NCBI RefSeq assembly: GCF_023716485.1
Contig: NZ_CP092418.1
Span: forward strand, 4,000,501 to 4,064,500
DNA from: Microbulbifer variabilis
GTDB lineage: Bacteria > Pseudomonadota > Gammaproteobacteria > Pseudomonadales > Cellvibrionaceae
Direction: 5' to 3'
DNA length: 64,000 nucleotides
A program made the position numbers and the translations under genes. The notes beneath the pieces were generated by a model. The model was not told the origin of the DNA. It did no database searches and was given only the letters and a program-made list of their open reading frames with translations. Below, in pieces: positions 1 to 64,000 of this stretch. How positions within the stretch are numbered: the first letter of the stretch is position 1; each line of letters opens with the position of its first letter.

Positions 1-128
1 TAGTTCTGGAAATCACTCCGGATAACTCTGAATTTTTAGTACACACTATGTTCGTTGATGACCCAGATATTTTTCGTGAGGAAATTCATCTGGGATTTGA
101 GAAACGCGTGCGGGAGGCGTTTTCCTGA
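1..128 (+). CDS. mnhE: Na+/H+ antiporter subunit E, C-terminal fragment
   Basis: Only the last 41 codons are in the window; the gene begins upstream. The frame reads from base 3 and ends at the TGA at 126-128. The visible residues (VLEITPDN near the start, then FVDDPD) fit the cytoplasmic tail of MrpE/MnhE, a membrane subunit of the multi-subunit Mrp Na+/H+ antiporter. The stop overlaps the mnhF start codon by one base (TGATG), so the genes are translationally coupled. The identification rests on the tail plus the mnhF and mnhG neighbours, since the tail alone is short. Confidence 0.75.
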   Translation, partial: VLEITPDNSEFLVHTMFVDDPDIFREEIHLGFEKRVREAFS

Positions 129-463
129 TGCACAGTACTATCGTTGATATCAACGCGCCGCTAATCGTAGCGGCCATTAATGTCTCATCACTCATTTTAT
201 TACTGGCTCTGGCCATGTGTTTTATGCGAATTTTTCTTGGTCCAACACTGGCAGACCGGGTTGTAGCCCTCGATGTGCTGAATATTCTTGCAGTGGCCTA
301 TTGCGCTCTGTTAGCGATTGCCTCGGGAGAGCCAGCCTATCTGAGTGCGGCCATTGCCCTGGCACTGGTAGCCTTCCTGGTGAGTGTCGCCTTCGCCCGC
401 TTTATCGAGAAAAGCGGAAAAAAGACCGTATTACAAGAGGGAGGTGGCAGTGGTATTCGATGA
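128..463 (+). CDS. mnhF: Na+/H+ antiporter subunit F (MnhF/MrpF)
   Basis: A 111-residue inner-membrane protein with three hydrophobic segments (about residues 12-33, 42-62 and 68-90) and the MrpF signature FLGPTLADRVVALD at about 37-50. MrpF is a small essential subunit of the Mrp antiporter, which exports Na+ in exchange for H+ and supports pH and salt tolerance. The start ATG overlaps the mnhE stop, and the 3' end overlaps mnhG. Length is normal for the family. The C-terminal tail (KKTVLQEGGGSGIR) is polar and probably cytoplasmic. Confidence 0.9.
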   Translation: MHSTIVDINAPLIVAAINVSSLILLLALAMCFMRIFLGPTLADRVVALDVLNILAVAYCALLAIASGEPAYLSAAIALALVAFLVSVAFARFIEKSGKKTVLQEGGGSGIR

Positions 464-794
464 GGTTTTTATTGCTACCCTTTTGCTAGTAGGCAGCCTA
501 TTCGGTTTTAGTGCGGCTTTGGGTTTGTTACGGATGCCGGATTTCTACACTCGCATGAGCACTTCGGGCAAAGCCGCCACCCTGTGCTGCGGATTGTTAC
601 TGGGGGGCGTTGCCGCAATGTTCCACGATACCCAGGTAACCGCACGCGCAGTGGCGGCGCTGCTATTTTTGCTCTTCACTGTGCCCATCGGGGTGCATAT
701 GATTGCGCGAGCAGCCTATCGGGTAGGCACCCCTATGTGGCGAGGCAGGACCGCCAGTCCCCGCTTCAAAAACCCGAAGAGGGACTTAAAGTAG
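450..794 (+). CDS. mnhG: Na+/H+ antiporter subunit G (MnhG/MrpG)
   Basis: Product of about 114 residues with three membrane helices and the MrpG motif GLLRMPDFYTRMS, followed by KAATLC. The frame is open from further upstream, but the start is best placed at GTG 450, which has a good ribosome-binding site (AAGAGGGAGG ending at 443) at correct spacing; another GTG at 444 overlaps that site. The gene overlaps mnhF by 14 bases. It is the last Mrp gene and faces the convergent purK 20 bases away. The basic C-terminus (RFKNPKRDLK) is probably cytoplasmic. Confidence 0.88.
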   Translation: MVFDEVFIATLLLVGSLFGFSAALGLLRMPDFYTRMSTSGKAATLCCGLLLGGVAAMFHDTQVTARAVAALLFLLFTVPIGVHMIARAAYRVGTPMWRGRTASPRFKNPKRDLK

Positions 795-814
795 ATCCTG
801 CCCAGGTGAGTTAG

Positions 815-1924
815 TTACTGCTGATAGAGATCGGCAATCATCGCCTCACAGCGCTGAGCCAGCTCTTCTGAACTGTCATCCACCAGGATCACATGGCCCA
901 TCTTACGCCCGGGACGGAGCGTCTTGCCATAGAGCCAAACTCCCTCATTCTTGCCTGTTGGCGCTCGATCCACACCAAGCATATTGACCATGGCAGCGGG
1001 TCGCGGGCAATCGGTGTCACCCAGTGGCATATCCAATATCGCTCGCAAATGATTGGCAAATTGGCTGGTGCCCGCACCCACTAAAGTCCAGTGACCACTG
1101 TTGTGGACCCGTGGCGCAATTTCATTCACTAGCAAACCTTCACTGGTGACAAAGCACTCCACTGAAAGTACGCCCACATAGTCCCAGTCATCCATCAACT
1201 TTTGCAAATAGGCACGGGCACTGGCCAATAATTGCTCATCCTGATAAGGCGCCTTGGAGAGTAACAGCGTACCTTGGCGATGCAGGTTCTCAGTCAGAGG
1301 GTAAGTCTTTACTTCCCCTGAAGCAGAGCGGGCACCGATCAGGGAAACCTCACAGGAAAAATCTACCGAGGCTTCCACCACGCAGGGCAAATCTTTGGCC
1401 TCTTCTATGGCTTCCTGTAGCTCTGTCGCATCTTTCACCCGCCACTGGTTCTTACCGTCATAGCCATTTTCACAGCTCTTGATAAACGCTGGATAACCGA
1501 GCTTATCCAAGGCATTCAGTAATTCATCACGCCCCTGCGCCGGCATAAAAGACGCAACCGGAAGACCACTCTCAGTAAGAGCCCGCTTCTCCCTTAAACG
1601 GTGTTGGGCTTTCTCAAAAACATGGGGATCTGGGTAAACGGGACAGAAGCGTTGCAACGCTCTCAACAGCGCTACATCCACCTGCTCACGCTCGGCGGTA
1701 ATCACCTCAGGGCAACCAAGTGCCTGAAATAAATCCTCGTCACTGCCCGCCTCATCCAGCCTGACTATTGTGCCGAGACCTTCAACGCAACCCGCGTCCT
1801 CGTCCTTCTCCGCCAGGAAACTAAATGTTATACCGAGGGGCTTACCCTCTTGTGCCATCATCTGCGCCAGCTGCCCGCAGCCGACAATAGCGATATGTCT
1901 GGTTACTTCACTCACTGACTTCAC
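815..1924 (-). CDS. purK: N5-carboxyaminoimidazole ribonucleotide synthase (PurK)
   Basis: A 369-residue ATP-grasp enzyme that uses ATP and bicarbonate to carboxylate aminoimidazole ribonucleotide to N5-CAIR in de novo purine synthesis. Visible signatures are the N-terminal nucleotide-fold loop GCGQLAQMMAQEG (about 16-28), NGYDGKNQW in the ATP-grasp region, and the metal/ATP-binding segment NEIAPRVHNSGHWT near residue 270. Length fits the family (about 355-380). The ATG overlaps the purE stop by four bases. It is the last gene of the leftward group small membrane protein - sbtA-like - purE - purK, so its bicarbonate substrate may be supplied by the transporter encoded upstream. Confidence 0.96.
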   Translation of the reverse strand: MKSVSEVTRHIAIVGCGQLAQMMAQEGKPLGITFSFLAEKDEDAGCVEGLGTIVRLDEAGSDEDLFQALGCPEVITAEREQVDVALLRALQRFCPVYPDPHVFEKAQHRLREKRALTESGLPVASFMPAQGRDELLNALDKLGYPAFIKSCENGYDGKNQWRVKDATELQEAIEEAKDLPCVVEASVDFSCEVSLIGARSASGEVKTYPLTENLHRQGTLLLSKAPYQDEQLLASARAYLQKLMDDWDYVGVLSVECFVTSEGLLVNEIAPRVHNSGHWTLVGAGTSQFANHLRAILDMPLGDTDCPRPAAMVNMLGVDRAPTGKNEGVWLYGKTLRPGRKMGHVILVDDSSEELAQRCEAMIADLYQQ

Positions 1925-2412
1925 TCCACCGTTAGCGGAACCTGGTCAGTTTGACGCTCGCGCCAAGCGATCAGTCGCTCCTGTAGTTCAGCATCGCCCA
2001 GGGAGAGCATCTGTGCCGCCATCAGGCCCGCGTTATAAGCCCCAGAGGCACCTACCGCCTGGGTAGCCACGGCGATACCTTTGGGCATCTGCACGATGGA
2101 AAGAAGGCTATCCATTCCGGTCATAAAACGGCTTTCAACAGGCACAGCAATCACTGGCAGCGGGCTCATAGCGGCAATCATTCCCGGCAGGTGGGCAGAG
2201 CCACCAGCTCCGGCGATAATCACCTGGGTGCCGTTTTTGTGGGCTTCACTGGCGAACTCCACCAGACGCTGGGGGGTTCTGTGAGCGGACACAACCGCAG
2301 TGGCAAAAGGAACCTCCAGCTCGTTCAAGGGTTTGGTGGCATTGGCCATGGTGGGCCAATCCGATCGCGACCCCATAACGATGGTGACTTTTTCAAAGGG
2401 CAGTGATTTCAC
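1921..2412 (-). CDS. purE: N5-CAIR mutase (PurE, class I)
   Basis: A 163-residue cytoplasmic enzyme that converts N5-CAIR, the PurK product, to CAIR. Class I PurE motifs are all present: MGSRSDWPTM (about 13-22, phosphate and active-site Ser/Asp), SAHRTPQRL (43-51, catalytic His) and AGAGGSAHLPGMIAA (67-81). It starts only 6 bases after the stop of the bicarbonate-transporter-like gene and overlaps purK by 4 bases, indicating one transcript. Length matches bacterial class I PurE. Coexistence with PurK supports the two-step bacterial route. Confidence 0.97.
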   Translation of the reverse strand: MKSLPFEKVTIVMGSRSDWPTMANATKPLNELEVPFATAVVSAHRTPQRLVEFASEAHKNGTQVIIAGAGGSAHLPGMIAAMSPLPVIAVPVESRFMTGMDSLLSIVQMPKGIAVATQAVGASGAYNAGLMAAQMLSLGDAELQERLIAWRERQTDQVPLTVE

Positions 2413-2418
2413 TTGCGG

Positions 2419-3348
2419 CTAACTCCAATGTTGAACAAACGCCAGGTAGACGGGAATCGCCACCAGGACATTGAAAGGGAACGTAATCGCCAGGGACAGT
2501 GTGATGGACACGCTGGCATTGGCCTGCGGCAGAGCCACAGACATAGCTGCGGGTACCGCGATATAGGAGGCGCTGCTACCGAGTACTGCCAGCAGGAAAA
2601 TTCCTCCCGCCGACAACCCCAGTAATGCTCCCAGGGCACCCCCGGCCGCACCGCCTAGCAGGGGCATAAATATACCAAAACTCAGCAAGAACGCACCCTG
2701 CCCACGCACATCTGCCAGTCGCGCCGCCGCGACTCTGCCCATTTCCAGCAGAAAAAGAGCCAATACACCGTGAAATAACTGACCAAAGAAAGGCATTACT
2801 GTTGCAGTACGCTCACCGGCCCAGGCGCCGATGGCGATCCCGCCAAGCAGGAGAAGAACCCCCTGATTGCAAGTCAGTTCATGAGCCAGGCGCCCCTTGT
2901 TGCTGTTCTGCATCGATTTCCGTGCTAGAAGAATTCCCACCACGATAGCCGGAACTTCTAGCAGGGCAACGAATAAGGGGAAATAGGCTTCGTAATCGAT
3001 ACCCTTCGCCTCCAACAGGGCCACCGCCACGGCATAGGTTGCCACACTGACCGACCCGTAGTGGGCTGCAGTAGCCGCTGCATCCAGCCGACTCCATTTG
3101 CCTATCCAATAGAGAAGCGGGAAGGCCAACAAAGGAAGCAGTGCACCAAAGGCCAAAATTGCGAGAGATTGAGGAATCAGGGTGGAAGCGGAATAAGTAC
3201 TGAGGGCCGCCCCACCCTTGAGCCCTATAGCCAGCAGCAGAAAGATCACACAGCTTTGGTAGAGACCGGTGGGCAGGCGTAAATCACTACGTACCAGCTG
3301 CGCCAGAGCCCCAAGGATGAAGAAACCAACTACAACATCCAGCTGCAT
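2419..3348 (-). CDS. SbtA-family sodium-dependent bicarbonate transporter
   Basis: A 309-residue polytopic inner-membrane protein with about ten hydrophobic helices. It resembles the SbtA family (formerly DUF897), known in cyanobacteria as high-affinity Na+/HCO3- symporters. Family-like segments include LLLAIGLKGG near residue 38, AHYGSVSVATYAVA near 95 and the C-terminal GSSASYIAVPAAM region. No sbtB (PII-like) partner lies next to it. It is followed after 6 bases by purE and then purK, whose reaction consumes bicarbonate; a divergent LysR gene of the CbbR/CmpR type lies upstream. Bicarbonate as substrate is inferred from family and context. Confidence 0.85.
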   Translation of the reverse strand: MQLDVVVGFFILGALAQLVRSDLRLPTGLYQSCVIFLLLAIGLKGGAALSTYSASTLIPQSLAILAFGALLPLLAFPLLYWIGKWSRLDAAATAAHYGSVSVATYAVAVALLEAKGIDYEAYFPLFVALLEVPAIVVGILLARKSMQNSNKGRLAHELTCNQGVLLLLGGIAIGAWAGERTATVMPFFGQLFHGVLALFLLEMGRVAAARLADVRGQGAFLLSFGIFMPLLGGAAGGALGALLGLSAGGIFLLAVLGSSASYIAVPAAMSVALPQANASVSITLSLAITFPFNVLVAIPVYLAFVQHWS

Positions 3349-3350
3349 GA

Positions 3351-3572
3351 TCAGTGCTTCCCGCGCTTGGAGCGATCGCGGCGTTCAGATAGGGGGAGTC
3401 GAATTTTCTGAGGAGCGCGCTTCATTAGCACGTAACCCACATTGGCAAGCACCACCACCAGCCCCACCACCATTAGTGCGGCGGCATCAATACCAACCAG
3501 CGCCAATATCCATCCAATGGACATAACTAACAGTCCTACCAAGGTACCAAAGTAAAGTTGTGACTTGTGCAT
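3351..3572 (-). CDS. small two-helix membrane protein, first gene of the sbtA-purEK group
   Basis: A 73-residue protein of unknown function. The start is set at the ATG giving MHKSQLYFG because a strong ribosome-binding site (GGGAGGGGG) lies just upstream; the frame is open about 30 codons further. Two hydrophobic segments (about 7-26 and 30-50) are followed by a strongly basic tail (KRAPQKIRLP, then RRDRSKRGKH), so the C-terminus should be cytoplasmic. Its stop lies 2 bases before the transporter start codon, so the two are tightly coupled. A role as accessory or regulatory subunit of the transporter is possible but unproven. Confidence 0.7.
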   Translation of the reverse strand: MHKSQLYFGTLVGLLVMSIGWILALVGIDAAALMVVGLVVVLANVGYVLMKRAPQKIRLPLSERRDRSKRGKH

Positions 3573-3625
3573 GCAGAGGCCCCCTCCCATAGATTGAAGT
3601 GGGCGCATTATCCCTAGGTAGACCA

Positions 3626-3673
3626 ATAGATAAAAATAGATAATGATTATGCTAACTATCATCTTTTATCTAT
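3626..3673. promoter_or_regulatory. inverted repeat in the LysR / sbtA intergenic region
   Basis: A perfect 10-base inverted repeat, ATAGATAAAA (3626-3635) and TTTTATCTAT (3664-3673), flanks AT-rich DNA that holds further TAGATAAT/ACTATCAT partial symmetry. It lies in the 115-base gap between the divergent small-membrane-protein/sbtA group and the lysR gene, ending 14 bases before the lysR start. This position and T-rich/A-rich symmetry are typical of LysR-type operators controlling both divergent promoters. The assignment to this regulator is an inference. Confidence 0.55.
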
Positions 3674-3687
3674 GAATAAGAAAAATC

Positions 3688-4641
3688 ATGTTATCCAGCA
3701 GAGCTCACTCCCGCATCGGCACTGTCAGGCAGTTGGAGGTTTTACTTACAGTATATGAACACCGCAGTATCAGTGGCGCCGCAAAAGCGCTGCACCTGAC
3801 TCAGCCCAGTGTATCCATGCAGTTGGCCAAGTTGTCTGGTGCCGTAGGCTTGCCCCTCTACTACGCCGTAGGCAAGCAATTGCAATTCACTGAAGCCGGA
3901 CAGACTCTGGTGGACAGTGCCCGAGAAATCCTCAAGAGCTATGAATATCTGGAATTAAAGCTAGCCAGACTGCGCGGTCTAGAAACAGGGCGTTTACAAC
4001 TGGCAGTCGTCACTACCGCCAAATATTTTATTCCCCACCTGATTGGCGAATTTTACGAGCAGCATCCAAAGTTGGATATTCTCTTTCGCGTGGGTAATCG
4101 TCAGCAGATCATCGACTACACCAGTGAGGATGAGGATGATTTTTATGTGTTCAGCCATCCTCCCAAAAACCCTGATCTGGAATTGGTGGAATTCCTGCCC
4201 AATCGACTGTTGGCCATAGCACCGGAGAAGCACCCGTTAGCAGGTAGAAAAAAGATTCCCCTTGAAGAGTTTGCCAGCGGTCCCTTCCTGCGGCGAGAGG
4301 AGGGCTCTGGAACCCGTCACGCCATTGAGCGTTTCCTACAGGAGAGACATATCGACCTCAATATTCGCATGACCATCGAAAGTAATGAAGCGATAAAGCA
4401 CGCTGTAATGTCAGGGCTCGGGGTATCTATTCTCTCCGAACATACTCTCGCATTTGGCGGCCATTCCGGCCTGTCAATTTTAGAAGTGGAATCACTGCCA
4501 ATTATTACCCACTGGTATCTGGCCAGGCGAAAGTCCCGTCCATTATCTCCTGCCGCCGCAGAATTCCTTGAGTATGCCCGCAACCTTGAGACGGTACCGG
4601 TAGAAAGCGGTATCGCTTGGCCTCTATCTCCCAATCAATAA
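3688..4641 (+). CDS. LysR-family transcriptional regulator (CbbR/CmpR-like)
   Basis: A 317-residue regulator. The N-terminal winged helix-turn-helix (about residues 14-73, core SISGAAKALHLTQPSVSMQLAKL) is followed by a periplasmic-binding-protein-like effector domain (about 100-300) with FLRREEGSGTR and AVMSGLGVSILSEHTL, segments shared with CbbR/CmpR regulators of carbon fixation and bicarbonate uptake. It is divergent from the sbtA-purEK group, which is the likely target. The effector is unknown; in CbbR/CmpR relatives it is a metabolite of carbon or nucleotide metabolism. The first ATG is used; the leader contains the inverted repeat described separately. Confidence 0.88.
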   Translation: MLSSRAHSRIGTVRQLEVLLTVYEHRSISGAAKALHLTQPSVSMQLAKLSGAVGLPLYYAVGKQLQFTEAGQTLVDSAREILKSYEYLELKLARLRGLETGRLQLAVVTTAKYFIPHLIGEFYEQHPKLDILFRVGNRQQIIDYTSEDEDDFYVFSHPPKNPDLELVEFLPNRLLAIAPEKHPLAGRKKIPLEEFASGPFLRREEGSGTRHAIERFLQERHIDLNIRMTIESNEAIKHAVMSGLGVSILSEHTLAFGGHSGLSILEVESLPIITHWYLARRKSRPLSPAAAEFLEYARNLETVPVESGIAWPLSPNQ

Positions 4642-4894
4642 TCCATAATGTAAAAGCACAGAAAAAATTCAATATTTGAATTGGCTAACTCCGCACACAG
4701 GTTAAACTTCTTGGGTGATAGCCAATCTTCTCCCAAAAAATCCCGATTTAATACTCGTCAAATTTCCTCTGCACCTGCCGAATCCTGCTACTTTTGGGAT
4801 ACCTATTGGTGAGTCCAAAATCACCAGTTATCTAATGCAACGAGAAACAATAAATGACGCCGGCCGTCATCGATTTTCACAGAAAGGTATAACG

Positions 4895-5659
4895 ATGAAA
4901 ATCCAGGGAATAATTTTCAGACTCTTTATATTACTTTTAGCCACAAGCACAATCAGTGTTAAAGCTCAGGAAGATTGGCGCAACATTGACTGGGGTGAAT
5001 TTATAGTTCGCTTCGGGCTCAGCTATGTTGCTCCCAATGATGCCGGAACTTCACTGAAATACCGGGTATTACAACAATGGGACTTATATAATTCGACCTG
5101 GGAAATAGACACAGCACAAACTTGGCAAATTTCCGGAGTATGGCGCCCTTCAGACCGATTGGGGTTCGAGCTGATGCACATTAACAGTGCTGCCTATGAT
5201 GTGACTCTCGACAATTTTACTGGCAACCCAGGCAGCAGCCAAATTCAACTGGGGGATTTTAAGGTATCGACCACTCTCGCCTTTGCTAACTGGTATTTTC
5301 TCGATCCATCCTATTTTTTTCGACCCTATCTAGGCGCCGGTATTAACTATACCGATTACCATACGGTTTCTATCAGCCGCCAATTTGATGAATATTTGAT
5401 GGACTCAGGTATGTCAGTGGCGCCAGGGGCTCTTAATATGGGACATTCCTGGGATTGGGCTCTTCAAGGGGGAATCGACTTCAACCTAGATTTCCGTCAA
5501 TTTCGTTATCCTCTGTTAATTAATCTGGCGGCTCTTTACTACTTATCAGATACCGACCCCACAGTTAACTTCCCCACAGAGTTAGGTTCAGACCGCCTCT
5601 ACGCACACTTCGATTACAACCCATGGATCATCAATGTTGGCATTGGCACCAAGTTCTGA
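4895..5659 (+). CDS. OmpW-family outer membrane protein
   Basis: A 254-residue outer-membrane beta-barrel. The start is placed at ATG 4895, preceded by AGAAAGG at good spacing and followed by a signal peptide (about 1-25, ending SVKAQ); the open frame extends 60 codons further upstream without such support. Family features are an N-terminal RFGLSYVAPND strand, FELMHINSAAYD, LANWYFLDP-like text (FANWYFLDPSYFFRPYLGAGINYT) and a final strand ending in KF with a terminal aromatic residue. OmpW proteins form small hydrophobic-channel barrels. It is followed 17 bases later by the autotransporter gene, perhaps cotranscribed. Confidence 0.85.
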   Translation: MKIQGIIFRLFILLLATSTISVKAQEDWRNIDWGEFIVRFGLSYVAPNDAGTSLKYRVLQQWDLYNSTWEIDTAQTWQISGVWRPSDRLGFELMHINSAAYDVTLDNFTGNPGSSQIQLGDFKVSTTLAFANWYFLDPSYFFRPYLGAGINYTDYHTVSISRQFDEYLMDSGMSVAPGALNMGHSWDWALQGGIDFNLDFRQFRYPLLINLAALYYLSDTDPTVNFPTELGSDRLYAHFDYNPWIINVGIGTKF

Positions 5660-5676
5660 ATGGCGGAACTCTGTAA

Positions 5677-8058
5677 ATGAAACTTAGTGCAGATACCCCA
5701 ATGGAAAACTATAAATCAAACTTTTTCGTCCGCCAGTGGATTAATGCTTTACTTTTTTCTCCCGCATTGACACTAGCGATTATTTTCCCCTTGGAAGCCA
5801 TTGCGCAGTGTACTCCGAGTAATACGGGTACTAGTGGCGCAGATCAAATAATCTGTGACGAAGATAATGATGCAGAAGAGGCCGATGTCGATGCACTAGG
5901 CGGCAATGACACCTTGGATTTAAATGGCGGCACTATCAATAGTGTCTTCGGTGGCGATGGCGACGATGCCATTCATGTGAAAGGGGCAATAGTTAAAGAT
6001 TCTGTCTTTGGCGGAAATGGAAACGATCTAATCGTACTGGATAATCGCAGTAGCGACATTGGTAACTACCTCAGTGGCGGGGGTATTTATGGCGGAGCGG
6101 GTGACGATAATATCCAAATTTTAGACGGACTCACCTTTCATGTTTGGGGTGGTGAAGGTAACGACCAAATCACTCTGGATGGAGGTTTCATTTTTAATTA
6201 CCTGGATGCCGGCGGGGGAGATGATTACATCCACTGGGATGAGGGAATAAGCAATGAGATACGCGGTGGCTCTGGGTCAGATACCTTAGTCATTGACTCC
6301 TATTCTTTCGAGGGTGATGCAATTTTAAATGGTGGTGATGATCTCAGTGCAGAAGATGGGGATATCGACACACTGATTTTCAAGCTAGACTATCGTGTGG
6401 ATGGCAACAAACTAACCAACTGGGAACGTGTTGTTGTTTGGGGTAGTTCAAAAATTATTTTAACGGGCAGTTTAAATGTTGGCGGCGGCCAAGACGCTGA
6501 AAACAATCCATTAGGGTTACACATCAAATGGGGCGGCCAAACTTTTATAGATGCCAAAGAGTATAGAATTACCGGCAACGTTGCTAACGACGGCACTATC
6601 GATCTTGCGAATAAAGAATTCAACACTCTAATCATTCAAAAAGATAGTGATAATAATTATGGACACTATAGCGGCGAAAACGGACGCCTGTGGTTAGATG
6701 TAGCACTCAATGACAGTTCTGCCGGCAGTGACCAGTTAATCATCAGAGGGGATACCAGCGGATCAACTTATGTAACCGTTTATAATCGCAACGGCACTGG
6801 CGCACGCACCCAAGACGATGGAATAAAACTAATTTCTATCGAGGGTGACTCTACTGAACATGCTTTTATTTTAAACGGCGACTACACTACCAAGGATGAG
6901 CAACCAGCAACTATTGGTGGAGCATACGCCTATACCCTGCACCACAGTGACGAAACTGGAAATGAGGATGGTAGTTGGTATCTACGTTCTACGATAAGTA
7001 ATTCAAGTCGCCTTCCCAAAGGCGGTATGATTCGCTGGCAGCCCGCTGCGGTAATGTATGAAACCCTTCCGCAAGTGCTGCGCTCTTTAAATATCCCCTC
7101 CACATTGCGGAGTCGTGTAGGCAATCGTTATTGGGTTGGTAGCAGTTATCGGGACGTCTATAATACCGATTACACCAGTTCATTGGAAACCGCTATTGAT
7201 CGCAAGGGACTATGGCTACGTAATGGCGCACGCTATATAACTACAACTCCCAAAGAGTCCACCACCTGGGCAAGTTGGGATCAAACTTATTATCAATTTC
7301 AGTTTGGTATCGACTTTCCTCTCAACCTATTAATTCTTGACACCACACCTATTGTTAGTTTGGCTTTGCACTATGGCGATTCAAGAAATACAGTAGAATC
7401 TTTTTTTGGTGATGGCAATATAGATGCCAAAACATATGGCGTCAGTAGCTATTTAACCTGGTATGGCTACCAAGGCCTGTACCTGGATACTCAGTTTAAG
7501 CTAAGTTGGTTTGACTTTGACTTCGACGCAGAAGACCTGCGTGCTCTCCGCAATAGCAGTGAGGGCTATGGTTATGGCTTTTCTGTAGAAGGAGGGTGGA
7601 GCTTCAAGCTCTATGATTATTATTCTATTACCCCCCATGCACAACTTATTTATACTTCTGAGGAAGCGGAGGATTTCGAAGATACCTACGCCGTAAAAGT
7701 AGGAGATATTAATAATAATGGGTTTTTATTGCGCCTAGGCACCACTTTTGAAAAGCGCAAAAGCCAGCGTAAATCAAGTAGAAATATGTACGGCTCCCTA
7801 CCTCTAGAGCGCTTTGGTTATTATGTAACTCCTGGAGTCACTCTGAATCTCAACCAGGAAACTGACTTGGTCGTTTCTGGAGCCCGCCTCTACCAAAAAC
7901 CAGACTTTTGGTATGCAGACTTAAGAATGGGGGCTAGTTATGAGGAATGTGGGGACCACTGTTCCATCTATACCGAATTATTTTTCAGCAGCGGCCTGGA
8001 GAGTATTGGGGACAGTTTTGTAGGAGGGCTAGAGCTTGGGTTTCGTTATAAATGGTAG
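5677..8058 (+). CDS. autotransporter with RTX-like repeat passenger
   Basis: A 793-residue exported protein. A long signal peptide (about 1-43, ending AIAQ) precedes a passenger with repeated Gly/Asp-rich nonapeptide-like units (GGDGDDAI, GGNGNDLI, GGAGDDNI, GGEGNDQI, GGSGSDTL) at about residues 72-215, resembling the Ca2+-binding beta-roll of RTX proteins. A middle beta-rich region (about 220-440) leads to RLPKGGMIRWQPAAV and a C-terminal autotransporter barrel (about 490-793) ending in YKW, as outer-membrane barrels do. RTX repeats usually mark type I secretion substrates, so the combination is unusual. ATG 5701 is an alternative start. Function is probably surface adhesion or matrix; this is inferred. 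Confidence 0.82.
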   Translation: MKLSADTPMENYKSNFFVRQWINALLFSPALTLAIIFPLEAIAQCTPSNTGTSGADQIICDEDNDAEEADVDALGGNDTLDLNGGTINSVFGGDGDDAIHVKGAIVKDSVFGGNGNDLIVLDNRSSDIGNYLSGGGIYGGAGDDNIQILDGLTFHVWGGEGNDQITLDGGFIFNYLDAGGGDDYIHWDEGISNEIRGGSGSDTLVIDSYSFEGDAILNGGDDLSAEDGDIDTLIFKLDYRVDGNKLTNWERVVVWGSSKIILTGSLNVGGGQDAENNPLGLHIKWGGQTFIDAKEYRITGNVANDGTIDLANKEFNTLIIQKDSDNNYGHYSGENGRLWLDVALNDSSAGSDQLIIRGDTSGSTYVTVYNRNGTGARTQDDGIKLISIEGDSTEHAFILNGDYTTKDEQPATIGGAYAYTLHHSDETGNEDGSWYLRSTISNSSRLPKGGMIRWQPAAVMYETLPQVLRSLNIPSTLRSRVGNRYWVGSSYRDVYNTDYTSSLETAIDRKGLWLRNGARYITTTPKESTTWASWDQTYYQFQFGIDFPLNLLILDTTPIVSLALHYGDSRNTVESFFGDGNIDAKTYGVSSYLTWYGYQGLYLDTQFKLSWFDFDFDAEDLRALRNSSEGYGYGFSVEGGWSFKLYDYYSITPHAQLIYTSEEAEDFEDTYAVKVGDINNNGFLLRLGTTFEKRKSQRKSSRNMYGSLPLERFGYYVTPGVTLNLNQETDLVVSGARLYQKPDFWYADLRMGASYEECGDHCSIYTELFFSSGLESIGDSFVGGLELGFRYKW

Positions 8059-8096
8059 ACTCTAGCTTCTCATCTCAACGACAATTCAATCTTTTA

Positions 8097-8993
8097 CTAT
8101 TTCAGCAAATCATAGATGTCATATTCAGAGAAGACCTTCTTAATTTTGCAATCATTCCCCTGACGGTTCTTATGATTTTCCTTCATTAATGCATATTCTT
8201 GTGAGCCCTGAATCATTAAGAAGCGATGTCTCCAGCTACGGGTATCAGAAATACGCGCAGCCAAAGTCCCGCTTTTAATACTCATTGCCTTCAACCAAAT
8301 ATCATCTGCATTTGGGCACAGGGTCATAAATTTTTCGGGGTCAAACGCATCCTTATGCAAGGAGTTTGGAGGATACATAACTCCTCCCATGCCAGTTGGA
8401 AAGACTAAATGAGATGCCTCTGTGTCCCTTATGCTACTTTCCCAACTTCCATAAGGCAGTAGTGCTCCTTTTTTATCTAGACGCATTCGATGAGCCCTGT
8501 GGCAATAAATCTTGGATGGATCTTTTTCATATGCCTGATAAAGTAAATCAATCATATCCGGCGGATAAAGAACATCATCGTCAACAGTAACAATCAGGCT
8601 GTCAGGAAATCTTTCAAAAGCATAAGCATATTTTTTATAGGGTCCCAGATCTTCCTCAACAAAAAATATTTGCAGCCCTCTTTGCTGTTGCTTTTTAAGG
8701 GTCTCGGGCAAAGTCTTATTTGGAAAGTTCTTGGTAGACAACCAAAGAACAATTGCATCAGCCTTAAGGGATTGCTGGAAGAGGCTTTCAATACACAAAT
8801 ATAAATCGTGGATTCGCTTATCGAAGGACGTTAGAGATATAACAATATTATGTCTCTTAGCATTTCCCACTCCCGGATCTGTGTTGCTTGAAGCGTGTAG
8901 ACCAAGCAACTGGCAGCGAACAAGTGCTTCCAACTTCAAATTATTGTTTAGGTCGTGCTTTTTTAAGCGCTTCTTTAAAAAATATTGGAACAT
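8097..8993 (-). CDS. glycosyltransferase-like protein, copy 1
   Basis: A 298-residue protein with GT-A-like features: VISLTSFDKRI (51-61) for the nucleotide-sugar strand and TVDDDVLYPP (136-145), an Asp-rich motif that would hold a divalent metal and the sugar nucleotide. No membrane helix or signal peptide; the N-terminus is basic (KKRLKKH). I cannot name the donor or acceptor; polysaccharide or protein glycosylation is plausible. The neighbouring gene at 9262-10188 is about 72% identical over the first 150 residues without gaps, so these are tandem duplicates. It converges with the autotransporter gene, 38 bases away. Confidence 0.75.
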   Translation of the reverse strand: MFQYFLKKRLKKHDLNNNLKLEALVRCQLLGLHASSNTDPGVGNAKRHNIVISLTSFDKRIHDLYLCIESLFQQSLKADAIVLWLSTKNFPNKTLPETLKKQQQRGLQIFFVEEDLGPYKKYAYAFERFPDSLIVTVDDDVLYPPDMIDLLYQAYEKDPSKIYCHRAHRMRLDKKGALLPYGSWESSIRDTEASHLVFPTGMGGVMYPPNSLHKDAFDPEKFMTLCPNADDIWLKAMSIKSGTLAARISDTRSWRHRFLMIQGSQEYALMKENHKNRQGNDCKIKKVFSEYDIYDLLK

Positions 8994-9261
8994 TCAGGGC
9001 CATCCAGCAAACTCAACCTATTGTACCGAATAGCCGAACAGCAATCCGCTCAGCTTGGGAACACCATCAAAAGAGAAGAGGGCGGAAGTGGGTACAAACT
9101 TGGCAGATTATGCCAGATGCCACAGCCAATGGCCACTCAAACACCATATTTAGGACAAAAACCCAATTTAAGGCCGAGGGCAGCTTCTTTCACCTAAAAA
9201 AAAGTGCTTGAGTAGATTACCCCTATCTGGGGCAGCTCTGGTCTTTCACCCAAGTCACCCC

Positions 9262-10188
9262 CTAGTGAGGACTTAAAACAGGCTGATTTCGCTCCTGTAA
9301 ATAGTCAAGTAATTGATACTCTGAAAACACCCTTTTAATCTTGCAGTCATTACCACCTGTGCCTCTCAAGTTGATCTCCTTTAACTGTTGAATCTGTGAT
9401 CCCTGAATAGTAAGAAAGCGTTCCCTCCAGTATCGATAGTCTGGAACCCTAGTAACATATTTTCCTCGCAATAAACTCATCGCCTTCAACCAAACATCAT
9501 CAGCAGCAGGACATAACTCCATAAATTTTTTACTATTGAAAGCATCCTCATGTAATGAATCCGGAGGGTACAAAACCCCAGCCATTCCCGTAGCAAAAAG
9601 GAAAGGAGATGGCTCACTATTTAGCCCATAAGAGCGCCAACTTTCGTAAGGTTTCAATTCCCCTTTTCCGTTTAACAGAATCTTATGTGCCCTATGACAA
9701 TGGATATGTGAGGGAGCTCTCAAATAAGATTGATATAGTAAATCGATAGTATCTGAAGGATAAAGCACATCATCATCCACAGTGACAATGAGACTATTTG
9801 GAAACATATCAAAGGCATACATATATTTCATATAAGGCCCAAAATCATTCTCCACGAAATGAATTTGTAGGCCTCTAGCCTGCTGTTTTCGAAGTATCTC
9901 AGGTAATCTCCTATCGGGGAAATCACGTAAGGATAACCATAGAACTATTGCATCTGCTCTCAAGGATTGTTGATAAAGACTTTCTATACATAAGTAAACA
10001 TCATAAATACGCTTATTATAAGAAGTCAGCGAAACGACTATATTATGCGGCTTATCATTGCCAACGCCGGATGACTCACAATTCAGAGCCTTCAAGCCGA
10101 GAAGATGACCTAAAACCAGAGACTCCACCTTTAAATTATTATTAGAGTCATGTTTTTTTAATCTTTTTTTAAGAAAGTACTGGAGCAT
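9262..10188 (-). CDS. glycosyltransferase-like protein, copy 2
   Basis: A 308-residue paralogue of the downstream gene: both open with QYFLKKRLKKHD, and the metal-binding DDD falls at residues 138-140 in each. The C-terminal part keeps AADDVWLKAM (NADDIWLKAM in copy 1) and NDCKIKRVFSEY. It is about 10 residues longer, with the extra tail RNQPVLSPH. The two copies are separated by 268 bases with no gene. Divergence is strongest at residues 31-40 and in the middle (about 175-195), which may change acceptor choice. The exact glycosyltransferase family is uncertain. Confidence 0.75.
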   Translation of the reverse strand: MLQYFLKKRLKKHDSNNNLKVESLVLGHLLGLKALNCESSGVGNDKPHNIVVSLTSYNKRIYDVYLCIESLYQQSLRADAIVLWLSLRDFPDRRLPEILRKQQARGLQIHFVENDFGPYMKYMYAFDMFPNSLIVTVDDDVLYPSDTIDLLYQSYLRAPSHIHCHRAHKILLNGKGELKPYESWRSYGLNSEPSPFLFATGMAGVLYPPDSLHEDAFNSKKFMELCPAADDVWLKAMSLLRGKYVTRVPDYRYWRERFLTIQGSQIQQLKEINLRGTGGNDCKIKRVFSEYQLLDYLQERNQPVLSPH

Positions 10189-10405
10189 GTTGGAATACCG
10201 TTGATTAGCCTTCGAGGACTCATTGGTGGCGATAAGCCCACATTAATTCCATTTTGTTGAAAGTAAAGTCCATTAGCCAGGCCTAAATCAGGGTTCCTTT
10301 GATTGTGGCGCTTAATTCCCCAACATCCAATTTAAATTTTAAATTCTTGATCAATACCCAGAAATATAGAACCTAAAATCACATTCAGGGTATTTGGGAC
10401 AAATG

Positions 10406-11173
10406 CTATTCATTATACCCTGGGTTAACTCTATCCAACCTCCTTAAAAATCCAGGCCAAGCCAATAGCCCCCCTTGATTACTGGTAACCATATCTCCTT
10501 CACTCACTATTTTATCCACAATATTCTGGGGCACCGGAGTGAGTGGTGGGTTGCCAGCAAGAGCTGTGACCTGAATTTCACAGGCACGCTGCAATATAAA
10601 CATTGCTAAAAAGGTATCAGGAATAGTAGAAGCGCAGGTTAACAGTCCGTGATTGCGCAAGATCATATAGTTCGCTGATCCCAGGTCAGCCACCAAGCGT
10701 GACTTTTCATCCTTGCGCACAGCAATTCCCTCATAGTCGTGGTAGGCAATACTTGCAAGGGGAAATAGTGATTGCTGCGAGATTGGCAGTAAACCCTCTG
10801 CATGAGCAGATACAGCTACCCCGGCAGTAGTATGGGTATGTATAACGCAGTGGGCATCTTTCCTCGCTTCATGAATTGCACTGTGAATAGTAAACCCTGC
10901 AGGATTCACCATTGCCACACTTTCATCCACTTTTTCTCCCTGCAAATCGATTTTTACCAAACTGGAAGCAGTAATTTCGTCAAAAAACATCCCAAAAGGG
11001 TTAATAAGAAAGTGTGATTCTGGCCCAGGAATACGTACAGAGAGATGAGTGAAAATAGTATCGTCCCACCCAAAATAGGCGATCAATCGGTAAGCCGCAG
11101 CCAAATCTATACGTAATTGCCACTCTTCATCGCTAACACGTCCCTTAAGTGAAGGTATTGTTTCCAGTTTCAT
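10406..11173 (-). CDS. class II aldolase/adducin family protein
   Basis: A 255-residue class II aldolase/adducin-fold protein, a zinc enzyme family that includes fuculose- and ribulose-phosphate aldolases and decarboxylases. Zinc-ligand histidines are visible in HTHTTAGVAVSAH (about 110-122) and RNHGLL (about 170); TIFTHLSVRIPG and LINPFGMFFDEI are also typical. The start is ATG 11173, preceded by GGGGAGAGGA. The frame continues upstream to 11254, but that would read through the operator region. The gene is divergent from a Crp/Fnr-type regulator. The substrate is not predictable; this subgroup often lacks assigned chemistry. Confidence 0.85.
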   Translation of the reverse strand: MKLETIPSLKGRVSDEEWQLRIDLAAAYRLIAYFGWDDTIFTHLSVRIPGPESHFLINPFGMFFDEITASSLVKIDLQGEKVDESVAMVNPAGFTIHSAIHEARKDAHCVIHTHTTAGVAVSAHAEGLLPISQQSLFPLASIAYHDYEGIAVRKDEKSRLVADLGSANYMILRNHGLLTCASTIPDTFLAMFILQRACEIQVTALAGNPPLTPVPQNIVDKIVSEGDMVTSNQGGLLAWPGFLRRLDRVNPGYNE

Positions 11174-11221
11174 CGTCCTCTCCCCAGCTTTATTAGTGCT
11201 CAAATTCTGAATCATCCCTGC

Positions 11222-11246
11222 TGTAAACACTGTCAAATTGTTTACA
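11222..11246. promoter_or_regulatory. inverted repeat upstream of the Crp/Fnr-type regulator
   Basis: TGTAAACA (11222-11229) and TGTTTACA (11239-11246) form a perfect 8-base inverted repeat with a 9-base spacer. It ends 8 bases before the regulator's start codon and lies 49 bases upstream of the aldolase start. The dyad is a plausible binding site for the dimeric regulator, giving autoregulation and control of the aldolase gene. It does not match the canonical Crp (TGTGA-N6-TCACA) or FNR site. Confidence 0.55.
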
Positions 11247-11254
11247 CTTGGCAA

Positions 11255-11944
11255 ATGAATAAAAACGTTAGTTTCCTTGATAAATGCCCACTGCTAGCTG
11301 GCCTACCCGGTGAGGGTCGAGAATTCTTAGCCCAACAGGCACAATGCCAGTACTTTTCTCAGGGTGATAGCATCTACCCTTCGGGCTCCCATCAGGAGCG
11401 CCTTTCAATTATCGCTGAAGGACAAGTAAGAATATGCTCCAGTAATTTTGCCGGGCGCGAAGCGACCCTTGCGATTTTAGATAGTGGAGCTTGGTTTGGT
11501 GATACCGTATTTTGCCCTGGCACTCCGCGAGTATTTGGAGCAAGCGCTCACACTGACTGTGCTGTAGTCGATATTCCGGGTGAAATCTTGAGGGCAAAAA
11601 TGAAACAACACCCCGAAGCCTACCCAATAGTATTGGAACAAATTAGCCTCAGGCTTTGGACAGTAATGTCCATTATCCAGGACGATGTACTACGTGGTAC
11701 CGAAGCGCGAATTGCTCGACGTCTGCTTTTTATGGCCCAAATGCACAACGGCGGCGAAAAAAGTGGCCCAACCAGTTTCCGCCTCACCAAAGAACTACTC
11801 GCCAACACCATGGGGATGACCCGGCAGGGAGTACACCGGGTATTAAAGAATATTGAATCCAAGGGACTAATAGAGTGCTCTTACGGTCGCATCAGTGTGC
11901 CGGATATCTCGCACTTGGATACCTATATAAAGCTGTTGGACTGA
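11255..11944 (+). CDS. Crp/Fnr-family transcriptional regulator
   Basis: A 229-residue regulator with an N-terminal cyclic-nucleotide-binding-type beta-roll (about 10-125; GDSIYPSG, ILDSGAWFGDTVF), a dimerisation helix (about 125-150) and a C-terminal winged helix-turn-helix with LANTMGMTRQGVHRVLKNIESKG (about 182-204). The nucleotide-pocket consensus (PFGExALL...RSA) is not kept and there is no N-terminal Cys cluster, so neither cAMP nor an Fe-S cluster is likely. A palindromic site lies just upstream. Its target is probably the divergent aldolase gene. It converges with the symporter gene 7 bases away. Confidence 0.87.
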   Translation: MNKNVSFLDKCPLLAGLPGEGREFLAQQAQCQYFSQGDSIYPSGSHQERLSIIAEGQVRICSSNFAGREATLAILDSGAWFGDTVFCPGTPRVFGASAHTDCAVVDIPGEILRAKMKQHPEAYPIVLEQISLRLWTVMSIIQDDVLRGTEARIARRLLFMAQMHNGGEKSGPTSFRLTKELLANTMGMTRQGVHRVLKNIESKGLIECSYGRISVPDISHLDTYIKLLD

Positions 11945-11951
11945 GAGTATT

Positions 11952-12860
11952 TCATCCGACCTCGTCAGCTTGCGCCGTGTCTGCCTCCCCAGCTTCGCGC
12001 GCTTTCTTGCGGCCATAATAGGCAAGCAACATCCCCGATGGAAACATAAGTACTCCATATACGGCTGAAGGCACCGACATTTCACTGGAGTGCATCAGTG
12101 TGAGGGTCACCATGAGACCAATAGTCCCGTTCTTGATGCCCAGCTCGGTAGCTACTGCCAGACCATCCCGCCGGGAAAGCCCACTGAAGTGGCTGATGAT
12201 TAAGCCAGTCAACACCCCCAGTAAATTCAGCAAAATTGTAGAGGGGCCGGCCAACAGCATGAGCTCTCCAATCCGGTCTCTCATACCCCACACCAATCCC
12301 ACCACTAAAATGACCAGTACCAGCGCCCCAAAAATACTTACAATGCCCTCAGCGCGGCTGGCCAAATGAGGGTTCCAAGCCCGTATCAACATGCCAATCA
12401 CCACGGGCAGCAAGACTATCACCGATAACATGGCGACAGTTTTGGCAAAAGGGAGAACGATTTCCTGCTCTGCTCCAAAGTATTGGCGCAGGGCAAAATT
12501 GGTGAAGAATGGCAGGGTCAGAATCGTAATTAGACTTGCCGAAACCGTTAACACTATGGAGAGCGCTACATTACCGCGAGCGAGTAACGTAAAAAGGTTT
12601 GAGGTCGTTCCACCCGGGCAGGCTGCAATAATCACCAAACCCACAGCTATCGGTGCGGGTAAACTGAGCGCCCAACACAGAACAAAAGCCACAAGTGGCA
12701 TAAGTACAATCTGGGCAAGTGTGCCCACCACTAACCCACCTGGTTTTACCGTCACCTGATGGAAATCCCTGGCGGTCAGGGTCATTCCAATGCCCACCAT
12801 AATGATAAACAGTGCGATGGGTAGACCGATCGAGATCATAGGCCCTGATTCCACATTCAC
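11952..12860 (-). CDS. bile acid:sodium symporter (BASS/SBF) family transporter
   Basis: A 302-residue inner-membrane protein with nine or ten hydrophobic helices, of the BASS family that moves organic anions with Na+. Family markers are VGIGMTLTARDF near residue 24, the crossover segment AACPGGTTSNLFTLLARGN (about 86-104) and GIKNGTIGLMVTLT in the second repeat. The charged C-terminus (YYGRKKAREAGEADTAQ) should be cytoplasmic. The assigned ATG sits very close to its GAGGAGGT ribosome-binding site, so the in-frame ATG at 12839 is an alternative. The substrate is unknown; bile acid itself is unlikely in a marine bacterium. Confidence 0.87.
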   Translation of the reverse strand: MNVESGPMISIGLPIALFIIMVGIGMTLTARDFHQVTVKPGGLVVGTLAQIVLMPLVAFVLCWALSLPAPIAVGLVIIAACPGGTTSNLFTLLARGNVALSIVLTVSASLITILTLPFFTNFALRQYFGAEQEIVLPFAKTVAMLSVIVLLPVVIGMLIRAWNPHLASRAEGIVSIFGALVLVILVVGLVWGMRDRIGELMLLAGPSTILLNLLGVLTGLIISHFSGLSRRDGLAVATELGIKNGTIGLMVTLTLMHSSEMSVPSAVYGVLMFPSGMLLAYYGRKKAREAGEADTAQADEVG

Positions 12861-12992
12861 CTCCTCTTTTTATTATTGTCTGGCTATAGCTCCCCATATC
12901 CCATGTAGATTACGCTTTGGCAAAAACGTGTAATCCACACGAGGTAAGATATAGGGGGACAGCAGTTTTATTATTAAATATCTCTCTGGAAG

Positions 12993-14021
12993 ATGAACCC
13001 TAGCACAGTCCCAGGTCAAGTGCCGACTCTGGTAGAATTAGAGAGCTTTTTTTCCGCTGACAGGGTTTACATGACCAATCGACTTCCCAGCCCTATTGTA
13101 GATGACTGGTCCAACCTACTTTGGTCCCTGGGCAGTAACGATATTGTTGATACTAGTGACAAATCAACTAGCACCATTGACCTACCATGGCTACCTATGG
13201 CTCGTCGCAACCAATTGCACACTTATTTTTCTCGCAAAGAAGTCAAGCAAGAATTAATTGATAAGCTCGAAACATACCTGATTGAAGGCGACCGACACAA
13301 ACCCGCCAACCGGCTTGGCGTTTACTTTGAGCGACTCTGGTCTTTCGCTTTTCAATACCACCCCGATTACCAGTTGCTGCACCAGAACCTGCCCCTGCGT
13401 ATTGAGGGTAGAACTCTCGGCGAACTGGACTTTGTGGTTCATCACCTACCCAGTAATCGCTGCGAGCACTGGGAGGTTGCGGTGAAGTTCTACCTCTCTC
13501 AGCCCGTCGGCTTCTGGGTTGGCCCAGGCCTCAAGGATCGCCTGGATATCAAATTAAAGCGTATGGCGGAACATCAACTGCCTCTCATCCAACAACAATC
13601 CGTACAACCTTTATTAGAAGCTCAGGAGCTTTATATTGATCGACAGTGGACGCTGATGCCAGGCCGACTCTTTAACCGGTTACCAACTAATCAGACACCG
13701 GGGAGGAATCTGAAGCATCTATGCAATAGTAATTGGTGGACCGACTTGGAAACCCTCGGAAACCTTGCCACTCAAGGAAATATCTCAGCAGGTCTGCGCT
13801 GGCTCCAGCTTCCCAAAAAAGCCTGGATGGCATCAATAGAATGGGAAGAACCCCACGGCGTCTCTTTTGAGCAACTTATGGCCGGACTTCAGAGCTCAGC
13901 AGTTGATAAGCCTCTATGTTTTGCTCTTATGGGCCAAGAAGGTGAAATGGGTCGCGGCTTTATTGTACCTAGCGACTGGCCGCGTAGAGCACAGGCATCA
14001 CTCCCTCTGAAATACCCATAA
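12993..14021 (+). CDS. DUF1853 family protein
   Basis: A 342-residue protein recognisable as DUF1853 from LGVYFERLWSFAFQYHPDY (about 109-127), GRTLGELDFVVHH and HWEVAVKFYL (about 160-168) and GPGLKDRLDIKL (about 178-189). The spacing E-LDF...E-V-K resembles the acidic/Lys core of PD-(D/E)XK nuclease folds, so a nuclease-like fold is suspected, but no activity is established to my knowledge. There is no signal peptide or membrane helix. It is a single gene between the symporter and the cytochrome bd locus. Confidence 0.8.
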   Translation: MNPSTVPGQVPTLVELESFFSADRVYMTNRLPSPIVDDWSNLLWSLGSNDIVDTSDKSTSTIDLPWLPMARRNQLHTYFSRKEVKQELIDKLETYLIEGDRHKPANRLGVYFERLWSFAFQYHPDYQLLHQNLPLRIEGRTLGELDFVVHHLPSNRCEHWEVAVKFYLSQPVGFWVGPGLKDRLDIKLKRMAEHQLPLIQQQSVQPLLEAQELYIDRQWTLMPGRLFNRLPTNQTPGRNLKHLCNSNWWTDLETLGNLATQGNISAGLRWLQLPKKAWMASIEWEEPHGVSFEQLMAGLQSSAVDKPLCFALMGQEGEMGRGFIVPSDWPRRAQASLPLKYP

Positions 14022-14137
14022 CGTCCTGAGAGAAAACACTTTCTGCCTACCACTACTTGTGGGCCCGACCTCCCTGACAATTTACTTATCTACAGCCCAA
14101 AGCAAAAAACTTAAAACAAAATTTTTCCAATTATTTA

Positions 14138-14151
14138 TTGACTTGGATCAA
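14138..14151. promoter_or_regulatory. FNR/Anr-like box upstream of the cyd operon
   Basis: TTGACTTGGATCAA differs from the FNR/Anr consensus (TTGAT-N4-ATCAA) at one position. It lies 44 bases upstream of the GbsR/MarR-type regulator that precedes cydAB. Oxygen-responsive control of a high-affinity oxidase fits this context. The match is by eye, and no -10/-35 spacing was fixed. Confidence 0.5.
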
Positions 14152-14165
14152 TTTATATTTACAAT

Positions 14166-14183
14166 TTTCAGAAATTTCTGAAA
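14166..14183. promoter_or_regulatory. 18-base perfect palindrome before the GbsR/MarR-type gene
   Basis: TTTCAGAAATTTCTGAAA reads the same on both strands and ends 12 bases before the regulator's start codon. A perfect dyad in this position is the expected form of a site for a dimeric MarR/GbsR-type repressor, giving autoregulation of the regulator and the downstream cydAB genes. Confidence 0.5.
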
Positions 14184-14195
14184 CTTAAGAAGAAA

Positions 14196-14750
14196 ATGAA
14201 ACTATCCAGTCAAGCCCAGGCTTTTGTACTGCACTTTGGAGAAATGGGCAGCCGGTGGGGTTTTAATCGCACCGTGGGCCAGATGTTTGCCCTGCTTACC
14301 ATCCACCCTTCCCCCCTAAATGCCGAGCAGCTGGCTCAGGCACTGAAGATCAGTCGCGGCAATGTGAGTATGGGCCTCAAAGAACTGCAAGCCTGGCGCC
14401 TTGTTGAGCTACAGCACCAGCCAGGTGACCGAAAAGACTATTTCACCGCTGCAGGGTCCATCTGGGAGCTTGCTCGAACTGTATTTGAAGAGCGACGTAA
14501 ACGTGAACTGGACCCCACCCTGAGCCTATTGCGCCAGCTCTTGCTCAATGAGCCTCAGGATGAACAAGAAGCACAGGCCCAGGAAAAAATTCAAGAAGTC
14601 TACAGGCTGCTGGAATTACTTGAAGAGTTTGCCAACACCCTGAGCAAGCTGGAACACGACGATTTACTCAAGCTAATGAAACTGGGCTCCGGCATCGTCA
14701 AGCTACTGGAGCTGAAAAGTAAAATGACAGGAGGAAAGGCTCCAGAATAA
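14196..14750 (+). CDS. GbsR/MarR-family transcriptional regulator
   Basis: A 184-residue regulator of the GbsR-like MarR group (COG1510). The winged helix spans about residues 25-90, with LNAEQLAQALKISRGNVSMGLKELQAWRLVE and the wing QPGDRKDYF. The C-terminal half (about 100-175) is Glu/Lys/Leu-rich and predicted to be coiled or helical for dimerisation. It precedes cydAB by 199 bases in the same direction, so control of the terminal oxidase is likely. Upstream are an FNR-like box and a perfect palindrome. Confidence 0.85.
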   Translation: MKLSSQAQAFVLHFGEMGSRWGFNRTVGQMFALLTIHPSPLNAEQLAQALKISRGNVSMGLKELQAWRLVELQHQPGDRKDYFTAAGSIWELARTVFEERRKRELDPTLSLLRQLLLNEPQDEQEAQAQEKIQEVYRLLELLEEFANTLSKLEHDDLLKLMKLGSGIVKLLELKSKMTGGKAPE

Positions 14751-14949
14751 ACCTATACCTGAATTGCCCGCTGGGCAACCAAGACAGGCGGTAAAAGGAT
14801 AAACCGCCGCCGACACAACGTCGGCAGCCGCTCAATAAACACCGTGGGTCCATACTCCTGCAATGGTGTTTAACGGGCACCCCCGGGCCTATCAGGAAGA
14901 GTCGCCCGGTTATCTGGTTAATAAATTAGTCCGACCAGCAGAGGCTCCC

Positions 14950-16344
14950 ATGCTAGATACTCTGATCCTCTCCCGAATACAGTTTGCGGCCAATATCAGT
15001 TTTCATATTCTTTTTCCCACCATCACAATAGCCCTCGCCTGGATTATTGTTTTCTTCAAGCTTCGCTACGACCAAACTGATAATCCTGTTTGGATGAGAG
15101 CCTATCGTTTTTGGGTAAAGGTCTTTGCCCTAACCTTCGCGCTCGGTGTCGTTAGTGGCATCACTATGTCTTTCCAATTTGGTACCAACTGGCCAGGATT
15201 TATGGCTCGGGTTGGCAATATCGCCGGGCCTCTCTTGGGTTATGAAGTGCTTACCGCTTTTTTTCTGGAAGCCACTTTTCTAGGTATCATGTTGTTTGGA
15301 ATAAATCGTGTCCCCAGCAAAGTTCACACCTTCTCAGCCTTTGTAGTGGCTATTGGCACCACACTTTCCGCCTTCTGGATCATTGCACTCAATTCCTGGA
15401 TGCAGACCCCATCCGGCTTTGAACTACGAGATGGTGTCGCCTACCCAGAGAGCTGGCTGGCTATTATTTTTAATGCCTCTTTCCCCTATCGCCTCACTCA
15501 TATGCTACTGGCCTCGGGTCTCACTGCAGCCTTCTTTGTCGCAGGTATCTCTGCTTACCGGATACTTAAAGGTGACCCAAAGCGTGCACCGCGGCTAGCA
15601 CTAAAAACCGGGTTGGTATTGGCAGCTGTTTTTATTCCAATCCAGATTTTTGTCGGCGACCTACACGGTCTTAACACTTTTAAGTATCAGCCGCAGAAAG
15701 TGGCGGCAATGGAGGGAGTATGGGAGACCGAAAGGGGCGCGCCACTATTACTATTTGCAATACCAGATGGTGAGAAGAAGACCAATCATTTCGAGATAGC
15801 TATCCCCAAAATGGCCAGCTTTATTCTGACCCATGATTTAAATGGAGAAATAAAAGGTATCGAAGAATTCCCCAATGATCATCCGCCGGTTGCACCCGTT
15901 TTCTTCGCCTTCCGAATTATGGTGGGTATGGGGATATTAATGCTAGCTGTCGCCTGGGGAGGTTGCTACCTCCTCTGGCGGCGCAAAGAGCTACCCAACT
16001 GGGCGCTCAAAACCCTGGTAGGAATGACGTTCGCGGGTTGGGTAGCCACCTTAGCAGGCTGGTATGTCACTGAAATTGGTCGGCAACCATGGCTTGTGAC
16101 CGGGGTTCTCAAAACCGCAGATGCCGTAACCCAGATTCCACCTTCCCATGTGGGCTTCTCTCTCACCCTATATCTGCTTGTCTATGTCATCCTGCTCTAT
16201 GCCTATATTCACACCCTAAAAGTAATGGCTTTGAAATCGGTCAAAGTGGAGGAGTTTGAAACCAAAGAACCTCTCGCCGGTGGCAGCCTAACCAACCTAC
16301 CGAAATCCACCCAAGAGCAATCCAAGGGGGAATCCCATGAATGA
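14950..16344 (+). CDS. cydA: cytochrome bd-type quinol oxidase subunit I (cyanide-insensitive type)
   Basis: Membrane subunit of the cytochrome bd quinol oxidase, which reduces O2 to water with quinol. The start is ATG 14950 (MLDTLILSRIQF); the frame is open 29 codons upstream. Residue His19 in NISFHILFP matches the conserved heme ligand of CydA, and the quinol-site motif GWYVTEIGRQPW is present near residue 373. At 464 residues, with a short loop before that motif, it belongs to the CioA (short Q-loop, cyanide-insensitive) type. It overlaps cydB by 8 bases. High oxygen affinity and resistance to sulfide, NO or cyanide are known traits of the family. Confidence 0.95.
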   Translation: MLDTLILSRIQFAANISFHILFPTITIALAWIIVFFKLRYDQTDNPVWMRAYRFWVKVFALTFALGVVSGITMSFQFGTNWPGFMARVGNIAGPLLGYEVLTAFFLEATFLGIMLFGINRVPSKVHTFSAFVVAIGTTLSAFWIIALNSWMQTPSGFELRDGVAYPESWLAIIFNASFPYRLTHMLLASGLTAAFFVAGISAYRILKGDPKRAPRLALKTGLVLAAVFIPIQIFVGDLHGLNTFKYQPQKVAAMEGVWETERGAPLLLFAIPDGEKKTNHFEIAIPKMASFILTHDLNGEIKGIEEFPNDHPPVAPVFFAFRIMVGMGILMLAVAWGGCYLLWRRKELPNWALKTLVGMTFAGWVATLAGWYVTEIGRQPWLVTGVLKTADAVTQIPPSHVGFSLTLYLLVYVILLYAYIHTLKVMALKSVKVEEFETKEPLAGGSLTNLPKSTQEQSKGESHE

Positions 16345-17356
16345 GGCCGCATCATCCGCAGCCTATTGGCTACCCGTTGTCTTTATCGGCCTAATGGGTC
16401 TAGCAGTACTGGTTTACGCCATTCTGGATGGTTACGACCTTGGGGTGGGTATTCTCCTCCCCCTGGGTAAGGAAGACGAGCCCCAGCGGGACACCATGAT
16501 TGCCTCGATTGGTCCTTTCTGGGATGCCAATGAAACCTGGCTGGTGCTCGCCATCGGCCTGCTGCTTATCGCCTTTCCCATAGCCCACAACCTAGTGCTG
16601 ATGCATCTCTATATACCAGCAGCGATAATGCTGGTGGGGCTGATTTTGCGCGGCGTGGCTTTTGACTTTCGCGCCAAAGCAGCCGTGGGGCATAAACTCG
16701 CTTGGGACAGGACGTTTAAAGCAGGATCCATAATCACCAGCCTGGCCCAGGGTTATATGCTGGGGCAATATGTGATGGGGTTCCAGCCTGGCTGGCAGGC
16801 ACAGCTTTTCTCTGCAGTCAGTGCCCTGGGGGTAACTGCCGCCTACAGCTATATGGGCTCGGCCTGGCTGGTATTGAAAACCGAGTCACTGTTGCAGGAA
16901 CGGGCAGTACGCTGGGCGCGTCGGGCTGGGCGGGCGACTCTCCTTGGCGTAGTCTCAGTCTCCACGATCAATCCACTGGTCAATCCAGCCGTTTTTGATC
17001 GTTGGTTCAGCTATCCACTGGTGATGTTCGTACTCCTGATACCCACCCTGTGTTTTCTGGCTTTTATTTTTAATGACCTCTTGCTGGCCAGGTTACCCAA
17101 AGCCAACGATAGGCACAGTGCACTGCCCTTCACATTGGTAGTGACTATTTTTCTGATGTGCTTTATCGGCCTGGCTTTTAGCTTCTTTCCCGACATAGTG
17201 CCTGGGCAGCTGAATATCTGGCAGGCAGCCAGTGCCACCGCTTCACTGAAATTCATTTTAGTGGGCGCCCTGATTGTAGTGCCGATCATACTGATCTATA
17301 CGGCATTCTCGTACTATGTGTTTCGCGGTAAAGCTTCCGAACTTCACTACCATTAG
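16337..17356 (+). CDS. cydB: cytochrome bd-type quinol oxidase subunit II (cyanide-insensitive type)
   Basis: A 339-residue, roughly eight-helix partner of CydA. Family motifs include LDGYDLGVGILLPL near residue 30, FWDANETWLVLAIG (about 57-70) and GVAFDFRAKA (about 107-116). It overlaps cydA by 8 bases, so production is coupled. I do not see a cydX/cydZ small-subunit gene in the 200 bases downstream; instead there is a long imperfect inverted repeat. Confidence 0.95.
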   Translation: MNEAASSAAYWLPVVFIGLMGLAVLVYAILDGYDLGVGILLPLGKEDEPQRDTMIASIGPFWDANETWLVLAIGLLLIAFPIAHNLVLMHLYIPAAIMLVGLILRGVAFDFRAKAAVGHKLAWDRTFKAGSIITSLAQGYMLGQYVMGFQPGWQAQLFSAVSALGVTAAYSYMGSAWLVLKTESLLQERAVRWARRAGRATLLGVVSVSTINPLVNPAVFDRWFSYPLVMFVLLIPTLCFLAFIFNDLLLARLPKANDRHSALPFTLVVTIFLMCFIGLAFSFFPDIVPGQLNIWQAASATASLKFILVGALIVVPIILIYTAFSYYVFRGKASELHYH

Positions 17357-17366
17357 CACAACCTTT

Positions 17367-17437
17367 TTCGAATTGTGTGGGATAGTAACACTTGATCAAA
17401 ATTAATCCGCCAGCGCGGAACTATCCCACAATTCGAA
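17367..17437. repeat. long inverted repeat downstream of cydB
   Basis: TTCGAATTGTGTGGGATAGT (17367-17386) pairs with ACTATCCCACAATTCGAA (17420-17437): 18 pairs with a two-base TG bulge and a 33-base loop. Neither strand has a T-run after the stem, so this is not a standard intrinsic terminator. It sits between cydB and a TetR gene. It could be a large operator, a transcript-stability hairpin or a relic of a small mobile repeat. Confidence 0.6.
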
Positions 17438-17562
17438 CAAAATCCCCTTGCTCCCCGAAATTGGTACGATAATAATCATCAATTCCAGAAGACAATTTTT
17501 TACAAGGAAGTAAAGCGCACTTCTGGCGCTTGCCAACTGCGCTTGTCTAAGGGGAGGTGAAT

Positions 17563-18255
17563 TTGAACCAAATCGATCGACGTGCTATTAGCCGGCGCGA
17601 CACTGCCAGTCCGCGCAAACCACAACGTAAAAACGGCCGTGAGAAGTATGAAAAGCTTCTCGACGCGCTGGAAACCCTCATTGCCGAGCAGGATTCCACA
17701 GACATAAGTCTAGCCAATCTGAGCCAGGTAGCTGGGGTCCCAGCTGCATCCGTGTACCACTTTTTCCCAAGCGTAGATGCCAGCCTTACCGCTCTGGCGG
17801 AACGTCACTACAAGTCATTTGGCGATGTGGTACTGGGGCACTCTGATTTCTCACCAGCGGATAGCTGGCAAGATATGCTCTACCACCTGTGCGACTTAGT
17901 GCGTAGTTATTACGAAGATAATATCTCCGCACTCAAAGTACACTACGGGCCACAGTCCAGCTGGGCTCTACGTCAATTACAGATGGAAAACAACTGGCGC
18001 TTGGCAGATACCTTGATTAAGAATCTGTCTCGTGAATTTGAGTTGCCTCCATCACAGGACTGGCGCGACCGTTTTATGTGCGCCATCAATATCAATGATT
18101 CGTTTTGTTCCCAGGCATACTCGCGTTTCGGAAGAATTACCGAGGAAGCCGCCGCAGAGGGCAAGCGTGCCGCTGCAGCTTACTTAAAGCTGTATCTCGG
18201 AGAGCTGTTGCAAAGACGTCAGTTGCGCTTTGCTCCATTAGAAGCCTCTGCATAA
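17563..18255 (+). CDS. TetR-family transcriptional regulator
   Basis: A regulator of about 230 residues. The helix-turn-helix is at about 45-75 (SLANLSQVAGVPAASVYHFFPSVDASLTALAERHY), preceded by a basic N-terminal extension rich in Arg/Lys. The start is uncertain: a GTG at 17557 overlaps the strong GGGGAGG ribosome-binding site (17551-17557), whereas TTG 17563 is correctly spaced from it and is chosen here. No partner gene is evident; the neighbours are cydAB upstream and ydcH downstream. The ligand is unknown. A clear terminator follows at 18304. Confidence 0.82.
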   Translation: MNQIDRRAISRRDTASPRKPQRKNGREKYEKLLDALETLIAEQDSTDISLANLSQVAGVPAASVYHFFPSVDASLTALAERHYKSFGDVVLGHSDFSPADSWQDMLYHLCDLVRSYYEDNISALKVHYGPQSSWALRQLQMENNWRLADTLIKNLSREFELPPSQDWRDRFMCAININDSFCSQAYSRFGRITEEAAAEGKRAAAAYLKLYLGELLQRRQLRFAPLEASA

Positions 18256-18303
18256 AGCCTAAATTTTATTAATTAAAATTTAGATAATATCGACACACCT
18301 AGG

Positions 18304-18333
18304 GCCTGGCAATAATATTTGCCAGGCTTTTTT
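18304..18333 (+). terminator. intrinsic terminator after the TetR gene
   Basis: GCCTGGCAA and TTGCCAGGC form a 9-bp stem with a 6-base AT-rich loop, followed directly by TTTTTT. It lies 49 bases after the TetR stop and ends that transcript. The following 360 bases are AT-rich with no gene visible until 18700. Confidence 0.88.
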
Positions 18334-18699
18334 GTGTACCCAGTCAACAAAACTTCCAATTAGTTAAATTTCATTTTTTATCAATATAAAAATTACGAAT
18401 GCGGCAATACTGAAAGCCATTAACATTTCACCATCGCTTTCGCCTTACAATGTCATAAACGACACACTCAGAGTAAACTTCTGATCAATCACAAGCATAC
18501 TCTCTAAAAAATGGCATTCTAAAATTTTCTTTTGTTAGAATTTTTCTTCATAAAGAATACCGCCTTCAAGAAATCCTATAATTGAACAACCTTTTCACAC
18601 CTAAAAATTAGCCGCCTAATACGTTATCAGCTTGAAACAACGGGGGTAAATCATCGTCCAAAAATTAGCAGCCCAGCCTGCTTCTTGGAGGTGATTTTT

Positions 18700-18774
18700 G
18701 TGACTTTAAATTCACAAACTAATATTACCCTTGATGCTTTAACTGAATGGAGGGGAGGTTTTCTATGTCCATAG
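18700..18774 (+). CDS. candidate 24-codon leader ORF overlapping ydcH-like gene
   Basis: A GTG codon at 18700 stands 8 bases after TTGGAGGTG, a strong ribosome-binding site, and opens a 24-codon frame (begins VTLNSQTNITL, ends GGFLCP) whose TAG at 18772 overlaps the start of the next gene by 10 bases. The arrangement suggests translational coupling or a leader peptide. Nothing else supports the peptide's existence, and I recognise no family. Confidence 0.35.
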   Translation: MTLNSQTNITLDALTEWRGGFLCP

Positions 18775-19016
18775 CCGCGCATGAGCTGGAGTTGGATTTT
18801 CCCGAGTACGCCGATACTATCAAGCACCTGATCAGGAATGACGTAGAATTCAAGCTAGATAACGACCAGTATCGAAAACTGGATAAACAAATTAGAGGAC
18901 TACAGGATAGTGGCATCGGCACTGATGACGATCACTATTCAAGACTAAAAAAGCAACGTGCCTATCTCAAACAACACCTCTATAACCGTATTACTGATGT
19001 CATTCCCCACCATTAG
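18765..19016 (+). CDS. YdcH-like DUF465 family protein
   Basis: An 83-residue, mostly helical protein of the DUF465/YdcH family: LELDFPEYADTIKHLI near the N-terminus, then DNDQYRKLDKQIRGLQDSG and LKKQRAYLKQHLYNRI, the usual pair of amphipathic helices forming a helical hairpin. The start is ATG 18765, which has AGGGGAGG at 6-base spacing; the frame is open 6 codons upstream. The molecular role of the family is not established. The protein is small, charged and cytoplasmic. Confidence 0.8.
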   Translation: MSIAAHELELDFPEYADTIKHLIRNDVEFKLDNDQYRKLDKQIRGLQDSGIGTDDDHYSRLKKQRAYLKQHLYNRITDVIPHH

Positions 19017-19033
19017 TAGTTATTTTGCAAAAT

Positions 19034-19093
19034 TAGCGGCGCCTCATCACCAATGCCGGCCATATAGAGTGGCTGAGTGATTAAGCGCCGCTA
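19034..19093 (+). promoter_or_regulatory. GC-rich stem abutting the GST start codon
   Basis: AGCGGCGC (19035-19042) is the exact complement of GCGCCGCT (19085-19092), whose last base touches the ATG at 19093; the flanking T19034 and the A of the ATG can extend it to 9 bp. The 42-base loop contains a smaller GCCA/TGGC stem. No strong ribosome-binding site is seen before the ATG, so the structure could limit initiation. Confidence 0.4.
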
Positions 19094-19695
19094 TGCAACT
19101 CTTTCTGACTTACTCCTCCCCCTTTGCCCGAAAAACCCGAATTGTTATAGAAGAACTCAAGTTACACTCCCGCGTTAGTGAGGTTTTTTCTCACCCTTTT
19201 CACAATACAAATTATTTAATATCCAATAATCCTTTAGGTAAAGTTCCCTGTCTGACCTTAGATAACGGAAACGTTATTATGGATAGCGAAGTGATCTGTG
19301 AGTTCCTAGATAAACAACTTGGAGATGGCCACCTCAGCTCTGCGATAGACAATGACTGGAATTTAAAAACACTCTATAGTGTGTCCTCGGGTCTAATGGA
19401 GATCTTGGTTCACAGACAGGTAGAGAAAATTCGCGGGCGTGAAGGGCTTCAGTCAGAATTTTGGTGGCAGCGCTACAACAGTGCAATCAATCGTACCCTG
19501 GATTTTTTTGAAGCCAGAATCCATCAATTTCCTCAAACATTTTGTCTTCTACAAATTGCGCTCGGCTCTGCACTTTCATACCTTGATTTTCGGCACGAAG
19601 ACTTCAACTGGCGCAAAGATAGGCCACAACTAAGCGCCCTGTCAGAAACCCTCGAAATACGAAAAAGCTTCAAAATAACGCCATTACGCGACTAA
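19093..19695 (+). CDS. glutathione S-transferase family protein
   Basis: A 200-residue cytoplasmic GST-fold protein. The N-terminal thioredoxin-like domain (1-80) has YSSPFARKTRIVIEE at the active-site turn, NPLGKVPCL with the cis-proline and MDSEVICEFLD for glutathione gamma-Glu binding. The all-helical C-terminal domain (about 90-200) is divergent. Ser in SSPFARK may activate the thiol, as in beta-like bacterial GSTs. The substrate is unknown. It lies alone between ydcH and the b561 fusion gene. Confidence 0.88.
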   Translation: MQLFLTYSSPFARKTRIVIEELKLHSRVSEVFSHPFHNTNYLISNNPLGKVPCLTLDNGNVIMDSEVICEFLDKQLGDGHLSSAIDNDWNLKTLYSVSSGLMEILVHRQVEKIRGREGLQSEFWWQRYNSAINRTLDFFEARIHQFPQTFCLLQIALGSALSYLDFRHEDFNWRKDRPQLSALSETLEIRKSFKITPLRD

Positions 19696-19922
19696 CTTAG
19701 CTTTGAAATCTTTAAGTAAAACTTAGCGTCGCCAAGCCTCCCTACAGTTTCTCCCTAATTAAGCATGGCCTAAATATTTTCAACGCATCCCCCAACATCA
19801 CTTTTTTAGCAAACACTGCATTTTGGCGGAGTAATGAGTTTTAACCATTTCTCAGAGCCACATAAGTTTCTCTAAACTGTCATATCCCGCCGATAGCCTG
19901 TGGGCTTTTTTAGGGCCTAATT

Positions 19923-21506
19923 ATGTCTGACAGATCAAAAAGCCCCATGTGGATACTGCTGCATACTGCATTAGTAATAGCAGTGATCTGCAGTCTTTTC
20001 AGTGGGTTGCGTATTGCCACACTCACTAAACCCGCCATTGCCTCAATTGAAGAACTGCTGCCCCAGGGAGAGGTACACAGTGTACATTTCTTCTCTGCAC
20101 TCCTGCTTTCGCTGGTTGCCCTTTCTTATTTATACTCGAATGCTATTCGACTTTATCGAATTGAACAATCATGCGCTCATAAACAATGGAATTACCACCG
20201 AGTAGTCACCTGGGGGGGCATTAGCTTCATTGGCATCTCGTTGGCCAGTGGCTGGCTGCTCTTTGCTGGGATAGGCCAGTTATCACTGGTCCGAATATTA
20301 CATTTTTTCGCCGCGCTTGGACTCAGCGCCTATATTTTTCTACACGCAGGCGTTTATCTACTGCAGTTCGGGCAAAGTGCTCTTCTCTATATCCTCAAGC
20401 CAGCCACAAACAAAAGAATTCAACTGGCATTGCTATGTAGTTTGCTGCCCATCTTTCTGCTCAGCGGTTGGCTGCTTCTGACCAAATTTTCTTATTATCA
20501 ACTGCCCGTAACCTCGATTCCTATCCATACGATCATTGATATTGATGGCCATGCCGATGAACCCCAATGGGCAAAAGCTTGGCCATTAAAAATCAGTACC
20601 GATGGCGGCGCAAATTTTTATCAGGGTCGCACTGATGTGCATCTCAAAGCTCTGCAAAATGGTGAGGAGATTTATTTTCATATTTCCTGGCAGGATCCCA
20701 CAGAAAGCCTGACTCATTTACCCCTGATAAAAACGGATCAAGGTTGGAAGATCCAGCAGCAAGGCTTTGAGAATTTTGATGAAAAGAATTTTTACGAAGA
20801 CAAATTTGCCTTGTTACTTTCCAGTCACTGTAACTTTGGAGGTGCTGGCACCGCCCATCTGGGACGTTCACCACTGGCAAATAAGCCATCAAACTGGCAT
20901 GGCAAGGGGTATCACTACAGCCAATCGGGGCAACTACACGATCTTTGGCACTGGAAAGCAGTACGCACTAATAAAATGTATCTGGCGGATGACAATTTTA
21001 TCGGCGCGCCAGATAAAGTGCGTGCAGGTAAACGCCGCTACACCGCAGGTTACCAACAGGATGCAAAGGAATCCGGTGCTTATTTACTGAACTGGAAATG
21101 GTATTCCCCCACTGGCATCACTCCCAAACGCTTGCCTAGTGACGATAATGTATTGGCTCCCTTTCAAAATGTTAAAGAAGGCCAGGAGCTTGATTGGACC
21201 ATCTCTTGGTTTGATTACCAACCTTACTCAGCAGAAAGCGACCGGATAGCACCAGGAACTCTAATGCCTTCGGTACTTTATACCTCCAACCGCTTCGAGG
21301 GTGATCGCGCCGATGTTAGAGCCAAAGGTATTTGGCGTGATGGATATTGGTCGCTAGAGCTTGTGCGCAAATTAAATACAGCCTCTCCCCTGGATATTCC
21401 TATTGAAGATGGCACCTGCCTGTGGGTTTCCGCATTTGATCGCGCACAAGTTGCCCACACCCGTCATACCAGAGCCATCCAACTGAATCTGAGTAAAGCA
21501 CTATGA
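19923..21506 (+). CDS. cytochrome b561-type membrane domain fused to ethylbenzene-dehydrogenase-like heme-binding domain
   Basis: A 527-residue membrane-anchored redox protein. The N-terminal part (about 1-185) has five hydrophobic helices with His in VHSVHFFSA, RILHFFAAL and FLHAGVYLL, placed as b-heme ligands. The periplasmic part (about 195-527) resembles the heme-b-binding gamma subunit of ethylbenzene/DMSO dehydrogenases: DIDGHADEPQWAKAWP, LKALQNGEEIYFHISWQDPTES, DLWHWKAVRTN and WRDGYWSLELVR. It could pass electrons between the quinone pool and periplasmic partners. Its stop overlaps the DUF1566 gene by 4 bases, and a metallophosphatase follows. No molybdenum catalytic subunit is nearby. 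The physiological partner is unknown. Confidence 0.8.
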   Translation: MSDRSKSPMWILLHTALVIAVICSLFSGLRIATLTKPAIASIEELLPQGEVHSVHFFSALLLSLVALSYLYSNAIRLYRIEQSCAHKQWNYHRVVTWGGISFIGISLASGWLLFAGIGQLSLVRILHFFAALGLSAYIFLHAGVYLLQFGQSALLYILKPATNKRIQLALLCSLLPIFLLSGWLLLTKFSYYQLPVTSIPIHTIIDIDGHADEPQWAKAWPLKISTDGGANFYQGRTDVHLKALQNGEEIYFHISWQDPTESLTHLPLIKTDQGWKIQQQGFENFDEKNFYEDKFALLLSSHCNFGGAGTAHLGRSPLANKPSNWHGKGYHYSQSGQLHDLWHWKAVRTNKMYLADDNFIGAPDKVRAGKRRYTAGYQQDAKESGAYLLNWKWYSPTGITPKRLPSDDNVLAPFQNVKEGQELDWTISWFDYQPYSAESDRIAPGTLMPSVLYTSNRFEGDRADVRAKGIWRDGYWSLELVRKLNTASPLDIPIEDGTCLWVSAFDRAQVAHTRHTRAIQLNLSKAL

Positions 21507-22144
21507 TCACGCGACTCTTTTTGATTTTTATTCTCCCCGCCTGTCTGATCGGTGCTGCCGTTATCCACACACCACAGGCTCCAAAACCGCAGCAATACCA
21601 CCTTCTAAAAGTGAGCGCTGAGGGAAAAGTAATGGATACCTGGGAGGGCCCCTGGTCCTGTGTCTGCGATAGCCGCAGTGGTCTGCTGTGGGAGGTCAAG
21701 ACAGATAGTGAGGACATTCACGATGGACGTTGGACTTATTCGCGACTATTAAACAATCAGGGCGTTGCCAATAATGGAGATTGTTATTTCGAAGCAGAGC
21801 GCTGTGACACAGAGGACTTAATCCGGCACACTAACCGGGAACAACTCTGTGATGCAAAACATTGGCGCCTGCCCTCCGCCAGCGAACTGCGTTCACTGGT
21901 GGCTCCAGACGCACAGCCGGGAAGCCCCAGTATCGAAACTGGATACTTCCCCAAAACCCAGCGCGGTGATTACTGGACCAGTGATGGCGACCTCCCCCTC
22001 GAAGGCATCTACTCCTATCTAAAAGTCGGTGGCGCATCGGTCAATTTTATAAATGGGCAAACCGTCACAATTCCCTATCGCAATGCAGCTTTCACACGCT
22101 TGGTAACCAATCGTTCAAGCATCTGTCACATCGTTCCCCAATAA
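21503..22144 (+). CDS. exported DUF1566 (Lcl-type) domain protein
   Basis: A 213-residue protein with an N-terminal hydrophobic signal/anchor (about 1-22). The remainder matches the DUF1566/Lcl C-terminal domain: GLLWEVKTD, a YSRLLNNQGVANNGDC segment, LCDAKHWRLPSASELRSLV and GDYWTSDG. Several Cys residues (in CVCDS, CYF, RCD, QLCD, ICH) suggest disulfides. The domain is related to the C-type-lectin-like/FGE fold and is often on surface proteins; its function is unclear. It is coupled by a 4-base overlap to the b561 fusion gene, so it is probably a periplasmic partner. Confidence 0.78.
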   Translation: MITRLFLIFILPACLIGAAVIHTPQAPKPQQYHLLKVSAEGKVMDTWEGPWSCVCDSRSGLLWEVKTDSEDIHDGRWTYSRLLNNQGVANNGDCYFEAERCDTEDLIRHTNREQLCDAKHWRLPSASELRSLVAPDAQPGSPSIETGYFPKTQRGDYWTSDGDLPLEGIYSYLKVGGASVNFINGQTVTIPYRNAAFTRLVTNRSSICHIVPQ

Positions 22145-22223
22145 TTCCTGCGCGCCACCAACCTGCCCCCTCCAGGCGGTGGCCTCTCACAAAAAGTCCC
22201 AACTTTGCAGAGGAATTTCCGCA

Positions 22224-24266
22224 ATGAGACGATATATAGGCCCCGCTCTCACTATTTCGACATTGTTGCTGGCAGTCGACGTCAGTGCCGCCACCAAACA
22301 CTACCGCCTTGCCTGGGATGGCGATGCTTCCAGCAGTGCTGTCATCGGTTTTTCTCCAGATGTCAACAGCAGTAATCCCTATGTCAGCTACGGTTACTCC
22401 ACCAATGAAAGCAGCTGGAACAGCGCATTTGTCAGCAATAGCGAAACATTCGATAGCGGTATCACCAGCCATTTTGTACGCCTGCAAAATTTGAATGCGG
22501 ATTCTCCTGTTTATTTTCGTGTATGTGACCAAAATGGCTGTGGTGAGCGATTTTGGTTTAGGACAGCTCCAGCAGAAAACGCGCCTTTTGTAGTAATTGC
22601 CGGTGGTGATACCCGCACAGGACATACCACTCGTCGCCAGGGAAATACTCTGCTAGCTAAAATACGCCCTCTCGCAGTGATGCATGGCGGCGACTTCACC
22701 AATGCCAATAGCGCCTCAGAAATGCGAGAATTCCTCGACGACTGGGAGTTGACTTACTCCAGCGATACGATTGATGGTTATAGCTACAAGCGAATCTACC
22801 CATTGATCCCCACTCACGGCAATCACGAAGATGATAATTACTCGACCCTCTGCGAAGTCTTCGGCGTGGATTTTAATGGCGATGGAGACTGTTCGCCCAG
22901 CGACACTTATGGTGCCGTGCAGGTGTCACCATTACTGCGTATTTACACCTTAAATAGCCAGTTTCAGAACAGTGGATGGTCCTCTTACGCCAGCGCAATG
23001 AATAATTGGCTGTCGAGCGATTTATCCAGCTATGGCAGCGCCGCCAGCTGGCGTCTCGCCCAATATCACAAACCCATGTTCCCCCATTACAGCGGCAAGT
23101 CTGACAATCCCACTTTATTTAACTGGTGGGCGCAGCCATTTTACGACTATGCGATGAATCTGGTGGTGGAATCCGATACTCATCTCACCAAAATGACTGA
23201 GGCCGTGATACCCAGTGGCAATAACTTTTCTACCACCAACAACGGCGGTACCGTTTACGTGGGGGAAGGGAGTTGGGGTGCTCCAGCCCGTTCAGCTAAC
23301 GACGCCAAAACCTGGACCATCGACATGGCCAGTATCCAGCAGTTTAAGGTCATCCAGGTGAGTGAAAGTGGACTGGTAGTGCGCACCGCACAGTTCGATA
23401 ACACTGCAGAAACTCTGACTCGGGAGGCACGTGCCGCCGATCCACTCATCCTGCCAGATAATGTGAATTGGTGGAGCGCCAATCGCCTGGGGGAATCCAT
23501 GAATTTGATCGCTAATAACGCTGGCCGCAGCGTGATTCAAGAGAGCTCAGATAGTAACGGCAGCTTTTCCCTACCAATAAGCGATGATGTGTTTATCTCC
23601 TCCCGTTACGCATCAAGTAATTTTAACCATGACCCCGAAGGACTACTGGCCGATGGGAGTGACCACACCTATGGGACACTCTACACACTGATTAAATTTG
23701 ATCTAGGCAGTCTTTCCGGCTGCTCCTCTATCAGCTCTGCCACTCTGCAGCTGAATGTCACGAATCGATCAGGTAGCACTTTCGGTATCTACCAGGCCGC
23801 CAATAACTGGAGTGAGGAAAACGCCACCTGGAACTCTGTGGGGGGCTCATCGGTACGTGGCAATCTGGCAGAGAGCTTTGTGCCTTTTTATAAGGGTTTA
23901 GAAAGTATCGATCTTCTGTCTTCCGGGCTTCTCAATAGTTGGCTTAGCGGTATGAATACTGGGCTTGTTATTGCCGCGCGCAGTGGTATTAACGGTGTAG
24001 ACTTCACTTCCAAGGAAAGCGGCATGTCACCGGCACTCAAAGTTGAGGCTACTTGTAACAATTTTGCTCTAAAAGCGAAGCCGGCCGCTTCCACTTATCA
24101 GGGACTCATACCGCAACGAGTAACGGGTGATATGAGGCCCGACAAACTGTTGCCCACCTTGCCCGGCATCTCCCAATTAAGGGGTCACCAGGTTGAAGTT
24201 CCTATCAAACTTATCGAAGAGTCTGCCAAACTGGATCAAAGCCAAGGGATTGCCGCGCACCTTTAA
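22224..24266 (+). CDS. secreted metallophosphoesterase with DNRLRE domain
   Basis: A 680-residue exported protein; start at ATG 22224 with AGAGGA upstream and a signal peptide (about 1-23, DVSAA). A fibronectin-like N-terminal part (about 25-115) is followed by a calcineurin-like/purple-acid-phosphatase domain (about 117-400): GGDTRTG, HGGDF, THGNHED, HKPMFPHYSG and VESDTHLT supply the metal-binding blocks. The final GHxH is degenerate. About 430-610 is a DNRLRE domain with KFDLGSLSGCSSISSATLQL, common on surface proteins. The last 30 codons overlap the convergent alkylsulfatase gene by 90 bases. Nucleotidase or phosphodiesterase activity is inferred. Confidence 0.85.
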   Translation: MRRYIGPALTISTLLLAVDVSAATKHYRLAWDGDASSSAVIGFSPDVNSSNPYVSYGYSTNESSWNSAFVSNSETFDSGITSHFVRLQNLNADSPVYFRVCDQNGCGERFWFRTAPAENAPFVVIAGGDTRTGHTTRRQGNTLLAKIRPLAVMHGGDFTNANSASEMREFLDDWELTYSSDTIDGYSYKRIYPLIPTHGNHEDDNYSTLCEVFGVDFNGDGDCSPSDTYGAVQVSPLLRIYTLNSQFQNSGWSSYASAMNNWLSSDLSSYGSAASWRLAQYHKPMFPHYSGKSDNPTLFNWWAQPFYDYAMNLVVESDTHLTKMTEAVIPSGNNFSTTNNGGTVYVGEGSWGAPARSANDAKTWTIDMASIQQFKVIQVSESGLVVRTAQFDNTAETLTREARAADPLILPDNVNWWSANRLGESMNLIANNAGRSVIQESSDSNGSFSLPISDDVFISSRYASSNFNHDPEGLLADGSDHTYGTLYTLIKFDLGSLSGCSSISSATLQLNVTNRSGSTFGIYQAANNWSEENATWNSVGGSSVRGNLAESFVPFYKGLESIDLLSSGLLNSWLSGMNTGLVIAARSGINGVDFTSKESGMSPALKVEATCNNFALKAKPAASTYQGLIPQRVTGDMRPDKLLPTLPGISQLRGHQVEVPIKLIEESAKLDQSQGIAAHL

Positions 24267-26165
24267 GCGCCCCTCCTTGATCATGGTGGGAGCACCGACC
24301 AAACCACTGAACATCAGTCGCAGGTCGGTGCTACTTAGTGCCAGACTCGCTGAAGGATCTTCACTGTGTCGACCTGGATAACCGTGTAAAACTCCATTTT
24401 TAACGACCACTAAGTATTTATTTTTGTTGTCCGTCATCTCAATATTTAAGCGGATATCCGCATCCGCCGCCTTCTCCCCATTGAGACGTACCGCCATAGC
24501 ATCAAATAAAAGTTGTAGAGGCACCCGCGCAACAATTTCTTCCGGCGGGTGCATCTCCTCACGGAACTCAACTCCGTGGCGTAACTCCCTGGCACCACTT
24601 AAATAAAAATTGCGCCAAATTCCAGACTCCGCCTGATACCCCAGCTGTTCGAAAGCATCCGCCAATAAATAACGTGCCTCCTGATTTTTTGGCTCAGCAA
24701 AAACCAAGTGCTTTAACACCATCGCCACCCAACGGTAATTTCCCTGGGAAAAATCCTGCCGTGCCCGCTTCATTATTTCTTCTTCCCCCCCCATATACTC
24801 TACATAGTGAAGCGCGGCTTCTTCCTGAGGGAGTGGGTGTAGATTGGAAGGGTTCCCATCAAAATATCCTAGATAACGGTTGTACACCGCTTTTGCTCCC
24901 ACATTGACCGTACCGTAATAACCCCGGTTAGCCCAGGTGTGGGAGAGCGCCTCTGGCAATTGTATTTGTTCGGCGATTTCGATCATGTCGTGGCCATGGT
25001 TAGCCAGACGTAGAGTCTGATCGTGAATATATTTGTAGAGATCTCGTTGCTTTGCTAGGTAATCCAGCGCCTCACTATTTCCCCAGGTGGGCCAGTGATG
25101 GCTACTGAAAACCACCTGGGTATCTCCACCAAATTTTTCCATGGCTCTCTCTATGTAGCGACTCCACGCCAGCGCATCCCGAGTTTTAGCACCGCGAAGC
25201 GTATAGATATTATGTAAAGTGTGATTGGCAATCTCACTCATACATAGGGCGTTAAACTGGGGAAAGAAGAAGACCATCTCAGTGGGAGCTTCGGCTCCAG
25301 GGGTGCTCATAAAGATGATATCTACACCATCTATTCTCATCTCTGCCCCTTCTTCGGGAATCAGCTGTGTAGGCGTTGCAATACCGTGCTCTCCATCAGA
25401 CACGCGATTGCCAAGACCCGAGGACACAAATCCATCTGGGCTGGATGGTAACAGGTCCCCAAATTGGTAGAGCGCCCGCCGCTGCATCACATTGCCCGAG
25501 CGGACATTCTCGCTGATTGCCTCCTCGGAAAATCCGTCAGGCGCGATAATTTCCACACTCCCTTCGGCTAGCTGTTGCATCGTGAGAACTCCCGCCACAC
25601 CGGCAAAATGATCCGCATGGCTGTGGGTAAAAATTACAGCGCTAACAGGCCTATTGCCTAACGTCCTATTAGCCAGAGCCAAGCCAGCAGCAGCTGTCTC
25701 CATAGAAGTTAGGGGATCGATAACAATCCATCCCGTTTCCCCTTTGATCAAGGTCATATTGGCTAGGTCTAGTGAGCGAACCTGGTAAATCCCTTCAACA
25801 ACTTCAAACAACCCATTGTTCAAAGCATTAAGTTGAGCCTGCCGCCAAAGACTCGGATTAACTGTATCCTTTGGCGCCCCATCTAGAAATTGCATCTGAG
25901 CCAGTCCATAGACCTCCCTTCCCATAGCGTTTGTAACCTGTGCTCCCGGAATCGTGGCAATAAACCCACGTTTGGCTAGCTGGAAATCCAAGTCATTGGA
26001 GAAGGGCAGTTGCTTCGCTACAGACAAGTTATGCGCTTTGGTGACCTTACTCGCCGGCTTAACTTTGGTATTCAGTTCCTCAGAATATTTGATCGCTTTT
26101 TGTGAATATTCACCACAAGCCATCAATAAAAGACAAAGCACCCCAAAAATAAAATAAATACGCAT
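24177..26165 (-). CDS. SdsA1-type alkylsulfatase, lipoprotein
   Basis: A 662-residue metallo-beta-lactamase-fold alkylsulfatase (BDS1/SdsA1 group) that would hydrolyse alkyl sulfate esters such as dodecyl sulfate. An N-terminal lipoprotein signal ends LLLMACGEYS (Cys at about 17). The Zn-binding motif FTHSHADHFAGVAG is near residue 180, with SSHHWPTWG further on. A dimerisation domain (about 400-520) and a C-terminal sterol-carrier-like domain, ending FGRLFDKFDRNFNLVTP as in relatives, complete the protein. Length is typical. Most characterised members are secreted, not lipid-anchored. It overlaps the phosphoesterase gene tail-to-tail. Confidence 0.9.
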   Translation of the reverse strand: MRIYFIFGVLCLLLMACGEYSQKAIKYSEELNTKVKPASKVTKAHNLSVAKQLPFSNDLDFQLAKRGFIATIPGAQVTNAMGREVYGLAQMQFLDGAPKDTVNPSLWRQAQLNALNNGLFEVVEGIYQVRSLDLANMTLIKGETGWIVIDPLTSMETAAAGLALANRTLGNRPVSAVIFTHSHADHFAGVAGVLTMQQLAEGSVEIIAPDGFSEEAISENVRSGNVMQRRALYQFGDLLPSSPDGFVSSGLGNRVSDGEHGIATPTQLIPEEGAEMRIDGVDIIFMSTPGAEAPTEMVFFFPQFNALCMSEIANHTLHNIYTLRGAKTRDALAWSRYIERAMEKFGGDTQVVFSSHHWPTWGNSEALDYLAKQRDLYKYIHDQTLRLANHGHDMIEIAEQIQLPEALSHTWANRGYYGTVNVGAKAVYNRYLGYFDGNPSNLHPLPQEEAALHYVEYMGGEEEIMKRARQDFSQGNYRWVAMVLKHLVFAEPKNQEARYLLADAFEQLGYQAESGIWRNFYLSGARELRHGVEFREEMHPPEEIVARVPLQLLFDAMAVRLNGEKAADADIRLNIEMTDNKNKYLVVVKNGVLHGYPGRHSEDPSASLALSSTDLRLMFSGLVGAPTMIKEGRLKVRGNPLALIQFGRLFDKFDRNFNLVTP

Positions 26166-28971
<2,806 letters not shown>

Positions 28972-28993
28972 ATAGTTCTTACGATAATTACCT

Positions 28994-29027
28994 CAAGGTA
29001 AACCAGCATATCTGCCGGTTTACCTTG
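28994..29027. terminator. hairpin between convergent katG and rhodanese genes
   Basis: CAAGGTAAACC (28994-29004) and GGTTTACCTTG (29017-29027) form a perfect 11-bp stem with a 12-base loop. There is no long T-run on either side, but its place between two convergent genes suggests a transcription terminator or end-protecting hairpin. Confidence 0.6.
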
Positions 29028-29049
29028 CCTCTTAAATCCTCATCAAACT

Positions 29050-29487
29050 TTAATCCAAGTTTGCAAAAAGTATTTCTCCTTCAATAAATTTCAAATGATG
29101 TGATGATATAACTCTGACATCCTTATAGCCGACTGCAGATAATTTATTTGCCAATCTTTTTGCCCGTGTGCCACTTTTGCAGTAGACCAATACCATCTCG
29201 TCAAGACCTATTGTTAAATGCTCTCTCATTTCATCGAAATCACCTAGAGGGACATTAATTGCACCGTTTACATGCCCAGCCTCAAACTCCCCCACTGTCC
29301 GCGCATCAACTAGAGTCAATAGGGATTGGTCCTGCATATAAGCAGATAGTAGTTCTGCTTCAACTCCCACCATTTCGCCACTTTCATCCTGGGACGGCAT
29401 CTCTTTTTCAGTTCCAACACCGGCACACCCCAAAAAACTTATCAATGCAGCTAATACAATAAATCTACCACCAATTCTATTCAACAT
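29050..29487 (-). CDS. rhodanese-domain lipoprotein
   Basis: A 145-residue protein with a lipoprotein signal (ISFLGCAG, Cys at about 21) and one rhodanese domain (about 45-140): LVDARTVGEFEAGHVNGAINVPLG and the active-site loop VYCKSGTRA, whose Cys would carry the persulfide. Single-domain periplasmic rhodaneses (PspE-like) transfer sulfane sulfur to thiols or cyanide. It lies tail-to-tail with the exported KatG gene, so both may serve envelope redox defence. No operon partner. Confidence 0.87.
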   Translation of the reverse strand: MLNRIGGRFIVLAALISFLGCAGVGTEKEMPSQDESGEMVGVEAELLSAYMQDQSLLTLVDARTVGEFEAGHVNGAINVPLGDFDEMREHLTIGLDEMVLVYCKSGTRAKRLANKLSAVGYKDVRVISSHHLKFIEGEILFANLD

Positions 29488-29727
29488 AATTCACCCTAAC
29501 CCAATATATTCCTGAACAGATCCACCAAAAATCACTTAGTAGATTATTTGCACTCTCAATTTCCTCAAACAACATAATCCATGAGAAAGAAAGTAAACAA
29601 AAAATATCAATCACCAAAAATGATTGAACACCACATGAGACAAATAGAGATGTTCTTGAGATGATTGGAAACTTGGTACAAAAAACGTAAAAGGGATAAG
29701 AACGATATCAGTACTTCACTAATCAAA

Positions 29728-29750
29728 CCCCAAGCTTTATTTGCCTGGGG
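29728..29750 (-). terminator. intrinsic terminator of the dipeptidyl peptidase gene
   Basis: On the minus strand CCCCAGGC and GCTTGGGG form an 8-bp stem (one G-T pair) with a 7-base loop AAATAAA, followed by TTTGATT. It begins 33 bases after the peptidase stop. The remaining gap to the rhodanese gene shows no coding frame. Confidence 0.6.
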
Positions 29751-29782
29751 GCCTGATATGCAGAAACCAATATAACTAAAAA

Positions 29783-31993
29783 TTAGCTGTCTTTGCGTAA
29801 ATGTCGATCAAAGAAATCTCTGATCATTGTGTACTGGTGAATCCGAGTTTGTTTACCGCGCAAACTATGCTTCTTGCCAGGGTAGGTCATCAATTCAAAC
29901 TGCTGGCCATTATCCTGCAGCTGTTTGATCAGTCGGGTGGTGTTAGTAAACAAGACATTATCATCCGCCATACCGTGATAAATCAACAGGGAGCCCTTAA
30001 GTCCCTCAGTGTACGGAAAAACTGATGAAGCCTGATAGGCATCCGCATCGGTCTCGGGTTTCCCCATATAACGCTCAGTATAATGGGTATCATAAAGGGA
30101 CCAATCGGTAACAGGAGCACCGGATACACCTGCCTTAAAATAGTCACCCGCTTTAAACATACTCATAAGAGTCATATAGCCCCCATAACTGTGCCCAAAG
30201 ATACCAATATTCTCACTATCGACAAAAGGTAGTGTGCGCAAGAATTTCACCCCAGTAACCTGATCTTCAACTTCAGGGCTACCCATATTTTTAAAAATGG
30301 GGTTCTCAAAAGTCGTTCCGCGGTTAGCAGAGCCTCGATTATCCAGAGAAAAAACGACATACCCTTGCTGAGCCATAAACTGGTTAAAGGCTTTATCCCA
30401 GCTATTGGTAACTACCTGAACATGGGGTCCACCATAGACATAAACCATAACCGGGTAACGCTTTGATGCATCAAAATTAGCTGGCTTATAAAGTCGATAA
30501 TTAAGCTGATGCCCCAGAGGGGATTCAATGGTACCGAACTCAGGAGTAATCCAATCAGCTTTGTAAGGGTGTAAAGGGTGCCCATTAATAACCGCATTTT
30601 CTTCCAGCCAGGTCGTTAGTTCGCCACTGGCATTATGCAGGCTTACTTGAGGCGGGGTATTTACACTGGAAAATTTATCGATATAACCCGAGGCATCTTG
30701 GGAAAACTCGATATCATGCATTCCCTTCTTGCTGGAGATACGTTGTATCTTTCCATCCCCATTGAATGGCGCTCGATACAAATGTCGCTCTATCACAGTA
30801 TCTTTACGCCCGGTGAAATACACCAAACCCTGATTCTCATCAATCGCTTCAACTTCATCCACTACCCAGTCACCCTGAGTGATCTGGTTCAACAATTTAC
30901 CACTTAGATCATAGAGATAGAGATGTTTAAAACCATCTCTCTCTGAAGACCAGATAAATTGATCTTTATTCTCCAAGAAGTGAAGATCATCACTCAAATT
31001 TACCCAGGTATCACTGGACTCAATCAACAGGGTATTACCAGTGTTCGTCTTCAGATCAAAAGCACGCAACTGCAACTTCTGTTGATTGCGGGACTGCCAT
31101 TGATAAGTCAGTAGGTTATCGCGCGCCCACTGCACGCGAGGAATATAAATATCCTGCTCATTACCAAGGTTTACCCAGCGGGATTTACCGGTTTCTACAT
31201 TCAGAATGCCCAGCTGAATTTTTACATTCGCTCTCCCTGCAGCGGGATAGCGTTGCTGAATCAGGTCAATGCGATCAGCATAGATTTCACTGCGAGTTAC
31301 CTTATCCACCGGAGACTCATCCACCTGCAGAAAGGCGATATGACGGTCATCTGGTGACCACCAGTATCCGCTCATACGCCCCATCTCTTCCTGAGCAACA
31401 AATTCGGCCATACCATTTTTAATAGGCCCGTGGCCATCACTGGTTAATGCACGCTCTTTACCATTCTTTAGGTCAACAACAAAAATATCCTGGTCGCGAA
31501 TAAAAGAAACATAACGCCCTTTAGGGGAAACCCGCACATCGGTTTCGAAAGTTTCAGTTTCAGTTAAGCGCCGCGCGGATTTACTATCCAGGCCGTAGTA
31601 ATAAACATCTCCAGCTAACGGAAATAACAGGGACTTACCATCTTCCGACCAGCTGTATTCCATAATGCCACTGCCATAAATTCGCTGGCGCTCGCGTCGG
31701 GCTTTTTCTTCATCGGACAATTCCTCATGACCACTGTGCAGGCTATCGGAATTCACCAGGATACGGGACTCTTTATCGGCAATGTTATATTCCCACAAAT
31801 CGTAACGGTTATAGTCTTCATCGCGCCCCTTCAGAAAAGTTACCCGACTACCATCGGGAGAGTACTCAAGGGCACGGGGCGCTGTGCCTCCAAGGGCCGG
31901 ATCGGAGAATATTCGCTCAATAGTCAACGTATCCGCGGAACAGAGTCCCGCAAAGGTTGTACAGCTAAGTAGGGCAAGCAGTTTTCTTTTCAT
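29783..31993 (-). CDS. dipeptidyl peptidase IV (S9B family), exported
   Basis: A 736-residue serine peptidase that removes X-Pro or X-Ala dipeptides from peptide N-termini. A signal peptide (about 1-20, GLCSA) points to the periplasm. The N-terminal beta-propeller (about 40-490) holds the substrate-binding loop FVAQEEMGR. The C-terminal alpha/beta-hydrolase domain has the nucleophile in GHSYGGYM (Ser near 601), Asp in HGMADDNV (about 676) and His in GKKHSLRG (about 711). Length is normal. It would help use proline-rich peptides from the environment. Monocistronic. Confidence 0.94.
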   Translation of the reverse strand: MKRKLLALLSCTTFAGLCSADTLTIERIFSDPALGGTAPRALEYSPDGSRVTFLKGRDEDYNRYDLWEYNIADKESRILVNSDSLHSGHEELSDEEKARRERQRIYGSGIMEYSWSEDGKSLLFPLAGDVYYYGLDSKSARRLTETETFETDVRVSPKGRYVSFIRDQDIFVVDLKNGKERALTSDGHGPIKNGMAEFVAQEEMGRMSGYWWSPDDRHIAFLQVDESPVDKVTRSEIYADRIDLIQQRYPAAGRANVKIQLGILNVETGKSRWVNLGNEQDIYIPRVQWARDNLLTYQWQSRNQQKLQLRAFDLKTNTGNTLLIESSDTWVNLSDDLHFLENKDQFIWSSERDGFKHLYLYDLSGKLLNQITQGDWVVDEVEAIDENQGLVYFTGRKDTVIERHLYRAPFNGDGKIQRISSKKGMHDIEFSQDASGYIDKFSSVNTPPQVSLHNASGELTTWLEENAVINGHPLHPYKADWITPEFGTIESPLGHQLNYRLYKPANFDASKRYPVMVYVYGGPHVQVVTNSWDKAFNQFMAQQGYVVFSLDNRGSANRGTTFENPIFKNMGSPEVEDQVTGVKFLRTLPFVDSENIGIFGHSYGGYMTLMSMFKAGDYFKAGVSGAPVTDWSLYDTHYTERYMGKPETDADAYQASSVFPYTEGLKGSLLIYHGMADDNVLFTNTTRLIKQLQDNGQQFELMTYPGKKHSLRGKQTRIHQYTMIRDFFDRHLRKDS

Positions 31994-32717
31994 AGAAGGG
32001 CTCTTTGTTTTAGTGTTTTATGCTAGGCGCAAATCTGCGTTAAGAAAGGCGTTAAACCACTTTCTCTGCAAGCAACAAAGTCCTTGAATTCTACAATGTA
32101 ATCTTCAGATAACGGAGGGCATCAAGCTCTCTTTCTGAATTTAACAGAGTGACAATCAAACCTTCTGCAATTGTCTTACTTTACCGTCATTTACTCTGCA
32201 TCATCGATATTCGCAGTGCCTGAAGACAATCTTGGGGCTGGCTTTTGGCGAAACAAAATCAGTAAGAAGAACCAATTTACTTCTTCTATTAAAACAGTTC
32301 TCACCTCCTTCCATAACAATTTGCCCCCAAAGATATCCAGGTCGCGGCTCTTCCCTGTTACCACCGCGAACTCAATCACAATTGATCCATTTACTTATCT
32401 AACTCTGAGGGAGACTCTATAGTCGGAGCAGGCAAGTTGATAGAGGAACCATCTCAGTATGCGGCGATGAAAAGAGTAGCGCCCCTGCCAAAATGGGTAA
32501 TTGAAACCAAAAATAACCAATTAAAGAGTAAAAAAACCTAATATTGATTCAAAATCCCTGCTTAAATTTTATTTTGAAAGAGTATTTTCGATTTCAGTAA
32601 ACTATTGTGTGTGGCCAATGATTAATAGGTCGTCGGGGCCAATCTCCCCATATAAGTAACCTTTCCTGATCCCTAGCCTAGAAAATACCAAAACAAAACA
32701 CTCCCTCTTGCATTCCA
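31994..32717. other. intergenic region upstream of the dipeptidyl peptidase and TetR genes
   Basis: About 720 bases without a credible gene. The frames present are short, lack ribosome-binding sites and have no recognisable protein pattern. The region must contain the divergent promoter of the peptidase; nothing else definite is seen. Confidence 0.45.
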
Positions 32718-32764
32718 AGACGATCGGTCATATATTGACCACCAGTTAATAGACGACCGGTCTA
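32718..32764. promoter_or_regulatory. two operator-like copies upstream of the TetR/OYE operon
   Basis: AGACGATCGGTC (32718-32729) and AGACGACCGGTC (32751-32762) are near-identical and start exactly 33 bases apart, about three helical turns. Each contains a GA(T/C)CGGTC-type core; the second sits in TAGACGACCGGTCTA, similar to TAGACC/GGTCTA dyads bound by NemR-type TetR repressors. The second copy ends 6 bases before the regulator's ATG. Confidence 0.6.
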
Positions 32765-32770
32765 ATATTC

Positions 32771-33430
32771 ATGGCTCGACCACGTAAAAGCGAAAACACC
32801 AAAGAAGCACTGTTAGAAGCAGGCACCGCGATGCTGACCAGCCAGGGATATCACGGCACTGGTATCAAGCAGGTCTTGGATGCAGTAGGTGTACCCAAAG
32901 GTTCGTTCTACAACTATTTCCCCAGTAAAGAGGCCTTCGTAGCCAGCATTATTCACCGCTACGGCCAGCAGATTGATGCGGAACTAGCGCAGACGATAAT
33001 AAACCTGGATCAGGCACCTGGCTTGATCCAGCTCTGGTGCTGCTTTCATAACCGTGTTCAAAACAAAGTAAAAGTTGGTCAGTCTTGTGCCTGTCTACTC
33101 GGAGCGATGTCGGCCGAGGTAGCCCAGGCCAGTCCTCTTTGCCGTGAAGCCATTGAGTCTGTAGAGCACAGGTGGCTGGAAAATCTTCAGTCGATATTAC
33201 ATTTAGCACAGGATCAAGGAGATCTACGCAGTGACGTCCCCGCCGATAACCTTGCGACACTGTGTTATAGCGTTTGGCAGGGCAGTATTCTGCAATACCA
33301 GGTATCCGGTGATCCCAATGATTTACTCAGACAGCTACGGACGTTTTTTAGCACCTTGGTGACGCAACAAGGGGCACAAACACTGGCCAGTATTAAAACT
33401 TACAGGCAGGACATTCATTTTGAAAAATAG
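32771..33430 (+). CDS. TetR-family repressor (NemR-like)
   Basis: A 219-residue TetR protein: ARPRKSENTKEALLEAG leads into the helix-turn-helix GIKQVLDAVGVPKGSFYNYFPSKEAF (about 36-61). The ligand domain has several Cys residues (LWCCFHN, SCACLLGAM, LCREA, TLCYS). NemR of E. coli senses electrophiles and bleach through Cys and controls the adjacent old yellow enzyme gene; here too an OYE-type gene overlaps by 11 bases downstream. Two operator-like repeats precede the gene. Cys-based sensing is inferred from context. Confidence 0.87.
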   Translation: MARPRKSENTKEALLEAGTAMLTSQGYHGTGIKQVLDAVGVPKGSFYNYFPSKEAFVASIIHRYGQQIDAELAQTIINLDQAPGLIQLWCCFHNRVQNKVKVGQSCACLLGAMSAEVAQASPLCREAIESVEHRWLENLQSILHLAQDQGDLRSDVPADNLATLCYSVWQGSILQYQVSGDPNDLLRQLRTFFSTLVTQQGAQTLASIKTYRQDIHFEK

Positions 33431-34682
33431 TATCAACGCCTTAAAAAACACCGATCGAGATTCACCTCTCGCTCGTCCACTGAGTATTCTGCCGGGAACC
33501 AGTGTTAAAAACCGCTTGTTTAAATCTGCTATGAGTGAGCAATTAGCGGATCCCAATCATGCCCCCACCGAGGAGCTGATTCACTTATATCGCACATGGT
33601 CAGAGGGAGGCACAGGTTTACTGGTCACCGGCAACGTCATGGTTGATCGAACAGCTCTGGGTGAGCCGCGGAATGTGGTATTAGACGAGAAGTCGGACCT
33701 TTCCCTGTTCCGGAAATGGGCCCAAGCTGGGCGCCAAAACGGTACACAAATCTGGATGCAATTAAATCATCCAGGCAAGCAAACACCCAACTTTTTAAGT
33801 ACCGAACCCGTCGCACCTTCTGCAATTCCATTGGCTAATGGCTTAGAGAAGACGTTCAACCGCCCGAGAGAACTCACTGAAAATGAAATAGTAATTATCA
33901 TTAAAAAATTTGCCTGGGCCGCAGCACAGGCGAAAGAACTTGGATTTACTGGGATTCAGATACATGCTGCTCATGGTTATCTGATCAATCAGTTTCTATC
34001 CCCTCACCACAATCGGCGAAATGATCAGTGGGGAGGTACCTTAGAAAATCGCTTACGATTTTTACGCGAGGTGTATAGCGCTATTCGCGAAGCCGTTGGT
34101 GAAGATTTTCCGGTAGGCGTAAAACTCAATTCAGCAGATTTTCAAAAAGGTGGGTTCAGTGAAGAGGAATCCATGCAGGTTCTGAAAGCCCTGCAGGATG
34201 AAGGTATTAACTTAATTGAAATCTCCGGCGGCAATTATGAAAACCCAAGTATGGTTGGTGCCAATGTGAAAGAAAGCACTATCAAGCGAGAGGCCTATTT
34301 TATCGAATATGCAGAAAAGGCACGTGCACAGTTGCAAATTCCTGTCGTAGTCACCGGTGGCTTCCGTTCCGCAGCTGCCATGGAGGCCGCCCTTGTATCA
34401 AATGCCGTGGATATGATCGGCCTAGCCCGCCCATTAGCAGTTGACCCACGGCTATCGCACAAACTGTTATCGGATGGCAACCATAAGATAACATTGAAAA
34501 AGCTCACCACAGGTATTCCCAGACTGGATTTTATGGCTATGCTGGATGTCACTTGGTACGAACAACAGCTGGCCCTTATTGGCAAAGGAAAGCCAACGAA
34601 ACCAAATATGAGTGCTTGGACCTCAGTATTAAAAACGCTGACTGCTGTCGGATTGCTTTCTTTTCAGAGGCGACGAGCCTGA
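33420..34682 (+). CDS. NADH:flavin oxidoreductase / old yellow enzyme family
   Basis: A 420-residue FMN-dependent TIM-barrel reductase for activated C=C bonds or other electrophiles. Visible motifs are IWMQLNHPGKQ, GFTGIQIHAAHGYLINQFLSPHHNRRNDQWGG (active-site His pair in HAAHGY), ENRLRF and the phosphate-binding VTGGFRS near residue 310. The sequence resembles the YqjM/2,4-dienoyl-CoA reductase FMN-domain branch, without the Fe-S C-terminal domain. The end (AVGLLSFQRRRA) is hydrophobic then basic. It overlaps the TetR gene by 11 bases and is probably repressed by it. Confidence 0.9.
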   Translation: MKNSINALKNTDRDSPLARPLSILPGTSVKNRLFKSAMSEQLADPNHAPTEELIHLYRTWSEGGTGLLVTGNVMVDRTALGEPRNVVLDEKSDLSLFRKWAQAGRQNGTQIWMQLNHPGKQTPNFLSTEPVAPSAIPLANGLEKTFNRPRELTENEIVIIIKKFAWAAAQAKELGFTGIQIHAAHGYLINQFLSPHHNRRNDQWGGTLENRLRFLREVYSAIREAVGEDFPVGVKLNSADFQKGGFSEEESMQVLKALQDEGINLIEISGGNYENPSMVGANVKESTIKREAYFIEYAEKARAQLQIPVVVTGGFRSAAAMEAALVSNAVDMIGLARPLAVDPRLSHKLLSDGNHKITLKKLTTGIPRLDFMAMLDVTWYEQQLALIGKGKPTKPNMSAWTSVLKTLTAVGLLSFQRRRA

Positions 34683-35257
34683 TAAAACTTTATTGCGCCT
34701 AGGAAAACTATAGTTCCTCACCGTAAATCACAGTAGATAAGTGAGACAATACAAGGACGTACCGCCGCCGGCCAAAACCAGGGCGAGCTCGAGAAAAACA
34801 AGTATTTTTAAAAGCCTGTAACAAAATTTTGTTGTCAGATTATAACTTTTCTGCAGGTCTTTGTGACTGAGGATAATTTCCTAGCGAGTCAGAAAAATAG
34901 GTCTCTCCAGCTGCCCAGGAGACACTGTGCACCCTAAAATAAAACCCGAAAATCTGCTCTCTATTTCTCCTCTATAAATTGCCATAGAACTAAAAAGTCA
35001 TTTTATTTTTTAGGCCCTTATCCCATTATCAAGCCATAGATTATAGTAAAAATAATCTGGGTAGACCTCTACGCATATATAAAAACACAGATTTCAAGAG
35101 TAACTTATTTAGGTAAGAAGAAAATATCCGGTAAAGGCCCCTAAGAAAGAAACACCTTGTTGAATTGATTGACCTTAACAATTGTTTACTCTGCTTAACC
35201 GACGTTAGTACAGGGCAAAGGTCATACTGGAAACGAATGACTCACAGGATAACAACA
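34683..35257. other. intergenic region after the OYE gene
   Basis: About 575 AT-rich bases. The frame of the next lipoprotein is open from 35165 but lacks a ribosome-binding site there. I see no RNA gene or repeat I can support. Confidence 0.4.
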
Positions 35258-35689
35258 ATGAAGGCTAACCTCCTCTCTACTATGGGAGCTTCCCTGCTCA
35301 TCTTCAGCTGTAGCTCCACACCTAAGGTTCCCACTAACGAATCTTTTGTTGCTGATATCACTGAACTAGGACACAAACGCTTTGTATATAAGGCAAGCCT
35401 GGGGGCAGCGCCCCATAACGATGGAAGCCACGGCAGTAAACATAACCGTGGCCCCGGAATGGGCGGTAAGGGTAAACCAGCAAGGGGCAAACCCAGCTCT
35501 GGTATACCTGGCCACAGTCAATCAAACTCAGGCGATATTAAGAAAATGGCAATGGCGAGGGTGGAACTCCTCATAAATGAAAATGGATTCTGTTCTAACG
35601 GCTGGTTCCCGATTGAACAGACTTTCGAGAAAGGCCGGGCAGAGATTCACGGTGAATGTCGTGCAGTTGCCGCTCAATCAGATAGGTGA
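35258..35689 (+). CDS. hypothetical lipoprotein with Gly/Lys/Ser-rich linker
   Basis: A 143-residue protein. ATG 35258 follows AGGA at 8-base spacing and starts a lipoprotein signal (MKANLLSTMGASLLIFSCSS, Cys at about 18). Residues about 50-95 form a low-complexity stretch rich in Gly, Lys, His and Ser (KHNRGPGMGGKGKPARGKPS), followed by a small folded part with ARVELLINENGFCSNGW and HGECRAVA holding two Cys. I do not recognise a family. It is monocistronic, and the next gene is convergent. Confidence 0.65.
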   Translation: MKANLLSTMGASLLIFSCSSTPKVPTNESFVADITELGHKRFVYKASLGAAPHNDGSHGSKHNRGPGMGGKGKPARGKPSSGIPGHSQSNSGDIKKMAMARVELLINENGFCSNGWFPIEQTFEKGRAEIHGECRAVAAQSDR

Positions 35690-35788
35690 AAGACACCCAG
35701 GTAAGCTCGATAAAAAGCTCATGTATTACAACCGGGCAATTATAAAGTGCCCGGTTGCAGCGCAGCTCTAAACGATATGACAGCAGCT

Positions 35789-36652
35789 TTAGGCAGGAAT
35801 TTTATCGTTACTCAAGAGGTAATCCGCATGGAAACGCAGGTGTTCCTCAATAAATGAGGCGATAAAGAAGTAGCTATGATCATATCCTGCATGGTGCTCC
35901 AGTCGCAAAGGATAGCTACAAGCTTCGGCGGCCATTTGCAGGGCCTCGGGTCGTAACTGCTGCTCAAGGAATTGATCTTCATCGCCCTGGGAGACCAGTA
36001 TCGGGAGGTGCGTTGTCGCTCGCCCTACTAAAACACTCGCATCGTAACCTTCCCAGCCGGTTGTATCCGCGCCCAGATATGCACCAAACGCTTTCTCTCC
36101 CCAGGGGCAAGCGATCGGATTACAGATCGGACTAAATGCTGAAACTGAGGTATATCGCTCAGGGTTACGCAAGCCAATAACCAGGGCGCCATGACCTCCC
36201 ATGGAATGACCACTGATGGCGCGCTTCTTACTTACCGGAAAATGCCCTTCAATTAGCGCCGGTAATTCAGCCGCTATATAGTCATACATACGGTAGTGCT
36301 GCTTCCAGGGTTCTTGAGTGGCATTCACATAGAACCCTGCTCCCTGGCCAAGGTCGTAGGAGGGATCATCGGCAACATCCTCTCCACGAGGGCTGGTATC
36401 TGGTATGACCAGCACAATACCCAGCTCTGCAGCCATACGCTGGGCGCCCGCTTTCTGGCTAAAATTAGCATCGGTGCAAGTCAGGCCCGATAACCAATAA
36501 AGCACCGGATAGCGATGCCCTTCTTCGCTGTCTGTACCCTGAGGCAAAAAAATAGAAAACTGCATAGTGCAATTCAACACAGCGGAGCGGTGCCGGTATT
36601 CTTGTTGTAACCCATCAAACGATCTGGTGCTACTGACAAGCTCAATTGACAT
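35789..36652 (-). CDS. fghA: S-formylglutathione hydrolase
   Basis: A 287-residue esterase D-type alpha/beta hydrolase that releases formate and glutathione from S-formylglutathione, the second step of glutathione-dependent formaldehyde oxidation. The nucleophile is in [10 protein letters not shown] (Ser near 149), with [13 protein letters not shown] (oxyanion region), DQFL for the acid region and [11 protein letters not shown] containing the catalytic His (about 262). Length is normal. It starts 12 bases after the dehydrogenase gene, forming a detoxification operon. Confidence 0.95.
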
Positions 36653-36664
36653 AGGTTATCCCAC

Positions 36665-37828
<1,164 letters not shown>

Positions 37829-37951
37829 TCAACAGGTGCCCAGCATAGCCTGCCAGTATTTATGAGGCAAAAAGGGAAGGACAAAATAGGATACTGAAAT
37901 GAGGCGGGACACTGCCGGGTAAATACCCTTTGAAAAACCTAGAAGTAAAAA

Positions 37952-38956
37952 TCAATGTTGTAGCTTGCGCCATTGTAAGGGGGAATTCCCATGCACAGTG
38001 CGAAAAGCTTTGGAGAAGGCACTGGTATCGGTATAACCGAGGCTCGCCGACAGTAGAGCAATATCAATATTTGAGGACCGTAAATGCCATCGAGCCGTTT
38101 CCATGCGCGCTTCTTGTAAAAGCTGCTTGAAAGAGGTGCCGGCAGCACGTAAATGGCGCTGCAAAGTGCGAACAGGGGTATCCACCAGTTGGGCAACCTG
38201 TGCCAGGTTATGCTGTTGGGCCCCCAATGTCTGCAAGATCAGCGTCCGCACTTGACTCGCTATATCCCCCCTTTGCCCCTGAATGAGCAACTGGGTAAAT
38301 TCCTCAAAATATTGCACCAATCCCTCACTAGCCGCATTCAAAGGCCTTTCTAACACTTCAGCATCGAACACGAGACAATCATATTCCTGGGCAAAAAATA
38401 CCTCAGCTTCAAAGTACTCACGGTAACGCTGGAGTGAAGAAACCGGTACATGGCAAAAATGCACTTGGCGTGGGCGAATATCCGCTCCAGCCAACTCCCT
38501 AAATAGCCTGCAGGCGGCGCCCAAGGCCAGCTCGCTGTACTGCTCAGCAACACCAAGCCCTTCATAATGGCAAATGCGATAAGCGTAGAGTCTGCTATCG
38601 CGCTCAATTATTCGCCAGTGATCAGCCTGGTTGTGTAATACCATGTAGCGGTGGCTGGCACTCAACGCGGCATCCAGGTCTTTCTCTTTGAGCACCAACT
38701 TACCCAACACTCCAAGCATACGCAGGCCCTGCTGCTCCGCCAGCCGCAAGCCAAAGTCATTGCATTGCAGCTCACGCACACACAGGTTTAACAGGTCGAT
38801 CAGAGTAGAGATTGGAATCAAGATATCCGGGCGACGCATACAGTCTGCGGGTAGGCCAACCTCAGCGAGAAAATCCGAAGGTATTCCGCCCAACTGGGGA
38901 ACCAGAGTGTTGAAACCCGCGAGGGTGCCGCTGCGAATTTCATAGGTGGGGCTCAT
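37952..38956 (-). CDS. AraC-family transcriptional regulator
   Basis: A 334-residue regulator with the arabinose-binding-like sensor domain of the OruR/ArgR/FtrA-like group (about 10-200) and a C-terminal double helix-turn-helix (about 235-334): NLAQVAQLVDTPVRTLQRHLRAAGTSFKQLL and IDIALLSASLGYTDTSAFSKAFRTVHGNSPLQWR. The start is ATG 38956 (MSPTYEIRS), with GGAGA upstream; an ATG at 39010 would add 18 residues. It may govern the frmA-fghA genes 153 bases downstream on the same strand, but that is only proximity. The ligand is unknown. Confidence 0.85.
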   Translation of the reverse strand: MSPTYEIRSGTLAGFNTLVPQLGGIPSDFLAEVGLPADCMRRPDILIPISTLIDLLNLCVRELQCNDFGLRLAEQQGLRMLGVLGKLVLKEKDLDAALSASHRYMVLHNQADHWRIIERDSRLYAYRICHYEGLGVAEQYSELALGAACRLFRELAGADIRPRQVHFCHVPVSSLQRYREYFEAEVFFAQEYDCLVFDAEVLERPLNAASEGLVQYFEEFTQLLIQGQRGDIASQVRTLILQTLGAQQHNLAQVAQLVDTPVRTLQRHLRAAGTSFKQLLQEARMETARWHLRSSNIDIALLSASLGYTDTSAFSKAFRTVHGNSPLQWRKLQH

Positions 38957-39186
38957 CAATCCATCTCCACTGCCTGTCATAGCTACAACCACAGCCATAG
39001 CCAGGCGCACCAGCTAGCATTGGGATCTACGGCCAATGCCAGGCGGTTAAAGTCCTAGGGAAGTATCCCAGGGATGATAACAGGGCAAATTTATTCCAGT
39101 AATCTTCACAAGACTGAAATGTGATAGGAAACCACCCTTCCCTTCGCAAACTAGTCCTGTATCTAAAGCTGGCAATCAATAGAGTT

Positions 39187-39762
39187 TCAGACAATTTTCT
39201 TGACGAACTTAGTCAGGATAACGATACGCTGCCCCTCGACACGCCCTTCAATGTGTTCTGGGTTATCCGTTAAACTGATACCACGAACTGCAGTACCGCG
39301 CTTGGCCACCAAACTGGCCCCTTTTACATCCAAGTCCTTGATAATGGCCACACTATCACCTGCCTGTAGCTGCACGCCGTTGCTGTCGCGGTGAACAAGA
39401 ATGTCGCCCGCTTGAGGTAGTGCACCGGCTTGGGCCCAGTTAAGAAGATCGTCATCCAGGTAAAGCATGTCTAGTAAATCCTGCGCCCAGGTTTCCGTAG
39501 ACAGGCGCTTGAGAAGCCGCCAGGCCAAAACTTGCACCGCCGGCTCTTGGCTCCACATGCTGTCAGATAAACACTGCCAATGAGCGCTGTCGAGTTCGGC
39601 TGGATTGTTCAGCTGATCGCGGCAGGTCTGGCACAGGAGTAACTGGCCCTCCGTCCCGACAGGGGACTCCGGCAGTTCATAAGCTTCCAAATTATCCTGA
39701 GCTTTGCAGAGTTCGCACTGACCACCACTGCGCTGAAGCAGCTGTTCCTGACTGACCGCCAT
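39187..39762 (-). CDS. PhnA/YjdM-like zinc-ribbon protein
   Basis: A 191-residue cytoplasmic protein. The N-terminal zinc ribbon has two Cys pairs (CELCKAQ at 16-19 and CQTC at about 44-47). The C-terminal PhnA domain (about 120-191) reads GDILVHRDSNGVQLQAGDSVAIIKDLDVKGA, then KRGTAVRGI, as in the PhnA/YjdM family. Despite the name it is not phosphonoacetate hydrolase, and its role is unresolved. Length is greater than E. coli YjdM (about 111 residues) because of the central helical insert (about 55-115). Monocistronic, with promoter to the right. Confidence 0.85.
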   Translation of the reverse strand: MAVSQEQLLQRSGGQCELCKAQDNLEAYELPESPVGTEGQLLLCQTCRDQLNNPAELDSAHWQCLSDSMWSQEPAVQVLAWRLLKRLSTETWAQDLLDMLYLDDDLLNWAQAGALPQAGDILVHRDSNGVQLQAGDSVAIIKDLDVKGASLVAKRGTAVRGISLTDNPEHIEGRVEGQRIVILTKFVKKIV

Positions 39763-39855
39763 GGATTACCTCAAAAAGTGCGGAGTATACGCCCTCACTC
39801 GCTAATTCGTGCAACCCTACCAGAACCTATGAATCAATAAGAAAGTAAAATAAGA

Positions 39856-39920
39856 CTGGGCCCCATCGGAGAATTCTCCTCACAGGGCCCAGAAAATAAG
39901 TTAAGCCCCATAATGGGGCT
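39856..39920 (-). terminator. two hairpins ending the CBS-domain transcript
   Basis: The proximal one, AGCCCCAT/ATGGGGCT (39904-39920), starts 8 bases after the CBS stop. The distal one, CTGGGCCC/GGGCCCAG (39856-39892), encloses a smaller GGAGAATTCTCC palindrome and is followed on the minus strand by T-rich TCTTATTTTACTTT. Together they make a good intrinsic terminator for leftward transcription. Confidence 0.7.
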
Positions 39921-39927
39921 ACGGAAA

Positions 39928-40344
39928 CTAGTGGTGAGCCGAAACCGCAGAGGCGAAGTGACCACCCTGCTTACTGGCAATGGCTGAGGTGATATCGCCG
40001 AGACTGAGAATGCCGACCATGCGCTTCTCACTATTTAGAACTGGCATTCGCCGTAGCAGCTGCTGTTCCATTTTGTGTACCGCGGAGAGTAGGTCATCCT
40101 CTTCCCAGCACCACTCAATGCCCTCAGTCATTACATCACGGGCAGTTAGGGAAGAAAGATTGCCTCCCTGCACAACACCGCGACATACGATATCTCGGTC
40201 GGTCACCATACCCACTAATCGATCGTTTTCACCGATGGGAACCGCTCCGATATCCTCGTCCCGCAGGATTTTTGCCAATTCCTGTAGAGAGGTATCTGGT
40301 GTACACCAGGTCACACCCTGGTGCATTGCCTGTTTCACTTTCAT
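39928..40344 (-). CDS. CBS-domain pair protein
   Basis: A 138-residue protein made almost wholly of two CBS domains: VKQAMHQGVTWCTPDTSLQELAKILRDEDIGAVPI with LVGMVTDRDIV (about 2-53), and ARDVMTEGIEWCWEEDDLLSAVHKMEQQLLRRMPVLN with MVGILSLGDI (about 66-122). CBS pairs bind adenine nucleotides and act as energy or redox sensors. There is no catalytic domain. The neighbours are stress genes (Hsp20, host-attachment family), fitting the stand-alone CBS proteins induced in stationary phase or stress. The partner is unknown. Confidence 0.9.
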   Translation of the reverse strand: MKVKQAMHQGVTWCTPDTSLQELAKILRDEDIGAVPIGENDRLVGMVTDRDIVCRGVVQGGNLSSLTARDVMTEGIEWCWEEDDLLSAVHKMEQQLLRRMPVLNSEKRMVGILSLGDITSAIASKQGGHFASAVSAHH

Positions 40345-40409
40345 TGCTTTACCTCAACTAATACTGAAAACATACTTTTAAAGCGACGGAAGCCCGTCGC
40401 ATGAAAAAA

Positions 40410-40838
40410 TCAGTGCACTTCGATACGCTTTCTCTGTGGCGGATGTCCCTCGTGTCTGGGGACAGTCAGAGTCAGAATGCCATCTTTGAAATTCGCATCA
40501 ATTTCATCTTCTCGAACATCCTCCCCCAGATTAAAACTACGCAGGAATTTGCCATAACGGCGCTCTTGTCGCAGAATCCGACCATCTTTTTCTTCCTTGA
40601 TCTCGCGATGTACTTCCGCCTCTAGGGTTAAAACCCCATTCTCCAAAGTGATATTGATATCATTCTTACCAACACCTGGCAGTTCGGCACTGATTTCATA
40701 TTTATTTTTCCGTTCACTCACGTCGATACGTGGCGAGAAAAATCCCTCCCTTTCACTGCCGATAGCGCGGCCAGGTGACAACATCTGCTCAAACATATTA
40801 TCCAGATCCAGCAGGGAACCTCTGGGTATCAGACTCAT
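40410..40838 (-). CDS. small heat-shock protein, Hsp20 family
   Basis: A 142-residue alpha-crystallin-type holdase chaperone. The start is ATG 40838, with GGAGG at 8-base spacing. The crystallin domain runs from about residue 37 (FFSPRIDVSERKNKYEISAELPGV) to about 130 with GVLTLEAE, RRYGKFLRSFNLGEDV and FKDGILTLTVPR. The tail ends KRIEVH, an I-x-V-like anchor. It would hold unfolding proteins under heat or other stress. A 12-bp GC-rich hairpin lies 31 bases upstream of the start codon. Confidence 0.94.
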   Translation of the reverse strand: MSLIPRGSLLDLDNMFEQMLSPGRAIGSEREGFFSPRIDVSERKNKYEISAELPGVGKNDINITLENGVLTLEAEVHREIKEEKDGRILRQERRYGKFLRSFNLGEDVREDEIDANFKDGILTLTVPRHEGHPPQRKRIEVH

Positions 40839-40869
40839 ACTTACAACCTCCATCTACCGCTATGTCGCA

Positions 40870-40909
40870 AGAGGCGCAAGCTAGACCCATGGATCCGGCT
40901 TGCGCCTCT
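40870..40909 (-). promoter_or_regulatory. 12-bp hairpin upstream of the hsp20 gene
   Basis: AGAGGCGCAAGC (40870-40881) and GCTTGCGCCTCT (40898-40909) are perfectly complementary with a 16-base loop. It is 31 bases upstream of the hsp20 start codon, in the likely leader or promoter region. No T-run follows on the minus strand, so it is not a plain terminator. It could be a leader structure or a protein-binding dyad. Confidence 0.45.
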
Positions 40910-41216
40910 CACATCTTGATTTCATTCTAGGTAATCTCACGCCATTCGGTAGGAATATGTGCCTGCAATAACCATCACAAAAGGCATAAAGACAACTGTG
41001 AATATTTAGATTTCATCTATTTAGAAAATCTATAACGCTCTACGAAATGAACCGAAAAGCATCGCAGGCAAATCCCACTCTTCTATCCACAATTAACTCT
41101 CCAATATTCTGGAAAATGAAAAAAAATCAGATAGTTACCCAATTAAATCCAGACAGATAGTGGATGGCGCTGAAATTAACTAGGATAAGAGAGAGTAAAA
41201 GAATGAGGATACGCTC
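40910..41216. other. intergenic region between hsp20 and host-attachment gene
   Basis: About 300 AT-rich bases that must hold two divergent promoters. I could not fix a heat-shock (sigma-32) promoter by eye and see no gene. Confidence 0.4.
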
Positions 41217-41654
41217 ATGGCTTTAGCATGGGTTCTTGTGGCCAACCAATCGCAAGCCAGAATATTTGAAGCACAAAAACGCGCCGGCAACCTCCATGAA
41301 ATTCAAGCCCTACTCCATCCAGAGTCCCGACTATCAGGACGCGAAATAGATAGCGATGCACCTGGACGCAGCTTCGACAGCTACGGCCAAGGCCGCCATG
41401 CGATGGGAAATTTTGCAAATCTACACCGCCGCAGTGGTGAAGATTTTGCCAGGAAAATTGCCCATACACTGGAGCGTGGGCGCCAAGAAGGCCGCTTTGA
41501 AAAGTTATATATTGTGGCTGAACCCTATATGGTGGGGAGCTTGCGCGATGCATTGAAAACGCCCACTCGTGCCACCGTTGCCGGAGAGACCGGTAAAAAC
41601 CTGGTCGACAGCCAGCCAGATGAAATTCGTGCTCAGCTACCCATCTGGCTTTGA
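41217..41654 (+). CDS. host attachment protein family (stress-associated)
   Basis: A 145-residue cytoplasmic protein of the family named for a plant-attachment gene: WVLVANQSQARIFEAQK at the N-terminus (RNase-H-like/eRF1-like first strand), ESRLSGREIDSDAPGRSFDSYGQGRHAM, and LYIVAEPYMVGSLRDAL in the C-terminal half. Similar domains form the bacterial eRF1-like group, and some are linked to ribosome or stress functions, but this family's biochemical role is unknown. The group name should not be taken as evidence of host interaction. It is followed by a strong hairpin. Confidence 0.82.
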   Translation: MALAWVLVANQSQARIFEAQKRAGNLHEIQALLHPESRLSGREIDSDAPGRSFDSYGQGRHAMGNFANLHRRSGEDFARKIAHTLERGRQEGRFEKLYIVAEPYMVGSLRDALKTPTRATVAGETGKNLVDSQPDEIRAQLPIWL

Positions 41655-41682
41655 TTGATTCCTCATTGAGGAAATCTGTTGG

Positions 41683-41720
41683 GAAGGCGGGGCTGAAAAA
41701 ACAGCCCCTCAAGCCTTCTT
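41683..41720. terminator. terminator between host-attachment and acyltransferase genes
   Basis: GAAGGC and GGGGCTG (41683-41695) pair across a six-A loop with CAGCCCC (41702-41708) and, after a TCAA bulge, GCCTTC (41713-41718). TTAAG follows on the plus strand. The place between convergent genes supports terminator function. Confidence 0.65.
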
Positions 41721-41754
41721 AAGTAGCATTCGCCATAAAAATAGCCTGCGCCTC

Positions 41755-42660
41755 TTAAGCCCCTTTAGAATCACTCAATAAATTTCCAATCAATTGATCC
41801 TTATCCTGCCAAAGTTTATACACCCAATGATTAAATTCAGCACGAAATACCTGGTCATTCATATAATCAGCCGTGAAAAATTTATCTGGTATGCGAATCT
41901 GCTCCACCCGAACGACTACGCGCTTCACTTTTCCCGCAAGGAAATCCGCAAATGATGGGATACCATCTGGGTAGACAATGGTTACATTTAACAGGCGGTT
42001 AAGTTGCTCCCCCATACTTTGCATGGCAAAAGCAATACCACCAGACTTGGGCTTGAGCAAATAGTTAAAAGGGGAACCCTGCCTATCATGCTTTTCCTGA
42101 GTAAAACGCGTACCTTCAAGGAAATTCATAATACTGGTGGGAATTAATTTAAAGCGCTCACAAGCCTTTTTGGTTGATTCCAGATCTTTGCCGCGCATTT
42201 CCGGATGCTTCTCCAAATATGCCTTGCTATAACGCTTCATAAATGGAAAATCCAGAGCCCACCAACAGATCCCCATTACAGGAACCTTGATAAGCTCCTG
42301 CTTGATAAAAAATTTCAGGAAAGGGATTTTTCGGTTAAAAATTGACTGTAGTACAAAGATATCCACCCAACTCTGGTGATTGGAGGTTACCAAATACCAG
42401 CCATCTTTTTTCAGCTCCCCTCCAATTTTCACATCCCACTCTGTCTTTTGCGTAAGTTTCATCCAGCCTTTATTCATGGTAATCCAGGCTTCAGCAATCG
42501 ACATAAAAATGGACGTGTAGATTTTGCGCAGCGCTGAAAATGGAAAAATCAATCGCACTACAACAAAAAACAAAATGGGAATAAAGCAAAGGATCGTGCT
42601 GATGACCAGCAACACCGAAGCCAATATCAACAACACTGCCGAGGGAAGAAAATTTAACAT
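41755..42660 (-). CDS. PlsC-type lysophospholipid acyltransferase (YihG-like)
   Basis: A 301-residue membrane acyltransferase. An N-terminal helix region (about 5-40) anchors it; the catalytic motif NHQSWVD (HX4D, about 93-99) and the glycerol-phosphate motif FLEGTRFT (about 178-185) are present, with PVMGICWWALDFPFMKR between. This layout matches the E. coli YihG/YihF-type lysophosphatidic acid acyltransferases rather than the main PlsC. It would attach an acyl chain to the sn-2 position of lysophospholipids. Monocistronic. Confidence 0.9.
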   Translation of the reverse strand: MLNFLPSAVLLILASVLLVISTILCFIPILFFVVVRLIFPFSALRKIYTSIFMSIAEAWITMNKGWMKLTQKTEWDVKIGGELKKDGWYLVTSNHQSWVDIFVLQSIFNRKIPFLKFFIKQELIKVPVMGICWWALDFPFMKRYSKAYLEKHPEMRGKDLESTKKACERFKLIPTSIMNFLEGTRFTQEKHDRQGSPFNYLLKPKSGGIAFAMQSMGEQLNRLLNVTIVYPDGIPSFADFLAGKVKRVVVRVEQIRIPDKFFTADYMNDQVFRAEFNHWVYKLWQDKDQLIGNLLSDSKGA

Positions 42661-42782
42661 CTTATGCTTCTAAAATAGTGGTAAAAGAGATTCCTAACGG
42701 ACGCCTGAGAAAACCGTTTTTACATAGTAAACTCTGGCGCCCACATTCTTATTCTTATTCAACAACTCGCAGATTCACCAGC

Positions 42783-44291
42783 CTAGAGGTTAGCCACCTC
42801 AATCATCATCGCCGTATACATTTTTAGATTCAGCCGAAACTGTTCAACGGTAATAAATTCATGTTCCGAATGCCCGGAATAAGCAACTCCAGGCATAGAG
42901 GGCCCAAAACTCACAGCATTAGGTAATAGCTTGGCATTGGTGGAACCACCAATCGCGACCGGCTCAGCCTTTTCCATACCGGTGAAATGACGAAAAACTT
43001 CTAGCAAAGGTTTTACATGAGGAGCATCGTCTACTCGGTAGGGATTCCCCAAAATCACTTTTGTATCTGCCAATGTGATACCCGAAAGTTCCTGCCACTC
43101 GGCCAAGGTAGAGTCAATCTCCTTTTCTAGCTGCGGGGCTGTTTTACCTGTGGGGCGACGCAGGTTGAGGTGGCTGATCAGTCCAGATTCAGTCTCTTTC
43201 ACCATGGTGACAGCCGCCGTCATTGGACCCATAAATGCATCGCGATAAGCGATACTGCCAAACTTCTCAGCCAGGACCCCTGTGCCCACCAAGTCATTCA
43301 GATAGCGCACCGTCGCACCAGCGTCATTGGCGGGCCAATCGTACACACTGAGCGCATCCGCAAGATAGGCGATCGCATTTACCCCATGTTCAGGCTCTGA
43401 GCTGTGGGTAGCCACACCGCGAGCCACTACCTCTAAACTGCCATTACCGCTTTTAAACTCATATGAGACAAGCTTGTTCTGAGCGGCGCGAGCGCGGATA
43501 GCCGAAACTAGCTCAGCATTAACATTTCCCAACAACGCGCGCGCCTCATCCGGCACCTGGCTACGAAAATAGCCACCTGAGAAACTTTTTATGTAAGGCT
43601 TATCGAAGTTCGCTGCCAGTACACCAGCAGTGGTGACCTGCACCTCACTCCAGCCCTTCTCGGCAGTCACTACCGGATAATTAGCGTCGATGGTGATGTT
43701 GTAGGCAGGGATTGGATAAGTTTTCAGGAATTCCTTGAGGGGCTCCCAGTCAGACTCTTCCGCCAAATAGATCAGAAGTTCAACCCTGCGCTTCATGGGC
43801 ACCGCCTGATCCTTAATCGCTTTCATAGCATAAAGGGCCGTAGCGATCGGACCTTTATCATCCTCACTACCACGGGCAATCAGCCTGCCTGGCTCACTTT
43901 CCGCATCCAACATAAACGGGCTTTTCTGCCACTTGGCCGGGTTGGCTGGCTGGACATCCCCATGGGTAACAATACCCACTTTCTCAGCCCCCTCACCCAG
44001 GGCAATTACCACAACATGGCCGAAATCCTGATACTCCAGCCCCAGCTCCCGAGCCTTATCCTGTAGAGTGTCCTTGAAGCCTGTAAACTCAGGGTTGCGC
44101 TCCAAAGGCAGGTCTTCGCGAGCTACCGTTTCAAAGCGTACCAAGCTCGCTAAGGTCTCAGTCATGGCTTCTTCATATTTTTCAACTGCATAGTCAGAAG
44201 CCTCCTGTGCCTGAGAAGACACACCAGCGACAACAGGTGCTGACAGGGTTGCAGAGAGAAACAGCGGTAAAAGAGCATTTCGTAACTTCAT
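42783..44291 (-). CDS. M20-family dipeptidase, exported
   Basis: A 502-residue zinc metallopeptidase. The start is ATG 44291, with a signal peptide (about 1-22, APVVAG) after it; the frame is open 22 codons further. Metal and catalytic residues are in VTHGDVQPA (His, Asp), RGSEDDKGPIA (bridging Asp) and YLAEESDWE (catalytic Glu and ligand Glu), with the last ligand in SGHSEHEFI near the C-terminus. A dimerisation lid is inserted at about 200-380. It probably hydrolyses di- or tripeptides in the periplasm, together with the DPP IV encoded earlier. Substrate preference is not predictable. Confidence 0.9.
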   Translation of the reverse strand: MKLRNALLPLFLSATLSAPVVAGVSSQAQEASDYAVEKYEEAMTETLASLVRFETVAREDLPLERNPEFTGFKDTLQDKARELGLEYQDFGHVVVIALGEGAEKVGIVTHGDVQPANPAKWQKSPFMLDAESEPGRLIARGSEDDKGPIATALYAMKAIKDQAVPMKRRVELLIYLAEESDWEPLKEFLKTYPIPAYNITIDANYPVVTAEKGWSEVQVTTAGVLAANFDKPYIKSFSGGYFRSQVPDEARALLGNVNAELVSAIRARAAQNKLVSYEFKSGNGSLEVVARGVATHSSEPEHGVNAIAYLADALSVYDWPANDAGATVRYLNDLVGTGVLAEKFGSIAYRDAFMGPMTAAVTMVKETESGLISHLNLRRPTGKTAPQLEKEIDSTLAEWQELSGITLADTKVILGNPYRVDDAPHVKPLLEVFRHFTGMEKAEPVAIGGSTNAKLLPNAVSFGPSMPGVAYSGHSEHEFITVEQFRLNLKMYTAMMIEVANL

Positions 44292-44648
44292 AAGCACCCC
44301 AGGTAAATAAAAGTGCCATTGTACATCTCCAGCCAATGGCATGACCCACCAATTCATCCCAGTCTCTGTGTTAATAATCTCCAGTCACAGTTTCCTGAGC
44401 CGAACCTATACCAATACTCCACTGCTAAACTAATATCCTGGCAATGTAATAGGTGTTCCCAGGCCTCCTCAATCAGCACTACTTTAATATTCCTACAATT
44501 GAATAAATCTGGCGATAATTCACGGCGCGATTGGATCATAGCCAGCAAATGTGACTTCACTTATCACTTGCCAAGCCTATAAGCCACTTATAGTGGTTTT
44601 TCAGGGTTGCTAAAATTTGGGGAGCTTAACGCGAGGCTGGAGCAGCGC
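44292..44648. other. divergent promoter region of the dipeptidase and a hypothetical gene
   Basis: About 357 bases with no supportable gene. It should hold a promoter in each direction; no repeat or palindrome stands out. Confidence 0.4.
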
Positions 44649-45314
44649 ATGACCACGTCCAATGGCAAACATTTCCATCGCAAGCAATGGCTGAGTGTCC
44701 AGCAGGCCGTCAGCCACTTGAGCGCCCTAGCAGAGGAACCCCTAACCAGCATCCATCTTGCAGATTTAGCCGAGGAAAAGCTCCTCGATCTCTACTGGTA
44801 TCGTCCGGGGCAGAAACTGACCTTTCTCAATCGCGAGGGGCAGAGGGAATTGATTGAGCCACTGCGCCTGTGCTCAGAGAACCGCAGTGACTGGCGGGCC
44901 CTTGTCGGTATCTTGCGACACAGCCCCGCCCTACCCGCTTATGAGCAAGACACCCCTCTACTCGAGGACGCCGAGGGCAATCGCCTGCGAATCACGTTTG
45001 ACTATCATCAACGCCCTGAGCCCTTCAGTGGCCGCTGGTACCCTAGCCTGGCAGAGCTGGTATTGAAGCGCAGCGACTTGGAGAGGCTAGAGCCACGGCT
45101 GTTCTCCAGCCAGGAAACTGAAGACAAACTGGAGCGGCAGTTAATGCTCGACGTGATCTGGCAGCTTGAACAATTAGCCCTGGACCGCGAACATCACTCC
45201 ACCAGCTGGCTGGCTGAGCAGCTGGCACAGCGATCTACAGCCCTGGACAGAGGGGCCTGCGAGCGGATTCTTCTTGCCGCAGAACGTGAGGGTAATCGGA
45301 GCCGCCACCACTAA
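44649..45314 (+). CDS. conserved-looking hypothetical protein
   Basis: A 221-residue soluble protein. ATG 44649 has GGAG 7 bases upstream; the frame is open to 44607. No signal peptide or membrane helix. It is rich in Leu, Glu and Arg, with a beta-looking middle (KLTFLNREGQRELIEPL, NRLRITFDYHQRPEPFSGRWYPSLAELVL) and a helical C-terminus (DKLERQLMLDVIWQLEQLALD). I recognise no family. Codon use resembles the neighbours, so it is probably a real gene. Confidence 0.65.
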   Translation: MTTSNGKHFHRKQWLSVQQAVSHLSALAEEPLTSIHLADLAEEKLLDLYWYRPGQKLTFLNREGQRELIEPLRLCSENRSDWRALVGILRHSPALPAYEQDTPLLEDAEGNRLRITFDYHQRPEPFSGRWYPSLAELVLKRSDLERLEPRLFSSQETEDKLERQLMLDVIWQLEQLALDREHHSTSWLAEQLAQRSTALDRGACERILLAAEREGNRSRHH

Positions 45315-45586
45315 CAGCACAATTATTGCGCTTTCTGTCTCTTTTATTAGTCACCTGAGCTTAATTGATCTCTCTCGCAAAGATTCCCTTCAGCCATTGG
45401 TCATAGACAACAAAAACGATACCCTAGCGCCAAGTTATAATCCGCTAACGGGGTGAGTGCGAATGTAGCCTCTCCAGACCTTCTTCAAGCAGAAAGAAAA
45501 ACCCTGGCGGAATTCGAGGCTAATCAAATCAGCATACTAAAGCCTCATCAATTTACCCGATCAATAAACACACTTGGAGAAAGAGC

Positions 45587-46198
45587 TTGCAAGCTCGTAA
45601 CAACCAAAATAACTACGGCTGGGTCGCGATTATGCTGCACTGGCTAATGGCCCCAGCGATCATAGGCCTCTTTGTGCTCGGCTGGTGGATGCGCCAGCTG
45701 TCCTATTATGACCCCTGGTATCAGCAGGCCCCCAGCATCCATAAAGGCATAGGTATTTTGCTCTTGATTGCTCTGGTGCTTCGTTTACTGTGGCGTTCAG
45801 TGAATATCACCCCCAGGGCTGCCCCAGGAACACCTCGCTGGCAAGCACTCACTGCCAGTGGCATACACAACCTCATCTACCTGCTTCTATTGGCCATTAT
45901 GCTATCGGGTTACCTGATATCGACCGCCGATGGACGCCCCATTGATGTATTCGGTTGGTTTAGCGTAGCGGCTACTATCCAAGGCATTCCCAATCAGGAA
46001 GATATTGCCGGGAGCCTTCACGAAATTCTGGCCTGGACCCTGATCATCCTGGTCAGCCTTCACGCCCTGGCGGCATTGAAGCATCATTTTTTCGACAAGG
46101 ACGTAACACTTCGCAGGATGCTTGGACTATCTGGCATGCCGACCCGTCCGAATAAGCAAAATACAGTTACAACCACAAAAAAGGAAATCTCCCTATGA
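45587..46198 (+). CDS. cytochrome b561 (YceJ-like)
   Basis: A 203-residue, four-helix membrane cytochrome of the prokaryotic b561 family. Heme-ligand His are visible in AIMLHWLMAP (helix 1), PSIHKGIGILLL (helix 2), ILAWTLIILVSLHALAALKHHFF (helix 4) and SLHEILAW. The start is TTG 45587, with GGAGA 6 bases upstream. It overlaps the yceI-like gene by 4 bases, like the E. coli yceJ-yceI pair. The family oxidises ubiquinol or handles superoxide. The precise redox partner is unknown. Confidence 0.9.
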   Translation: MQARNNQNNYGWVAIMLHWLMAPAIIGLFVLGWWMRQLSYYDPWYQQAPSIHKGIGILLLIALVLRLLWRSVNITPRAAPGTPRWQALTASGIHNLIYLLLLAIMLSGYLISTADGRPIDVFGWFSVAATIQGIPNQEDIAGSLHEILAWTLIILVSLHALAALKHHFFDKDVTLRRMLGLSGMPTRPNKQNTVTTTKKEISL

Positions 46199-46761
46199 AG
46201 AAGCTCACCGCCCTTCTTTTCGCTGCCCTGCTCGGCACCACAGCCCAAGCGGCGGAATATAAAATCGATACCAAAGGCGCCCATGCCTTCGTCCAGTTTC
46301 GCATTAAACACCTGGGATATAGCTGGCTCTATGGACGCTTTGACGATTTCAACGGTTCATTCTTTTATGATGACAAGGCACCGGAAAAATCTACTGTAAA
46401 CGTCAATATCGACGTAACCAGCCTTAACAGTAATCACGCCGAGCGCGACAAGCACCTGCGCGGTTCCGACTTCCTCCACACGGAAAAATTCCCCACAGCA
46501 ACCTTCAAAAGCACCAGCTTTGAACCAACAGAAGACGGAAAGGCACTGCTGAAAGGTGAGCTAACCCTACGTGGGGTAACCAAGCCGCTAACTATCGACG
46601 TTACCAATATTGGGGGCGGTAAGGACCCCTGGGGTGGCTACCGTCAGGGCTTCAGTGGCACTGCAGAGTTTGATCTGAAGGATTTCGGTATCGACTACAA
46701 TCTGGGCCCAGCCTCCCAGAAGGTTGAAATGATTCTGGATATTGAAGGCATCCGTATCTAA
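46195..46761 (+). CDS. YceI-family periplasmic protein
   Basis: A 188-residue exported lipocalin-like protein that binds isoprenoid or polyprenyl compounds in known relatives. Signal peptide at about 1-20 (GTTAQAAEYKI). Family text: YKIDTKGAHAFVQFRIKHLGYSWLYGRF, VNVNIDVTSLNSNHAERDKHLR, DFLHTEKFPTATFKST and LTLRGVTKPLTIDVTNIG. It is coupled to the preceding cytochrome b561 by a 4-base overlap, suggesting the quinone-like ligand and the cytochrome work together. It is followed by a terminator-like hairpin. Confidence 0.95.
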   Translation: MKKLTALLFAALLGTTAQAAEYKIDTKGAHAFVQFRIKHLGYSWLYGRFDDFNGSFFYDDKAPEKSTVNVNIDVTSLNSNHAERDKHLRGSDFLHTEKFPTATFKSTSFEPTEDGKALLKGELTLRGVTKPLTIDVTNIGGGKDPWGGYRQGFSGTAEFDLKDFGIDYNLGPASQKVEMILDIEGIRI

Positions 46762-46790
46762 ACCTATTTAGAAACTCTTATTCCTTTGAC

Positions 46791-46815
46791 AGCCCGATTT
46801 ACAACAAATCGGGCT
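46791..46815 (+). terminator. hairpin after the yceI-like gene
   Basis: AGCCCGATTT and AAATCGGGCT form a perfect 10-bp stem with a 5-base loop, 30 bases after the stop. No T-run follows, so termination strength is uncertain; an A-rich/T-rich lower stem closes it. Confidence 0.6.
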
Positions 46816-47396
46816 CCTATCCCTCAAGCACCCATTTAACACCACTTGGCAGAAACTGCCGCAAAAATGGCATTTTTAAGCGCTAGCAGATCCATTAGAT
46901 TAGTGCCAAATGGCCTACAGCTCCCTAAAACTAATACTTAAAGAATCTCTCAGCTTTAGCTAAATACTGGAGAAAAGACATCTGACAGCTAGCCCAGATG
47001 GCAATAAAGAAACTGCAAGCACTTAAAATTTTAACCAGTTCACAATTAGTAAGCACAAACTATTACGCTACTTTTGACGACAGCAAAGTTTTTCAGTGAA
47101 AATAGCAACCATTAGTAGTAGCAGTGATTACAATCATTCCACAGTAGGTATAAAGAACCTCAAACTTATTTACAGCCAGACTCCTAGTGAGCGCCCACTT
47201 CTCCCTTAGAGGGGGAAAATAGCCAGACTCTCTTGGCCTTGTAGAGCGAATCTCAAAGAATCTGGACAATAGCACTTGTAGGTTACTTTTATTGCTGCCG
47301 AGTGAGCAATCCCATCTGCAGCATTGAACTGCCAACAATTCTGGCAAGCAGCTCTAGCTCAGCACCCGACGCAACCCGGAGAAAAAGGACAAGATA
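46816..47396. other. intergenic region before the FHA gene
   Basis: About 580 bases without a convincing gene. The 255-base minus-strand frame here lacks a ribosome-binding site and protein-like composition. The region should include the promoter of the FHA protein gene. Confidence 0.4.
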
Positions 47397-48371
47397 ATGG
47401 CTTGCTTACAGCATCCAGATAGGGACCAACCCGTATACCTGATGGCACACCACACCATCGGCCGCCGTCAAGGGGCCGTGGATACCCGTATCACCAGTGC
47501 CGAAATCTCTGGTATTCACGCGGCCATTCAGTGGACCGGCACGCATTGGAATATTCGCGATCTTAGTCGCAATGGAACCTGGCTAAATGGCCAGCAACTG
47601 GTTCCAGCCAAGAGCTACCCATTGCAAACCGGCGACAAGATCTGTTTCGGGCGAGTCAATAACCCCGCTTGGATTGTCGAGAATCTCGACGCCCCAGAAA
47701 ATTTGTTGATTGACCTGAAGACTGGTGAAGCCCAGCTATTGGAGCAATACCACCTGCTACCGGACGAGAGCGAGCCCCTCGCCAGCTTGCATTTCAGCCC
47801 CGTTACCGCCCAATGGCAATACGAGTTTACTGGTAGCACCGGCGAAGGGGGCAGCAAGAGCATGGTCAATCACGGGGATCGTATTGATTGCGGCCTGCAG
47901 AGCTGGCAACTGTTTCTCGCCGACAACCAAGGGGCAACCAAAGAACTCTCTTTACAGCAGTTATCCATAACAGATTTCGGCCTGCGCTTCTCTGTCAGCT
48001 CCCACGAGGAACATGTACAACTGCAGCTGCAGCGAGAGGGTATGAAGCAGTCCCTGCCCGCACGCATTCACAACTACCTACTGCTGTACCTGGCTCGAGC
48101 ACGCTTCCGTGATATGCAAAACGACATGGATACAGACTCCCAAGGCTGGGTTTCCATCCAGGTAGCCACTCACGAGCTGGGCATAACCGTCAACCACCTG
48201 AACACCCAGATTTTCCGCGCACGCAAGCAGATCTCTGAATCCTTGCCAGATGCCGTAGATACCTCAAACTTAGTAGAGCGACGCTCCTGGGAAATCCGCC
48301 TGGGCTGCCACCAGTTTGAAATCTATAAAGGCACTCAATTGGAATCGAAGACCGAGCTGCAGGAAGCGTAA
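47397..48371 (+). CDS. FHA-domain protein with C-terminal helix-turn-helix-like region
   Basis: A 324-residue cytoplasmic protein; AAGGACAA precedes the start. The N-terminal FHA domain (about 17-90) keeps HTIGRR, EISGIHAAIQW and RDLSRNGTWLNGQQL, i.e. the Arg, Ser-x-x-His and Asn residues for phosphothreonine binding. The middle (about 100-205) is beta-rich. The end (about 210-310) has YLLLYLARARFRD, VSIQVATHELGITVNHLNTQIFRARKQI and RRSWEIRLG, resembling a winged-helix output domain. It lies 354 bases upstream of a Ser/Thr kinase gene, its probable regulator. A phospho-dependent DNA-binding role is inferred. Confidence 0.75.
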   Translation: MACLQHPDRDQPVYLMAHHTIGRRQGAVDTRITSAEISGIHAAIQWTGTHWNIRDLSRNGTWLNGQQLVPAKSYPLQTGDKICFGRVNNPAWIVENLDAPENLLIDLKTGEAQLLEQYHLLPDESEPLASLHFSPVTAQWQYEFTGSTGEGGSKSMVNHGDRIDCGLQSWQLFLADNQGATKELSLQQLSITDFGLRFSVSSHEEHVQLQLQREGMKQSLPARIHNYLLLYLARARFRDMQNDMDTDSQGWVSIQVATHELGITVNHLNTQIFRARKQISESLPDAVDTSNLVERRSWEIRLGCHQFEIYKGTQLESKTELQEA

Positions 48372-48403
48372 GGTCTTATCGCTATTTCTAGCTCAGCAAA
48401 GCC

Positions 48404-48441
48404 GATCTGTACCTATAGCGATCATCCTATAGGTACAGATC
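48404..48441. repeat. 15-bp perfect inverted repeat between the FHA and kinase genes
   Basis: GATCTGTACCTATAG (48404-48418) and CTATAGGTACAGATC (48427-48441) are perfectly complementary with an 8-base loop, 32 bases after the FHA gene stop. It is followed by TTAT but no T-run. It may be a terminator or an operator for the kinase gene. The following 284 bases up to the kinase show nothing else definite. Confidence 0.6.
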
Positions 48442-48725
48442 TTATGCCATCCCTTCGTCTGCTGTTATAAACAACAAAGCCTTTCCTGCCACATATGACT
48501 TTCCATCAGACTGAACTCACCTCACGGATTCGAGTACTGAAACTCTCACGCCTCTCCTCTTAAAGTAAAGACTTTTTAGACCTTAGGCAGTCTCTTTTTG
48601 CAACCGATAGCAATCCAAATGAAATGGAATAACGTGAACCATTTCCTCTGAAATGGAGACAGATAGCTTCACGAAAATGTACTATCGGGTAGAATCCCCT
48701 ATCCATCCGAAAAGAACTAAATACA

Positions 48726-51272
48726 ATGGACGTAGTTGCGCTGGAGAAAACTGAGGTATATCAAGGTCGCTATAGGGTAGAGCGCACCCTTGGCGCCGGC
48801 GGTATGGGTGTTGTTTATCTGGCTGAAGACGTAAAGCTGGGGCGCAAGGTCGCCATCAAGCAGCTGCGCTCTGATATGACCGGCAACTCTGCCGAAGCCC
48901 GTTTTCGCAGCGAAGCGCAATTATTAGCCAGACTGAACCACCCTAACATTGTACGTCTGTACGATGTTCTGGAGGAAGATCATAATATCGCTCTGGTTAT
49001 GGAGCTGGTTGAAGGGGTTACTCTCAAGGAGTGGATACGCGAACGTACCGCCACGCTAGCTGAGAAACTCGATTTACTGATGCAGATCTGCCAAGGGCTG
49101 GGTAAAGCCCACTGCCTGGGAATTATCCACCGGGACTTAAAGCCCGAGAATATCCTTGTCACCAATGATGGCGTAGCCAAAATTACTGATTTCGGAATCG
49201 CCAAAGCCCTAGACTGCGACCAGCAACTTACTAGGGAAGACCATATCGCTGGCAGTGTACAGGCCATGTCTCCCGAGCAGTTACAGGGTACAACCCTGGA
49301 TGCCCGCAGCGACCTGTTTAGCTTCGGCAGTATTGCCTATGAACTCTTGTGTGGACGTAAACCCTTTGAGCGTGGCGATAAGAGTGCACTGGCTTTTGCT
49401 CAACAAATTACCAGCAAGCCCCATATTCCACCGCAACAGGCCTGGCCAGAGATACCCAAACCACTTGCTGCGCTATTAGATCGACTTTTGGGCAAGCGCC
49501 CAGAGCAACGGCCAGAATCCGCAGAAAGGGTTTTTGAGGCACTGGAGCTGGTGAGAAAACATGGAATTGATGCGAATACTCAGCAATATTCTGAAACTGT
49601 TACTCAGCTACTAATCAAGCCCCATAAAAAACGTAGGAATATTTCTGTTACGCTGACAGCTTTAATAATAATTATTTTGTCGACAATTTGGGGCTGGCAT
49701 AAATATCTACAACTGACCCCACAGTATATAGCTGTTCTTCCTATAGAGTTTAATGGTGAAGTTCGTGGTCACAAGGATACGGAAGCACTAATAAAAGCGA
49801 TGGTTCGACAGGCATTGATGAGCACTCCATCGCAACTTAAATCCAGCGCACTGGTCAGCTTTGAGGCAAAGGGGGAATCTAACTTAGATCAACAACTGCA
49901 AAATCTCAAAGATAAGGGAGTAACTGACGCCCTTCGTGCCCGTCTGGCTTGTGTGCAAACCCGCTGCAACATCGAACTTCAAAGAATTGACCCTACTGAT
50001 ACACAGGTAAAAGGACAAACAAGCTTTGTTTTCCTTAGTTCGGCACAACAGGAAGCACATTACACTATTAGTAATAGCATGCTTGAGCTTTTTCCTAACA
50101 ACTACCGGCTGGGAAAAGTTAGTCAAACCAAGATGGAGCCTCTTGATTACGAGCTATACTTAAATACCCTTACCCATGGAACTGGGTCTATTCCCAAATT
50201 ACTCTCTCTGGATGACCTAGAGGAGTTAATATTCAAATACCCAAACAATATCAACTTATATACATTATATGCTCGGGAAGCCCTTAACAGATACATCCAC
50301 ACCAACAATAAAAAACACCTTACTAAGGCCCTAAAAATTTTTGCGAATGCGGAAATTGCAGAGTCACATAGGACGGCTATTCTTGAAGCAAAACTTACCA
50401 TTCTTTCTGTCAGCACAGACAAACAAAGGTTCGAGTCAGTCCTTAAAAAGCTGCAAAATAAAGGGCACCCATCCGCCAACCTTCTTGCAAAATTTGCCCG
50501 TTTCCAATACTTACAAGGTAACTATGAGCAGGGACTAAGCTACGCAAAAGAAGCTGCTGAATTAAGCCCTTCACCAAACAACCTATATTTAGTAGCCATC
50601 AATAAGATGGCAATCGGCGATTACGACTCAACCAGAAGGGCATTAATAAAATTAATTAAACATTCCCCAAATTATTGGGGAGCTTATGCACTACTTGGCA
50701 CAATTGAGCTAGAAAAAGGAAACTTAGAGCTCGCCGAAAAGGCAATTAAGTCAATCCCCAAAAACCAAAGAAGCTGGCGTATGAAATCCAACTTAGGAAT
50801 AGTTTATTTTCTAAAAGGTAATCTCACTCTAGCTCTAAAAACTTATCAAGACGTCTTAGAATCCTCTCCAGATAACATCCACCTAATAATCCAAGTTGCT
50901 GAAACTTATTCAGCTCTTTCTGATCACATTAATGCCGAAAACTATTACAGAAAAGCTTTAGAATTAACGAGCAATAGTTCTGCACTTGAAGAAAAACAAT
51001 TTCGCGCACAAGCTTTGGCAAATCTAGGGATGACTCCCGAAGCAATTGCTCTTATTAAAGAATTGCTCAGAGAGTCTCCAGATGATACCTATGTAAAATA
51101 TTCTGCTGCGCAAGTATACGCATTAGCAGGTGAATTACAGTCAGCTACCTACCATTTAGAGCAGCTTACAGCTCAAGGAATGGGTACAGTATGGTTTTCT
51201 CTACCTGCATTTCAACAGCTCTGCTCCCAACCTCAAACCTCATCCAAGATAGTACTTGCAATTTGCGATTAA
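48726..51272 (+). CDS. membrane Ser/Thr protein kinase with C-terminal TPR region
   Basis: An 848-residue receptor-type kinase. The Hanks-type kinase domain (about 16-275) is complete: LGAGGMGVVYLAED (ATP loop), VAIKQL (catalytic Lys), HRDLKPENIL (catalytic Asp) and DFGIAKAL, with SPEQL replacing APE-L. One membrane helix follows (about 301-322). The outer part starts with YIAVLPIEFNG, like TolB-N/adenylate-cyclase-linked domains, and continues as TPR repeats (about 500-840; GNYEQGLSYAKEAAELSP, GNLELAEKAIKSIP, GNLTLALKTYQDVLESSP). The second half is visibly AT-richer than the kinase half. It probably phosphorylates the FHA-linked proteins nearby. Confidence 0.9.
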   Translation: MDVVALEKTEVYQGRYRVERTLGAGGMGVVYLAEDVKLGRKVAIKQLRSDMTGNSAEARFRSEAQLLARLNHPNIVRLYDVLEEDHNIALVMELVEGVTLKEWIRERTATLAEKLDLLMQICQGLGKAHCLGIIHRDLKPENILVTNDGVAKITDFGIAKALDCDQQLTREDHIAGSVQAMSPEQLQGTTLDARSDLFSFGSIAYELLCGRKPFERGDKSALAFAQQITSKPHIPPQQAWPEIPKPLAALLDRLLGKRPEQRPESAERVFEALELVRKHGIDANTQQYSETVTQLLIKPHKKRRNISVTLTALIIIILSTIWGWHKYLQLTPQYIAVLPIEFNGEVRGHKDTEALIKAMVRQALMSTPSQLKSSALVSFEAKGESNLDQQLQNLKDKGVTDALRARLACVQTRCNIELQRIDPTDTQVKGQTSFVFLSSAQQEAHYTISNSMLELFPNNYRLGKVSQTKMEPLDYELYLNTLTHGTGSIPKLLSLDDLEELIFKYPNNINLYTLYAREALNRYIHTNNKKHLTKALKIFANAEIAESHRTAILEAKLTILSVSTDKQRFESVLKKLQNKGHPSANLLAKFARFQYLQGNYEQGLSYAKEAAELSPSPNNLYLVAINKMAIGDYDSTRRALIKLIKHSPNYWGAYALLGTIELEKGNLELAEKAIKSIPKNQRSWRMKSNLGIVYFLKGNLTLALKTYQDVLESSPDNIHLIIQVAETYSALSDHINAENYYRKALELTSNSSALEEKQFRAQALANLGMTPEAIALIKELLRESPDDTYVKYSAAQVYALAGELQSATYHLEQLTAQGMGTVWFSLPAFQQLCSQPQTSSKIVLAICD

Positions 51273-51763
51273 TTCTCTGCAGGCGGAGCTGGATCAACCC
51301 CGGCCTTAGGATCACCTGAAACAAAGTGCATTCCCGTGGCGGGGTCAACACACATCCATAGGAAGTTAAACCGATCAGGAATACGATCTTTATCCCTGAT
51401 TTTAATTATCAACTTGGTATAGTCTCCATCCACTTCCCTAGCTCGCGCACGGAATTGATGACGAAAATCTGGAGTTAATGCGATAATACCGTCCAACTTA
51501 TGGTCTTGCTTATAGCGAACAAATTCCAACTCACGACCTGGAACTTCAGATAGATCTAAGGTGATCCTTAAGGTAAGTACACCGCCCTTATGGGTTTTAA
51601 AAAGCATATTACCAAAATGCTCTTCTGGATTATCAGCATTAAATAGCGGCCAGTACTGCGGCTCACCATCTTTTTGCTCTCTGGGCCGCAAAACCAGATC
51701 CAGCTTCAAGCCCTCTTCAGGTACCTCGCACTCGAGTACGGGTAAATCGGCACAAGTGCTCAT
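51269..51763 (-). CDS. hypothetical soluble protein
   Basis: A 164-residue protein with no signal peptide or membrane helix, predicted mostly beta: LKLDLVLRPREQKDGEPQYW, GVLTLRITLDLSEVPGRELEF, and a C-terminal part FNFLWMCVDPATGMHFVSGDPKAG ending in acidic/Pro residues. I do not recognise its family with confidence. It converges with the kinase gene, the two stops overlapping by 4 bases. Presence at the edge of the signalling region does not prove a link. Confidence 0.6.
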   Translation of the reverse strand: MSTCADLPVLECEVPEEGLKLDLVLRPREQKDGEPQYWPLFNADNPEEHFGNMLFKTHKGGVLTLRITLDLSEVPGRELEFVRYKQDHKLDGIIALTPDFRHQFRARAREVDGDYTKLIIKIRDKDRIPDRFNFLWMCVDPATGMHFVSGDPKAGVDPAPPAEN

Positions 51764-51866
51764 CGTTCATCCCCTTGTAAGCATTTGTTATTTGGTGTCA
51801 TCCTAAGACGTTTTTATTCGTGTAAAATACGTCTGTGACTGCGTCATGATAACCAGTTCAGCTCTG

Positions 51867-51897
51867 AAAAAAAGCCGGCAGTATAGCCACTGCCGGC
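51867..51897 (-). terminator. intrinsic terminator for a leftward RNA
   Basis: On the minus strand GCCGGCAGT and ACTGCCGGC form a perfect 9-bp GC-rich stem with a 6-base loop, followed immediately by seven T. No protein gene ends at it, since the upstream neighbour on this strand is non-coding DNA. It therefore marks the 3' end of an RNA gene. Confidence 0.85.
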
Positions 51898-52179
51898 CCG
51901 GAATGATGGTCCCAACCATCGACGGTTACAACAACACTATCAAGAGCAAAATTTGGCATCCGTGCCTCGGGCAAGCTCATCCACAAGGTCCGACTAAGAC
52001 TCTGCACCCGTCGGTTCCAGCTTGTCCGCTCAGCTTGCGCTGATTCTTCCCGCTTCTCGCACCTCCGACAGTGCGAGAATACAAAATCCATCCGAAATGT
52101 TGTGGGGGCTGCCCATCCGTGGCAGGGAACCGCTTTCACAATCTCCCGTACCCCCTCAACTGGTAGCTACTTTACGAAT
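51867..52179 (-). ncRNA. candidate structured GGA-rich small RNA (CsrB/RsmB-like?)
   Basis: About 313 nt on the minus strand between a promoter-like element and an intrinsic terminator. It contains about 12 GGA motifs, roughly twice to three times chance, several in hairpin loops: CTGCC-ACGGATG-GGCAG (52109-52125), TTCTCGCAC-TGTCGGAG-GTGCGAGAA (52054-52079) and GGCA-CGGA-TGCC (51955-51966). Other stems are GTTGAGGGGG/CCCCCACAAC (52151-52160 with 52099-52108), TCAGC-GCAA-GCTGA with a GNRA loop (52030-52043), CCGAC/GTCGG nested in ACAAG/CTTGT, and GATGGT-TGGG-ACCATC. This is the design of CsrA-sequestering RNAs. No GacA box was seen. Identity is inferred; it could be another structured RNA. Confidence 0.6.
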
Positions 52180-52185
52180 TCGGGA

Positions 52186-52213
52186 ATTACAGGTCTATCA
52201 CGGCCAATTACAA
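52186..52213 (-). promoter_or_regulatory. putative promoter of the GGA-rich RNA
   Basis: On the minus strand TTGTAA (52213-52208) and TGTAAT (52191-52186) are separated by 16 bases and resemble -35 and -10 elements (4/6 and 5/6 matches). Transcription would start near 52179. The match is moderate. Confidence 0.4.
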
Positions 52214-52297
52214 GGAATTACACGCCAAGTATTTTATCCTTTCACTTAGGCTGTTAGAGTCATCTAATAACAAAAAGCATCACCTGATGAGGATACG

Positions 52298-54079
52298 ATG
52301 GAAGCGAATCTCGAAGATGTAAAAATTCTCTCTCCCCGACGCAACAGCACTGAGGCCACTAATATTGCGGAGCTTGCTCGGGAGCAACTCCAGCATTTTT
52401 GTATTGATCGGGAGTCGGAGCACGGGCGTTTACTGGAGCAAACTGCGGCACTGTTATATCAAGCACAGGGCAACTTGAACCAGCTGTGGAGTCAGGTAAG
52501 CGAAACTCTGAACCGATTGGATCGGTCCGACAAGATTGCCTACTTCAATGCCAAGCGCTTTATGAGTTTCCAGCTGGCAAAACTATTGGACACCCTTCAA
52601 AATCCGTTGCGCGCCAGCTTTCAGAGTCTGCAGGGAGATGATTTCAATATCACCACCCGCGGTGGCTACCCACTGTTCGATAATATCCCGGCGATTTTTT
52701 CTGCTACGCCGGTGATTGCACGCACCGCCACTTATATCTATGCCTGTACCGAGTGGGTAGACGACGCCTTCCGCGGCCGTGAACCCAGCCACGATATCTA
52801 CTCGCGCCTACTCAACCCTACCTCGATCTCCCTGGCCAACGCCATTGTGGATTTGGAGTGCGGACCGGCAGCCAATGAGTATATGGCCTGGAACTTCAAT
52901 TCCGGTATGGCCGCCATTGACGCACTACTCTCCAATCAGCTGCGCCGCGACGATATTTTAATCGTCTCACGCAATATCTATGGCGGCGTACACCAGCTCT
53001 TACAGGATTTTTATGCTCGACCAGACAAACTGGCGATCCAGCTGGTTTGGTTTGACGGCACCAGCGGTAAAGACTTCGAAAAACTACTGGCCGACACACA
53101 GCGCGATTACGCCGATGCCCTTCAGCAAGGCTCCAGTCTCCACGTCTATATCGAATCGCCCTGCAACCCCCACGGTATCATGTTGGACGTACCCGCTATC
53201 TGTAAGGCTGCACACCAGGAAAATATTCTGATCAGCCTGGATGCCACCCTGGCCACCCCCTTCCTCTACCAACCACTGCGACGCCAAGATCGCGAGGAGC
53301 GTCCAGACTTTGTTGTGCACTCCTACACCAAAGACATTGGCGGCACCGGTGCCGCAACCGCTGGCGTGGTGATTGGGGAAAACCACCGTATGTTTATTCC
53401 CAAGGGCGACAGTGCCAAGGGGCTGAACTGGGATCAGTGCATGTTCTGGGATGTGTATTACATCAAAGGCGCTTTCCTAGATGCGGATAAAGCCTGGGAG
53501 GTGCACTGTGGTATGCGCACTCTGGAAATGCGTATGTTGACCAAGTGTATCAATACCCAGTGCCTCAGCCATTTCTTCGCCAGTCACAGCAAAATTCGTG
53601 TGAACAGCCATGCCGTGGAAAGCCATCCGAACGCGAAGCTACGCAAAGCCTTGATGCGCTATCAGCTGCCAACCCCATTATTTAGTATTGATATGGAAGC
53701 GGCACAGATTCCCACAGAGGCTTTCAAAAGTTTCTTCGATGCGCTGGAGCCCGCATTTGGACAGATGGTAAGCCTGGGGCAGACCAATACCATGGTACTT
53801 TGCCCCGCACTCACTTCTCACTCCGAACTTTCTCCTCAGGCCATGGAGGCGGCGGGTATATTCGCAACCACAATCCGAATATCGGTGGGAGATGAAAATA
53901 TGGCCCAGCTAGCGGCTCATGTGATCAGCTGTGCGCGCCTACATCTGGACCCGGTCAGCCCTGGGTTTAGTGAGGGCTTTATCTCACCGCAGGAAGCGGA
54001 TGCTACCTTCACCCGCTTCTATCTGGAATCGCATAAAAAAGTTGTAGAAGCACAACCGAAAATCACCGACTACCTGTAA
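52298..54079 (+). CDS. PLP-dependent Cys/Met-metabolism-type enzyme with long N-terminal extension
   Basis: A 593-residue fold-type I PLP enzyme. AGGA precedes the start. The PLP domain begins near residue 165 (YSRLLNPTSISLANAIVDLE, then NFNSGMAAIDALLS) and has IYGGVHQLLQDF, YIESPCNPHG, ISLDATLATP and the Schiff-base Lys in HSYTKDIGGTG (about 348). These match the cystathionine synthase/lyase and methionine gamma-lyase group. About 160 residues precede the catalytic domain, absent from ordinary 400-residue members. No neighbour gives the substrate. It is the first plus-strand gene after the structured RNA. Confidence 0.82.
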   Translation: MEANLEDVKILSPRRNSTEATNIAELAREQLQHFCIDRESEHGRLLEQTAALLYQAQGNLNQLWSQVSETLNRLDRSDKIAYFNAKRFMSFQLAKLLDTLQNPLRASFQSLQGDDFNITTRGGYPLFDNIPAIFSATPVIARTATYIYACTEWVDDAFRGREPSHDIYSRLLNPTSISLANAIVDLECGPAANEYMAWNFNSGMAAIDALLSNQLRRDDILIVSRNIYGGVHQLLQDFYARPDKLAIQLVWFDGTSGKDFEKLLADTQRDYADALQQGSSLHVYIESPCNPHGIMLDVPAICKAAHQENILISLDATLATPFLYQPLRRQDREERPDFVVHSYTKDIGGTGAATAGVVIGENHRMFIPKGDSAKGLNWDQCMFWDVYYIKGAFLDADKAWEVHCGMRTLEMRMLTKCINTQCLSHFFASHSKIRVNSHAVESHPNAKLRKALMRYQLPTPLFSIDMEAAQIPTEAFKSFFDALEPAFGQMVSLGQTNTMVLCPALTSHSELSPQAMEAAGIFATTIRISVGDENMAQLAAHVISCARLHLDPVSPGFSEGFISPQEADATFTRFYLESHKKVVEAQPKITDYL

Positions 54080-54188
54080 AAAGCTCAAACGCGGGCGCGC
54101 AGCAATTATCCCCTGCCGTGGCCCGCTTGTTGCACTACCCTATATCCCGTAGTATCACCGCTTCTGTCCATAATTTAATCAAACAAAA

Positions 54189-55487
54189 ATGCCGAATTTT
54201 TCTGCCCACTTTCTGGCCTGGGTGCTCTTCTGTCTCTCAACTCTGGCGCTGGCACAGGGATATGAGCAGCTTTACAGCGACTATCGCGGTAGCCTTTATC
54301 AAATACGCTTAATTGAAAAATCTTCTAATTCGAAAGCCGGGCTCGGCTCAGGATTCCAGATTTCCGCCGATGGTCTACTCGCCACCAATTACCACGTTGT
54401 CGCGCAAGCAGTTAGCGATCCGGATAAATATATACTGGAATATCTTTCAACCGATGGCACCAAGGGCACCCTGGAGCTCTTGGATATCGATGTCGTCAAC
54501 GACTTGGCGCTATTGCGCCAGGACAAGCCAGGCAAAGAATACTTGCAACTCGCCACCGAAACCCCTAAGCAAGGCGAAACCATAGTCTCCCTCGGTAATC
54601 CTCTGGATCTAGGGATGACCCTGATCCCTGGCACTTACAACGGTATCGCCGGAGGTAGTTTTTACGATCGTATTCATTTTGCCGGTTCTATTAATCCCGG
54701 CATGAGTGGTGGCCCGGCTATTAATACTCGCGGCCAAGTAGTGGGGATCAATGTGGCAACTGCCGGTAACCAGGTAAGCTTCCTGGTTCCGGTGGATAAA
54801 CTGATCAACTTGTTAAAGCACTTCCATCAACGCAATGTGGCACTGGACCTACAAAAGGTCACCTACCAGCAGCTGCTCGACAATCAACAGCGTATTATCG
54901 ACTCCATTCTGGAGGCGGACTGGCAGCGCCGCTCCCTCGGCGAGGCCAAGGTTGTTGGGGAAATAGTGCCCGCCATTAAGTGCTGGGGCAACAGTGAGGA
55001 AGATAGCGACAATCCTATTAAACGCATCGATAAAGGTTGTACTGGGCAGGATGTGATTTTTCTCTCCGACGACTTTAACACCGGTCGAGTGGAGTACGAG
55101 TTTTTCTGGCTCGAATCTGAAGGTCTTCTACCGGCACGCTTTTATGCGGAATACGAGCATCAGATGAGCACTTTTTATCCTGGCAACAGTGCCGGTGAAG
55201 ATGATGTCACCAACTTCCGCTGCCGCCAGAACTTTACCTCCCAGCCGCGCAATGGCAATGGCCCCGTATCCAAACCAGAGCGCAGTAAAAAACCGCTAAT
55301 TAGCCGCACCAGTTACTGTGTAAGACGCTATAAAAACTTCCCCGATCTATACGATATCTTTTTCTTGAGCCTCAGCGTGGACCAAAAGAATCGCGCGCTG
55401 GTCAGCCACTTTACTCTATCCGGCTTTACCCGGGAGTCTGCCGACGCCTTTGCCGAGAAGTTCACGAGCGAAATCCAATGGCACTGA
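54189..55487 (+). CDS. secreted trypsin-like serine protease
   Basis: A 432-residue protein with a signal peptide (about 1-22, TLALAQ). The chymotrypsin-fold domain (about 30-220) has the triad His in LATNYHVVAQ, Asp in DVVNDLALLRQ and Ser in INPGMSGGPAINT, as in HtrA/Deg-like proteases, but no PDZ domain follows. The C-terminal part (about 225-432) is unrecognised and has several Cys (KCWGN, KGCTGQD, FRCRQN, SYCVRR). Its end overlaps the membrane FHA gene by 10 bases. A role in envelope proteolysis within a phospho-signalling operon is inferred. Confidence 0.85.
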   Translation: MPNFSAHFLAWVLFCLSTLALAQGYEQLYSDYRGSLYQIRLIEKSSNSKAGLGSGFQISADGLLATNYHVVAQAVSDPDKYILEYLSTDGTKGTLELLDIDVVNDLALLRQDKPGKEYLQLATETPKQGETIVSLGNPLDLGMTLIPGTYNGIAGGSFYDRIHFAGSINPGMSGGPAINTRGQVVGINVATAGNQVSFLVPVDKLINLLKHFHQRNVALDLQKVTYQQLLDNQQRIIDSILEADWQRRSLGEAKVVGEIVPAIKCWGNSEEDSDNPIKRIDKGCTGQDVIFLSDDFNTGRVEYEFFWLESEGLLPARFYAEYEHQMSTFYPGNSAGEDDVTNFRCRQNFTSQPRNGNGPVSKPERSKKPLISRTSYCVRRYKNFPDLYDIFFLSLSVDQKNRALVSHFTLSGFTRESADAFAEKFTSEIQWH

Positions 55488-56515
55488 TAATTGAAGAACT
55501 CAACCGCGCTCACCGGGTGCAGGTGCGCTACCGAATGGAAGGTGAAAAGTTCACCCTGGGCCGCGCCTATAGCAACGATGCGATCTTGGAAGACATCCAC
55601 ACAGATGGGCGCCATGCAGAAATTCGTCGGGAAGAAGATGGCAGTTATATTCTGCACGATTTGAATACGGTGAATGGCAGCCAGCTACTGGGGAATCTGA
55701 AAGACCGATCGGTTAAGCCGGGGGAGATCTCCTCCCATCAGATTACCTCTGGGGATCTAATACAATGTGGTAAGTCGCGCTTACGAATATTTAATTGCGA
55801 TGACGATGTTGCCGAGGCTACCCCTCTGCATTCGCTGGAAAACCTGTTTGCCAGCCTATCCAACCCTCTGTACGCCACACTCCTGGTACTCGCCGTAGCT
55901 CTGTCCACGGTACTGCTCAGCTACCTCGGCTACGCGCGTACTTATCAGTGGACCATCGCCGTCAACATCTTAGTCAGTGCGGTGATCGGCTTGGTGATTT
56001 ATGCGGGTGCCTGGGCTTTTGTAGGCAGGGTGGTACGCCACGAAACACACTTTTTTGCTCACCTTTCCATCGCCGCTATGGGCGTACTCACTTACGCCGT
56101 CTGGGAGTGGTTCGGCAGTATACTGAATTACAACTTCGCCATAGGGGATACCATGGAGGTTCTGGACTTCCTGGTACTCGCTGTCATTTTGCCCACTATG
56201 CTCTGGTGCGCTTGTTATCTGGCCACCAACCTAGGGCGCGCCTGGCGCTGGGCGGTAGCACTAGTACTGCCGCTCGGCTTTTTAGGCCTCAGTCTGGTGG
56301 AAACGATCAGCTCGATCGATGACTTCCGAGAAACACCGGCGCTCTCCACTGAGCTCAAATACGATAATATGCTGTTGCGTAAACCGGTGCCCATGCAGGA
56401 ATTTATCACCGGTTCGGCCGCACTATTTGATATTCCTATCAAAAAAGAAGAGCCGGAAAATGAGAGCAAGGAGAGCTCTTCCGCAGAAAACGAGAACGTA
56501 GAGGTAGAGCAGTGA
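55478..56515 (+). CDS. membrane FHA-domain protein
   Basis: A 345-residue protein. The N-terminal FHA domain (about 20-100) has KFTLGRAYSNDAILEDIHTDGRHAEIRREEDGSYILHDLNTVNGSQL: Arg, Gly-Arg-His and Asn at the phosphothreonine pocket. About five hydrophobic helices follow (about 130-270). A C-terminal segment after the last helix (about 275-345) is acidic (KKEEPENESKESSSAENENVEVEQ). It overlaps the protease gene (10 bases) and hisC (4 bases). It may tether phosphorylated partners of the nearby kinase at the membrane. Function is otherwise unknown. Confidence 0.82.
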   Translation: MALIIEELNRAHRVQVRYRMEGEKFTLGRAYSNDAILEDIHTDGRHAEIRREEDGSYILHDLNTVNGSQLLGNLKDRSVKPGEISSHQITSGDLIQCGKSRLRIFNCDDDVAEATPLHSLENLFASLSNPLYATLLVLAVALSTVLLSYLGYARTYQWTIAVNILVSAVIGLVIYAGAWAFVGRVVRHETHFFAHLSIAAMGVLTYAVWEWFGSILNYNFAIGDTMEVLDFLVLAVILPTMLWCACYLATNLGRAWRWAVALVLPLGFLGLSLVETISSIDDFRETPALSTELKYDNMLLRKPVPMQEFITGSAALFDIPIKKEEPENESKESSSAENENVEVEQ

Positions 56516-57585
56516 ATACAGTGTTTTGGAGCCCCGGCCTGGAACAGTTGGAACCTTACACTCCCGGTGAGCAGCCCAGCGGTACAACTCTGATTAAACT
56601 GAACACCAACGAGAACCCCTACCCCGCTTCGCCCCGAGCCCTGGCACTATTGGCACAGAAAGATTTTGCCGACGCCCTGCGTCGCTATCCCGACCCAGAG
56701 TCCTGTGAGTTGCGCGCAGCCATTGCCACGCGATATGGACTGAATGACAGGCAAGTTTTCGTCGGTAATGGCTCCGATGAGGTTCTAGCGCTGAGTTTTT
56801 ATAGCTTTTTCCGCCGCAACGAACCCTTACTGTTTCCCGATATCACCTACAGCTTCTACCCGGTGTACTGCCAGCTTTTCGACATAGAGTCCCGCAGTAT
56901 TCCCCTCTCAGAAGATTTTAGTCTCAATGTGGAGGATTTCTCGGGTACTGCCGCTGGAATTATTATCCCCAATCCCAACGCCCCGACAGGACGCCACTTA
57001 TCACTCGATAGAATTGAAGCACTACTGCAGCTACAACCAGAGCGAGTGGTGATCATTGATGAAGCCTACATCGATTTTGGGGGGGAAAGCGCCACCCAAT
57101 TGATCGAGCAATACCCCAATCTGCTGGTCATTCACACCCTGTCTAAGTCTTATGCTCTGGCAGGTCTGCGCCTCGGCTTTGCTATGGGGCAGGAACACCT
57201 GATTGAGGGGCTGCTGCGCGCCAAGAACTCATTCAATTCTTATCCTATCGATGCCATCGCACAGGAAGTGGCTACTGCAGCCATCCGCGATAGGGCTTGG
57301 CATGAAAACAACTGCAGCAAGGTTGTCGCCACACGCTCTCGCACAGAAGAGGCACTGCTTGAACTGGGGTTTGAAGTTATACCTTCCAAAGCGAATTTCA
57401 TACTGGCGAAGCCCCCTGCCCCTGGTGCCGAGGCCCTCTACCTGGCACTGCGCGAACTGGGCATTCTGGTGAGATACTTCAATAAGCCCCGCATCAGTGA
57501 ATACCTGCGTATCTCTATTGGCACAGATCAGGAAATGGACCAACTGATAGGGAACTGTAAAGAGATACTTGCGTCACAGAGCTAG
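56512..57585 (+). CDS. hisC: histidinol-phosphate aminotransferase
   Basis: A 357-residue fold-type I PLP enzyme that transfers an amino group to imidazole acetol phosphate in histidine synthesis. Motifs are LNTNENPYPASPRAL, FVGNGSDEVLAL, IPNPNAPTGRHL, IDEAYIDFGG and the Schiff-base Lys in HTLSKSYALAGLRLGFA (about 213), with EYLRISIGT near the C-terminus. It overlaps the membrane FHA gene by 4 bases, an odd neighbour for a biosynthetic gene. It is not within a his operon here. Related broad-specificity aminotransferases exist, so histidine synthesis is likely but not certain. Confidence 0.9.
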   Translation: MNTVFWSPGLEQLEPYTPGEQPSGTTLIKLNTNENPYPASPRALALLAQKDFADALRRYPDPESCELRAAIATRYGLNDRQVFVGNGSDEVLALSFYSFFRRNEPLLFPDITYSFYPVYCQLFDIESRSIPLSEDFSLNVEDFSGTAAGIIIPNPNAPTGRHLSLDRIEALLQLQPERVVIIDEAYIDFGGESATQLIEQYPNLLVIHTLSKSYALAGLRLGFAMGQEHLIEGLLRAKNSFNSYPIDAIAQEVATAAIRDRAWHENNCSKVVATRSRTEEALLELGFEVIPSKANFILAKPPAPGAEALYLALRELGILVRYFNKPRISEYLRISIGTDQEMDQLIGNCKEILASQS

Positions 57586-57661
57586 TAAACTGTCAGTCTA
57601 TACTCGTCGGGTCCGCGCCCAGCGCAACCCGACCACCAGACTTATCGGTAACTAGGGATTT

Positions 57662-58570
57662 ATGTCTCTCTTATTTAATCGCCCCAAACTGTTCGCCAAT
57701 ACCAAGCTCTTCGCCAGCGCTCTGGCTCTAGCCACCGCCATCCTGAGCTATCAGGCCCAGGCCAACCCCTGGGAGGAGAGTGAGAGCCCCAGCGCACAGA
57801 ACCCAGCCAGCATAGGCACCTATACCAATGGCTGTCTCGCGGGAGGAGAAACCCTGCCTCTACGTGGCGAGGGCTATCAACTGGTGCGCACCGGCCGCGA
57901 TCGCCACTTCGCCCATCCGGACACCATCGCCTTCCTCAAGGACTTTTCCCGGAGTGTTGCACGGAATAATCTCGGCAGAATTCAGATCGGCGATATGTCC
58001 ATGGCGCGAGGTGGTCCCTTTGGCAGTGGAGGGCACAGTAGCCATCAGACCGGCCTTGATGTGGATATTTGGTTTTCACAAGACAAGCGCGCCGCAGAGC
58101 GGGCACTGACAGAGTGGGAGCGCGATAATATCTCCGCTATCCCTCTGGCGGATACCCGCGAACATCGCTTGGTCAAAGAAAATTGGGACGAACGAGTCCC
58201 CAAGATCCTGCGTATGGCCGCAAAGGATCAGCGGGTAGAGCGGATTTTTGTCCATCCCACCATCAAGCGTCACTTATGTGAAATTTCGGGCGTCGACAAT
58301 GATTGGCTACGCAAAGTACGCCCTTGGTGGGGACACAATTACCATTTTCATGTGCGGCTTGCCTGCCCGGCCGGCAGCAGTGACTGCAAGCCTCAGGCTC
58401 CAGTGCGCACCACACCCTGCGGTAATGACCTGGACTGGTGGTTCAGCGAAGAATTCTACGCAATACTGAACGGCACTAAGGCCCAGCCGACAAAACCCAA
58501 ACCCAAGACGATGCCGCAGCAGTGCCAGCAGGTTTTACTGGCGCCTCCAGCTGGCACCACGATGGAATAA
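57662..58570 (+). CDS. mepA: penicillin-insensitive murein endopeptidase
   Basis: A 302-residue exported LAS-type metallopeptidase that cleaves D-Ala-meso-DAP cross-links in peptidoglycan. Signal peptide at about 1-35 (SYQAQANPW). Zinc-site and catalytic residues are in GGHSSHQTGLDVDIWF (His, Asp, about 124-139), FVHPTIKRHLC and WWGHNYHFHVRLACP (about 223-237). Conserved Cys pairs are present (NGCLAGG, LCEI, LACPAGSSDCK, TPCG, QQCQQ). Four bases separate it from the ddl-like gene, so both may form a cell-wall operon. Confidence 0.94.
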   Translation: MSLLFNRPKLFANTKLFASALALATAILSYQAQANPWEESESPSAQNPASIGTYTNGCLAGGETLPLRGEGYQLVRTGRDRHFAHPDTIAFLKDFSRSVARNNLGRIQIGDMSMARGGPFGSGGHSSHQTGLDVDIWFSQDKRAAERALTEWERDNISAIPLADTREHRLVKENWDERVPKILRMAAKDQRVERIFVHPTIKRHLCEISGVDNDWLRKVRPWWGHNYHFHVRLACPAGSSDCKPQAPVRTTPCGNDLDWWFSEEFYAILNGTKAQPTKPKPKTMPQQCQQVLLAPPAGTTME

Positions 58571-58574
58571 CTTT

Positions 58575-59579
58575 ATGATCAACACCTTGCTTATCTGCGG
58601 CGGTGGCAGCAGCGAGCACGAAGTGTCCTTGCGCACCGCAGATTTTATTGAAGGACAATTGGCCGAATCCGAAGATATCGCCCTGATGCGAGTTGAGATG
58701 GATGCTAGCGGCTGCCTGACTGATAAAGAAGGTCGCGTCTATCATATCTTTTACGATGGCAAGATTCGCGATGAAGCCGGCAATGCCTGGGATGTGGATT
58801 ACGTCATCCCAGCAATTCACGGTTACCCAGGAGAAACTGGCGACCTGCAATCCCAGCTCGAGATGTTCGGCATCCCCTATTTCGGTTCAGCACCGGAGGC
58901 GAGCAAAATTTGTTTTAACAAGATTAAAACGAAAATGTGGCTGAGCGCGCTAGGGATCGATAACACCCCCTATCTGTTTCTACACAGCCTGGAGGCTGAA
59001 GAGTTGAGTAAGGCCCACGCCGCACTGGAAGAGTGGGAAGCGGTCTTTATCAAAGCTTCAAACCAGGGTTCCTCGGTGGGCTGCTTTAAAGTCAGCCATA
59101 AGGAAGATTTGGAAGATGCAATCGCAGAAGCCTTTACCCTCTCATCCTATGTATTGGTAGAAAAAGCCCTCAATGCCCGCGAACTCGAGGTGGCAGTTTA
59201 CACTTATGGCGAAGAGCTCATAGCCACTCATCCCGGTGAGGTCCGCGCGCCAGCAGATACTTTTTATACCTATAAGGAAAAATATGCCGCAGGCAGTCGC
59301 GCCGAGACGTTTATTAAAGCTGAGGGTCTGAGCGAAGAGCAATTGGCTTGGATTCAGGAAGTTTCGATACGTACTTTTAAGGCCCTAAAGCTGAAAGATC
59401 TCTCTCGCATCGATTTTTTCCTAACAGACGAAGGGGAGCTCTACCTAAATGAAGTCAATACTTTCCCCGGAATGACCCCCAACTCTATGTTCCCCAAAAT
59501 GATGCAAAACCATGGCCATGATTTTACTGAATATCTGACGGGTCAAATTCGTTCCGCGGTAAAACAATCGCTTAAATAA
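58575..59579 (+). CDS. ddl: D-alanine-D-alanine ligase family protein
   Basis: A 334-residue ATP-grasp ligase. CGGGSSEHEVSLRTA at the N-terminus, VIPAIHGYPGETGDLQSQLEMFGIPYFGS (substrate loop), KASNQGSSVGCFKV (ATP-binding glycine loop), ELEVAVY and LYLNEVNTFPGMTPNSMFPKM (metal and D-Ala site) are all present. It would make D-Ala-D-Ala for peptidoglycan. It follows mepA by 4 bases. The window lacks the usual mur/fts cluster, so it may be a second ligase (DdlA-type). It ends at a strong bidirectional terminator. Confidence 0.92.
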   Translation: MINTLLICGGGSSEHEVSLRTADFIEGQLAESEDIALMRVEMDASGCLTDKEGRVYHIFYDGKIRDEAGNAWDVDYVIPAIHGYPGETGDLQSQLEMFGIPYFGSAPEASKICFNKIKTKMWLSALGIDNTPYLFLHSLEAEELSKAHAALEEWEAVFIKASNQGSSVGCFKVSHKEDLEDAIAEAFTLSSYVLVEKALNARELEVAVYTYGEELIATHPGEVRAPADTFYTYKEKYAAGSRAETFIKAEGLSEEQLAWIQEVSIRTFKALKLKDLSRIDFFLTDEGELYLNEVNTFPGMTPNSMFPKMMQNHGHDFTEYLTGQIRSAVKQSLK

Positions 59580-59607
59580 ATACTACCTTGAACCCCACTC
59601 AGAAAAT

Positions 59608-59649
59608 TGACATTAAAAAAAGGGGCAATAGCCCCTTTTTTTAATGTCA
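59608..59649. terminator. bidirectional intrinsic terminator
   Basis: A perfect 19-bp stem, TGACATT + seven A + GGGGC (59608-59626) with GCCCC + seven T + AATGTCA (59631-59649), and loop AATA. The A/T run makes it work in both directions, ending ddl from the left and the HNH nuclease gene from the right. Confidence 0.93.
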
Positions 59650-59664
59650 GTAAACGAAACACAA

Positions 59665-60234
59665 CTAGTGCAACAACCAATCCTGTTGCCGTCTACGGGA
59701 AAATTGGCTGCGCAGAAACTCCATCTGATCCCCGCGAATCCGCTCACTATTAATCAAAGCCAGATATTCTGCAGCATTGGGACAAAAGGGCAGAGCCAGT
59801 AATTCCATATCAATATCTTCAAGTAAAAAATTGCCCTTATGCTGATTACAGCGGCGACAGGCTGTGACCACATTTTCCCAAGAGTCCATCCCTCCCTTCG
59901 ACACTGGGATAACATGATCTCGAGTTAGCTCAGCTGACTTAAAAATACTCCCGCAGTAGAGGCAGGTGTGCACATCACGAAAAAAAAGTGCGCGGTTTGT
60001 AAGCGGCGGACGGTTGCGTGGCCGCGCCATTCGAGCACCGCCACAGGCGATAATTGATGCCAGATCCAGGGCCGAACGCTCTCCACTCCGATTAAACCCG
60101 CCCCTTACCCTCTGTACTATGCCCCCCAAAGACCAGGTAACCAGATCCCGGACGTATAAACAGGAAGCCTCCTGCCAAGTGAGCCAGTCCAATGGCTGTC
60201 CCGCCAAATTCAGGCGCAAAATGCGTGCTTGCAT
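59665..60234 (-). CDS. HNH endonuclease family protein
   Basis: A 189-residue protein with a central HNH zinc-finger nuclease fold: CLYCGSIF (first Cys pair, about 94-97), LTRDHVIPVSKGGMDSWENVVTACRRCNQHKGN (about 107-140), i.e. the DH...N...H catalytic core and the second Cys pair. The N-terminal part (QARILRLNLAGQPLDWLTWQEA) is the usual extension of this housekeeping HNH group found in many proteobacteria. It is not in a restriction or toxin context. The substrate is unknown. Confidence 0.88.
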   Translation of the reverse strand: MQARILRLNLAGQPLDWLTWQEASCLYVRDLVTWSLGGIVQRVRGGFNRSGERSALDLASIIACGGARMARPRNRPPLTNRALFFRDVHTCLYCGSIFKSAELTRDHVIPVSKGGMDSWENVVTACRRCNQHKGNFLLEDIDMELLALPFCPNAAEYLALINSERIRGDQMEFLRSQFSRRRQQDWLLH

Positions 60235-60703
60235 GACTTCGCCTCCCCACAGTTAGACAGAAGAACCCGGCCTACTACTACAGCTAACCAAGCGGATGCT
60301 TTTCCGGCACTCAAGTATCTGATTTGACATGCTGCCTGGAAGAAAGAGATAGATAAATAAGACTGAACTTGAGAGTCCAGTTTGGATAAGGCGTTAAAGT
60401 GATAAGGGCGATAACCCGCTGATGATTTCAATGACGAGAGGACAAGAGTCCGGCAGTGAGAGAATGCCAGAGCGTAAACGGGCACTGCTAATGATTGATT
60501 GCTGAATGCGCCATCCTCCACCGGCCCGAGCAATAATGGCCGACCTCTCATCATTAAAGCGGATAAATATTACAAATTCCAGACAGAAGCAGACCTGGCT
60601 TTAAAAAAGTACCGACCGTGAATAATTAACGATTAGAGAGAGCGAAGATTAAGTAAAGAATTACTATTAAAAGTTATTTGAACAAATATAAAGTCTTCGA
60701 TCA
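60235..60703. other. intergenic region left of the Rsm-type RNA
   Basis: About 470 bases before the sRNA terminator with no credible coding frame. The 345-base minus-strand frame here has no ribosome-binding site or recognisable pattern. The region must contain the HNH gene promoter. Confidence 0.4.
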
Positions 60704-60831
60704 TGTAAAACACCGCCCAGGCAATCCGGCCCGGGCGGTGCGTCTCACAGGATGGTGCCCATATCCTTAGGGCGAGCGGCGCATTCCTTTTATCCTTTGC
60801 CGCAGAGTTGCAGTCCCTTTTGCGTCCCTGC
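60704..60831 (-). ncRNA. Rsm-type (RsmY/RsmZ-like) CsrA-sequestering small RNA
   Basis: About 128 nt on the minus strand from a CATAAT -10 element (60838-60843 on the plus strand) to an intrinsic terminator (CACCGCCC/GGGCGGTG, 60711-60740, then TTTT). It has six GGA motifs, mostly AGGGA/AAGGA, in predicted loops: GCAG...CTGC enclosing two, GCGGC...GCCGC enclosing AAAGGATAAAAGGA, and GCCC-TAAGGATAT-GGGC with one in the loop. Size, motif spacing, loop placement and the GacA-like box upstream match RsmX/Y/Z RNAs, which titrate the translational repressor CsrA/RsmA. The RNA is probably activated by a GacS/GacA system encoded elsewhere. Confidence 0.8.
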
Positions 60832-60886
60832 CAGTTAATTATGGACATTAGGCGAAAAAAGAGTAGGGGTAATCTGCTGAATTTTA

Positions 60887-60904
60887 TGTAAGACATATCT
60901 CACA
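60887..60904. promoter_or_regulatory. GacA-like box upstream of the Rsm-type RNA
   Basis: TGTAAG-ACATAT-CTCACA on the plus strand is one mismatch from the consensus TGTAAG-N6-CTTACA for the response regulator GacA (UvrY/VarA). Its centre lies about 64 bases upstream of the predicted RNA start. It is also 72 bases before the ATG of the divergent sugar dehydrogenase gene and could affect both. Confidence 0.72.
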
Positions 60905-60975
60905 AGGTGAAATATTTCTTTAATAAATGAGAGGGAGACTCGATGAGTACACTGTGCTAAAACGGAGCTCAGTGC

Positions 60976-62514
60976 ATGAGCGCGGCCACTATAAACACCT
61001 TTATTTCAAGTTCAATCGAAACAGGGAAAAAGACGTTGAAATATACGCTAATTTTTTTGCTTATCTTCAGCGCCGTTATTTCAAGCGCCTTCACAGCAGT
61101 CTCTTCGGGTATTAGTGTTCCCTGGCGCCAAATCATTGGAGGCGCGAAAATCAGCGAGCAGGAGGTCACTCAAAATTTAACAGCCGCCACTGGCTATCAA
61201 CTACAACTATTTACAGATAATGTGCCCAATGCTCGCTGGCTGGCAATAACCCGTTCGGGGGATATCCTCGTATCCCAACCCAAGAAGGGACAGGTTTCCC
61301 TGTTAACCCCCGATCGTAACGGTGATGGACGCGCCGACAGCCAACGCATATTAATTGGAGACTTAAACCGCCCACACGGACTTCTACTGCATGAGAACTG
61401 GCTATATATAGCGGAAAGCGATGCTGTAGGCAGAGTGCCCTTTGATCACTCCGATGCCCGCCTGGCAGGGCGTTACCAGAGAATCGTCGAAGGCTTGGCA
61501 GACAGCGGCCATTGGACCAAAACCCTTGAAAAGGGGCCGGATGGCTGGCTGTACCTCAGTAGCGGTTCCAGCTGTAACGTCTGTGTAGAAAAAGATCGTC
61601 GACGCGCCAGTATTATGCGCCTGCGTCCCGATGGCAGTGACCTCAAAATATTCGCCACCGGCCTGCGCAATAGTGTGGGGTTTGACTGGTCACCCAAAGA
61701 TGGCGGCCTCTATGCCACAGATAATGGTCGCGACTGGCTGGGTGACAACCTGCCACCCGATGAGCTCAACCTTATCCAAGCCGACAAATTCTACGGCTGG
61801 CCCTACGCCTATGGTGACCGGGTACCGGACCCGGACTTTATCGACGATGAAGACCCCACCATCAAAGAAATGATTGCCGCTTCCCTCCCCCCTGTACACG
61901 AGTTCGCCGCACATAATGCCCCTCTAGGCATCCGCTTCCTGCGAAGTCCGGAACAACCGACAGGTTATCGCGGTGCTGCCTTAGTAGCACTGCACGGTTC
62001 CTGGAACAGAAGCGTGAAAGATGGTTACAAAGTGGTATCTCTACACTGGGATGAAGGCGGGAAAATCACCCAACGGGATTTCCTCTGGGGCTTCCTCAGC
62101 AACAACCGCAAGGAGGTTTCTGGCAGGCCAGTGGCAATTGCCGAAGATGGCAAGGGCAATATTTATATTTCAGACGATTACGCGGGGGCCATCTATCGTC
62201 TCTCACCCACCGCTACCCCACAAAAAGTAAAGTTATCCGCGGAGAGAACACCTACCACACCTAGGGTACCCAAAAAACCGCCACCAACCGATGCCACCGC
62301 CGCGCGCGAGGGAAGAGCGCTATACCTGAGCCACAATTGTGCGCAGTGCCACCAGCAACAGGTACCATTAGCAGGGCTCAACAAAAAGTACACCGTGCAA
62401 AGCCTGGCGGACTATTTTGATACGCCACCCCCCCCGATGCCCAGATATGATTTCACCGAGGAGCAGAAAAAAGCATTGGCCCACTACCTGCTTTCAAGGG
62501 AGGCTTTGCAATAA
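60976..62514 (+). CDS. glucose/sorbosone dehydrogenase-like protein with C-terminal cytochrome c domain
   Basis: A 512-residue exported protein. A hydrophobic N-terminal anchor or signal (about 22-45) precedes a six-bladed PQQ-type sugar dehydrogenase beta-propeller (about 65-415): GDILVSQP, NRPHGLLLHENWLYIAE, GPDGWLYLSSGSSCNVC, GLRNSVGFDWSP and NGRDWLGDNLPPDELN. A Pro/Thr linker leads to a small cytochrome c domain (about 435-512) with the heme motif CAQCH and a possible Met ligand in PPPPMPRYD. Electrons from the sugar site would pass to the fused heme. GGAG precedes the start. No PQQ synthesis genes are in the window. Confidence 0.88.
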   Translation: MSAATINTFISSSIETGKKTLKYTLIFLLIFSAVISSAFTAVSSGISVPWRQIIGGAKISEQEVTQNLTAATGYQLQLFTDNVPNARWLAITRSGDILVSQPKKGQVSLLTPDRNGDGRADSQRILIGDLNRPHGLLLHENWLYIAESDAVGRVPFDHSDARLAGRYQRIVEGLADSGHWTKTLEKGPDGWLYLSSGSSCNVCVEKDRRRASIMRLRPDGSDLKIFATGLRNSVGFDWSPKDGGLYATDNGRDWLGDNLPPDELNLIQADKFYGWPYAYGDRVPDPDFIDDEDPTIKEMIAASLPPVHEFAAHNAPLGIRFLRSPEQPTGYRGAALVALHGSWNRSVKDGYKVVSLHWDEGGKITQRDFLWGFLSNNRKEVSGRPVAIAEDGKGNIYISDDYAGAIYRLSPTATPQKVKLSAERTPTTPRVPKKPPPTDATAAREGRALYLSHNCAQCHQQQVPLAGLNKKYTVQSLADYFDTPPPPMPRYDFTEEQKKALAHYLLSREALQ

Positions 62515-62596
62515 CTCCCTCTTACCCCTTACTCCGTGCCAATTGACCCCTGCCGCGCCAGCGGCTAAGGTTGCCCCGCAATTACGAGGCGATGCT

Positions 62597-62848
62597 ATGG
62601 TGGCAAAGAAAAAATCGGCAAGTTTTGAACAGAGCCTGGAGGCTCTTGAAGAATTAGTAGAACGCCTGGAGGCAGGAGACCTGCCCCTGGAGGAGGCCCT
62701 GGCCGACTTTGAGCAAGGGGTCAAACTCACCCGTGAGTGCCAGAAAAAACTCGCCAGCGCCGAGCAAAAGGTCAAAATGCTGATGGAGGAGAACGGTAGT
62801 ATTCGCGAGTTGCCGTTCGAAGCCGATAACTCCTCAGGCGATTCCTAA
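62597..62848 (+). CDS. xseB: exodeoxyribonuclease VII small subunit
   Basis: An 83-residue helical protein. Start at ATG 62597, as the family begins (MVAKKKSASFEQSLEALEELVERLE); the frame is open upstream without support. LEAGDLPLEEALADFEQGVKLTRECQKKLASAEQKV is the XseB signature. It partners XseA to degrade single-stranded DNA. The stop is followed directly by the ispA GTG start, and dxs comes next, a conserved gammaproteobacterial gene order. Confidence 0.95.
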   Translation: MVAKKKSASFEQSLEALEELVERLEAGDLPLEEALADFEQGVKLTRECQKKLASAEQKVKMLMEENGSIRELPFEADNSSGDS

Positions 62849-63757
62849 GTGAGCTCCCCTACCCTGCCCGCCGAGCTGAGTGCATTCCTCAAGGATTCCT
62901 CCCAGCGTGTCGAAAGCCGTATCCGCGACACGCTGACAGAATCTATTCCCGGTGCCAATAAGCTCTTTGAGGCCATGCGCTATGCCGCACTGGGCCCTGG
63001 CAAACGCCTGCGCCCAGCACTCGTGTACGCCTGTGCCCAGGTCTTCCGTGGGGTGGATTTTGATCCTGCCAGATGCGACGCCAGCGCCGCTGCCCTTGAG
63101 TGCATCCACGCCTATTCACTGGTGCACGATGACCTGCCAGCCATGGATGATGACGACCTGCGCCGGGGTCGCCCCACTTGCCATATCGCCTACAACGAGG
63201 CCACCGCTATTCTCGCCGGTGATGCACTACAAACCCAGGCATTCGAACTGCTGTTGGCCGATAACACCGAACCCGCATTGAAGCTACTACTTATTGCGGA
63301 GCTCTCAAAGGCATCTGGCAGCCGGGGAATGGTTGCAGGTCAGGCCATCGACCTGGATTCTGTGGATAAAACCCTCACCCTAGCACAACTAGAAGCGATG
63401 CATCGCCTGAAAACTGGCGCCCTTATTCGCGCTAGTGCGCGCATGGGCGCGCTGCACGGTGGTGCTACCAGCGACCAACTGGAAGCGCTAACTCTCTACG
63501 CAGAAGCTATTGGCCTGGCTTTTCAGGTACAGGACGATATCCTTGACGTCACAGTAGATACTGCCATTCTGGGTAAAACTCAGGGCGCAGACGCCCTTCT
63601 CAACAAACCGACTTATGTCTCCCTATTGGGGCTCAAAGGCGCAAAAGAGAAGCTCCAGGGCTTGCGTGGGGAGGCTTTAAGTGCCCTTTCAACACTGCCC
63701 GGCGATACACTACTACTGAAGCAGCTGGCCGATTATATTGTCCAACGCGGCCACTAA
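62849..63757 (+). CDS. ispA: farnesyl diphosphate synthase
   Basis: A 302-residue prenyltransferase that condenses IPP with DMAPP/GPP to farnesyl diphosphate for quinones and undecaprenyl lipid. First Asp-rich motif in VHDDLPAMDDDDLRRGRPT (about 91-109), second in FQVQDDILDVT (about 227-237); LGPGKRLRPALVYA and GQAIDLDS are also typical. The start is GTG, directly following the xseB stop (TAAGTG), so translation is coupled. It is followed after 94 bases by dxs. Confidence 0.96.
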   Translation: MSSPTLPAELSAFLKDSSQRVESRIRDTLTESIPGANKLFEAMRYAALGPGKRLRPALVYACAQVFRGVDFDPARCDASAAALECIHAYSLVHDDLPAMDDDDLRRGRPTCHIAYNEATAILAGDALQTQAFELLLADNTEPALKLLLIAELSKASGSRGMVAGQAIDLDSVDKTLTLAQLEAMHRLKTGALIRASARMGALHGGATSDQLEALTLYAEAIGLAFQVQDDILDVTVDTAILGKTQGADALLNKPTYVSLLGLKGAKEKLQGLRGEALSALSTLPGDTLLLKQLADYIVQRGH

Positions 63758-63851
63758 GTCGGGATCTCTACCCCGTCATTGGGATGCAATATGCCCTTCA
63801 CAGGCATACAATCCCCTTCACTAATACCATCTGTAGCAATTGAACCGTTTG

Positions 63852-64000
63852 ATGCTCGAAGAAATTCCACGCACACGCCCGCATACGCCGCTGCTTGACG
63901 TCATTGACGAGCCGGCACAGCTGCGCGCACTCGATGAACGCCAACTGCCCGAACTCGCTAGCCAGCTGCGCGAGTACCTGTTGTATTGTGTCGGCCAAAC
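63852..64000 (+). CDS. dxs: 1-deoxy-D-xylulose-5-phosphate synthase, N-terminal fragment
   Basis: The first 49 codons of a gene that leaves the window. [44 protein letters not shown] is the standard N-terminus of Dxs, the thiamine-diphosphate enzyme that starts the MEP isoprenoid pathway. The position after xseB-ispA is the usual order. The exact start is uncertain: ATG 63852 is chosen, but a TTG at 63840 is in frame. Confidence 0.93.

Follow-up and report, generated by a model that had tools for sequence, protein, structure and literature searches.

The locus studied here raises the question of why a predicted bicarbonate transporter gene should sit directly before two genes for purine biosynthesis in a heterotroph. 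In the window (the whole 64,000-nucleotide stretch of Microbulbifer variabilis DNA that was analysed), the minus strand carries, in order of transcription, a 73-aa hydrophobic microprotein ORF (3351..3572), an sbtA-like gene for a predicted Na+-dependent bicarbonate transporter (2419..3348), purE (1921..2412) and purK (815..1924), with gaps of 2, 6 and −4 nt. A LysR-type regulator gene (3688..4641, plus strand) diverges from this cluster. An earlier note had proposed that the transporter feeds the carboxylation step of purine synthesis as a dedicated supply. The 6-base spacing between sbtA and purE and the 4-base overlap of purE and purK that it described are confirmed at both coordinates, while its end coordinate, 3572, is that of the 73-aa ORF, which it left unnamed. 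The LysR gene, the conserved box, the microprotein and the second PurE considered below were absent from it.

The gene spacing suggests that the cluster is transcribed as a single mRNA. A consensus scan of positions 1–4700 found no promoter-like site on the minus strand and two terminator-like sites there, both within sbtA, in totals no higher than in shuffled sequence. For an internal promoter or terminator before purE, too, the scan gave nothing above the shuffles.

The two enzymes are assigned to the N5-CAIR pathway, as both exceed their NCBIfam cut-offs. PurK, an N5-CAIR synthetase using HCO3− and ATP, scores 346.1 bits against TIGR01161 (cut-off 318.4), and a profile search places ATP-grasp and PurK_C domains in it (PF02222, PF17769). 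PurE, an N5-CAIR mutase of the SAHRTP / GGSAHLPG type, scores 202.3 bits against AIRC and 195.8 against its NCBIfam model (cut-off 149.6). The genome carries no other PurE, no other Sbt_1 gene and, at E ≤ 1e-30, no other PurK match.

The transporter matches PF05982 (Sbt_1) with 336.6 bits (cut-off 27) and PDB entry 7cye with E = 1.3e-22 in a sequence search. Its AlphaFold model (pLDDT 81.6) has helix interruptions at 98–101 and 258–263, giving the fold with two interrupted helices; it superimposes on the SbtA structure 8zor with a TM-score of 0.90, and its top five PDB fold matches are all SbtA. In Synechocystis Slr1512, HCO3− is contacted by the side chains of S114, Y140, S324 and S327 (PMC8352866). 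Aligned to the 7cye sequence, the protein from the window keeps two of these four (S101, S261) and has changed the other two (V127, A264). The SbtB-bearing locus L186 likewise reads SASYIA. Import of HCO3− by this protein is predicted from family and fold. A PII-like SbtB beside SbtA is usual in other clades and not required. No SbtB match was found at the window locus, and SbtB occurs at 3 of 80 named loci (the best 80 of 483).

To learn how often the arrangement recurs, we used the SbtA family of the window to retrieve named relatives, of which the best 80 of 483 were kept. Among these, 44 have purE and/or purK directly downstream of sbtA, in 13 named genera, with a median sbtA–purE spacing of 6 nt that is ≤60 nt in 42 of 43 cases. 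The earlier note had held that a linkage unique to this genome would count against its proposal, and the linkage is plainly not unique. In evenly drawn genomes a hand tally found it in 27 of 78 Sbt_1-positive genomes at the order level, at least four of which have a broken locus or a truncated contig; at the class level it was in 3 of 43, our own genome counted. Altogether 68 of 193 distinct Sbt_1 proteins are linked; the linkage takes four gene orders, which sit on separate branches of the tree, and other Sbt_1 clades show SbtA-SbtB-purE-purK, purK-purE-SbtA-SbtB and purE-purK-SbtA-SbtB. FastTree was used for the 193 SbtA proteins and for two PurE sets of 97 and 127, and a quick IQ-TREE run for 91 hand-picked SbtA rows; identical proteins and fragments shorter than 270 aa were dropped from the SbtA set. 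The SbtA trees require at least 19 (FastTree) or at least 17 (IQ-TREE) gains or losses of the linkage, which within the main clade are indistinguishable from one another because many inner forks are weak. At four further loci (L106, L343, L344 and L345) pycA-pycB precedes sbtA. Together, the different gene orders and the pycAB–sbtA loci indicate that sbtA has repeatedly become paired with genes for HCO3−-using carboxylation enzymes. A CbbQ/NorQ-type ATPase gene (PF08406) adjoins sbtA at L118, in two genomes, and was left out as evidence because the family name is ambiguous. Our literature search found no report of SbtA linked with purE and purK, in a field where most subscription papers lay outside its reach.

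From these data the best reading is that HCO3− is supplied to carboxylation, and we consider it probable that the operon works as a LysR-controlled module, both supplying and using inorganic carbon and feeding HCO3− to PurK when CO2 is low. SbtA would take up HCO3− together with Na+; PurK would spend ATP to attach HCO3− to AIR, giving N5-CAIR; and PurE would then rearrange N5-CAIR to CAIR on the way to purines. Where CO2 is scarce, as in alkaline, sea-like water, the module would sustain purine synthesis. That PurK uses HCO3−, and that cyanobacterial purK mutants require high CO2, has been reported (PMC10880623, in extract). As the only PurE and PurK in the genome lie in the module, strict shut-off at high CO2 would be impossible. 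Among the observations that bear against this reading are the presence of beta-carbonic anhydrase, the lack of SbtA in many purEK-bearing Microbulbifer, the relatives whose sbtA has no purE or purK downstream, and the two changed HCO3− contacts.

The regulator's best NCBIfam model is CbbR (NF045990), but at 227.5 bits it lies well below the cut-off of 450, and we class the protein only as LysR-type. A divergent LysR gene is present at 72 of the 80 named loci (best 80 of 483). In the gap before the module lies a conserved box, TATCTATTTTTATCTAT (3626..3642, minus strand), whose 16-base core, allowing ≤2 mismatches, recurs in 75 of 85 LysR–sbtA gaps against 0.06 expected, close relatives being included so that the counts are not independent. 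It is a candidate site for LysR binding, and the operon may be induced at low CO2. At ≤1 mismatch the box is single-copy in the genome, and a genome-wide search matched it in 20 of 58 genomes, including all 11 SbtA-linked Microbulbifer; several other matches sit away from sbtA. A backward control matches the box sites about equally often because the box is nearly mirror-symmetric.

The microprotein is a candidate partner of SbtA. An ORF lies at its position in 75 of the 80 named loci (best 80 of 483) and has two hydrophobic segments in 69, presence being judged from location and hydrophobic character with no shuffled control, and the most hydrophobic ORF being chosen where several fitted. It has no Pfam or NCBIfam match, and a homology search returned six proteins including itself, the four with a source name being from Microbulbifer. 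In the four of six comparisons with a defined dS, dN/dS was 0.10–0.25. The two-helix protein may contact SbtA and would be its likely partner, replacing the PII-like SbtB of other clades. A literature search on SbtA and small proteins turned up one cyanobacterial review naming SbtA (PMC7760959).

Many relatives carry a second PurE with no PurK beside it. It is found in 8 of the 11 SbtA-linked Microbulbifer, where the only PurK above cut-off is the module's own, a contrast that rests essentially on one Microbulbifer clade. Outside Microbulbifer, 11 of 18 SbtB-less linked genomes have two purE genes, against 0 of 11 SbtB-type genomes; in one of the latter (G380), purEK lies 3 kb away. PurE type correlates with PurK: among 58 genomes, 11 have a PurE and no PurK, and all 11 have only the GMAAHLAG type, to which the second PurE belongs, although two of them are incomplete (G006, 80%; G057, 89%). 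Sub-cut-off matches in two of the 11 (G040 and G056) we take to be PurT-like, and G038, 75% complete with a partial PurK and no detected PurE, was excluded. Class II PurE, the CO2-using AIR carboxylase, has a SAHK-type loop. The second PurE was rejected as a classical class II enzyme, its loop reading SAHRTP in all 19 second copies, so its independence of PurK is argued from the genome pattern and not from the loop. With ample CO2 it would probably use CO2 itself or N5-CAIR that forms spontaneously, making the module an alternative to a PurK-independent PurE. In four Microbulbifer with purEK and without SbtA, the GMAAHLAG PurE appears to be drifting: dN to one reference is 0.11–0.17, against 0.009–0.065 for the other 12, and SAHRTP is altered in three of the four, while their dN/dS (0.12–0.22) overlaps that of the others (0.04–0.13). 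The second PurE is missing from the genome of the window, leaving the SbtA-purEK module as the sole route found there. More tentatively, marine heterotrophs may switch the purine step between a CO2-fed, PurK-independent PurE and a LysR-switched SbtA–microprotein–PurE–PurK route, with the microprotein a new regulatory or assembly partner replacing SbtB, a proposal we regard as possible but rather doubtful.

The strongest competitor to the carbon-supply module, with a chance a little short of even, is general inorganic carbon import, in which SbtA lifts the cytoplasmic HCO3− level for every carboxylase, purEK merely shares its promoter and PurK gets no special supply. It overlaps with the preferred reading in the transport step. 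Consistent with general import, 36 of the 80 relatives (best 80 of 483) have sbtA without downstream purE or purK, 32 of them with a LysR gene; the box is retained in 35 of 36 such gaps in the clade; and pycAB adjoins sbtA elsewhere. Beta-carbonic anhydrase was found in 57 of 58 genomes searched, including all 37 Microbulbifer and the window's own, so intracellular HCO3− and CO2 should interconvert; the same finding rules out SbtA as a replacement for missing carbonic anhydrase. Against general import, the genes most often found near sbtA are purK and purE (78 and 65 of 249 loci, counts that contain duplicates and close relatives, are enriched in the clade of the window and are not independent), and they are joined to it in several gene orders. 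Of the original claim, then, the feeding of carboxylation gains from the recurrent linkage and the pycAB loci, whereas the dedication of the supply to purines is, given the unlinked relatives and the carbonic anhydrase of all 37 Microbulbifer searched, unproven. The heterotrophic setting agrees with the genome, in which no RuBisCO large subunit was found. The Mrp antiporter, suggested as the Na+-gradient partner, is not supported in that role: mrpFG converge on purK from outside the operon, and Mrp genes occur at only 6 of the 80 named loci (best 80 of 483), five of them among nine Microbulbifer and one in Neptuniibacter, on the opposite side of the module. Their neighbourhood looks incidental.

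That the substrate is a different small carboxylate (formate, for example), perhaps carried out of the cell, is improbable. A point mutation in Shewanella oneidensis SO_3758 confers formate tolerance, the authors leaning to efflux (PMC12093963, in extract), and by residues and numbering alone that protein looks akin to the window's SbtA subfamily, in which two of the four HCO3− contacts differ. Countering this, the enzyme genes that recur beside sbtA are purE/purK and those for pyruvate carboxylase, other clades carry SbtB, and family members from Thiomicrospira pelophila raise internal DIC (PMC12628692, in extract). Least probable of all is a purely historical linkage, moved horizontally or inherited as a block without functional coupling: SbtB-less linked PurE do cluster, 56 of 59 belonging to a single lineage (a clade of 74 rows with support 87), and SbtA is missing from many genomes retaining module-type purEK (Sbt_1 is absent from 24 of 37 Microbulbifer and lies away from purE in 2 more, and 21 of the 37 carry purEK of this type with no SbtA linked to it), but the four gene orders, the PurE from different lineages and the tight sbtA–purE spacing among the best 80 of 483 speak against it.

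The proposed carbon-supply module has several partial precedents. Like Slr1512 (7cye, 7egl), the transporter is an Sbt_1 member with the same fold (TM 0.84–0.90), helices broken at the Na+/HCO3− site and the equivalents of S114 and S324 kept. It departs from cyanobacterial SbtA–SbtB, with which it shares 26–27% identity, in having no adjoining sbtB, two of four HCO3− side chains changed, a LysR gene and microprotein instead, a purEK partner and a genome without RuBisCO. Thiomicrospira pelophila is a gammaproteobacterium. Its Sbt and Sbt-CS, termed SbtA-type, rescue carbonic anhydrase-less E. coli and raise internal DIC, with the sbtA transcript up 280-fold under DIC limitation; this organism is an autotroph in which they serve a RuBisCO/carboxysome CCM, and the extract does not mention purEK (PMC12628692, in extract). 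Staphylococcus aureus MpsAB, from a non-autotroph and encoded by different genes (mpsAB), is needed at atmospheric CO2 and interchangeable with carbonic anhydrase (PMC6689103, in extract). Human SLC4A7 is a bicarbonate transporter raised for de novo purine and pyrimidine synthesis (citing Ali et al. 2022), although it is an animal protein under mTORC1, and the extract makes no mention of an SbtA/purEK link (PMC10912719, in extract). Some organisms are known to have PurE but no PurK, a state linked to how available CO2 is, and our reading shares the idea that CO2 supply settles whether PurK is needed; the extract describes PurE-only versus PurE–PurK between organisms, whereas here both PurE types often occur within one genome and the PurK route is joined to a predicted HCO3− importer (PMC3261824, in extract).

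In the literature found, SbtA-type transporters mostly figure as components of carbon fixation; here one is tied to purine synthesis. Through the second PurE, nature sets a PurK-free route beside a PurK route inside one genome for comparison, and the box and microprotein provide handles on regulation. Because SbtA is repeatedly linked to an HCO3−-using purine step, here in a genome without RuBisCO, inorganic carbon limitation in a heterotroph may be testable at one step.

The module occupies the minus strand of the window. In transcription order it consists of an ORF for a 73-aa microprotein (3351-3572), sbtA (2419-3348), purE (1921-2412) and purK (815-1924), with 2 nt between the ORF and sbtA, 6 nt between sbtA and purE, and an overlap between purE and purK (gap −4 nt). 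The module is flanked by a divergent LysR gene (3688-4641) and by mrpF/mrpG (128-794), which converge on it. The purE start codon is GTG and is preceded by a GGAG inside the 3′ end of sbtA, a placement that would fit coupled translation of the two genes. The genome of origin, which its nearest named relatives place in Microbulbifer, carries one Sbt_1 gene, one PurE, one PurK match and one beta-carbonic anhydrase; neither a RuBisCO large subunit nor a second PurE was found in this assembly. Elsewhere in the window, an OmpW gene (4715-5659) adjoins a 793-aa ORF (5677-8058) in which inspection by eye shows GGxGDD-like repeats; its product may be a calcium-binding surface protein of the repeat type. 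Two adjacent minus-strand ORFs, each about 300 aa long (8097-8993 and 9262-10188), resemble tandem paralogues by eye.

The transporter matches the Sbt_1 family at 336.6 bits and Synechocystis SbtA by sequence at E 1.3e-22. In a structure model built with 19 homologues (pLDDT 81.6), the five best PDB matches are all SbtA (TM 0.84-0.90 on the query), and bile-acid symporters rank behind them. The bicarbonate site of Synechocystis SbtA comprises S114, Y140, S324 and S327 (PMC8352866). Sequence alignment places S101 and S261 as the equivalents of S114 and S324, with Y140 replaced by V127 and S327 by A264. An SbtB-bearing locus (L186) carries an identical SASYIA segment, and this difference is therefore not peculiar to the window. 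According to PMC12628692, E. coli lacking carbonic anhydrase is rescued by two Sbt proteins of T. pelophila, which raise its internal DIC. A contrary lead is that a mutation in S. oneidensis SO_3758 alters formate tolerance (PMC12093963). At 11255-12860 the window also holds an SBF-family (sodium/bile acid symporter) gene on the minus strand, tail to tail with a Crp-type regulator.

The 80 named relatives are the best of 483 stretches that encode a relative. In 44 of them purE and/or purK lie directly downstream of sbtA. Of the 43 loci with purE, 42 have at most 60 nt between sbtA and purE, and the median gap is 6 nt. Linkage in these best 80 extends over Microbulbifer, Oceanospirillum, Marinobacterium, Neptuniibacter, Paraferrimonas, Halioglobus, Ferrimonas, Shewanella, Motiliproteus, Kangiella, Marinobacter, Pleionea and Porticoccus, and over further records named to family level or unplaced; it is absent from all 11 Pseudoalteromonas loci and all 4 Vibrio loci. 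In genomes drawn evenly from wider groups, linkage was present in 27 of 78 Sbt_1-positive Pseudomonadales (245 searched; hand tally), in 3 of 43 positive Gammaproteobacteria, the genome of origin included (276 searched), and in none of 24 newly fetched loci, part of the new matches, from Pseudomonadota (348 searched, 55 positive), many loci of these draws spanning just 1.5 kb on each side. A Kangiellaceae locus (L068, 5001-7084) has purK directly after sbtA with no purE match between them. Microbulbifer sp. NKW57 (L083, 5001-7530) carries a second, more distant SbtA-purE-purK lineage of this genus; its SbtA is 61% identical, and its nearest kin, in genomes G007 and G032, are unlinked.

Linkage was found for 68 of 193 distinct Sbt_1 proteins, in the orders SbtA>purE>purK (56, plus two partial cases), SbtA>SbtB>purE>purK (5), purK>purE>SbtA>SbtB (3) and purE/purK upstream of SbtA>SbtB (2). 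These orders fall on separated tree branches, and the linkage label requires a minimum of 19 (FastTree) or 17 (91-row IQ-TREE) gains or losses. The commonest same-strand neighbours of sbtA are PurK (78/249 loci), PurE (65/249) and then SbtB (56/249), in a set that contains duplicates and is enriched for the clade of the window. In four loci sbtA comes after pycA-pycB, which encode the two subunits of a pyruvate carboxylase: at 3 nt and without sbtB in L106, and at about 60, 90 and 450 nt with sbtB in L343, L344 and L345.

The divergent LysR gene is present in 72 of the 80 named loci, including 32 of the 36 unlinked ones. Its best NCBIfam model is CbbR, under the cut-off. From the LysR-sbtA gap of the window we took a 16-mer, TATCTATTTTTATCTA, which recurs with at most two mismatches in 75 of 85 such gaps of the same clade, the window and close relatives among them (dinucleotide shuffles give an expectation of 0.06), and in none of 19 gaps of other clades. 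In the genome of origin the gap copy is the only one at one mismatch or fewer. This box is a candidate binding site for the LysR protein. The clade retains it in 40 of the 49 linked gaps and in 35 of the 36 unlinked ones. The LysR gene, the box, the microprotein ORF and sbtA therefore appear to form the more constant core, and purEK the variable part. A small ORF precedes sbtA in 75 of the 80 named loci and encodes two hydrophobic segments in 69. Its sequence conservation is weak, no Pfam or NCBIfam model matched, and its dN/dS is 0.10-0.25 (four of six comparisons with computable dS), against 0.03-0.05 for sbtA. SbtB occurs in three of the 80 loci, and these three have no LysR match. The microprotein is a candidate partner of SbtA.

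Sbt_1 is absent from 24 of 37 Microbulbifer genomes and lies away from purE in two. Within the stretches fetched, the purEK loci of 21 Microbulbifer without linked SbtA gave no match to SbtA, the microprotein or such a LysR protein. In one genome (G037) the transporter has decayed and purEK has stayed: locus L110 (G037:C1:73000-83000) retains a C-terminal sbtA remnant (about 4900-5145, 82 aa matched) just ahead of purE-purK. SbtA is therefore dispensable in some settings. Elsewhere, sbtA with the box and without purEK is common.

A second PurE occurs in 8 of 11 SbtA-linked Microbulbifer genomes. No PurK match lies within roughly 1.4-1.6 kb on each side of it, and the sole PurK above the cut-off in each of the eight is that of the module. 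It belongs to a clade of 29 rows (support 100) whose motif is of the GMAAHLAG type, not GGxAHLPG. Besides the eight Microbulbifer second copies, the clade contains 11 from other families, four drifting copies, and the only PurE of G040 and of each of five PurK-less Microbulbifer. Motif type splits fully by the presence of PurK in the locus, except for L327, which has both types, and one linked locus with no PurK within its fetched stretch. Among 58 genomes, the genome of origin included, 11 have PurE but no PurK (nine without a match, two with matches below the cut-off). Because GMAAHLAG is the sole PurE type in all 11, this type most likely works without PurK. Other PurE proteins are known to do so, a property tied to CO2 availability (PMC3261824). 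Outside Microbulbifer, two purE genes occur in 11 of 18 SbtB-less linked genomes versus none of 11 of the SbtB type; in G380, one of the latter, purEK lies 3 kb away from sbtA. In the 21 Microbulbifer with purEK and no linked SbtA, the GMAAHLAG PurE is absent from 17 and drifting in four. The drifting copies have raised dN but overlapping dN/dS, and in three of them the SAHRTP loop is changed (L324, L326 and L327, from G011, G034 and G027, with purEK and no SbtA). Since linked Microbulbifer belong essentially to a single clade, this contrast is no more than suggestive.

The components of the module are already known; no report of SbtA-purEK coupling was found in the literature searched, most subscription journals being outside its scope. 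A parallel exists in human cells, where a bicarbonate transporter is reported to be raised in support of purine synthesis (PMC10912719). The evidence best supports a low-CO2 inorganic-carbon module, in which the transporter would import bicarbonate, PurK would use it, and the LysR protein would control both import and use. The strongest objection to a bicarbonate supply for PurK is that all 37 Microbulbifer encode a carbonic anhydrase: it would allow imported bicarbonate to escape as CO2, and bicarbonate could come from CO2 anyway. On that account the module may instead serve all carboxylases, with purEK as a co-regulated user. The transport step is common to this version and to the one in which the module feeds PurK, and the difference between them is whether purines alone would relieve a mutant.
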